The position numbers and the translations under genes are program-made. A DNA stretch of 25,682 bases. Source: a virus. Shown here one piece after another: positions 1 through 25,682 of the stretch. The notes below the pieces were generated by a model. That model was not told the DNA's origin. It saw only the letters and a program-made list of their open reading frames with translations, and did not search any database. Every line of letters begins with the position of its first letter. Position 1 is the first letter of the stretch. The DNA is taken from positions 1 to 25,682 of the IMG/VR virus record IMGVR_UViG_3300046517_000943. One strand, 5' to 3'.

Positions 1-175
1 CGTCGTATTCGGTTCCCAGAAATTCAGGCGGATGTGCCAAGGGATTATCGACGCTGACAGTCTTCAGAACATTGTCGATCCGCTTGTTCATCGCTGGGCT
101 GAAATCATAGGTCTTGCTGAGTGACTTCAACAAACTCTCAGCCGTGTCTGGGTTCTTTTGATTCTTCGTTGCCAT
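1..175 (-). CDS. Hypothetical phage protein, C-terminus outside window
   Basis: Open minus-strand frame that runs off the left edge with no stop; 58 codons are visible. It begins MATKNQKNPDTAESLLK and continues with a polar sequence (YDFSPAMNKRIDNVLKT). The Shine-Dalgarno AAGGAG lies 7 bases before the ATG at 175; a second ATG at 178 is directly adjacent and possible. It is the last gene of the leftward run and follows the 209-679 gene by about 33 bases. I do not recognise the family; the visible part is hydrophilic with no signal peptide or membrane segment. Confidence 0.75.
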   Translation of the reverse strand, partial: MATKNQKNPDTAESLLKSLSKTYDFSPAMNKRIDNVLKTVSVDNPLAHPPEFLGTEYD

Positions 176-208
176 CATTCTTCTCCTTGGGTTGGTACGC
201 CCTCTACG

Positions 209-679
209 CTAGTCTATCGCCATGCGTCCCTTGACATGGTCGAATCCATCATAGCTAATCAGCCCCATGATAGAAATCCCATTCAGCCGGTCGATGGGCG
301 CGCGAGCCGTCAGCTGCATGCCATCCATGATCGCCGTGAACAGCACGCATTCCTTCCGACCCGGAACTCCTTCGAGGGACTTTGTTCCCTCGGGGATCGT
401 TTTGCTCTCAACGATCCACGCCTCGGTGAAGAATATAACTCCCTTCACCATTGCCGTGCGCTTTGCCAATTCCTTCATGGCATAGATGGATATCTGCTTC
501 TCCTGCAAGGTCCCCATCGGCGGATGCTCGACGGCCACTTCATTTTCCTCGTGACCGAACACCACAAGAGTCGGAGAGATCTGTTTCTCCTCGGCGATCT
601 TGCTCTTTAAGAATGGCGTGATGCGGTCGATCTTTTCCGCAAACCATTCTTTGAATTCTACGGTGGGTGTCTTTGCCAT
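209..679 (-). CDS. Hypothetical phage protein, 156 aa
   Basis: Start chosen at the ATG at 679 (MAKTPTVEFKEWFAEK) because GAGGAG sits 7 bases upstream; the longer frame starting at 694 would place that Shine-Dalgarno inside the coding sequence. The protein is mixed alpha/beta in character, with the stretches PTLVVFGHEENEVAVEH and KGVIFFTEAWIVESK and no membrane segment or Cys cluster. It is separated from the upstream lipoprotein gene by only 11 bases, so the two are probably co-transcribed. The pattern looks like a small soluble phage protein of unknown function; I cannot assign a family. Confidence 0.75.
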   Translation of the reverse strand: MAKTPTVEFKEWFAEKIDRITPFLKSKIAEEKQISPTLVVFGHEENEVAVEHPPMGTLQEKQISIYAMKELAKRTAMVKGVIFFTEAWIVESKTIPEGTKSLEGVPGRKECVLFTAIMDGMQLTARAPIDRLNGISIMGLISYDGFDHVKGRMAID

Positions 680-690
680 TGTCTTTCTCC

Positions 691-1092
691 TCAACGAAGC
701 TCGATGGATGGAAGGATGACGTTCGGCTTGAACGTCACTTGATAGCTGGAAGTCGAGACGTTCGTCTCATCCAGTTGCTCGACGAAGTAGGTCACGTTAT
801 CCGACAGGCCCAAGATGTTCTTCTTGTACTTCGTGTCCGAGATCTTGCACGTGACCGTAATGCTCTTGGCGGACTCGCCAGCTTTGATGGCGCAGAGCCC
901 GCGAATCTCGAGCATGTATTTGTCCGTGATCCCGTTGTAGAACACCACCCGGCGAGGGATCTTGAAGTTGTCCGCATCATTCGACAGATTCTTAGATGCC
1001 ACGTCTGCATCTCGTTCACAGCCTGTGAGGGCAACCGCAACAGCGACCACCGTGACCCCGATCCAAATGATCGCGAAGAGTTTCATGTTCAT
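691..1092 (-). CDS. Small lipoprotein, predicted beta-rich
   Basis: 133 residues. A hydrophobic signal (residues 4-21, KLFAIIWIGVTVVAVAVA) is followed by a lipobox LTGC at 22-25, so Cys25 should be lipidated after signal peptidase II cleavage and the mature 109-residue protein anchored in a membrane. The mature part has alternating hydrophobic/polar strands (RRVVFYNGI, SITVTCKIS, NVTYFVEQL, YQVTFKPNV), which suggests a beta-sandwich of a type seen in small phage lipoproteins. AGGGGAG precedes the ATG by 6 bases. A phage lipoprotein expressed from an early/middle region may be a superinfection-exclusion or envelope-modifying factor (inference); lysis spanin is an alternative, but no inner-membrane partner is adjacent. 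Confidence 0.82.
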   Translation of the reverse strand: MNMKLFAIIWIGVTVVAVAVALTGCERDADVASKNLSNDADNFKIPRRVVFYNGITDKYMLEIRGLCAIKAGESAKSITVTCKISDTKYKKNILGLSDNVTYFVEQLDETNVSTSSYQVTFKPNVILPSIELR

Positions 1093-1103
1093 ATTTGTCT
1101 CCC

Positions 1104-1418
1104 CTAGTCTAACCTGGACACTTCGTAGGTTCCGTCCGCCCGCACCACGGCCACGACGGCGCTTGGATACAGGACGATGAACTCGTCACGGAACTCCAAG
1201 ACACTAAGGACGGGCTGCGGCGGATCGCCTGGATATTCTATTTCAGCGGTATCCTCGTTCACCACGGCACCGGGAATTTTCATCCAGCCTCCGATATAAC
1301 GCTCGTTGATCTGCTCGATGGCGGGGCGCGGGTCCGCCTCCTTTAGAAACAGAGGTATGAATCCCCACAGATCGAGTGCCTCTTTGGCACTCTGCCCGGC
1401 AAGCACCTTTATGAGCAT
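1104..1418 (-). CDS. Hypothetical phage protein, 104 aa
   Basis: Begins MLIKVLAGQSAKEALDLWG with AGGGGAGG 5 bases before the ATG. Contains a proline-rich centre (EYPGDPPQPVLSVLEF) and a C-terminal beta-like segment (FIVLYPSAVVAVVRADG) ending in TYEVSRLD. No membrane segment or metal-binding motif is visible. It lies 11 bases before the lipoprotein gene and 11 bases after the 1430-1780 gene, typical spacing in this operon. Family not recognised. Confidence 0.7.
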   Translation of the reverse strand: MLIKVLAGQSAKEALDLWGFIPLFLKEADPRPAIEQINERYIGGWMKIPGAVVNEDTAEIEYPGDPPQPVLSVLEFRDEFIVLYPSAVVAVVRADGTYEVSRLD

Positions 1419-1429
1419 TGCTGCCTCCC

Positions 1430-1780
1430 CTAGATCAAGGTCGAGATGGCGTCGAAGACGCCCATCCGCTTGGCGTTGACGTTGTCTTCAATGGCGTATT
1501 GCACGATGGCGGCGAGCATCCGCCGCTTCGGGAGGTCGCTGAAGGGCAGCGCCACATGCACTTTCTCGCCCCGGACCTCGCCGTGGCAGTAGCTCACGTC
1601 CCAATGGGGATAGCCGGGGTCCGACAGCAGGCGGAGGCGCGTGATGCGCAGGCCGGGCTCGGTCCACATGACCGTGCGGGCTTCGCGGAACTCAGAGTGG
1701 TAATCGGCCCCATTCGAGAGGCCGTTTACCTCTTTGGCTCCGTAGGTGTCCCTGAACGGGACCACGACGTTCTTCGACAT
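1430..1780 (-). CDS. Hypothetical phage protein, 116 aa
   Basis: Starts MSKNVVVPFRDTYGAKEVNG; TAGGAGAAAGCA precedes the ATG, a Shine-Dalgarno context repeated almost exactly before the 4560 start. Contains a strand-rich middle (GLRITRLRLLSD, HWDVSYCHGEVRGEKVHVAL) and a helical C-terminus (KRRMLAAIVQYAIEDNVNAKR). No known domain recognised. Co-directional with neighbours at about 10-base spacing, so part of the same leftward transcript. Confidence 0.72.
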   Translation of the reverse strand: MSKNVVVPFRDTYGAKEVNGLSNGADYHSEFREARTVMWTEPGLRITRLRLLSDPGYPHWDVSYCHGEVRGEKVHVALPFSDLPKRRMLAAIVQYAIEDNVNAKRMGVFDAISTLI

Positions 1781-1789
1781 TGCTTTCTC

Positions 1790-1972
1790 CTATGTTGGAC
1801 GGTCGCTGGGGCTCTTCGTGCAGTAGCAGCCGTTCGTGACGTCCCAGTCCAGGACACCCTGCTCATGCAGCTCCTTTGCCCGCGCATAAGGCAGATAGTA
1901 GTCCCTGTTCCCGTTGCGACTGTCGCGAATGACCCTCGCTTCGAGCGGCTTCGTCTTTGGACGCTTTGACAT
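1790..1972 (-). CDS. Hypothetical small basic protein, 60 aa
   Basis: Begins MSKRPKTKPLEARVIRD, directly after GAGGAGGTCAA, one of the strongest ribosome sites in the window. The N-terminus is basic; the rest has YYLPYARAKELHEQG and a short Cys-containing end (GCYCTKSPSDRPT). It is the first gene downstream of the promoter at 2025-2065 and its hairpin leader, so it should be one of the better expressed small genes. Function unknown. Confidence 0.7.
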   Translation of the reverse strand: MSKRPKTKPLEARVIRDSRNGNRDYYLPYARAKELHEQGVLDWDVTNGCYCTKSPSDRPT

Positions 1973-1983
1973 TTGACCTCCTC

Positions 1984-2015
1984 GCCCTCACCGGGCCGCC
2001 GGACAAACCGCCCGG
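1984..2015 (-). promoter_or_regulatory. 5'-terminal hairpin leader of the 1972 transcript
   Basis: The 5' untranslated region folds in two alternative ways. One is GCCC-TCACC-GGGC at 1984-1996; the other is a longer CCGGG/CCCGG plus CGG/CCG stem across 1991-2015. It sits between the predicted transcription start near 2018 and the Shine-Dalgarno of the 1790-1972 gene. Similar hairpins follow the other copies of this promoter. Confidence 0.5.
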
Positions 2016-2024
2016 CGCACCACC

Positions 2025-2065
2025 ATGGTACCACCCCTGCGCGGGAATGCTACATGAAGTTTACA
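2025..2065 (-). promoter_or_regulatory. Repeated phage promoter, copy 1
   Basis: On the minus strand TGTAAACTTC lies 35 bases upstream of a -10 box TACCAT (2025-2030), with GTAGCA in the -35 position 17 bases before it. The same arrangement recurs in seven other gaps. It starts just after the stop codon of the 2069-2308 gene and reads into 1972 leftward. Confidence 0.7.
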
Positions 2066-2068
2066 GGG

Positions 2069-2308
2069 TCACTGTCCCGTCTCGGGTCCCAGGTAGCGCC
2101 GGACCAGATACTTGGCCCGGTTGATGGTCTGCCGCCCCTGCTCGGTCAAGCCCATGGCGATCTCTTCCTGTGCATCCGACAGGATGGACATGATGACCAT
2201 CGCTTTCCCGCATGGGAGCTGGAACGTCATGGATCTCTCAACGGATTCGACGAACTCCTCGAGATCGCAGCCATACATGGAAAGCTGTCGTTGCTTGATG
2301 TCAGACAT
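2069..2308 (-). CDS. Hypothetical phage protein, 79 aa
   Basis: Starts MSDIKQRQLSMYGCDLEEF behind AAAAGGAGAAGCA. Predicted mostly helical: LEEFVESVERSMTFQL, MVIMSILSDAQEEIAMGL and GRQTINRAKYLVRRYLG are amphipathic. No cysteine cluster, signal or transmembrane segment. Ends just before promoter copy 1, so it closes the transcript that begins at promoter copy 2. Family not recognised. Confidence 0.7.
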   Translation of the reverse strand: MSDIKQRQLSMYGCDLEEFVESVERSMTFQLPCGKAMVIMSILSDAQEEIAMGLTEQGRQTINRAKYLVRRYLGPETGQ

Positions 2309-2319
2309 TGCTTCTCCTT

Positions 2320-2652
2320 TTACTCTGGCCAGCTAAAGAACAACGGATACTTGCGTCGGAGCATCTTTTCGTCGCGCAGCAGAGCACCCATTGTGACGCG
2401 GTACAGAACCTTGCCACTGCCGGTCCGGCGAGCCACCTCACGCTGGAAGGCCTTTTTCTTAAGGCCGGTGACGCCCTTAATGTGCCGCCAGACCTCCCGC
2501 AGTCGCCGGTCTTCGTGCTTGCTCACGACGTCATGGCACTCACCCGGCGCATGCCACGCACTCACGTCGGCGTGATAATGCGCCTCCGTAAGGTAGAAGT
2601 GGGCGAGGATCGCCAACCCTTTTCCGATATCGTGTCCCTTGACCTTGACCAT
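2320..2652 (-). CDS. Hypothetical phage protein, 110 aa
   Basis: Start set at the ATG at 2652 (MVKVKGHDIGKGLAIL) because GCAGGAGGTGAAT precedes it; the open frame reaches further upstream only through the hairpin leader and promoter. His-rich N-terminal half (AHFYLTEAHYHADVSAWH) and a basic C-terminal half (GLKKKAFQREVARRTGSGK, RRKYPLFFSWPE). It is the first gene of the transcript from promoter copy 2. No family recognised; the basic tail could bind nucleic acid, but nothing proves it. Confidence 0.72.
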   Translation of the reverse strand: MVKVKGHDIGKGLAILAHFYLTEAHYHADVSAWHAPGECHDVVSKHEDRRLREVWRHIKGVTGLKKKAFQREVARRTGSGKVLYRVTMGALLRDEKMLRRKYPLFFSWPE

Positions 2653-2662
2653 ATTCACCTCC

Positions 2663-2677
2663 TGCCCTGACCGGGCA
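2663..2677 (-). promoter_or_regulatory. 5' leader hairpin before the 2652 gene
   Basis: TGCCC-TGACC-GGGCA, a perfect 5-bp stem with 5-base loop immediately before the AGGAGG ribosome site. Equivalent GCCC-n5-GGGC hairpins lie at 1984, 4814, 5117 and 15143. Confidence 0.5.
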
Positions 2678-2705
2678 CCTGACGGGCACGTCGCCCGCCA
2701 CGCCA

Positions 2706-2746
2706 ACGGTACCACGCCGAATGTGGATGACTAGGTGAAATTTACA
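2706..2746 (-). promoter_or_regulatory. Repeated phage promoter, copy 2
   Basis: Minus strand TGTAAATTTC at 2746, then CTAGTC in the -35 position and TACCGT as -10 (2706-2711), 35 bases after the start of the element. The TGTAAA overlaps the TAA stop of the SLOG gene. Confidence 0.7.
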
Positions 2747-3158
2747 CTTTCCCTTTCTGTAGCAGCGGCCAGAGCATGTGGATTTTCTTCTTTGCTTTTC
2801 GAGCAAGGCGTATGGTCATCCAAGTTCCGCTACGACGTTCCTCAAACATCGCCTTGGGCGTAGCTGCAAGTTCATCACTCTGCTGGATAATGTCTATATT
2901 CCGTATCCGATATTCTTTCTTCGGATATACCTTGTCTCCTATGAGAAACGCTCGTTTACCGGGATTGATTGGCGGATGGATGTGGATAGCGCAATCAGGG
3001 AGTTCCACGCGGACGATTTCATGCGCCTCGGCGTCGGCATGGATGCAGTCGCCATGATGGAATTCAGTCGGACGAAGACGACATATGAGGTTCCGAAACA
3101 ATATCCTCTGCCGTATAGTCAAAGGACAATGCGACGTGCCGGTAAATCCAAGTTTCAT
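2742..3158 (-). CDS. SLOG-fold nucleotide/ligand-binding protein
   Basis: 138 residues with the signature spacing of the SLOG (SMF/DprA-LOG) Rossmannoid superfamily in its compact phage form: N-terminal strand MKLGFTGTSH, HHGDC at 34-38 followed by AD at 41-42, HPP at 61-63, RN at 86-87, a conserved Pro at 101, and RSGTWMTIRLARK at 109-121. The RSGTW loop corresponds to the GxGTxxE-like nucleotide-binding loop of the superfamily. SLOG proteins bind or process nucleotides and nucleotide-derived signals; family members occur in phages and in defence systems. The ligand here is unknown. Preceded by AAGGAG at 6 bases and just downstream of a zinc-ribbon-like gene (2 bases apart), so probably co-expressed with it. 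Confidence 0.8.
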   Translation of the reverse strand: MKLGFTGTSHCPLTIRQRILFRNLICRLRPTEFHHGDCIHADAEAHEIVRVELPDCAIHIHPPINPGKRAFLIGDKVYPKKEYRIRNIDIIQQSDELAATPKAMFEERRSGTWMTIRLARKAKKKIHMLWPLLQKGKV

Positions 3159-3159
3159 G

Positions 3160-3363
3160 TCATGCTCCTTCTTTGTTCACTTTCAGCATCGCCTGCGGAT
3201 CTGAGACCAGCGTGTGCGATCCGTCTGTTCTCAGCTTCATGTAGCACTTCTCGCCGCACTCGGGACAGTAGGACGGCAGACGCGGATTCACCCAGCAGAG
3301 ATGGTGATTGCAGCAAGGCATCCGGAACAGCCGGAACGGCACCCGCTCGGTTGTCCGAGCCAT
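3160..3363 (-). CDS. Small zinc-ribbon-like protein, 67 aa
   Basis: Contains CCNHHLCW (residues 17-24) and YCPECGEKCY, giving candidate metal ligands arranged as CC-x2-H-x-C and CxxCxxxC, so a treble-clef or ribbon zinc fold is likely. The C-terminal third (DGSHTLVSDPQAMLKVNKEGA) is polar. GGGAGG precedes the ATG by 6 bases. The stop is followed after 1 base by the SLOG gene start. Zinc-ribbon proteins of this size in phages often contact host RNA polymerase or nucleic acid, but no specific family is recognised. Confidence 0.72.
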   Translation of the reverse strand: MARTTERVPFRLFRMPCCNHHLCWVNPRLPSYCPECGEKCYMKLRTDGSHTLVSDPQAMLKVNKEGA

Positions 3364-3597
3364 CTAGTGCCTCCCTTGCTCAAAAATAAATTCACCGTTC
3401 CGCCACGTCACCTTCGGGATGTTCCTGTCCCACACGATGCCCAACGGACTTTTGGGAGCAGGCTTCGTCTTCATCACCGTTACGGGGAACTTGTAGATGT
3501 GGATAGTCTTAAAGAAGGCGATCCAGGCTTTCTCGCTATCGTCGGCGGTAAAAACTTCATCCCCTCGTATCGGGAAGTGCATGATGATTGCAAACAC
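3364..3597 (-). CDS. Hypothetical phage protein, 77 aa, GTG start
   Basis: GTG at 3597 is preceded by GAGGAGG at 7 bases, so GTG rather than the internal ATG is the likely start (MFAIIMHFPIRGDEVF). Sequence is beta-rich with aromatic residues (KAWIAFFKTIHIYKFPVTVMK, KVTWRNGEFIFEQG). It abuts the next gene with no gap (stop codon at 3364-3366, next ATG at 3363). No domain recognised. Confidence 0.7.
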   Translation of the reverse strand: MFAIIMHFPIRGDEVFTADDSEKAWIAFFKTIHIYKFPVTVMKTKPAPKSPLGIVWDRNIPKVTWRNGEFIFEQGRH

Positions 3598-3599
3598 AG

Positions 3600-3812
3600 C
3601 TAGTCCTCCTCGTCCGGCGGGAACATCTTATCCCAGTCTTCCGGCGTGTAGCCCGTCATCAGAAACTCGCGTTCGGAATCGTTGAGCTGCGGGAGGATGT
3701 CCTGGATCATCCTCCGACCGGGGCTCGCCAGTTCAGCCAACTGCGCCTCGGTGACCGCGAGGTCCATTGTGTTCAGCTTGCCCGTCAGCGGGCTCTTTTG
3801 CGTAACCTTCAT
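3600..3812 (-). CDS. Hypothetical phage protein, 70 aa
   Basis: MKVTQKSPLTGKLNTMDLAV, then a helical middle (EAQLAELASPGRRMIQDILPQL, NDSEREFLMTGYTPEDWDKMF) and an acidic tail PPDEED. TAGGAGGATGCA lies before the ATG. The phrase SEREFLxTGxTPEDWxxMF resembles small phage proteins I have no function for. First gene of the transcript from promoter copy 3. Confidence 0.75.
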   Translation of the reverse strand: MKVTQKSPLTGKLNTMDLAVTEAQLAELASPGRRMIQDILPQLNDSEREFLMTGYTPEDWDKMFPPDEED

Positions 3813-3828
3813 TGCATCCTCCTATTGC

Positions 3829-3842
3829 CGTCGGACCCGACG
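3829..3842 (-). promoter_or_regulatory. 5' leader hairpin before the 3812 gene
   Basis: CGTCG-GACC-CGACG, a 5-bp stem with 4-base loop, placed between promoter copy 3 and the AGGAGG site of the next gene. Confidence 0.45.
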
Positions 3843-3853
3843 CCCGACAGCCA

Positions 3854-3894
3854 AAGGTAGCACGCTGGCAGTAGATGACCAGCAGAAGTTTACA
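3854..3894 (-). promoter_or_regulatory. Repeated phage promoter, copy 3
   Basis: Minus strand TGTAAACTTC (3885-3894), CTGGTC at the -35 position, TACCTT as -10 (3854-3859). The element overlaps the TAA stop of the 3890-4270 gene, as in copies 2 and 5. Confidence 0.7.
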
Positions 3895-4270
3895 CCTTCT
3901 TGGTCTTCTTCGGCATGGGATCGCGCCCCTTGCCGTCGTCACGCGCTCGGAAGTAATCGCGAACTCCAGCCATCCAGTCTTCGTCTTCGGCGGCGTTGAA
4001 TTTCTCGATGATGATTTCGAGTTCATTCAGCGCCGTGCGATCCCGTTCCAGCCATCCGAGATCGCTTTCGTATTCCCTCTTGGCGCGGGCGATCCGCTCG
4101 GCGTAGGCCATCGTGCGGATGCTGGACCCTTGCAGATGGATATCGGTTTGAGGGAACTCGGTGGTGATCCCCAGTTCATACATCCGAATCCGATGGGATT
4201 TTTCGGCGGCGGCTTTCATCAGGCCCGTCCGGGCATGCCACAAGATCGATCGGAAAGTCTGTGCGTCCAT
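3890..4270 (-). CDS. Hypothetical helical protein, 126 aa
   Basis: Start at ATG 4270 (MDAQTFRSILWHARTGLMK), with GGAGGAG 7 bases upstream; the longer open frame to 4339 would translate through the hairpin repeat at 4294-4331. Predicted mostly helical, with a long charged segment (AERIARAKREYESDLGWLER) that could form a coiled coil, and a basic end (GKGRDPMPKKTKKV). Preceded by a 5' leader carrying two stem-loops. No family recognised. Confidence 0.72.
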   Translation of the reverse strand: MDAQTFRSILWHARTGLMKAAAEKSHRIRMYELGITTEFPQTDIHLQGSSIRTMAYAERIARAKREYESDLGWLERDRTALNELEIIIEKFNAAEDEDWMAGVRDYFRARDDGKGRDPMPKKTKKV

Positions 4271-4293
4271 GTTTCTTCTCCTCCAGCGCAAGT

Positions 4294-4331
4294 GCTGGCG
4301 GATCGAGCGCCCGCAGGCGCTCTCACCGTCA
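4294..4331. repeat. 38-bp direct repeat, copy 1, with internal hairpin
   Basis: An exact 38-base match to 4840-4877. Inside is the inverted repeat GAGCGCC-CGCA-GGCGCTC (7-bp stem). Just to its left, CCAGC-n6-GCTGG forms a second stem with the repeat edge. The copy fills the untranslated leader of the 3890-4270 gene, between the stop of the upstream gene (4336) and the ribosome site. Confidence 0.85.
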
Positions 4332-4335
4332 GAAC

Positions 4336-4560
4336 TCACCAGTCCCTGGCGTTGAGTTCCTGTTCGTGATACATGCGCGCCCGCCAGCGGAACAACTGGA
4401 AGGCTTTCCTCATCGTGGCGTGCTTGCCGATCTCCTCGGCAATCTCGTCATCGGTCCAGCACTCCACGATGTAATCCCACCTGATGTGCCTCTTGTTGTA
4501 GCGCCGCAAGGCGTGTTCCTTCACGGCCTTGACGCCTGCGGCGATCTCTTCCTTTGTCAT
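4336..4560 (-). CDS. Hypothetical phage protein, 74 aa
   Basis: MTKEEIAAGVKAVKEHALRR, followed by YNKRHIRWDYIVECWTDDEIAEEIGKHATMRKAF. The stretch RWDYIVECWTDDEIAEEIG reads like a degenerate HTH-like helical bundle, but I would not assign DNA binding from it. Shine-Dalgarno TAGGAGAAAGCA is nearly identical to that before the 1780 start. Its stop is followed immediately by the 38-bp repeat. Confidence 0.72.
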   Translation of the reverse strand: MTKEEIAAGVKAVKEHALRRYNKRHIRWDYIVECWTDDEIAEEIGKHATMRKAFQLFRWRARMYHEQELNARDW

Positions 4561-4569
4561 TGCTTTCTC

Positions 4570-4803
4570 CTATGCTCCGCGCCTGCTGCCAACATGCATC
4601 TTGCCCTGATGCCACCAGACCCTGCTGGTCAACAGGTCCTCGTCGAACTCTCCCGGCGTGCCAGCGGCCGGGACGACCTTTTGGACGCACGCCGAATCTC
4701 CGTCCTTTATGGCACTGAAGAACCACTGCCATGCGAGCCACGGGTCCGTCGTGGTATATCCACGCGGCCCTAGGCTCTTATAGCTGACTGATACGATGAA
4801 CAT
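4570..4803 (-). CDS. Hypothetical phage protein, 77 aa
   Basis: Start at ATG 4803 (MFIVSVSYKSLGPRGYTTT) with GCAGGAGGTAGC upstream. The extended open frame to 5028 is excluded because it runs through the second 38-bp repeat and out of frame with the 4889-5104 gene. Contains DPWLAWQWFFSAIKDGDSACV and ends in WWHQGKMHVGSRRGA. Soluble, aromatic-rich, no family recognised. Confidence 0.72.
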   Translation of the reverse strand: MFIVSVSYKSLGPRGYTTTDPWLAWQWFFSAIKDGDSACVQKVVPAAGTPGEFDEDLLTSRVWWHQGKMHVGSRRGA

Positions 4804-4813
4804 GCTACCTCCT

Positions 4814-4826
4814 GCCCTCACCGGGC
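4814..4826 (-). promoter_or_regulatory. Leader hairpin before the 4803 gene
   Basis: GCCC-TCACC-GGGC immediately before the AGGAGG site, identical in stem and loop to 1984-1996 and 5117-5129. Together with the adjacent 38-bp repeat the leader holds three stem-loops. Confidence 0.5.
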
Positions 4827-4839
4827 GTTTCCAGCGGCT

Positions 4840-4877
4840 GCTGGCGGATCGAGCGCCCGCAGGCGCTCTCACCGTCA
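4840..4877. repeat. 38-bp direct repeat, copy 2, with internal hairpin
   Basis: Exact copy of 4294-4331, 546 bases away and in the same orientation. The GAGCGCC/GGCGCTC stem is intact, and the left-hand CCAGC/GCTGG stem is also rebuilt (CCAGC-GGCT-GCTGG) although its loop differs from copy 1. That argues that structure is what is conserved. Confidence 0.85.
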
Positions 4878-4888
4878 CCAGCCGCCCG

Positions 4889-5104
4889 TTAGACGGCCAT
4901 CGTGATGTCGAGAAGATCGCCGGGCTTGACGGGGTAGTCGGCCTTGAGGATGTACCACTTCTTCGCCCAGTCGGGCGTTTCATCGGGGGCGTCCGCCCAC
5001 GCATAGACCCAGCAGCCCTTGGTCTCACGCGCGAAGGCGTAAATCCGGTTGCCGATGACCGACGTTGCGGTCTTGCTGCCCTTCACAACACTCAACTTTG
5101 CCAT
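4889..5104 (-). CDS. Hypothetical phage protein, 71 aa
   Basis: Start at ATG 5104 (MAKLSVVKGSKTATSVIGN) with CAAGGAGGCTGAT upstream; the frame extends to 5167 only through the hairpin leader. Predicted beta-rich with aromatic residues (RIYAFARETKGCWVYAWAD, DWAKKWYILKADYPVKPGD). No cysteine cluster or membrane segment. First gene from promoter copy 4. Function unknown. Confidence 0.73.
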   Translation of the reverse strand: MAKLSVVKGSKTATSVIGNRIYAFARETKGCWVYAWADAPDETPDWAKKWYILKADYPVKPGDLLDITMAV

Positions 5105-5116
5105 ATCAGCCTCCTT

Positions 5117-5129
5117 GCCCTCACCGGGC
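5117..5129 (-). promoter_or_regulatory. 5' leader hairpin before the 5104 gene
   Basis: GCCC-TCACC-GGGC directly upstream of AAGGAGG; same stem and loop as at 1984 and 4814. Confidence 0.5.
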
Positions 5130-5162
5130 GGTTTGCGGATGGCGAAGCGCCACCCGCCCCGA

Positions 5163-5204
5163 TACATACCGCAGGGCGGGGCGGATAGCTAAATGATTTT
5201 TACA
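5163..5204 (-). promoter_or_regulatory. Repeated phage promoter, copy 4
   Basis: Minus strand TGTAAAAATC (5195-5204), then TATGTA as -10 (5163-5168) 36 bases downstream of the start of the element, with TAGCTA in the -35 position. It sits in the gap after the 5219-5380 gene. Confidence 0.6.
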
Positions 5205-5218
5205 GATTCGCGAAGTTC

Positions 5219-5380
5219 TCAGGTCTTTGGAATAGCCTCAATGTCGAAATGGAACTCTACAAGATCCTCGATTTCCCTGTAGACATCCGGATCGGTATCC
5301 AACTCCTGCATCTCTGCCTTGAACGAACCCAGGACTGCCCCGTCCCGGCTGGTCACGATCACGATCACGTATTTCTCCAT
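5219..5380 (-). CDS. Hypothetical phage protein, 53 aa
   Basis: MEKYVIVIVTSRDGAVLGSF followed by an acidic helix region (YREIEDLVEFHFDIEAIPK). The AGGAGG lies 7 bases before ATG 5380; the ATG at 5386 overlaps the helicase stop (ATGA) but is only 1 base from AGGAGG, so 5380 is preferred. Translation is probably coupled to the upstream helicase gene. No family recognised. Confidence 0.7.
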   Translation of the reverse strand: MEKYVIVIVTSRDGAVLGSFKAEMQELDTDPDVYREIEDLVEFHFDIEAIPKT

Positions 5381-5382
5381 GT

Positions 5383-6894
5383 TCATTCCTCCTGCTTCCA
5401 CGCTGCCAGTTCCCGATGCAGATTGTCCGCCATTCTCTGTCCCTGCATCAAGACAGTGCGGATACGAGAATCGTAGGTTCCCTGCGCGATGAAGTCGCCA
5501 TAGACCACGGCCTTGGACTGGCCCAAGCGCCAGACTCTTCGCTCTGTCTGCCGCCGATGCTGAGAGTCATACGAGTTGTTCCAGTAATACATGAACCGGC
5601 AGGCGTGCTGAAAGCCGTCTGTCCCGGTGCCTGCACTCTTGGGCTGGGCGAAGATGATCTTGGCCTTCGGGTCCTTGATAAATCGTTCCTTGCTGTCGGC
5701 CCGTTCCTCGCGGGTCATTCCCCCTCTGTACTTCAAGGCGTAGCCGCCGAACCGCTTGATCATCTTCGGATTGTTGAAGTGCTTCACCAACCGTTCCGTG
5801 CAGGGCGAGAAGCGGCTCCAGACAATCACCTTGCCGCGCGTGCGCTCGAGAACGTTCTCCAGCGCCTTGGTCCGCAATTCGGGTATCCACTCCAAGCGAA
5901 TCTCGGGATTGCCTTCCGCATCCTCGTCCAATTCGTAGGGCAGGAATCCACAGGCGGCTTGTTGGATTCGGGTCAGGCGTTGCAGCACCATGGGCATGAA
6001 CAACGTCTTCTTTTTAAGCTCGACCATGAACTCGTCTCGGATCTGCTTGATGATCTTCGCCTGCTGCGGCGTTAGCTCGACATCGAATTCCAGCCATGTC
6101 CGCTCTGGCATCTTCATGCAGTCTTCGATTTCCACCGTGTAGGTATATGGAGCGATCCGTTCTTTGAAGTCGTCCTCGTTGATGTAGCCTTCGATGGACT
6201 TGCCCTTGAAGCCGCCGGTCTCACAGTAGCGGATCTTGAAGTCGCTGAAGGTTCCGCACTTCAAGATGTTGGGCGAGAGCCATGTGTACTGCGGATAGTA
6301 GAGCTCCAATCTTCCACCGGGTGCCGGGTACCCGGACGCGATGCGGCGGTAGACAGCGTGATCTCTGAGCGACCGCAGCGTCTTCGCCGTGTTGGACTTC
6401 ACATGCATCATCATCTGGCTTTCATCTACGATGCAGCCGATGCGCCCGCTCTGCAAGAACTTCTCGAGCTTCTTCAGAGCATTGCGTTGCTTGGCTCGCC
6501 AGAGCTTCCGGCGGGCCTTGAGATTGGCGACGCTTTCGCCCGGTGCGCGCGGGGGCGGTATCTGCTTGCGCCGGAACGCCTCGGGATAGATGGTGAAGAT
6601 GCGTGGCAGCGAGGTCCTTTCCATCGGCGGCTCTTCGGGCCAGCTTGCCGTCACGCACTCCTGATCGGATGTGGCGGGCAGTTCCCGCTCTATCCATTGC
6701 CGGTGTGCATCCACCGGCCCTATGATCAGCAAGCCGTCTACGACGCCAGTCATCCACATGACCAGGAACTCGCGCAGCAGCATGTAGGACTTGCCCGTGC
6801 CCAGATCGGAGTACAAAGCGAAGTATTTCTTGTAGATCATCCGCTCGTAGACTTCGTCCTGCTGTGGGAACGCTGGCGATCGTAGAAAGTTCAT
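5383..6894 (-). CDS. SNF2-type DEAD/DEAH-box helicase
   Basis: 503 residues, superfamily 2 helicase with a SNF2-like layout. Motif I is SDLGTGKSYM (GTGKS at 32-36). Motif Ia is VDAHRQW (61-67). Motif II is VDESQ (D157-E158), a DESQ variant of DExH. Motif III-like ASGYP follows the DHAVYRRIASG strand. The C-terminal lobe has VIVWSRFSPCTERL (motif IV) and QHRRQTERRVWRLGQSK (motif VI). Such phage helicases are thought to act in replication, recombination or displacement of proteins from DNA. Start at ATG 6894 overlaps the HTH gene stop as ATGA; the TTG at 6912 is not needed. Shine-Dalgarno is weak, so expression probably depends on coupling to the HTH gene. Confidence 0.9.
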   Translation of the reverse strand: MNFLRSPAFPQQDEVYERMIYKKYFALYSDLGTGKSYMLLREFLVMWMTGVVDGLLIIGPVDAHRQWIERELPATSDQECVTASWPEEPPMERTSLPRIFTIYPEAFRRKQIPPPRAPGESVANLKARRKLWRAKQRNALKKLEKFLQSGRIGCIVDESQMMMHVKSNTAKTLRSLRDHAVYRRIASGYPAPGGRLELYYPQYTWLSPNILKCGTFSDFKIRYCETGGFKGKSIEGYINEDDFKERIAPYTYTVEIEDCMKMPERTWLEFDVELTPQQAKIIKQIRDEFMVELKKKTLFMPMVLQRLTRIQQAACGFLPYELDEDAEGNPEIRLEWIPELRTKALENVLERTRGKVIVWSRFSPCTERLVKHFNNPKMIKRFGGYALKYRGGMTREERADSKERFIKDPKAKIIFAQPKSAGTGTDGFQHACRFMYYWNNSYDSQHRRQTERRVWRLGQSKAVVYGDFIAQGTYDSRIRTVLMQGQRMADNLHRELAAWKQEE

Positions 6895-7082
6895 TTCGGC
6901 TCGCTTTTCCAAATGTGAGCGTAGATGGCCTGCCTAGACACTCCCATCTGTTCCGCTATTTGAGCTACTGGAATCTTGTCCGCTCGAAGGCTCTGGATCC
7001 TTTCGGTCTTCAGAGCCAGACGCCCCGGGAGCCTCCCATACCTTTTGATCGGCACCGCTGGCGGCTTTGTCTTTGTCGTCAT
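6891..7082 (-). CDS. Small helix-turn-helix protein, 63 aa
   Basis: Basic N-terminus (MTTKTKPPAVPIKRYGRLPG), then ALKTERIQSLRADK and a clear helix-turn-helix IPVAQIAEQMGVSRQAIYAH (about 37-56), ending in IWKSEPK. The HTH resembles resolvase/Hin-type or MerR-like recognition helices (xIAxxxGVSRxxIY). AGGGG lies 6 bases before the ATG. It overlaps the 3' part of the DUF3310 gene by 149 bases in another frame and the helicase start by 4 bases. Possibly a local transcription regulator or a DNA-binding partner of the helicase; the target is unknown. Confidence 0.78.
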   Translation of the reverse strand: MTTKTKPPAVPIKRYGRLPGRLALKTERIQSLRADKIPVAQIAEQMGVSRQAIYAHIWKSEPK

Positions 7083-7590
7083 CACTTACCCCTTCTTCCG
7101 TTGCATCGAATCCGAATGGATGTTCTTGACCATCCGTCCGGACCTTCCTTCCCCCGCTGTCGTATTCCCTCAGCAGGCGCTGCGACGGCTGCTCATCCAA
7201 GAGCTCGGCTATGAGGCCGCGCGCTTCTCGAACATCGTCGCTTGCCTGCCAACGATACAGCAATTCGATGGCTCTGCATACCGACGGATTCGGGATCTTG
7301 TTCGCCGAGCAGAAAAGTCCAACCGTGCTGGCATCCGGGATCGGAACCGCTCGGTTCTCCCTTTCGTTCATCGCTATCTCTTCAAGGAGCTTGTCCACGG
7401 TGTGCAGAGCCTTCTGCAGGTCCTGGACCGGGATCCCCTTCTTGTCCCAACGCACCAGATACTTGGTCGCCAATGCTTCCAGATACCCGATGTTGTAGGA
7501 CTCGACGAGATCCCAATGCTGATAGTTCCCAGCCTGGGAATAGTGATCCCCGCCAACCTGATAAGTATTGGCGCGCTTCGTGTCGGTCAT
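6934..7590 (-). CDS. DUF3310-domain protein with disordered tail
   Basis: 218 residues. N-terminal DUF3310 domain (about 8-72): YQVGGDHYSQAGNYQHWDLV, then YNIGYLEALATKYLVRWDKK and GIPVQDLQKALHTVDKLLEE. This domain is widespread in phages, commonly near nucleotide-metabolism genes, and its biochemistry is not established. A second region (about 85-135) has PDASTVGLFCSANKIPNPSV and RAIELLYRWQASDD. The last 50 residues are low-complexity Asp/Ser/Gly-rich and are read out of frame across the HTH gene. ATG 7590 follows GGGAG at 7 bases and overlaps the HD-nucleotidase stop (ATGA). Confidence 0.85.
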   Translation of the reverse strand: MTDTKRANTYQVGGDHYSQAGNYQHWDLVESYNIGYLEALATKYLVRWDKKGIPVQDLQKALHTVDKLLEEIAMNERENRAVPIPDASTVGLFCSANKIPNPSVCRAIELLYRWQASDDVREARGLIAELLDEQPSQRLLREYDSGGRKVRTDGQEHPFGFDATEEGVSDDDKDKAASGADQKVWEAPGASGSEDRKDPEPSSGQDSSSSNSGTDGSV

Positions 7591-8129
7591 GTCTTGACTC
7601 CCGCTGTTTGATTGTGGATATACTGATAGACTCTTTCGATCTCCTCGGGCACGCTTATGTTATCGAACTCATGCAAAGCCTTCCAGTACGAGTCCTTCAA
7701 GTGCAGGTTCCCCGCCAGCAGGTTCTGGCGAATGAACATCCACGCATCGAAAAGATCAGCCGCCTTCAGCCATTGCCGGTCGTCCAGCGTAAGATTCTCC
7801 TCGGTTATGAATCCCCATTCCTTAGATATCGCAGCCTCGGCGAGATCAAGCTCTTGCTTCAGCTTTGGATTTTCCTGCTTGGCCCAGCGGGGCATGTCGC
7901 CAGTCAGATACTCGGGAACGTCGTGCGTTGCCGCCGCCCGCAGCAGGGTTGTGGAAGGATTGGGATGCAGCATGAGGATCCACATCACCACACCCCAGGA
8001 ATGCGCCGCCACATTATCCTCGCGGATGACATAGCCTTTGGTGTGCCAGCGACGGACCTGCCCCGCGTCATAGCAGAACAGAACCCTCCTGGCGAGGAAC
8101 TTCGTCCGGTTATTATAGTCTTCGCTCAT
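7587..8129 (-). CDS. YfbR-like HD-domain 5'-deoxynucleotidase
   Basis: 180 residues, HD phosphohydrolase of the YfbR/YfdR class. Putative metal and catalytic residues: H43 in NVAAHSWGVV, H69-D70 in AATHDVPEYLTGDMPRW with E73 and D78, and D125 in LKAADLFDAW. R27-W28 at the N-terminus matches the RW typical of YfbR. These enzymes remove the 5'-phosphate from deoxynucleoside monophosphates in the cytosol. Coupled by ATGA overlaps to both the ThyA homologue upstream and DUF3310 downstream, which places it in nucleotide-pool remodelling. A plausible role is depletion of an unmodified dNMP that competes with a modified one. Substrate choice cannot be read from sequence. Confidence 0.87.
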   Translation of the reverse strand: MSEDYNNRTKFLARRVLFCYDAGQVRRWHTKGYVIREDNVAAHSWGVVMWILMLHPNPSTTLLRAAATHDVPEYLTGDMPRWAKQENPKLKQELDLAEAAISKEWGFITEENLTLDDRQWLKAADLFDAWMFIRQNLLAGNLHLKDSYWKALHEFDNISVPEEIERVYQYIHNQTAGVKT

Positions 8130-9130
8130 GGTTGCTCTCCACTTGCTTCTAATCTGTTCCTAATCCATTGCAATGCGGCATAGCTCCAATCGCATGGCTG
8201 CATCTCCAGCCTCAGAATGCTCATGGCTGCCTCGGTATCCTTCTGCCTGAAAGTCCACCACGTCTCGTAGAGCGGAACGGCAACCTGTTCGAAGAACTGC
8301 GTCTTCCAAAGGTAGGGCTGAAGCCCCGCCTGCATGGTGAAAACGTCGATAAACCAAGCAGCGTCGTCCTGCCATGCCGCGATCTCCGAAGCGTCCTCGA
8401 GGACCGGGACCGGGCAAGGCTTGATGTCTTGCTCATATAGATTCTTTGGTCCGGGAGCGATCTTTCCAATCATCCGCTTGGTGACATCGAACTCCGTGTA
8501 GAGATGGAAGTTGCTGCTGATCTGGGCGTAGTATCCCACTTTGAGTCCAAGCGCCCGCGCGACGTACTCCTGCAGGAACGAAAAGTGAACCACGTTCGCG
8601 CCATACGCGCCGTAGATCATGTCATTGCTTCGGTTGAAGACCGACATATTCAACGCGCCGTTCACAACGTAGAAGGCGATGCCGACGTTGCACGGGATGT
8701 CCTTCCCTGTGAGGAAGCAATCCGCCTGTTGGAAGATCGGGATGTAGGCGCGGCGCGTGTCCGGGTCCTTCCGCAGCATCTCGATGATCGTCGGCAGCAC
8801 TTCCTTCCAGCGGTAGCCGTAGGACGACACCAGAGTCACGCCGTCGTCGGAAAAATCCATCATGTGCTTGTTGAACTTCGCCAGCCAAGCGACTTCGTTC
8901 CGCCCCGCCAGCATCCAGATGGATTCGAAGAAGTGAAAGAACGGATTGCAGTCCCTCACCTTGTCGAACAGCACCCGCTCGCGCGGCTTTGTGAAGATGG
9001 TCGTGACGGGTTCCACCGCCATGCGGACCGGACCGTTGCGAGACTGCTTGACGACGATGCCGTCGTTGCTCCACATCCGATGCCAAAGGATTGGAAAAGC
9101 TTCATTGATGTTATCGACTTTGTATTCCAT
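8126..9130 (-). CDS. Thymidylate synthase-family enzyme (candidate dUMP hydroxymethylase)
   Basis: 334 residues, ThyA superfamily. Conserved positions visible: YGYRW at 104-108, paired R126-R127 (phosphate arginines), catalytic C147 in DIPCNVG, RSND at 167-170, N179 (the Asn that selects dUMP over dCMP in ThyA), and the NFHLY box with H209 and Y211. Differences from canonical ThyA: the PPCH box is PCN (His replaced by Asn), QRS is NRS, and one residue is inserted between RSND and N179. The family methylates dUMP or, in phages, hydroxymethylates dUMP/dCMP using methylene-THF; N179 favours dUMP. Within a putative base-hypermodification cluster, 5-hydroxymethyl-dUMP synthesis is my leading guess; ordinary dTMP synthesis is the alternative. 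GGAGGAACAGGTC precedes ATG 9130. Confidence 0.85.
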   Translation of the reverse strand: MEYKVDNINEAFPILWHRMWSNDGIVVKQSRNGPVRMAVEPVTTIFTKPRERVLFDKVRDCNPFFHFFESIWMLAGRNEVAWLAKFNKHMMDFSDDGVTLVSSYGYRWKEVLPTIIEMLRKDPDTRRAYIPIFQQADCFLTGKDIPCNVGIAFYVVNGALNMSVFNRSNDMIYGAYGANVVHFSFLQEYVARALGLKVGYYAQISSNFHLYTEFDVTKRMIGKIAPGPKNLYEQDIKPCPVPVLEDASEIAAWQDDAAWFIDVFTMQAGLQPYLWKTQFFEQVAVPLYETWWTFRQKDTEAAMSILRLEMQPCDWSYAALQWIRNRLEASGEQP

Positions 9131-9142
9131 GACCTGTTCCTC

Positions 9143-9823
9143 CTAATGGACCTGTTTCACGCCCGTTTCGAGTTCACGCAACTGCTCCATCGTGTTCCAC
9201 CCGGCGTAGCCGCGTGCGGGCATCGCCAGCAATCCGTCCATCCGATCGAGCGCGGAACTCAGGTAGACATCAGTGTCGAAGAGCGCCATCCGCAAGGCGA
9301 ACATATTCAGCAGATAGACGCCCGCGACAGCCTGCGTCGAGAGCACGACCTTTTCCTCGATCTTCGTTATGAAATCCCCTTTCGTCTTCACATAGCTCCA
9401 GCGGTCGTCGTGTGCGTCTTTTGGGCGGAACGTGTAGACAATTCCCCGGCATGCGTTCTTCGCCAGCAGACCGAACCCGTCGAGGATGCTTCCTTGATCG
9501 ATGACGTTATCGCAATTCGATATGAGGATATACTGGCGCATCTTGGTCCGACGCATCCACTCGTAGATGGTTCGAGCCTGCCCCGAGGTTGGATTCATAA
9601 AATGCACCGTCGTTTCCCTATTCAACACGGGGCAGCCCATGTCACTCCGCAAAGCGATCTCGATATCCATCTTCTCGGGAGCCATGCTGATGACGCGATT
9701 CATCGCCAGCTTCGGCCCTCGCCCGTCTTCAATCATCAGAAAGGGCTTGATACCCCGTTCCGCAACTCGCTCGCCCCAGCCTGCCGCCGGGACGAACATG
9801 ACCGTATCGTCTATGATGTTCAT
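9143..9823 (-). CDS. Sugar-nucleotidyltransferase-like protein (GT-A fold)
   Basis: 226 residues. N-terminal strand-loop VMFVPAAGWGERVAERGIKP matches the nucleotide-binding G-x-G-x-R...KP signature of NTP:sugar-1-phosphate nucleotidyltransferases (here PAAGWGERV 12-20, K26-P27). TSGQARTIYEW (79-89) matches the nucleotide-sugar region and ISNCDNVID (101-109) gives the metal-binding Asp. Length is close to the single-domain LicC/MurU type. It would join an NTP to a phosphorylated sugar or alcohol. Start ATG 9823 overlaps the kinase stop (ATGA) with AGGAG 8 bases upstream, so kinase and transferase are translationally coupled. Substrate unknown. Confidence 0.78.
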   Translation of the reverse strand: MNIIDDTVMFVPAAGWGERVAERGIKPFLMIEDGRGPKLAMNRVISMAPEKMDIEIALRSDMGCPVLNRETTVHFMNPTSGQARTIYEWMRRTKMRQYILISNCDNVIDQGSILDGFGLLAKNACRGIVYTFRPKDAHDDRWSYVKTKGDFITKIEEKVVLSTQAVAGVYLLNMFALRMALFDTDVYLSSALDRMDGLLAMPARGYAGWNTMEQLRELETGVKQVH

Positions 9824-10575
9824 GTTACGTTCTCCTTCTCTCTCAGCCAGTCAAGGTAGTCGATCTGCACCGCGCAAAGATCCTTTTGCCACGTCTCGGT
9901 CGCGCGCGCTTCTATCCGCATGAAATGGATCTCCGCCCAGAATGCCGCCATGGGCGCTATCCGAAGTATCTCTTGGATCTCCTGCACGTTTTCTTCGTTC
10001 CATCCCTGCCGTGCCGCATCGGTCCAGCCCAGCAGGCTCTGTATCAATTTCCCATAGTCTACGTCCCGGTGTGCCGGGATATAAGAATGCCGGGCGGCCT
10101 GCCAGTCCACCAGCTTGTAGTTCCCCTGCAAGTCTATCACGGTGTTCTCATTCGTCAAGTCTCCGTGCGTCAAGCTGCTCGCGTGACCATACCCGGCCCG
10201 GAGCTCTTTGATCGACGGGATTGCCAGCCGCCGGATCCATCCCCGTTCCTCGATATAGTTCAGCAACCGAGTGGCGTTGAAGGTGTATGCCTTGGGATAG
10301 AACCACCGCTCGGGCAGATACCAGTAGAGCTTCATTATCGCTTCTGCTTTCTGCCAGTTCCACTTGCGGATCCCCGTCGGCGGCCCCAGAGATTCTTTGA
10401 CTGTCTCCATGGCGTACCACGTCGATCCGATCCAATAGATCTTTGGAACAGCCAGAGGCTGCATGTGCCGGATGGCGTGCATGGCGCGGCCTTGCGCCGC
10501 AACCGCAGGCGAGCCGCTCTTTAGAGTGCATAGGGACATGACCCTTATGCTCTCGCCCGACAGAGATCGTTTCAC
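9820..10575 (-). CDS. APH-fold small-molecule kinase
   Basis: 251 residues from a GTG at 10575 that overlaps the glycosyltransferase stop (GTGA), with GGGAGG 6 bases upstream. Aminoglycoside phosphotransferase/choline kinase fold: hinge-like STWYAMETVKESLG (51-64), catalytic loop LTHGDLTNENTVID (135-148; D139, N144), metal-binding YKLVDWQAAR (153-162; D157). The lysine of the N-lobe is not obvious, as often in short APH proteins. Such kinases phosphorylate hydroxyls of choline, aminoglycosides or sugars (AmgK, LicA). Immediately followed by the nucleotidyltransferase, so the likely job is phosphorylation of a sugar or polyol for activation. Direct phosphorylation of a hydroxymethyl base in DNA is a less likely alternative. 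Confidence 0.82.
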   Translation of the reverse strand: MKRSLSGESIRVMSLCTLKSGSPAVAAQGRAMHAIRHMQPLAVPKIYWIGSTWYAMETVKESLGPPTGIRKWNWQKAEAIMKLYWYLPERWFYPKAYTFNATRLLNYIEERGWIRRLAIPSIKELRAGYGHASSLTHGDLTNENTVIDLQGNYKLVDWQAARHSYIPAHRDVDYGKLIQSLLGWTDAARQGWNEENVQEIQEILRIAPMAAFWAEIHFMRIEARATETWQKDLCAVQIDYLDWLREKENVT

Positions 10576-11447
10576 GGTACGCCTCCCAACTCGGCAGCCT
10601 TCTTCCACGCCACGATGATCCGTTTGCCGCCATACAGGGCGGCGTCGGTTGGATTCTTTCGCGACACCGCTTTGACGATCCCCGGATGCAATTCCTCCAT
10701 GCGGTCGGCCCCGACGGAGATATCCTTCATCTTGCGGCAGAGCGATTCTCCCCCTGGAGCATTGAACCCCTTCGGATCGTTGGTCGATCCCCAGTTATAG
10801 CAGGCGTTGCCGTAGCCCTTGGCGAGGAGTTGAAGCGTGTAGTCAAGATCCTCGAACATGCGGGTCTGGTTGAGCTTGCAATTCTGCAGCACCACGTCTG
10901 TCTTGTAGGCGAGTGCATGCGTCGCCTTCGTGTTCAGCGACCACTCGGATCCCTTGGTGTGGTTCATGAACTTCTGCGAGATGCCGCCATGGGCGAACAC
11001 GGTCAGCATCTCCTCGACCTTATGGAGCATCTCATCCATCTGCATCGGATTGGCTCTGTAGCTTGCTCCGTATTGGCGGTTCGCCTTTATGATCTCGGCC
11101 CACTTCTTTGGGTCTCCCTGCCCGTAGCCGTCATATCCAGGATGAAACAGATACCGAGAATAGAACTGAAGGTCATCGTCAAACATAAGGATTTTCTTGT
11201 AGTTCATCCGCCCGGCATGGCGAAAGATCCATGCCCGCTTGGCGGCAATGTTCGGAACGATATCCGGGTTGGGCGTGACGATGGCGTGGAGCCGGGGAAA
11301 CAGCTTGCTCAATTCCTTCCGTTCGTCGGCAGGGCAAACAAGAGTCGTGCGGTCCTTCCACGCCAGCGGCAATCCCGAGAGCGTTATCTGCCTGTCCACC
11401 CGACGGTAGGTCGGGATATAGATCATGAGGTCGTGAATATCGGCCAT
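10572..11447 (-). CDS. GT-A glycosyltransferase, TET-associated (TAGT) type, paralogue 1
   Basis: 291 residues; ATG 11447 has GAGGAGAAAAGCC upstream. N-terminal IYIPTYRRVDRQITLSGLP, TTLVCPADE and the metal-binding DDD at 90-92 (ILMFDDDLQF) define a GT-A core. AAKRAWIF, the AHGGISQKFMNH segment and the C-terminal FEDLDYTLQLLAKGYGNACY match the layout of phage glycosyltransferases described next to TET/JBP dioxygenases (TAGT), which decorate hydroxymethyl pyrimidines in DNA. The gene starts the transcript from promoter copy 5 and is a diverged duplicate of the next-upstream gene. Acceptor and donor are not known. Confidence 0.78.
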   Translation of the reverse strand: MADIHDLMIYIPTYRRVDRQITLSGLPLAWKDRTTLVCPADERKELSKLFPRLHAIVTPNPDIVPNIAAKRAWIFRHAGRMNYKKILMFDDDLQFYSRYLFHPGYDGYGQGDPKKWAEIIKANRQYGASYRANPMQMDEMLHKVEEMLTVFAHGGISQKFMNHTKGSEWSLNTKATHALAYKTDVVLQNCKLNQTRMFEDLDYTLQLLAKGYGNACYNWGSTNDPKGFNAPGGESLCRKMKDISVGADRMEELHPGIVKAVSRKNPTDAALYGGKRIIVAWKKAAELGGVP

Positions 11448-11477
11448 GGCTTTTCTCCTCGCAGCATCCATACCTAC

Positions 11478-11519
11478 AGGGTACCACAGGAATTGGACGG
11501 AGGCTAGCTGAATTTTACT
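11478..11519 (-). promoter_or_regulatory. Repeated phage promoter, copy 5
   Basis: Minus strand AGTAAAATTC (11510-11519), TAGCCT at the -35 position, TACCCT as -10 (11478-11483). The element covers the TAA stop of the upstream glycosyltransferase. No clear 5' hairpin follows here, unlike most other copies. Confidence 0.65.
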
Positions 11520-12402
11520 TGACCTTGCCGCCGCCCAGAAACGGATTCTTTCCGTCTTTAGCCGCTCGCTCCCAATAGCAGATGACCTCGACGCGCGGCA
11601 CGCTGACCTTGTAATCCTTCACGACCGCCTTCACCAGTCCGGGATGGAGCTTCGCCAGCTTGTAGGCGTCGGCGTTGCTTGCCTTCATGCTGCGCTCGAG
11701 ATTGGCTCCGCCTTCCGCGTTATAGCCCTCGTACTGTTCAAAGACGCACCAGTAGTAGACGGCGTTCTCAAAGCCCTTCTTGAGCAGTTGCAGACAGAGG
11801 TCCATGTCTTCACGATGCTCGATCCTCCCCAGCTTGGCGTGCTTGAGAACCGTCGAGACACGATAGCCCAGCGCATAGATCATTCTCTTGTTGAGCTGGA
11901 ATTCGCCACTGATGTTGTTGCTCATCAACCGCGGTGCGATCCCGACATGATGATAGGTGTCGAGCGCCTGCTCTACCCGCTCGAAGGCGCGGGCGGTTTC
12001 TTTGTCCTCGGGGTCTGCCGTCTTGTACAGACTTCCAGCATCTGGATGCGCCACGCAGTAGTCCCGCCATACACGCGCATTGTCGGTCTGGAAACCGGCG
12101 AACTCTTTCGGATGGTTATAGCGCGGGCACGGCGACAGATCGTCATCGAGCATCATGATCTTTTCCCGTTGCGTTTCCGAAGCATATTTGAAAATCCATT
12201 TGCGTTTCTGCGCAATGGTCATGTTCGGATCTGGCTGAGATATGACATTGCACAATGGCCAATTTCTGCGATGGTCATTATGTTCTGCAACGGGACAAAC
12301 GATGGTCGTTCTCTTCTGCCACGCGACGGGCATCCGCTGTAACGTGAGCTGCATGTTCACGCGCCCGCGCGTTGGAATATACAGATAAAGCTTCTTGTCC
12401 AT
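11515..12402 (-). CDS. GT-A glycosyltransferase, TET-associated (TAGT) type, paralogue 2
   Basis: 295 residues; start ATG 12402 overlaps the upstream stop as TGATG. N-terminal LYLYIPTRGRVNMQLTLQRM and KRTTIVCPVAE are the shared GT signature; DDD at 86-88 (IMMLDDDLSPC) is the nucleotide-sugar metal site; IAQKRKWIFKY, VGIAPRLMSNN and REDMDLCLQLLKKGFENAVY complete the TAGT pattern. It aligns with the 10572-11447 product along its length (both have IPTxxRVxxQxTL and AWxxRTTxVCP) but is clearly diverged, which suggests distinct donors, acceptors or a two-step glycan. Predicted to act on phage DNA in the cytosol. Confidence 0.8.
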   Translation of the reverse strand: MDKKLYLYIPTRGRVNMQLTLQRMPVAWQKRTTIVCPVAEHNDHRRNWPLCNVISQPDPNMTIAQKRKWIFKYASETQREKIMMLDDDLSPCPRYNHPKEFAGFQTDNARVWRDYCVAHPDAGSLYKTADPEDKETARAFERVEQALDTYHHVGIAPRLMSNNISGEFQLNKRMIYALGYRVSTVLKHAKLGRIEHREDMDLCLQLLKKGFENAVYYWCVFEQYEGYNAEGGANLERSMKASNADAYKLAKLHPGLVKAVVKDYKVSVPRVEVICYWERAAKDGKNPFLGGGKVK

Positions 12403-12737
12403 CAGTTGGTCCCTTTCAGGCGCTTGTCGATTTCCTTCTTGCGCCTGATCTCGCGCAGGCGTTCCTCGCCAGTATTGGTGAGCTTAAAGACCCGGCATGG
12501 AACCGGCATGTTCTGTTGGGACGGCGGCAGGGCGGGATTGGGAAGGACCATCGCAATGTCGAAGAGCCTGATCCAGCCCATCTCCATGCACTTGATCCAA
12601 GACAGTTGCATCTCCATGTCATGGAACATGCTGCCGAAGCCGACCACCAGCTTATTTCCTGCCGCCTCCTTCAGAACATTCTCCTCGAACTCTGGCTTCG
12701 AGCCGAGACCCGGGACGATAATGGGTTCAAACGCCAT
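12402..12737 (-). CDS. Orphan protein inside the modification cluster, 111 aa
   Basis: MAFEPIIVPGLGSKPEFEEN, then NKLVVGFGSMFHDMEMQLSW and a C-terminus with PCRVFKLTNTGEERLREIRR ending in a basic KKEIDKRLKG. The C-terminal half (RLFDIAMVLPNPALPPS, VFKLTNTGEERLREI) resembles the last part of a winged-helix domain, which is a weak guess. AGAGGAGAATCAAG precedes ATG 12737, and its stop overlaps the glycosyltransferase start. Its position, locked between the aGPT-Pplase-like gene and a glycosyltransferase, makes it a candidate accessory factor. No family recognised. Confidence 0.72.
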   Translation of the reverse strand: MAFEPIIVPGLGSKPEFEENVLKEAAGNKLVVGFGSMFHDMEMQLSWIKCMEMGWIRLFDIAMVLPNPALPPSQQNMPVPCRVFKLTNTGEERLREIRRKKEIDKRLKGTN

Positions 12738-12749
12738 CTTGATTCTCCT

Positions 12750-13598
12750 CTAAAGAAACTTCTCGGTGTACGGCGCGTACTTCTGCTTGCTCCCGCCGCG
12801 CACGTATTTCTGAAATTCGCAGCAGCAATTCTGCACATCCATCAGGTCCAGCCGGCGCGCGGTCGACGGCAGCTTCTGCTTGAGCAGATCGAAGAGCTGC
12901 TGCATAAGGTCTACTCCAAGCGACTGCGATACTTTCTTCGCGTCGGCATCCCCGGCGTAGATGATGTTCAGGCCCTTGATGCTCCCCGGCCCCAACGGAG
13001 CCCAGGTCTTTGCGTCTGCCGACTTGATGATCCCGAAGGTGTGCCAGTCGAAGGCGATCTGGCCAGCCATGAAAGAACCATGCCCCGGATAGTTCCTCAG
13101 CAACAGCCACGACGCCTGGAAGCTGTCGGGTAGACTCGGAAGCCGAAGCATTCCCTGCCACAATGGATGCAGAACCTTGTCGATGACCGAGATATATTTC
13201 GGCATCCCAGGATAGCCGTTGATGATGTAAGCGGCACGGAAGATCCGCACATTGTGGTCTACTTTCTTTTCCAGCAGAGCCTTGTACTTGATTGGAAGCC
13301 AACGGCAGGGCAGGTCTTTCAGAGTCTCAGGCTCGTTGATCCACCGGGCCACGGCGCACGCCATCCACCGATGCGCTGGGTCCCAGTCTTGCACCCATTC
13401 TCCAATCCACTTGGTGACCCGGTCGTCGGCCCGCCGCACGTTGCAGAAGGAATATTCGTGGAGCACATCGTCATTGGTCCACGGTCGAGGATCGCCCCGC
13501 TCCTTCTTGATCCTGATCGCGTCCCGCTCGGCGACGAACCGGACAAACGTGTCCTTCCGTTGCTCGACCGTATCCATGTCTCGAATGAGGGTGGACAT
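12750..13598 (-). CDS. aGPT-Pplase / 5hmdU-kinase-helical-domain family protein
   Basis: 282 residues from ATG 13598, chosen because AAGGAG lies 6 bases upstream; the ATG at 13604 abuts it. Diagnostic segments of the alpha-glutamyl/putrescinyl-thymine pyrophosphorylase superfamily: GDPRPWTNDDVLHEYSFCNV and RRADDRVTKW (35-64), a helix-hairpin-helix-like LLLRNYPGHGSFMA (165-178), WAPLGPGSIKGLN (199-211) and a C-terminal DVQNCCCEFQKYVR (254-267). The fold is related to HhH DNA glycosylases. In hypermodified phages, members act on DNA carrying activated 5-hydroxymethyluracil and install the final side chain. No P-loop kinase domain is fused here, although 5hmdU kinases of this class often carry one. 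Strongly suggests a hypermodified thymine in this phage. Confidence 0.85.
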   Translation of the reverse strand: MSTLIRDMDTVEQRKDTFVRFVAERDAIRIKKERGDPRPWTNDDVLHEYSFCNVRRADDRVTKWIGEWVQDWDPAHRWMACAVARWINEPETLKDLPCRWLPIKYKALLEKKVDHNVRIFRAAYIINGYPGMPKYISVIDKVLHPLWQGMLRLPSLPDSFQASWLLLRNYPGHGSFMAGQIAFDWHTFGIIKSADAKTWAPLGPGSIKGLNIIYAGDADAKKVSQSLGVDLMQQLFDLLKQKLPSTARRLDLMDVQNCCCEFQKYVRGGSKQKYAPYTEKFL

Positions 13599-13636
13599 CT
13601 GCATCTCCTTCTTCTATAGAGCAGTCCCGAATGTTC

Positions 13637-13662
13637 CTCCAGAGGCTTTTCAGCCCCTGGAG
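13637..13662 (-). promoter_or_regulatory. 11-bp GAAA-tetraloop hairpin before the aGPT-Pplase-like gene
   Basis: On the minus strand CTCCAGGGGCT-GAAA-AGCCTCTGGAG: eleven pairs including one G-U, closed by a GAAA loop. It lies in the 87-base gap between two genes, with a smaller TAGGCCG/CGGCCTA stem at 13667-13688 overlapping the upstream stop. There is no T-run, so it looks like an mRNA processing or stability element rather than a terminator. Confidence 0.6.
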
Positions 13663-13685
13663 TTCTTAGGCCGGATAGAAACGGC

Positions 13686-14363
13686 CTATTTGACCTGCAC
13701 CACTTCCGACTTCACCAGGAAGGACAGGATGCCGCCCGACGTGAACGGAATCCCCGACTTGTCGAGCGCCTTGCTGAACTCGGCGACCGTCATGTTCGGC
13801 TTGAGCATGGCGATCACCTTGCCGACGTTGCTGTCCGGCCGAGTGTTCCGATCGCCGACCTTCTTGATGCGCTGATGATCCGCAAAGAGATTCCGAGAAC
13901 GAGTGCCCGGAGTCTTTGCCGCCGGGGCGGTGCCGTTCTTCGCCGCCAGCTTCGCAGCCTTCAGCTTGGCGGCTTCCTTCGCCGCCTTGAGCTGGGCCTT
14001 CGCCGCGTCCAAAGCGTTCTGTTCCTTCGCTCGCGGCTTCCGCACCCCGAGGAGTGCATTCGCTGCGTCTTCGGCCGCTGCTGCTTTCACCTTTGCCATT
14101 GTCAACTCCTTCTGAGTTCCTGAAATTAGCCAGACCCCGTCTACGATAACGGCGAGAGGCTGCCGTGCTGGAGATCCTACTGCTACTTCTTCCACCTTCG
14201 CCAGCTCGGAGATGGAGCCTTCTATCGGAGCCATTAGGATAGCCTCCGATATCGTTCTGTGGGCCATGACGTACACCAGCCCACTGTCATAATAGAAAAC
14301 GTTCAGGTATGGCTCGCCGTCCCTGACCGCCGCTTCGTCATACGACAATTGATGAATCGCCAC
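13686..14363 (-). CDS. Two-part protein: unknown N-domain plus Lys/Ala-rich H1-like region
   Basis: 225 residues from a GTG at 14363 (AGGAG 8 bases upstream). Residues 1-87 are a compact acidic domain (LNVFYYDSGLVYVMAHRTIS, PLAVIVDGVWLISG). From Met89 the protein is MAKVKAAAAEDAANALLG, followed by a long Ala/Lys-rich helical stretch (residues about 115-145, repeated KAAK/KAAKEAAK units). It ends in a small folded C-domain (NMTVAEFSKALDKSGIPFTS, ILSFLVKSEVVQVK). A strong Shine-Dalgarno AAGGAG sits 6 bases before the Met89 codon in the same frame, so a 137-residue short form is likely to be made as well. The basic tract suggests DNA or nucleoid binding. First gene from the promoter at 14390. 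Confidence 0.78.
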   Translation of the reverse strand: MAIHQLSYDEAAVRDGEPYLNVFYYDSGLVYVMAHRTISEAILMAPIEGSISELAKVEEVAVGSPARQPLAVIVDGVWLISGTQKELTMAKVKAAAAEDAANALLGVRKPRAKEQNALDAAKAQLKAAKEAAKLKAAKLAAKNGTAPAAKTPGTRSRNLFADHQRIKKVGDRNTRPDSNVGKVIAMLKPNMTVAEFSKALDKSGIPFTSGGILSFLVKSEVVQVK

Positions 14364-14389
14364 ATCTACTTCTCCTGCTACTACCGACT

Positions 14390-14418
14390 ATGGTACCACG
14401 GCAGAATTTGGCAAGCAA
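14390..14418 (-). promoter_or_regulatory. Sigma-70-like promoter upstream of 14363
   Basis: TTGCTT (14413-14418), 17-base spacer, TACCAT (14390-14395) on the minus strand. The GTGGTACCAT -10 region is the same as in promoter copy 1, but the upstream TGTAAA element is reduced to AAAATAGAT. Reads toward the aGPT-Pplase-like gene and beyond. Confidence 0.6.
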
Positions 14419-14438
14419 CATCTATTTTGGACCATATT

Positions 14439-14741
14439 CTATAGAAGCTGGTCCGCAATCTCGTCGAACAGCTCCTTCACAGGCATGTAGTCGGGATTCT
14501 TGGCGAGCCAGCTCTCAAAGGATTCAATAGAATCATTGTCCAGCGTGTCAACGGCGACGTTGGCGGTCTGGGTGGTCCCCAGCGTGGACAAGAGCTTCTC
14601 GATCACACCCAACCCATGCTTGTTGGAGACCTGAATCTTGTCCGGCATTTCCAAATCCCCACCGTCCGATCCATATTCCTCGTAGATGGATTTCACGCCG
14701 ATCCAGATCGTCGGATAAGCTTCCTTCGTGATTGTCTGCAT
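14439..14741 (-). CDS. Hypothetical acidic protein, 100 aa
   Basis: Start ATG 14741 (MQTITKEAYPTIWIGVKSIY) with GGGAG 6 bases upstream. Acidic throughout (EEYGSDGGDLEMPDK, DTLDNDSIESFESWL), ends KELFDEIADQLL. Predicted alpha/beta, soluble. Lies between a UUCG hairpin (14773) and a promoter (14390). Family not recognised. Confidence 0.72.
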   Translation of the reverse strand: MQTITKEAYPTIWIGVKSIYEEYGSDGGDLEMPDKIQVSNKHGLGVIEKLLSTLGTTQTANVAVDTLDNDSIESFESWLAKNPDYMPVKELFDEIADQLL

Positions 14742-14772
14742 GACGTTCTCCCAGAGGGCAAAAGGCAAAGGA

Positions 14773-14792
14773 GGGCGGCCCGAAGGCCGCCC
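14773..14792 (-). terminator. UUCG-tetraloop hairpin after the 15118 gene
   Basis: GGGCGGCC-TTCG-GGCCGCCC on the minus strand, a perfect 8-bp stem with a C(UUCG)G loop, followed by CTCCTTTGCCTTTTGC. Strong hairpin with an interrupted T-rich tail; likely a partial terminator or 3'-end stabiliser. Near-duplicate of 15219-15240. Confidence 0.6.
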
Positions 14793-14797
14793 GCCGG

Positions 14798-15118
14798 TCA
14801 GACTTCGTATTCGTCCGCCGGGTCGTCGGCCCGGAAGGTCGCCGTGAAGCGATGGCCGTCGACCTTGCGGATCAGCGTCAACTTATTGCCTGACATTTCG
14901 AGACCGTACCGTTCGGGAAACCACGGGTGATGCTCGTCGTTGGACAGCACCAGGAAAACCGCCATTTGCGGCAGAGGGTACTCCTCCCGCATGGCAGTCA
15001 GCTTGTCAAGGCGGTCCTGCTGCTCGGCGGTGACGCTTTCGATGTCACCGTTGAGCACCGCCCAATCAAGTTTTTCGTCGTCGGCGGTCACGCCGTAGGT
15101 TTTTAGGATGGTAGTCAT
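14798..15118 (-). CDS. Hypothetical phage protein, 106 aa
   Basis: Start ATG 15118 (MTTILKTYGVTADDEKLDW); GAGGG lies 4-5 bases upstream. Acidic helical N-terminal half with AEQQDRLDKLTAMREEYPLP, then AVFLVLSNDEHHPWFPERYG and a beta-rich end (GNKLTLIRKVDGHRFTATF). First gene from promoter copy 6. Not assignable to a known family. Confidence 0.72.
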   Translation of the reverse strand: MTTILKTYGVTADDEKLDWAVLNGDIESVTAEQQDRLDKLTAMREEYPLPQMAVFLVLSNDEHHPWFPERYGLEMSGNKLTLIRKVDGHRFTATFRADDPADEYEV

Positions 15119-15142
15119 TAGACCCTCGCTGTTTTGACACAA

Positions 15143-15155
15143 GCCCTTGCCGGGC
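15143..15155 (-). promoter_or_regulatory. 5' leader hairpin before the 15118 gene
   Basis: GCCC-TTGCC-GGGC, same stem as at 1984, 4814 and 5117 with a changed loop; an overlapping CTTGCC/GGCAAG pairing is an alternative. Confidence 0.45.
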
Positions 15156-15161
15156 AAGCCC

Positions 15162-15202
15162 AGTGTAGCGCACCGGCAAGGGAATGCTACCTGAAGTTTA
15201 CA
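15162..15202 (-). promoter_or_regulatory. Repeated phage promoter, copy 6
   Basis: Minus strand TGTAAACTTC (15193-15202), GTAGCA in the -35 position (identical to copy 1), TACACT as -10 (15162-15167). Confidence 0.7.
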
Positions 15203-15210
15203 TCTTCTAA

Positions 15211-15240
15211 AGTCGAAAGAGGCGGCCCGAAGGCCGCCTC
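15211..15240 (-). terminator. UUCG-tetraloop terminator after the 15606 gene
   Basis: GAGGCGGCC-TTCG-GGCCGCCTC on the minus strand: 9-bp perfect stem, UUCG loop, then TTTCGACTTT. It directly follows the stop of the 15247-15606 gene and precedes promoter copy 6, so it separates two transcription units. Confidence 0.7.
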
Positions 15241-15246
15241 CGGTCG

Positions 15247-15606
15247 CTACTTGACGCAGGGGGTCTTGGGCTCCGGCTCTTTGTCATCGCCGTTGATGTC
15301 GAGATAGCCTTCCAGCATACCCTGGATGCCGTCGACCAGCGCCTCGGAGAGGGTGGCCTTCGGAGTGTCTCCCAAGCTGGTCACCCAACCTTCCTCTTCG
15401 TGCATATAGTTGGCGTCCAGCCCACCTTCCAACTTGACGGTGTCGGCGCCAGGATCGGTCAGCACAACGCTCCAGCAGTCAACGTCCGGCCGTCCCTCAT
15501 GGAACGACTTTTGCAGTCCATTGTGCTGCAAGACGAAAACGTGCTTGGACACAACCTTGGTTTCGTCAAGGTTCAGCATTTCGTAGGGCTTCGTCGCTTC
15601 AGTCAT
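15247..15606 (-). CDS. Hypothetical acidic protein, 119 aa
   Basis: Start ATG 15606 (MTEATKPYEMLNLDETKVVS) directly behind GGAGGTAAGT. Contains KHVFVLQHNGLQKSFHEGR, DVDCWSVVLTDPGADTVKLE, then a helical region TLSEALVDGIQGMLEGYLD and a polar tail (DKEPEPKTPCVK). Transcribed from promoter copy 7 and closed by a UUCG terminator, so it may be a monocistronic unit, which is unusual in this region. Family not recognised. Confidence 0.73.
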   Translation of the reverse strand: MTEATKPYEMLNLDETKVVSKHVFVLQHNGLQKSFHEGRPDVDCWSVVLTDPGADTVKLEGGLDANYMHEEEGWVTSLGDTPKATLSEALVDGIQGMLEGYLDINGDDKEPEPKTPCVK

Positions 15607-15621
15607 ACTTACCTCCATGCA

Positions 15622-15639
15622 CCCGGCAGGGGTGCCGGG
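15622..15639 (-). promoter_or_regulatory. 5' leader hairpin before the 15606 gene
   Basis: CCCGGCA-GGGG-TGCCGGG, a perfect 7-bp stem placed just inside the predicted transcription start of promoter copy 7. Confidence 0.5.
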
Positions 15640-15647
15640 GCAGCGCC

Positions 15648-15688
15648 AGCATAGCACAAGCGCGTAGGATGATTAGTTGAAATTTACA
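15648..15688 (-). promoter_or_regulatory. Repeated phage promoter, copy 7
   Basis: Minus strand TGTAAATTTC (15679-15688), CTAATC in the -35 position, TATGCT as -10 (15648-15653). Begins a few bases after the polymerase stop codon. Confidence 0.7.
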
Positions 15689-15691
15689 GTC

Positions 15692-17845
15692 CTATTCCGA
15701 CTTCTTGTAACGAGGTCCGCTCCAGCTATCCACCGCAAGCGGGCACGTCGGGATCCACGGGAGCGGCTCGCTCAGGATCGTGTTGAAGATATCCAGCGTG
15801 AGCGTGTCCTTCTTGGCTTGGCAAATCAATTCGTCATGGACAGTGTGACGCAGACGGAACCCGCGCTTCTCGAGCGGCATGAACTTGTGCGCCATCACGT
15901 CTCGTGCCTCGTGCTGAATGATATTCTCGGTCAGCAGACCGCCGTACGGATTGTACTTGACGAACGCACGCGGCTTGTCCGACTGGAAGTAGGCCCGCAG
16001 TTCCGGCACGACCGTGATCTCGCCCTTCTTGTTTTTCTTTGGTCGCCCGACCACGTGAGCATATGGATAGAACAGGCTGCGACCGCTCATGGTCGTACAG
16101 ACGAGCATCTTGTAGTGATCGTCATAACGGAACTTGATGCCGCGATAGGTCTGGGTCGTTCCTTTCTTAAGCACCGCTTGGATGCTGAGGTTCTTCATGA
16201 CCCTCCAGAACTTCACCGTCATTGGATTTTTGGCCCGCCACCGCTCGACCACGTAGCGCGCCGCCTTCCAATCCTTCTCATGACCGCTGCCGATGAAGAG
16301 CCACAAGTCGTTGACCCAGTCCCGCGTGCGCTGGTCCGCCGTCCGATAGACGATCGGATAGATGTCGCGGAAATAGACGTTGTTCTTCTCGGTCTGGCGC
16401 AGCAGAGCGCCGCACCCGCCTTCATAGCCGAGCGAGAGCTCTTCGATCTTGCCCCAATACCGCATCTCCTTGTCTTTCATCGCTACGGCCAAGGGAACAT
16501 TAAACAGCTCTGCCCCGTTCTTTTCGTAGACGTCTGCACCGATTCCCATATCGCTCAGCAGCCATTGCTCATTCGTGCTGCGCTGACCCGTCGTCTCCGC
16601 CAGCAGACGGGACTCGATGGACTTGAAGTCGGCGACGAATAGTTCTGTTCCTGGATCGGCAATGACCATGGACCGGGTGCAGTTGCTGACGGGGACCATG
16701 ACATTCCCATAGCAGCTTTCTACGAGCCAGCTTTCCCCGGTCTTGACGACTTGAACCACGTCGTCGATCATCTCGGCGTATTGCTTGTCCAAGCGTTTCA
16801 GATTATCCATCTGAACGCCGCGCCCTGCCCAGCGCCCGGTGTGCGCCCCGTTGAACTGGCGTGCGCCTTTCACCGTCCCGTCGGCACAGAGGTGCGCCAG
16901 CGCGCTCTTATATTTTCCCGTGCTGCTGCGGCCTCCCTCCAAGCGGCACCGCAGAACGGTCATGATGGAATCGGGCAGATCTGTCCGTTTCATCTGCCGT
17001 TCCATCGTCTCCTTTTTCACGTTGTCGATGGCGACGCCCTGAGCGTTGAACCATAGCTTGAGACGGACCGATTGCGTTGGACTGAATCCGCAGATCTTGC
17101 GACTCTCCGCGCGAAGCTCCGCCGTGCGCGTGTCGATAATCTTGATCGCCTGCCGACAGAGCTCGGTGTCGATCCGTATCCCTCTGTCGGCGACCTTCTG
17201 GTCATACCAGTATTGCTTCTCCTCGCTGGGGATGAGATATGGCAGGCGCTCGCCGCACGCGCGCTCGGTGACAACATCCTGAGAACAGTAAGCGTAGAGC
17301 CGGTCGTAGATGGCCGGGACCTGCTCCCGGGTCCATCGGATTGCCTCGATCGGCCTGCCGTCTATGTCCTTTATGATCTTGCGCGGCTTGCTCAACTTGA
17401 GCATCGCCTTAGAGCCTTCCTTGTCCTTCTGCTCGACGACCTTGAGGGCCGGAGCGGCGAAGGCCAGCGCGCCTGGGAATCCACAGGCCAAGCTCCTCAC
17501 CATCGTGCAGCGCCATTGCGTCATCTGGACTTCGGCGTGCTGCATCATCCGAACATTCCACGCGAGCCGCTCGAAGAGCGCATTCCAAGCGTGCATCATG
17601 CCGCCGCGTTCTATGTGCCGCTTGAGTTCTTTTGGAAACGGTTCCCATGGCTTCCATATCCGTACCGGCTCTCGCATGATCGCCCAGCCCATGCACAGAA
17701 TCTCTAGTGACGGATGTTCCATGTAGGCATGCGTTCCCACAACTTTGAGATTTGCTTCGCAGTAAGTCTCAAAATCCACAGACGCGAAGTCCGTGGTTCT
17801 TGCCGTCGGAACGAGATATGGACTTGGAATGCTGTCAAAGGGCAC
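15692..17845 (-). CDS. Family A DNA polymerase with 3'-5' exonuclease
   Basis: 717 residues from a GTG (17845) with GGAGG 5 bases upstream. Exonuclease: Exo I VDFET (D24, E26), Exo II-like HAWNALFERLAW (84-95), Exo III YCSQDVV (186-191). Polymerase: thumb/palm TGKYKSALAHLC, HTGRWAGRGVQMDNLKR (334-350), motif A LFVADFKSIESRLLA (D405), motif B-like DKEMRYWGKIEELSLGYEGG (457-476) and motif C HTVHDELI (H670-D671-E672). There is no 5'-3' exonuclease domain, as usual for phage Pol A. Replicates phage DNA; if the ThyA homologue makes hydroxymethyl-dUMP this enzyme must accept the corresponding triphosphate. It follows the ssDNA-binding protein gene by 149 bases. Confidence 0.95.
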   Translation of the reverse strand: MPFDSIPSPYLVPTARTTDFASVDFETYCEANLKVVGTHAYMEHPSLEILCMGWAIMREPVRIWKPWEPFPKELKRHIERGGMMHAWNALFERLAWNVRMMQHAEVQMTQWRCTMVRSLACGFPGALAFAAPALKVVEQKDKEGSKAMLKLSKPRKIIKDIDGRPIEAIRWTREQVPAIYDRLYAYCSQDVVTERACGERLPYLIPSEEKQYWYDQKVADRGIRIDTELCRQAIKIIDTRTAELRAESRKICGFSPTQSVRLKLWFNAQGVAIDNVKKETMERQMKRTDLPDSIMTVLRCRLEGGRSSTGKYKSALAHLCADGTVKGARQFNGAHTGRWAGRGVQMDNLKRLDKQYAEMIDDVVQVVKTGESWLVESCYGNVMVPVSNCTRSMVIADPGTELFVADFKSIESRLLAETTGQRSTNEQWLLSDMGIGADVYEKNGAELFNVPLAVAMKDKEMRYWGKIEELSLGYEGGCGALLRQTEKNNVYFRDIYPIVYRTADQRTRDWVNDLWLFIGSGHEKDWKAARYVVERWRAKNPMTVKFWRVMKNLSIQAVLKKGTTQTYRGIKFRYDDHYKMLVCTTMSGRSLFYPYAHVVGRPKKNKKGEITVVPELRAYFQSDKPRAFVKYNPYGGLLTENIIQHEARDVMAHKFMPLEKRGFRLRHTVHDELICQAKKDTLTLDIFNTILSEPLPWIPTCPLAVDSWSGPRYKKSE

Positions 17846-17994
17846 TATAGCCTCCGAATAAGGTGCTGGAGTATGCAGCCCCAGCTCTCCACGCCACTTC
17901 TAGCCTTCCCTCTCGCGGGCTACTGACAGGCGTGCATCAGCTCGAATTGCCGGACGGGGAACTCTTGGGGGAGGATTATCCCGTCAAAAAGCGG

Positions 17995-18735
17995 CTACCC
18001 GAGAAATGGATTCGTCTCCCTCTTAACTGCCTTCTTCGGCACCGGCTTCTTGCCAACCGGACGACGTGCCGGACGCGTCTCCATTTCTTCCTCGTCCGCC
18101 CCGTACTGGCCGTCGGCGTCGTCGATCTCGTCGCCTTCGTCGGAGGCCCAGGTCTCGGGATCATACCCGCCGCCGCCGAGCGGCTCGCCATCGCGGATGA
18201 ACTGCGCGCCAGCCAATCCGAGACCGACGCCGCGATTGCCCAGACGGTCGTATAGATACGGACGGAACAGGAGCCGCGCGTAGCAGCCGGAGTAGAAGCT
18301 CGAGATGTCGATCTCCTCTCGGTTCCGGCCGATGCACTTCGGCGGATACTTGCTGGAAGTATTGAAGTAGAACGCCCCTTCCTCGAAGCCGTCATACTCC
18401 CCTACCTTGTCGTCCTGCTCGCGGATCGGAGCCTTGTACCTCTTGTACTTGTCGCCTTTCTCCTGCCGGGCGAAACGCTCGCACGCCTCTCGCAGCAGAC
18501 TGATGTTGGTTCCTTTCGGGAACAGAGCCGCGCAGCCGTAGTTCTTGCGCGTGGTTCCGTCGTCGTTCTCGCTCTCCTTCGGCGTAACGAAAGACACGAA
18601 GCTGAGGCGGCAGACGGGTCCCTTCACGGTAAGGTTGGTGTAGAGTATGCTGCCGTTGGGATGCTTCTTGAGTGGCCGGAGCTCCTTGTCATTCTGCTTG
18701 CGGTCGGAACGATTCCTTTGCATGGGACGAGCCAT
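17995..18735 (-). CDS. DUF2815/Enc34-type single-stranded DNA-binding protein
   Basis: 246 residues; ATG 18735 has CAGGAG upstream. OB-fold core signs: ILYTNLTVKGPVCRLSFVSF, then DISSFYSGCYARLLFRPYLY (about 143-162) and GVGLGLAGAQFIRDGEPLGG, which match the DUF2815 family whose Enc34 member binds ssDNA. The C-terminus is strongly acidic (DEGDEIDDADGQYGADEEEM), typical of SSBs that recruit partners, but ends in an added basic tail (RPVGKKPVPKKAVKRETNPF). Gene order SSB next to polymerase and DUF2800 nuclease is the usual one for this phage module. Confidence 0.88.
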   Translation of the reverse strand: MARPMQRNRSDRKQNDKELRPLKKHPNGSILYTNLTVKGPVCRLSFVSFVTPKESENDDGTTRKNYGCAALFPKGTNISLLREACERFARQEKGDKYKRYKAPIREQDDKVGEYDGFEEGAFYFNTSSKYPPKCIGRNREEIDISSFYSGCYARLLFRPYLYDRLGNRGVGLGLAGAQFIRDGEPLGGGGYDPETWASDEGDEIDDADGQYGADEEEMETRPARRPVGKKPVPKKAVKRETNPFLG

Positions 18736-18780
18736 ATTCTGCTCCTGTGTTGGTACGTGTTGGTCTGTGTTTGTGTGTCA

Positions 18781-18796
18781 GGACCCGAAAGGATCC
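18781..18796 (-). promoter_or_regulatory. 5' leader hairpin of the SSB transcript
   Basis: GGATCC-TTTC-GGGTCC on the minus strand, 6 pairs with one U-G, at the predicted 5' end of the transcript from the 18803 promoter. Confidence 0.45.
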
Positions 18797-18802
18797 ATCA
18801 TT

Positions 18803-18831
18803 AGTGTACCATCACGGGGGGCGGGTTGCAA
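18803..18831 (-). promoter_or_regulatory. Sigma-70-like promoter for SSB and polymerase
   Basis: TTGCAA (18826-18831), 17-base spacer, TACACT (18803-18808) on the minus strand. It has a better -35 than the repeated promoters and lacks the TGTAAA element, keeping only TTCA upstream. Drives ssDNA-binding protein and probably polymerase. Confidence 0.65.
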
Positions 18832-18858
18832 GCTGAAGCGATCAATTTCAACTGGGCT

Positions 18859-18963
18859 CTAGGAGAACCAAGTCAGCCCGAGCAAAGATATTCCAAGCAG
18901 AAGAATCGCTGCTAGAATCCAGCACACCGGCATGACCCAGTCCCACGGCGATTTCTCTTTCAT
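18859..18963 (-). CDS. 34-residue single-pass membrane protein
   Basis: MKEKSPWDWVMPVCWILAAI then LLLGISLLGLTWFS: a charged N-terminus of about seven residues and one hydrophobic helix to the end. ATG 18963 follows the nuclease stop by 4 bases, with GGGG 7 bases upstream as a weak ribosome site, so it may be coupled to the nuclease gene. Such miniature membrane proteins in phages can be holin-like, pinholin-like or inhibitors of host membrane proteins; nothing decides between these. Confidence 0.6.
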   Translation of the reverse strand: MKEKSPWDWVMPVCWILAAILLLGISLLGLTWFS

Positions 18964-18967
18964 GTTC

Positions 18968-20197
18968 TTACCCCAGGAATTCGTTGTCGCCTTCCGCATC
19001 CTCGTCCTCGAAGTAGTTCTCGAGACGCGGAACGTGGCGGGCATTCAACACGGGCTGCAATCGCTCTTTGCCGGGTGTCCAGTGCCAGAGCGCGTCGAAG
19101 ATCTCATGCTTGGAAGGATCGATCATGGACCGGACCTTGCCGACGCCGAGCATCTTCCGCGGTGCGTAGACATCTTCCTTCAAACCAAACTTGGCGCGCA
19201 TCTTGAGCAGAAGCTTCTTCGAGACCTCGGCCTTGTCGCCGTTCCAGACACGAGAACGCCTGCCCTGACCCAGAATGTATCCATCGGGAGGGTACCCCTC
19301 GTGCGCCATGTAGTCGCCGAGAGTCACCACGGCTTTCATCCATTGCTTGACGATGGGCATTCCGTCGAGCAGCATCCCCATCCGGGCACTGTCGTCCTGC
19401 GCCGGGCGCTGCCGCACCATCCGAACGACGTGCCGTTCCAATGTCGGACACGTGGCACTGGCCGCGCAATAGAGGCAATGGGATCCGGCAACCCGGCCCG
19501 CCATTGGATCCTTGACGGCTTCGATCTTCGCCGACAGTTCACGCTTGAAGGTCGTGAGCTGAGAGACCGTCATGACGTCATGCATGAACGGCCCGTCGAT
19601 ATGGTCCAGCCGGGGCTGGTAAATCCAGAGATGGACAGAATCGACCCTGAGGCCCTTCTTGATCAATTCCTGCAGCTTGGCATTGGCGTAGATACGGATC
19701 TGGGTATTGTCGCGCGGCGCGGCGACGGCAAGATATCCGTACTTGAGATCCATGATATGGAGCTGCCGTTCTTGTCCCTTGGTATGGTCCAGCGGGTCCT
19801 TCTGGAATAAGCCATGCCAGCCTGCATCCAGCGTTCCACCGCACTGGACTCCATTTATCACGATGGGCGTGTACTGCTCGGACCAGAGCTGAACCTTGGT
19901 CCCTTCATCCAGCTTGCGCCGCACGAGGTCCACGCCGTCCTGGACGTGCTGGACCATGTCCTCGTCCGGGGTCCATACCGCCTGCGCCCGCTTCAGCTCG
20001 ATTTCTTCGTCGAGGTAGACCTCAGCATCTGTCTTCTTGGTAAGGCAGAGCTCGAAGAGCCGGTGGGCAGCCGTTCCTTCGTTGGCGATTCCAGTATCGT
20101 CTCCAGGAATCTGAGGAGCAAGGGCCTCGGCGCGAACCGATCCAAAGCACTTGGTCCAGCGGTGCGAGCGGGAGGGAGAGAGTTGCTTGATTCGCAT
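18968..20197 (-). CDS. DUF2800 PD-(D/E)XK nuclease (Cas4/RecB-like)
   Basis: 409 residues; ATG 20197 with AAGGAAGAAAC upstream. Family signature LSPSRSHRWTKCFGS at the N-terminus, E40-GTAAH45, GGTLDAGW (D124) and IMDLKYG (D150, K152), which together form the PD-(D/E)XK active site, then a Cys cluster CLYCAASATC (241-250) typical of RecB/Cas4-like nucleases. DUF2800 genes regularly accompany DUF2815 SSBs in phages and are thought to be recombination exonucleases. The C-terminal third (RAKFGLKEDVYAPRK, EIFDALWHW, acidic end) is the family's usual extension. The first 205 bases overlap the upstream Tat-signal gene in another frame. Confidence 0.9.
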   Translation of the reverse strand: MRIKQLSPSRSHRWTKCFGSVRAEALAPQIPGDDTGIANEGTAAHRLFELCLTKKTDAEVYLDEEIELKRAQAVWTPDEDMVQHVQDGVDLVRRKLDEGTKVQLWSEQYTPIVINGVQCGGTLDAGWHGLFQKDPLDHTKGQERQLHIMDLKYGYLAVAAPRDNTQIRIYANAKLQELIKKGLRVDSVHLWIYQPRLDHIDGPFMHDVMTVSQLTTFKRELSAKIEAVKDPMAGRVAGSHCLYCAASATCPTLERHVVRMVRQRPAQDDSARMGMLLDGMPIVKQWMKAVVTLGDYMAHEGYPPDGYILGQGRRSRVWNGDKAEVSKKLLLKMRAKFGLKEDVYAPRKMLGVGKVRSMIDPSKHEIFDALWHWTPGKERLQPVLNARHVPRLENYFEDEDAEGDNEFLG

Positions 20198-20568
20198 GTT
20201 TCTTCCTTCTCTGTGCAGACAATGTCATTCACACCCATGTCAGGGAACTCGGCCAGCAGTTGCTTCCACGCAGCGTAGGTGAAATTCTCATGCAGCTTCC
20301 GGCCATACCACGCGCGGTTGTTCTCGAAGTCGATATCCAGCACGGCATCCTCGAATTGCGGATTCCAACCCGAGCTGATCCGGAACTCAGATACGATATC
20401 CGTACCAAATCGTTGCTCCTGAGGATCGAATCCGAAAGTGAGTCCAGGACCGAATAAGGTCCAGCCTCCGTTCCATCCGCCGCGCGGCGGCAAGAACAAG
20501 GTCCGCTTCGGGACCGCCAAGACGGCAGCAGCCCCGAATAGAAATCCACGTCTTTTCAGATCGACCAC
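19993..20568 (-). CDS. Tat-signal protein with long out-of-frame overlap
   Basis: 191 residues from a GTG at 20568 preceded by GGGGTGA. N-terminus DLKRRGFLFGAAAVLAV has a twin-arginine pair (R6-R7) and a hydrophobic stretch like a Tat or inner-membrane signal. The mature domain (FLPPRGGWNGGWTLFGPGLT, FGTDIVSEFRISSGW, AWYGRKLHENFTYAAWKQLL) has no family I know. The last 68 residues cover the first 205 bases of the nuclease gene in another frame and are Ser/Arg/Leu-rich, so that tail is probably unconstrained. It follows the lysozyme-like gene by 3 bases. A role at the envelope is inferred only from the signal. Confidence 0.65.
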   Translation of the reverse strand: MVDLKRRGFLFGAAAVLAVPKRTLFLPPRGGWNGGWTLFGPGLTFGFDPQEQRFGTDIVSEFRISSGWNPQFEDAVLDIDFENNRAWYGRKLHENFTYAAWKQLLAEFPDMGVNDIVCTEKEETCESSNSLPPARTAGPSALDRFAPRPLLLRFLETILESPTKERLPTGSSSSALPRRQMLRSTSTKKSS

Positions 20569-20571
20569 GGT

Positions 20572-21078
20572 TCACCCCACGGCGGGAGGCGCTGGCGGGT
20601 CAAGGGCGACGGCGGCGCGCGCTTTCTCGTAGCATCCGGCCCATGTCTGCGGGTGCGGCATTCCAGGACGCCAGATGCTCAGATAGTATTGCCATGCGGC
20701 GTCGACCGCCCCGACCGCTGGGAGGGGACGGGGGTCTGTCCAGAGCAGAAGCCGGGCGCAGCAGCAGGCGAGATTGTCGTTCCAGGCCATCGCTTGGAAT
20801 ACGGTATTGATGTCATGCGGGATGTCCAGCCAATCGCAGACCTTCACGAGTTGAGTCGGGACCAAGCGGTAGAGTCCGGCCAATCCGCCGCCCTGCTCGA
20901 ATTGCCAATAGCTGCGCGCGGGTCCGCCGATCTGGACCCGGTACCTCCAATTGCTTTCCTGACCGGGGATGGCCATTGTCAGCACGCTGGATTCCGCCGT
21001 ATTTGGAATCGCGAGCGCGCCCGCCATCCAATCGAGGGAGGGACGGACGATGGTCTTGTAGAATCTATTGACTTCCAT
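20572..21078 (-). CDS. Lysozyme/transglycosylase-like protein
   Basis: 168 residues; ATG 21078 with AAAGGAATTGATC upstream. Contains LTMAIPGQESNWRYRVQIGG (E41 as candidate acid) and GPARSYWQFEQGGGLAGLY (52-70), followed by NDNLACCCARLLLWTDPRPL and AAWQYYLSIWRPGMPHPQTW. The GQES...G-WQFE arrangement is like the catalytic Glu plus substrate-groove motif of lytic transglycosylase/lysozyme-fold enzymes, and this family recurs in tailed phages. There is no signal peptide, so as a murein hydrolase it would need a holin or act in the virion. A structural protein with a lysozyme-like fold is the alternative. Confidence 0.6.
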   Translation of the reverse strand: MEVNRFYKTIVRPSLDWMAGALAIPNTAESSVLTMAIPGQESNWRYRVQIGGPARSYWQFEQGGGLAGLYRLVPTQLVKVCDWLDIPHDINTVFQAMAWNDNLACCCARLLLWTDPRPLPAVGAVDAAWQYYLSIWRPGMPHPQTWAGCYEKARAAVALDPPAPPAVG

Positions 21079-21097
21079 GATCAATTCCTTTCTAAGG

Positions 21098-21361
21098 TTA
21101 AGTCTTATCCGTACGCCACTCGCCGTCATGCTCCAGCCGCCATTGCCGCATCTGGTGCGCCAGCGCGACTGCTTCCTCGACCATCGCCCGATCCGATTCA
21201 GGCTTTTGCCCCATTGCGATAGCCGTGAGGCGGTTGAAGGCCCAATGTTCTATCATGTCGGGGGCCGATTCATCTCTGGCCAGCAGGACGAAATAAGGCT
21301 CGTCGGGCAGAGCGTTGGCGTAGCAGTCAAACTTCGCCGGGTTGTTCTTCGTTCCCATCAT
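21098..21361 (-). CDS. Conserved phage protein of unknown function, 87 aa
   Basis: MMGTKNNPAKFDCYANALPD then EPYFVLLARDESAPDMIEHW, RLTAIAMGQKPESDRAMVEE and ALAHQMRQWRLEHDG. The NPxKFDCYxxAxPDEPxFVLLARD phrase is one I recognise from many phage genomes, where it has no assigned function. ATG 21361 overlaps the upstream stop as ATGA (a second ATG is at 21358); the Shine-Dalgarno is poor, so translation is likely coupled. Confidence 0.78.
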   Translation of the reverse strand: MMGTKNNPAKFDCYANALPDEPYFVLLARDESAPDMIEHWAFNRLTAIAMGQKPESDRAMVEEAVALAHQMRQWRLEHDGEWRTDKT

Positions 21362-21591
21362 AGGAACCCGAGTTCAGTGGCCGCGTCGCTCTCCTCGGCG
21401 GGCGAGGAGCCGACGAGACTGTTGAGCAATGTCACGATATCTTCGCGACCGCGCAACGTCAGCTTCTCTATCGCATCCGGGGCCTTGTCTTTGTTGGCTC
21501 GACGGAATACCGCCGCCTCGCCTTTCTTCTCGAAGAACTCAGACGTTCGGGATTCTGTCCCGTCGTAATCCACGCGATAGATGACAGGCAT
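21358..21591 (-). CDS. Hypothetical phage protein, 77 aa
   Basis: MPVIYRVDYDGTESRTSEFF, then KKGEAAVFRRANKDKAPDAI and a helical part EDIVTLLNSLVGSSPAEESD. ATG 21591 sits 6 bases after AGGAGG and overlaps the upstream stop as TGATG; the GTG at 21594 is too close to the ribosome site. No domain recognised. Confidence 0.72.
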   Translation of the reverse strand: MPVIYRVDYDGTESRTSEFFEKKGEAAVFRRANKDKAPDAIEKLTLRGREDIVTLLNSLVGSSPAEESDAATELGFL

Positions 21592-21839
21592 CACTTTCCT
21601 CCTATGACGTCGGGCTTGAAGTTAAACTCCATGTTATCGATCAGGTCTTTCAGCAGAGAAGCCGGATCGACGTAGACTCTCTTCAACACGATCTCGCCGA
21701 ACGACTGGCCGGTTGCCTGCCGGCGGATGATCATGGACGCCCCATTGTCCATCTGCTCGATCTGAGCCTTGAGCGTATAAGCCGCTCTACGTTCAGCATC
21801 CATAGCGGCTCCCGTGAACACATACTTCACATCAGTCAT
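21591..21839 (-). CDS. Hypothetical phage protein, 82 aa
   Basis: MTDVKYVFTGAAMDAERRAA, then QIEQMDNGASMIIRRQATGQ and FGEIVLKRVYVDPASLLKDL. Predicted alpha/beta, soluble. ATG 21839 overlaps the upstream stop (ATGA), so the three genes 22105-21358 form a coupled chain. Family not recognised. Confidence 0.72.
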   Translation of the reverse strand: MTDVKYVFTGAAMDAERRAAYTLKAQIEQMDNGASMIIRRQATGQSFGEIVLKRVYVDPASLLKDLIDNMEFNFKPDVIGGK

Positions 21840-22105
21840 CCTACTATTCCTTCCATGTTCGTGAACGGATGCACGACGAATTTGACTGCCGTGAATTCCT
21901 GCGCCTGATTCAGACGGGCAATCGCCCGCGCCCGCTCGACCGGCGACTTGAAAACGAATGTCAGTTCTCTATAGCTGAATTGCACCCAGAGTTCTCTGTC
22001 CGGTTCCGCTTTCTGGCCGATCAGATGTTCTGCTTCTCGACGGTCTGCATCCAACCGCATGAGATTCAGATCGTGATAGACGTAGAGCTTGCACGGCGCG
22101 GACAT
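21836..22105 (-). CDS. Hypothetical phage protein, 89 aa
   Basis: Start ATG 22105 (MSAPCKLYVYHDLNLMRLDA) one base after the upstream TAA (TAAGATG), with GTGGGA 7 bases upstream. Then DRREAEHLIGQKAEPDRELW, VQFSYRELTFVFKSPVERAR and AVKFVVHPFTNMEGIVG. Alternating strands and helices suggest a compact alpha/beta fold. Function unknown. Confidence 0.72.
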   Translation of the reverse strand: MSAPCKLYVYHDLNLMRLDADRREAEHLIGQKAEPDRELWVQFSYRELTFVFKSPVERARAIARLNQAQEFTAVKFVVHPFTNMEGIVG

Positions 22106-22106
22106 C

Positions 22107-22328
22107 TTAGATCCCACCCGATATAGAGGGGATGCAATCCTCGCATGTCACATAGTACGCTGAGGCCTGACCGTCATAGTCCTCGTGTCCGGGGAGTCCC
22201 GAACCGCAGGGACATCCGCCTTTCCACCAGCGGAAGCCCTGCCCGCGGACCCACGATCCAATGGGCTTCCCCGTCACGGCATGGCGGGGAGGCTGCGCGT
22301 CCTCCCCGGTGTAGATCGGCTTGGTCAT
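22107..22328 (-). CDS. Cys-rich zinc-binding-like protein, 73 aa
   Basis: MTKPIYTGEDAQPPRHAVTG, then WWKGGCPCGSGLPGHEDYDG and YYVTCEDCIPSISGGI. The CPC...CEDC arrangement gives four cysteines in two knuckles, consistent with a zinc ribbon. ATG 22328 follows GGGGAG and overlaps the upstream stop (ATGA). It shares the MTKP start with the next gene. Role unknown. Confidence 0.72.
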   Translation of the reverse strand: MTKPIYTGEDAQPPRHAVTGKPIGSWVRGQGFRWWKGGCPCGSGLPGHEDYDGQASAYYVTCEDCIPSISGGI

Positions 22329-22456
22329 TTCGTCTTCTCCCCACAGCGGCAGTATCCCTGACACTTGGGACAATCGCATTCACCATGCGTTGCGGCGCTG
22401 CACTGGAACCGTGCAAAGAACTTCTTGCACGGCTCGCACTTCAAGGGCTTGGTCAT
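22325..22456 (-). CDS. Cys-rich mini-protein, 43 aa
   Basis: MTKPLKCEPCKKFFARFQCS followed by HGECDCPKCQGYCRCGEKTK: eight cysteines and one histidine in 43 residues, as CxxC, a single Cys, CxC, then CxxxCxC, enough for two zinc sites. The ATG at 22456 follows a weak AAAGG 8 bases upstream. The annotated open frame to 22534 is not supported. Such phage mini zinc proteins usually bind RNA, DNA or host polymerase; not assigned here. Confidence 0.65.
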   Translation of the reverse strand: MTKPLKCEPCKKFFARFQCSAATHGECDCPKCQGYCRCGEKTK

Positions 22457-22460
22457 GGGG

Positions 22461-22706
22461 TCAGCCTTTGGCCTTCTCGGCCTCGCGGGCCGTCCACGGA
22501 TACGGCGGCAGGATGCCGGGGCCGTGGTAGGCATCGAGCAGCTCCTGGATGCACAGTTGCTCTTCCACCGTCAGCTGCATGTGCGGCAGCAGATGGGCCA
22601 GCTTGATCATGTTCAGATTGTAGACGCGCTGATCGCGCTCGTTCATATGTCCCGTCGGCAACGGGAGATCGGCGCGCTTGGATTCGACGATGTTCTTGGC
22701 AGTCAT
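22461..22706 (-). CDS. Hypothetical helical protein, 81 aa
   Basis: Start ATG 22706 (MTAKNIVESKRADLPLPTGH) with GAGG 7 bases upstream. Helical, Leu-rich centre (NLNMIKLAHLLPHMQLTVEE, LCIQELLDAYHGPG), then PPYPWTAREAEKAKG. First gene from promoter copy 8, heading the seven-gene run to 20572. No family recognised. Confidence 0.72.
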   Translation of the reverse strand: MTAKNIVESKRADLPLPTGHMNERDQRVYNLNMIKLAHLLPHMQLTVEEQLCIQELLDAYHGPGILPPYPWTAREAEKAKG

Positions 22707-22727
22707 CTCGCGACCTCTAGCTCTATA

Positions 22728-22751
22728 GGCGGCTTGCGACATGCAAGCGCC
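22728..22751 (-). promoter_or_regulatory. 5' leader hairpin of the 22706 transcript
   Basis: GCTTGC-GACAT-GCAAGC with an outer GGC/GCC pair and one bulge, between promoter copy 8 and the first ribosome site. Confidence 0.5.
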
Positions 22752-22757
22752 AGCCAT

Positions 22758-22799
22758 AGGGTAGCACCGGCGCTGGCTCTGGGCTACCTGAACTTTGCA
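22758..22799 (-). promoter_or_regulatory. Repeated phage promoter, copy 8
   Basis: Minus strand TGCAAAGTTC (22790-22799), TAGCCC in the -35 position, TACCCT as -10 (22758-22763), 36 bases after the element starts. The second T of TGTAAA is changed to C. Confidence 0.6.
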
Positions 22800-22843
22800 G
22801 AAGCTGTCTGACTCCCAAGCTCCAAGACGGACAGCACCGGACT

Positions 22844-23041
22844 TCAGTACAATGATTCCTTCTCGTCTAGAACCGCTTGCAGTTCTCGAGCATTCAGCGT
22901 GGCGACGATTTCATCATTCAAGACAAGCGCCAGATACAGAGGTCCCTGTTCCCCATTATGATACTGCGGCATGTTGACGATTCTGAGATCCAAGCGTTCC
23001 TTTAGGAATGTGATCAATTCGTTCTGGGTGCCGGGGCTCAT
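22844..23041 (-). CDS. Hypothetical phage protein, 65 aa
   Basis: Start ATG 23041 (MSPGTQNELITFLKERLDLR) with GGAG 6 bases upstream. Then IVNMPQYHNGEQGPLYLALV, LNDEIVATLNARELQAVLDE. Alpha/beta, acidic end. It is read through the terminator that follows the 23122-23490 gene, because no promoter of the repeated type precedes it. Confidence 0.68.
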   Translation of the reverse strand: MSPGTQNELITFLKERLDLRIVNMPQYHNGEQGPLYLALVLNDEIVATLNARELQAVLDEKESLY

Positions 23042-23076
23042 TTCTATCTCCATCAGCAGAAAGCTGAACAAGGTCC

Positions 23077-23105
23077 AAAAAATACTCCGGGGTTGAGCCC
23101 CGGAG
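23077..23105 (-). terminator. Rho-independent terminator after the acidic repeat gene
   Basis: CTCCGGGG-CTCAA-CCCCGGAG on the minus strand, perfect 8-bp stem (23085-23105), followed by TATTTTTTGG. A textbook intrinsic terminator, 16 bases beyond the stop of the 23122-23490 gene. Confidence 0.85.
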
Positions 23106-23121
23106 CTAGTTGGGGGATAGT

Positions 23122-23490
23122 CTACTTCACGCCGAGCATCTTGGCGAGCGGAGCCAGCTTGGCATCCTTGACCTCGTCGTCGAATTTGGCGATCTTCAGC
23201 TTCTTGAAAGCGTCCTTGATCTTGGCGATGTCCGACGCCTTCTTCGACATGGCCCGGATTTTCTCGACGAGCTTGTCGCGAAGCTCCTGCATGGGATCTT
23301 CCTCGGCGGGCTCTTCCTCGACCTCGACCTCTACCTCTTCCTCGGTCGTCTCCTCTTCGGTCGACTCCTCCTCGGTCGCCTCCTCGGCCTCTGCCTCGGC
23401 GACGGTGAAGCCGCGGGCTTCGAGGAACGCCTTCAGAGCCTCGATGACCTCGGACTCATCGTCCCCGGTAAACGCGAATTGAATGGCCAT
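23122..23490 (-). CDS. Acidic low-complexity protein, 122 aa
   Basis: Start ATG 23490 (MAIQFAFTGDDESEVIEALK) with GGAG upstream. The N-terminal 30 residues form a small folded part (ALKAFLEARGFTVAEAEAEE). Residues about 34-67 are an almost pure Glu/Thr/Val tract (TEEESTEEETTEEEVEVEVE), and the C-terminal 50 are Lys-rich helices (LRDKLVEKIRAMSKKASDIA, FKKLKIAKFDDEVKDAKLAP). Acidic tracts of this kind in phage proteins often mimic DNA or bind basic host proteins; that is inference. It is the first leftward gene from the divergent region and has its own strong terminator. Confidence 0.75.
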   Translation of the reverse strand: MAIQFAFTGDDESEVIEALKAFLEARGFTVAEAEAEEATEEESTEEETTEEEVEVEVEEEPAEEDPMQELRDKLVEKIRAMSKKASDIAKIKDAFKKLKIAKFDDEVKDAKLAPLAKMLGVK

Positions 23491-23749
23491 TTCTATTTCT
23501 CCAGTTGCTTTCTGCCTGAATGCATTTGCAGGCTCGACCATGGTGGCAGGCTGGAGCTGGCAACGCAAGCGGAAGATAGCAGAAGCGGGCCGACCTTATA
23601 TTCGCCCGCGTGCGCGCGAGGGAATTTCAAGGTGCGACTCTGGAAAAAGTCTGATTGGGCAGCGTTTTGCTCACGTAAATTCACGTTGCAGAAATGATGC
23701 TCCCGAGGTATAATGGTGTGTTGTTCAATGTAAAGAAGGGAACCTCCTA
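23491..23749. promoter_or_regulatory. Divergent control region between left and right transcripts
   Basis: 259 bases with no convincing gene. It holds the rightward promoter (23674-23714) and a near-palindrome ACGTAAATTCACGT at 23673-23686 abutting the -35. For the leftward side there are only weak candidates, such as TATAAG at about 23597-23602 and TATCTT at about 23575-23580. A GC-rich alternating stretch (CGCCCGCGTGCGCGCGAG) lies near 23602-23619. It is the only point in the window where transcription diverges, so a replication origin nearby is possible but not shown. Confidence 0.55.
23674..23714 (+). promoter_or_regulatory. Rightward sigma-70-type promoter with GTAAATTCA element
   Basis: TTGCAG (23686-23691), 17-base spacer, TATAAT (23709-23714). 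The element CGTAAATTCA at 23674-23683 begins 35 bases before TATAAT, the same spacing as TGTAAA-n-TTC in the leftward promoters. Drives the primase-helicase gene. Confidence 0.8.
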
Positions 23750-25682
23750 ATGCCCATCGATCTGCGCATGCAGCTCCTGAAGAATGGATATCTTCCGCTT
23801 CCAGCAATCGGAAAACGGGTATTGATTCCAGACTGGTCGAAGATCCCCATATCGGCAGAGGTCATTCGCAAATGGGAGACCTCACGAAAAGGAGAAATCA
23901 ACACTGGGATCCGCACCGGCAAGGTCGTCGGCGTGGATCTGGATGTCACAGACAATGGACTTGTGGACAAGCTGCAGAACATGGCGTTCAAGGTTCTGGG
24001 GCCGACACATTATATTCGCGTGGGCCGCGCACCCAAGTCCATGCTCATCTATCGGAATGAGACACCGATCAGGAAGATGGAGACCGACACGAACGACAAA
24101 GGCCACCATGTCGAAATCCTCGGATCGGGGCAGCAATTCATTGGATATGGAATGCATCCCGACACGAAGAAGCCCTATACGTGGATGAATGGCGATCTAT
24201 CGAAGGTGCCTCTGAACAGGCTTCCCGCGACGACTCCAGAAAAACTCCGTATTTTCTGTGAAAAAGCGGGTGAAGTTCTGGGCGTCAGGATGCGAGGGAG
24301 CGGCGCGATTGCAGGGGAGGCCAAGCCTCATGTTCATCGAGAACTCACGGCAGATGAAATCGAAGACTTGCGGTCGGCGATCAAGGCTATCCCGAACGAA
24401 GATCTTCCATATGATACCTGGATCGGGATCGGATTCGCGATCAAGGAATCTTTGGGAGATTCGGGATACGAAGACTGGGTAGAATTTTCAGAGAAATCAG
24501 ACAAGAACGATCCCGACCAGACGGAAACTAAATGGGAAAAGGATCTCAAGCCCAACGGGACCAAAAGCGCGGGCAGTCTGTTTTATCTTGCAATGCAGGA
24601 AGGCTGGGAAGCTCCAAGCCTGACGAAAGCCAGCATCGTAGACAAGAACCGTCCGCAGATAAAGCTGCGGAGCGGATATCTCAATGACGTCGTCGAGCAA
24701 TCGGCTATCGCACTCGAAGATTCTAAAGAAGATATCTATAAGCAGGGTGGACGGGTTGTGACTCCCGTCTGGGAGATGGTCGCGACAAGTTCAGGAAAGG
24801 AGTTGTCGTTTAGACTCAACGACGTCAAACCGGGGATGCTTCTAGCTGTCTTTCCGAAAGTGGCTCGTTATCTGAAGTTCAGGAAATCGAAGAAGGCGGG
24901 CGCACAATGGGCTACGGTCGATTGTCCGAGGGAAGTTGTGCAGGGATATCTGGACAATGAGCAGATGCATAAGCTCAGGTCTTTGCGCGGAGTGGTCACA
25001 GCCCCGACGTTGCGGGGCGATGGCAGCATGCTGGATACGAAAGGATACGATGTTAAGAGCGGGTTGCTCTACGAGCCTTGCGGCATGGTCTTCCCCGCCA
25101 TTCCGAAACGGCCTACGCGAAAAGATGCTCTAAAAGCACTGGATGTACTATCGGAGCCGCTCCGTGAATTTCCATTTGCAGAAACGAAAGACAAGGCAGT
25201 AGCCCTCTCGAACATTCTTACGGCTGTGATCAGGCGGGCACTGCCGACCGCGCCTCTCCACGCATTCAGCAGTCCGGTGGCTGGAAGTGGAAAATCATTG
25301 CTGGTCGATATTGCCAGCCTGATTGCGACGGGGCAAAGGGTGGCAGTCACTCCTCCGGGATACACAAAGGAAGAACTGGAGAAACGTCTGATATCATCTG
25401 TGCTGGCAGGGGCAGCCATCATATCCCTTGATAATCTAACCCGGCCTCTGGAAGGAGAAATGTTGTGCCAATGTGTCTCGCAGGAGAGCATGAACCTCAG
25501 GCCTCTTGGAAAATCCGTAGAGGTCCGTGCGCCCATCGTGTCCCTTCTGAATGCAACAGGGAACAATTTGACCGCGGCGGGCGATATGACTCGGCGGACC
25601 TTGTCGTGCTATATAGATTCACAAGAAGAACGACCGGAGCTTCGGAAATTCGAGCGGAACGAGACTCAATTGATACGAGACG
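23750..25682 (+). CDS. PrimPol (bifunctional primase-polymerase) fused to PriCT-2 and P-loop helicase; runs off right edge
   Basis: Open from ATG 23750 (GAAGG 9 bases upstream) to the window edge, 644 codons, no stop. N-terminal prim-pol domain: KNGYLPLPAIGKRVLIPDW, GVDLD (catalytic D63 and D65) and HHVEILGSGQQFIGYG. PriCT-2 domain follows around 204-285: SAIKAIPNEDLPYDTWIGIG and EKSDKNDPDQTETKWEKDL. The C-terminal ATPase has Walker A PVAGSGKSLL (G512-S516), Walker B IISLDN (D561), a sensor-like VSLLNATGNNL and MTRRT as candidate arginine finger. This is the standard single-chain primase-helicase of many phages and plasmids, priming and unwinding at the fork. It is the only rightward gene and reads away from all others. 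C-terminus not seen. Confidence 0.92.
   Translation, partial: MPIDLRMQLLKNGYLPLPAIGKRVLIPDWSKIPISAEVIRKWETSRKGEINTGIRTGKVVGVDLDVTDNGLVDKLQNMAFKVLGPTHYIRVGRAPKSMLIYRNETPIRKMETDTNDKGHHVEILGSGQQFIGYGMHPDTKKPYTWMNGDLSKVPLNRLPATTPEKLRIFCEKAGEVLGVRMRGSGAIAGEAKPHVHRELTADEIEDLRSAIKAIPNEDLPYDTWIGIGFAIKESLGDSGYEDWVEFSEKSDKNDPDQTETKWEKDLKPNGTKSAGSLFYLAMQEGWEAPSLTKASIVDKNRPQIKLRSGYLNDVVEQSAIALEDSKEDIYKQGGRVVTPVWEMVATSSGKELSFRLNDVKPGMLLAVFPKVARYLKFRKSKKAGAQWATVDCPREVVQGYLDNEQMHKLRSLRGVVTAPTLRGDGSMLDTKGYDVKSGLLYEPCGMVFPAIPKRPTRKDALKALDVLSEPLREFPFAETKDKAVALSNILTAVIRRALPTAPLHAFSSPVAGSGKSLLVDIASLIATGQRVAVTPPGYTKEELEKRLISSVLAGAAIISLDNLTRPLEGEMLCQCVSQESMNLRPLGKSVEVRAPIVSLLNATGNNLTAAGDMTRRTLSCYIDSQEERPELRKFERNETQLIRD

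Follow-up and report, generated by a model that had tools for sequence, protein, structure and literature searches.

Thymidine hypermodification has so far been described as amino-acid chemistry begun by a DNA kinase. What, then, does a protein of the HMUDK_hel family do next to two glycosyltransferases? Both are encoded in the stretch of DNA analysed here (the window), a 25.7-kb IMG/VR fragment (IMGVR_UViG_3300046517_000943) of an uncultured bacterial virus. We consider it rather probable that the cassette makes a glycosylated thymine, namely glycosylated 5-hydroxymethyluracil, in phage DNA, with HMUDK_hel as a partner. The genes concerned are:

12750..13598, minus strand: HMUDK_hel protein (PF18723; Pfam 5.6e-39), a relative of M6 gp55 ('aGPT-Pplase1')
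12402..12737, minus strand: 111-residue orphan, no family match, window's sub-lineage only
11515..12402, minus strand: TAGT glycosyltransferase 1 (Pfam 8.8e-20; phrog_842, 1.2e-40), LDDDL intact
10572..11471, minus strand: TAGT glycosyltransferase 2 (Pfam 7.3e-18; phrog_842, 4.6e-36), FDDDL intact
9820..10608, minus strand: APH-fold small-molecule kinase (HGDLTNEN ... VDW); Pfam APH only 0.0015, under the cut-off
9143..9823, minus strand: predicted sugar-1-phosphate nucleotidyltransferase (AlphaFold2 model with Foldseek; family profile; phrog_3980)
8126..9130, minus strand: predicted dUMP hydroxymethylase, ThyA family (Pfam Thymidylat_synt 2.1e-17; phrog_5131, 9.8e-91)
7587..8129, minus strand: YfbR-like HD deoxynucleotidase (Pfam 1.1e-11; 34% to M6 gp59)
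6934..7590, minus strand: DUF3310 protein, a conserved neighbour (phrog_5839, 5.3e-26; synteny)

The first seven lie where the first-pass annotation had placed them and its gene calls are correct; profiles, fold and family alignments bear out the six families it had named. HMUDK_hel and both TAGTs score above their Pfam cut-offs, and the products of 12750..13598 and 11515..12402 fall by profile into DNA-modification families (HMUDK_hel and TAGT). Gaps of +12, -1, +43, -37, -4 and +12 nt separate the seven genes; the HD-phosphohydrolase and then the DUF3310 gene follow ThyA at -4 and -4 nt. For HMUDK_hel the start at 13598 is preferred, with AAGGAG 6 nt upstream; an alternative ATG at 13604 is abutted by AAGGAG. 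Identical gene order is seen again in 13 distinct viral lineages, so the cassette is real, and the order HMUDK-TAGT-TAGT-APH-NTP-ThyA-HD-DUF3310 is retained in divergent relatives. Homologs of the 111-residue orphan are confined to the window's own population and loci L009 and L010, which places it outside the conserved gene set. Contigs of two other metagenomes match the window at 99.5–99.9%, ruling out an assembly artefact. Searches for close phage relatives of the window at the DNA level, and for fusions among cassette proteins, returned none.

Which enzymes keep company with HMUDK_hel elsewhere? Among 241 HMUDK_hel loci, sampled by similarity to two queries and hence biased in their frequencies, 136 carry TAGT, 68 a P-loop 5hmdU kinase, and none both. 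In 92 complete non-redundant neighbourhoods the counts are 43, 28 and 0, against an expected overlap of 13 (p about 1e-10, a value that ignores shared ancestry). No P-loop 5hmdU kinase lies within 8–10 kb of the 136 TAGT loci, and none of the 43 has a short Walker-A protein near HMUDK_hel. The window itself has no such kinase in its 25.7 kb, a fragment of a genome in which one could lie elsewhere. The amino-acid:DNA transferase (PF18724) is present in 37 of 48 non-redundant kinase loci and in 0 of 61 TAGT loci; a YfbR-like HD gene follows ThyA in both types alike. The HMUDK_hel tree shows at least 11 switches between partners, and on the 10 contigs with HMUDK_hel among 84,980 bacterial and archaeal species genomes the partner is TAGT or kinase, never both. 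What is new here, these data suggest, is one shared DNA-handling protein paired with either sugar-adding or phosphate-adding enzymes, never with both. Given this exclusivity, the repeated switches and the restriction of the amino-acid:DNA transferase to kinase loci, HMUDK_hel appears to be a common hmU-handling component alongside which different enzymes can be exchanged. The hallmarks of M6-type amino-acid hypermodification, 5hmdU kinase and PF18724, are missing from the window's cassette, and HMUDK_hel does not look like evidence for that chemistry here. Nor is the earlier proposal that it acts on activated (pyrophosphorylated) hydroxymethyluracil supported, as no TAGT locus yielded either enzyme.

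Could HMUDK_hel nevertheless be an enzyme? The window protein matches its profile over the full length (134.6 bits against a curated cut-off of 25), is 29% to M6 gp55, and gives an all-helical AlphaFold2 model (pLDDT 92.9). No significant match came from a fold search against the PDB, where OGG1 DNA glycosylases appear repeatedly below the threshold (E about 1); they were not counted as evidence. Fold matches in BFVD are PhiW-14 and SP10 kinase and ADDT proteins, and the fold is common to the amino-acid:DNA transferase family (E about 1e-4), so HMUDK_hel could itself be catalytic and not a partner. It would then couple hydroxymethyluracil to a small molecule (an amino acid or some other nucleophile), and glycosylation of the adduct by the TAGTs would yield a composite hypermodification; that R27, N55, R58, D61, K136, C262, E263 and K266 are invariant in kinase- and TAGT-type proteins alike also speaks for this. 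We nonetheless regard it as unlikely, since TAGT loci have no activating kinase nearby and in M6 the amino-acid:DNA transferase is a different protein, gp51, of a type found in 0 of 61 TAGT loci.

If HMUDK_hel is a partner, which base is modified? The ThyA homolog keeps every catalytic residue (Cys146, Arg166, His207 and Tyr209, E. coli numbering), has Asn at position 177 and carries Met in place of Trp80, the residue pattern of a dUMP hydroxymethylase. At the specificity position, dUMP enzymes have Asn and dCMP hydroxymethylases Asp. The Asn177 equivalent is found in 128 of 129 TAGT loci and 54 of 54 kinase loci, and in neither type is Trp80 the commonest residue at its position. The homolog is 39% to Yuavirus ThyA, and its nearest isolated relatives are M6-like deoxyuridylate hydroxymethylases. 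The catalytic residues and dUMP-type Asn thus point to thymine, as hydroxymethyluracil, in keeping with the first-pass annotation; as it also held, the hydroxymethyl group would come from a ThyA-type enzyme, no TET/JBP dioxygenase being found beside the TAGTs among the annotated window genes. Cytosine would be modified instead if the ThyA homolog were a dCMP hydroxymethylase and the TAGTs glycosylated hmC as in T6; T-even TAGT does act on glucosyl-hmC, and Microbacterium phage Nucci, which has TAGT and HMUDK_hel, carries Asp at the specificity position. Against this stand the Asn of the window, where the T-even enzyme has Asp, its near-universal presence in TAGT loci and the M6-like relatives; hmC, which we hold to be very unlikely, was dropped on these grounds.

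The sugars would be added by the TAGTs (PF20691), which score 71.9 and 65.7 bits against a cut-off of 27.5. The DDD of their DxD-type motif is invariant in the family alignment and intact in both copies, consistent with the glycosylation assigned to the pair. TAGT of T6 puts a second glucose onto DNA (PMC13216743). A TAGT search of 84,980 bacterial and archaeal species genomes found none, and a PDB sequence search with TAGT and HMUDK_hel nothing meaningful.

Where would the donor come from? HGDxTxxN and D are invariant in the APH family alignment. The product of 9143..9823 has no Pfam match; its AlphaFold model (pLDDT 87.4) matches GMPP, GlmU and RmlA in the PDB (Foldseek, E about 1e-10) and its family profile an NDP-sugar pyrophosphorylase (PDB 4evw, 7.6e-13), which identify it, at the level of fold and profile, as a predicted sugar-1-phosphate nucleotidyltransferase. 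RB69 ORF053c/052c is likewise an NTP_transferase/APH pair. The window's APH family aligns with ORF052c (hhalign 95.5%, E 1.5e-8), its NTP family weakly with ORF053c (pairwise hhalign probability 29%), phrog_3980 being common to both; each of the two proteins is thus similar to one half of RB69 ORF53_52c (Thanatos TH1_060), which is implicated in supplying sugar donors for phage DNA, and the sugar-activation role proposed earlier is supported. The same pair could make a CDP-alcohol, choline- or ethanolamine-like, and so lead to a phospho-alcohol modification: LicA/LicC are also an APH protein and a nucleotidyltransferase, and a CTP:phosphocholine cytidylyltransferase profile matches weakly (0.013). 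But sugar-1-phosphate enzymes match far better, the RB69/Thanatos precedent is a sugar, and glycosyltransferases always adjoin the APH/NTP pair, whose homologs occur in TAGT loci only (12 of 61, with none in 48 kinase loci); we deem a CDP-alcohol highly improbable. A thymine-type ThyA together with an RB69-like sugar-donor pair therefore predicts glycosylated 5-hydroxymethyluracil, and the sugar is probably one that the host does not supply.

In the pathway we envisage for glycosylated thymine, the ThyA-family enzyme would convert dUMP to 5-hydroxymethyl-dUMP, which would be incorporated via its triphosphate. From a sugar, the kinase and nucleotidyltransferase would make first the sugar-1-phosphate and from this an NDP-sugar donor, a route suggested for the fused protein of RB69 and Thanatos, and after replication the TAGTs would place one sugar, then probably a second, on the hydroxymethyl group. 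HMUDK_hel, to judge from its strict partner exclusivity, may engage DNA or hmU and serve the glycosyltransferase here; in M6-type phages it would act beside the P-loop 5hmdU kinase, to which it is apparently fused in SP10. The modified DNA would be protected from host nucleases. Of the glycosylated or polyol-linked thymine predicted earlier, the former stands, given the TAGTs and sugar arm; the polyol was dropped, as no gene would make the side chain. More tentatively, HMUDK_hel could be a general hmU-presenting adaptor whose enzymes (5hmdU kinase, TAGT, possibly GT-B, sulfotransferase-like and FkbM) were swapped repeatedly; the version with APH, NTP and paired TAGTs would then decorate thymine with a disaccharide made of a sugar foreign to the host, and this would be a DNA base that has yet to be described.

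The statement that this chemistry matches no described phage is too strong in view of the LuckyBarnes core operon, the glucosylated thymine derivatives of SP-15 and the related RB69/Thanatos sugar-activation proteins. Pseudomonas phage M6 (5-NedU) shares homologous ThyA-type hydroxymethylase, HMUDK_hel, HD protein and DUF3310-like genes, but has a P-loop 5hmdU kinase, an amino-acid:DNA transferase and radical SAM and PLP enzymes, and lacks TAGT, APH and NTP. RB69 and Shewanella phage Thanatos put a pentose on cytosine, with an NTP_transferase-APH protein for the donor (PMC6024577, PMC12838424); like the window they combine a ThyA-family hydroxymethylase with these functions, but there NTP and APH are fused, the stretch examined shows no HMUDK_hel, and the proposed arabinosyltransferase of RB69 is GT-B. 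Bacillus phage SP-15 carries glucosylated, phosphoglucuronated dihydroxypentyluracil, also a glycosylated hypermodified thymine with phage-encoded sugar-nucleotide enzymes (PMC5977210), but uses ThyX-type synthases, a polyol side chain and teichuronic-acid-like genes, and no TAGT/HMUDK_hel cassette is described for it. TET/JBP-TAGT phage systems share TAGT, but a dioxygenase makes the hydroxymethyl group (L077) and their loci have no HMUDK_hel.

These comparisons point to a widespread branch, parallel to the amino-acid chemistry, that uses the same chassis of hydroxymethylase, HMUDK_hel and HD protein to feed glycosyltransferases. HMUDK_hel gains a testable role, new glycosylated DNA bases are predicted, and DNA glycosyltransferases acting on hydroxymethyluracil would become available. 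The core has cultured carriers, Brevibacterium phage LuckyBarnes and, in a divergent version, Microbacterium phages, so the chemistry can be checked without the uncultured phage. We found no study of LuckyBarnes DNA modification. Like the window, this isolate has contiguous ThyA-TAGT-TAGT-HMUDK_hel, the same four core families, with a dUMP-type Asn in ThyA, but it differs in gene order and has no APH/NTP pair. Each of its two TAGTs has the other as nearest relative, and the pair there therefore arose separately.

The 25,682-base stretch, a complete IMG/VR viral fragment, is matched at 99.5–99.9% by two contigs from other metagenomes. The seven genes that the first-pass annotation had read as a candidate thymine hypermodification operon hold up as called: they lie in a row on the minus strand with little or no space between them, and for HMUDK_hel it is the start at 13598 that has a ribosome-binding site at the proper distance. 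Five were assigned directly by Pfam and PHROGs: HMUDK_hel, two TAGT glycosyltransferases, Thymidylat_synt and APH.

12750–13598, minus strand: HMUDK_hel (Pfam 5.6e-39), placed in a DNA-modification family as proposed
11515–12402, minus strand: TAGT (Pfam 8.8e-20), likewise
10572–11471, minus strand: second TAGT (7.3e-18)
9820–10608, minus strand: APH (0.0015, sub-threshold)
9143–9823, minus strand: NTP gene, without a Pfam match
8126–9130, minus strand: ThyA family (Thymidylat_synt 2.1e-17; phrog_5131 9.8e-91)

The DDD motif is intact in both aligned TAGTs. The AlphaFold model of the NTP product is confident (pLDDT 87.4, pTM 0.86) and matches GDP-mannose pyrophosphorylase, GlmU and RmlA in the PDB (E about 1e-10), and the family profile finds NDP-sugar pyrophosphorylase (7.6e-13); these matches make it a sugar-1-phosphate type nucleotidyltransferase. 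A YfbR-like HD protein, a DUF3310 protein and a helicase follow in the same operon. Elsewhere lie a perfect 39-bp direct repeat (4293–4331 and 4839–4877, 546 nt start-to-start) and a minus-strand gene, 691–1092, with a strong match to phrog_478 (1.1e-51; Pfam VG64), a phage family that carries the annotation recombination directionality factor; this match hints at temperate ancestry.

Which base is modified? In the ThyA family, Asn at position 177 reads dUMP and Asp there marks dCMP hydroxymethylases; a Trp shields the methylene intermediate, and its loss is a hydroxymethylase trait. In E. coli numbering, the window enzyme retains Glu58, Tyr94, Cys146, Arg166, Ser167, Asp169, His207 and Tyr209, carries Asn177 and lacks Trp80. 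The Asn177 equivalent is found in 128/129 TAGT loci and 54/54 kinase loci. The closest isolated relatives of the window enzyme are enzymes like that of Pseudomonas phage M6 (39%), some annotated deoxyuridylate hydroxymethyltransferase, and M6 DNA contains hypermodified thymidine (PMC9476957). Asn177, the missing Trp80 and these relatives make thymine/hydroxymethyluracil very probably the modified base.

In M6, HMUDK_hel adjoins a P-loop 5hmdU kinase (PF18748), and in SP10 part of a 637-aa protein named '5-hmdU DNA kinase' has the HMUDK_hel fold; no such P-loop kinase was found in loci of the window's family. We searched viral contigs using alignments of TAGT and of HMUDK_hel. Among 241 HMUDK_hel loci, collected through their similarity to queries of two types, with flanks to 8–10 kb and many contigs being fragments, TAGT is present in 136 and the kinase in 68; no locus carries both, and 37 carry neither. 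When the set is limited to non-redundant loci with 4 kb or more of sequence on either side, 43 of 92 have TAGT, 28 have the kinase and none has both, against 13 expected (hypergeometric p about 1e-10, ancestry ignored). Exclusivity holds in 10 contigs from bacterial genome assemblies, and within 5 kb of HMUDK_hel, 24/28 kinase loci but 0/43 TAGT loci encode a short Walker-A protein. Genes for amino-acid:DNA transferase (37/48), PLP (18/48) and radical-SAM (26/48) proteins accompany kinase loci; none occurs in the TAGT loci (non-redundant, n=61). On a quick tree of 141 HMUDK_hel sequences the partner must have switched between TAGT and kinase 11 times or more; well-supported branches alone still demand at least 7 changes for each label.

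The conserved HMUDK_hel residues are identical in both types, which suggests one common task on the same base. HMUDK_hel, whose fold is common to the amino-acid:DNA transferase family, may be either a partner that presents the base or itself a catalyst. Other genes occupy the HMUDK_hel–ThyA gap in some of the loci that lack both TAGT and kinase (L-numbers denote surveyed viral loci):

L082, 950–2230, and L095, 5895–7163: GT-B-like protein
L158, 10855–12571, and L243, 2031–3022: sulfotransferase-like proteins (L243 with an APS-kinase-like protein)
L150, 11061–11813: FkbM methyltransferase

A fixed chassis of ThyA and HMUDK_hel, often with HD and DUF3310, and an exchangeable tailoring slot fits best. 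One cluster of HMUDK_hel genes (L230–L251) has no ThyA, kinase or TAGT nearby.

The combination singled out as unusual at first pass recurs: the order HMUDK-TAGT-TAGT-APH-NTP-ThyA-HD-DUF3310 was recovered in 13 distinct lineages, some with additional intervening genes, with APH and NTP identities down to about 20%. Three of the 13 have a single TAGT, one of these (L025) in rearranged order; L025 also has two HMUDK_hel copies (4058–5020 and 9147–9983), one near ThyA and the other adjoining TAGT-APH. The 111-residue orphan is restricted, among gathered loci, to the window's sub-lineage.

Among the surveyed loci, only those with TAGT yielded APH and NTP homologues (12/61 non-redundant TAGT loci versus 0/48 kinase loci). 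RB69 ORF053c (NTP_transferase) and ORF052c (APH-like kinase) are in reality one 561-residue protein (PMC6024577). The window APH family aligns with ORF052c at 95.5% probability, sharing HGDPxxxN...DP; the NTP match to ORF053c is weak on its own (29%), but the window NTP family and that of ORF053c both match phrog_3980. TH1_060 of Shewanella phage Thanatos, a 561-residue protein with glycosyltransferase/phosphotransferase domains, is needed for propagation, was linked by its authors to T4-like phages with arabinosylated cytosine, and neighbours the UDP-xylose pyrophosphorylase TH1_063 (PMC12838424). The likeliest role of the window pair would be conversion of a sugar to sugar-1-phosphate and then to NDP-sugar.

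In the TAGT tree neither first nor second copies all fall together: those of the window lie near one another, the first copies of the other cassettes form a clade apart, and Brevibacterium phage LuckyBarnes has a pair of its own. Because copies do not group by position, paired TAGTs appear to have more than one origin. The T2/T6 TAGT puts a second glucose onto already glucosylated DNA (PMC13216743), and a disaccharide on the base would be consistent with the repeated pairing, which does not prove it.

What, then, is new? The core four genes are already present in isolates, since LuckyBarnes carries them, and SP-15 already provides a known case of glycosylated thymine derivatives; what is claimed as new is the census of partners and the extension of the core by APH and NTP. 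Microbacterium phages also have the TAGT/HMUDK_hel/ThyA set:

Nucci (L161), 2387–8132: TAGT(s), HMUDK_hel, ThyA homologue
Fulton (L272): TAGT(s), HMUDK_hel, ThyA homologue

Unlike the window enzyme with its Asn, Nucci ThyA is Asp-type at the specificity position, from which glycosylated cytosine is predicted; relatives of its TAGT occur in 174 cultured Microbacterium phage isolates. TAGT loci without HMUDK_hel (L066–L079), those examined having TET/JBP (L077) or ParB-like (L072) genes, represent the classic TET-type TAGT system and form a contrast set to the HMUDK_hel loci.
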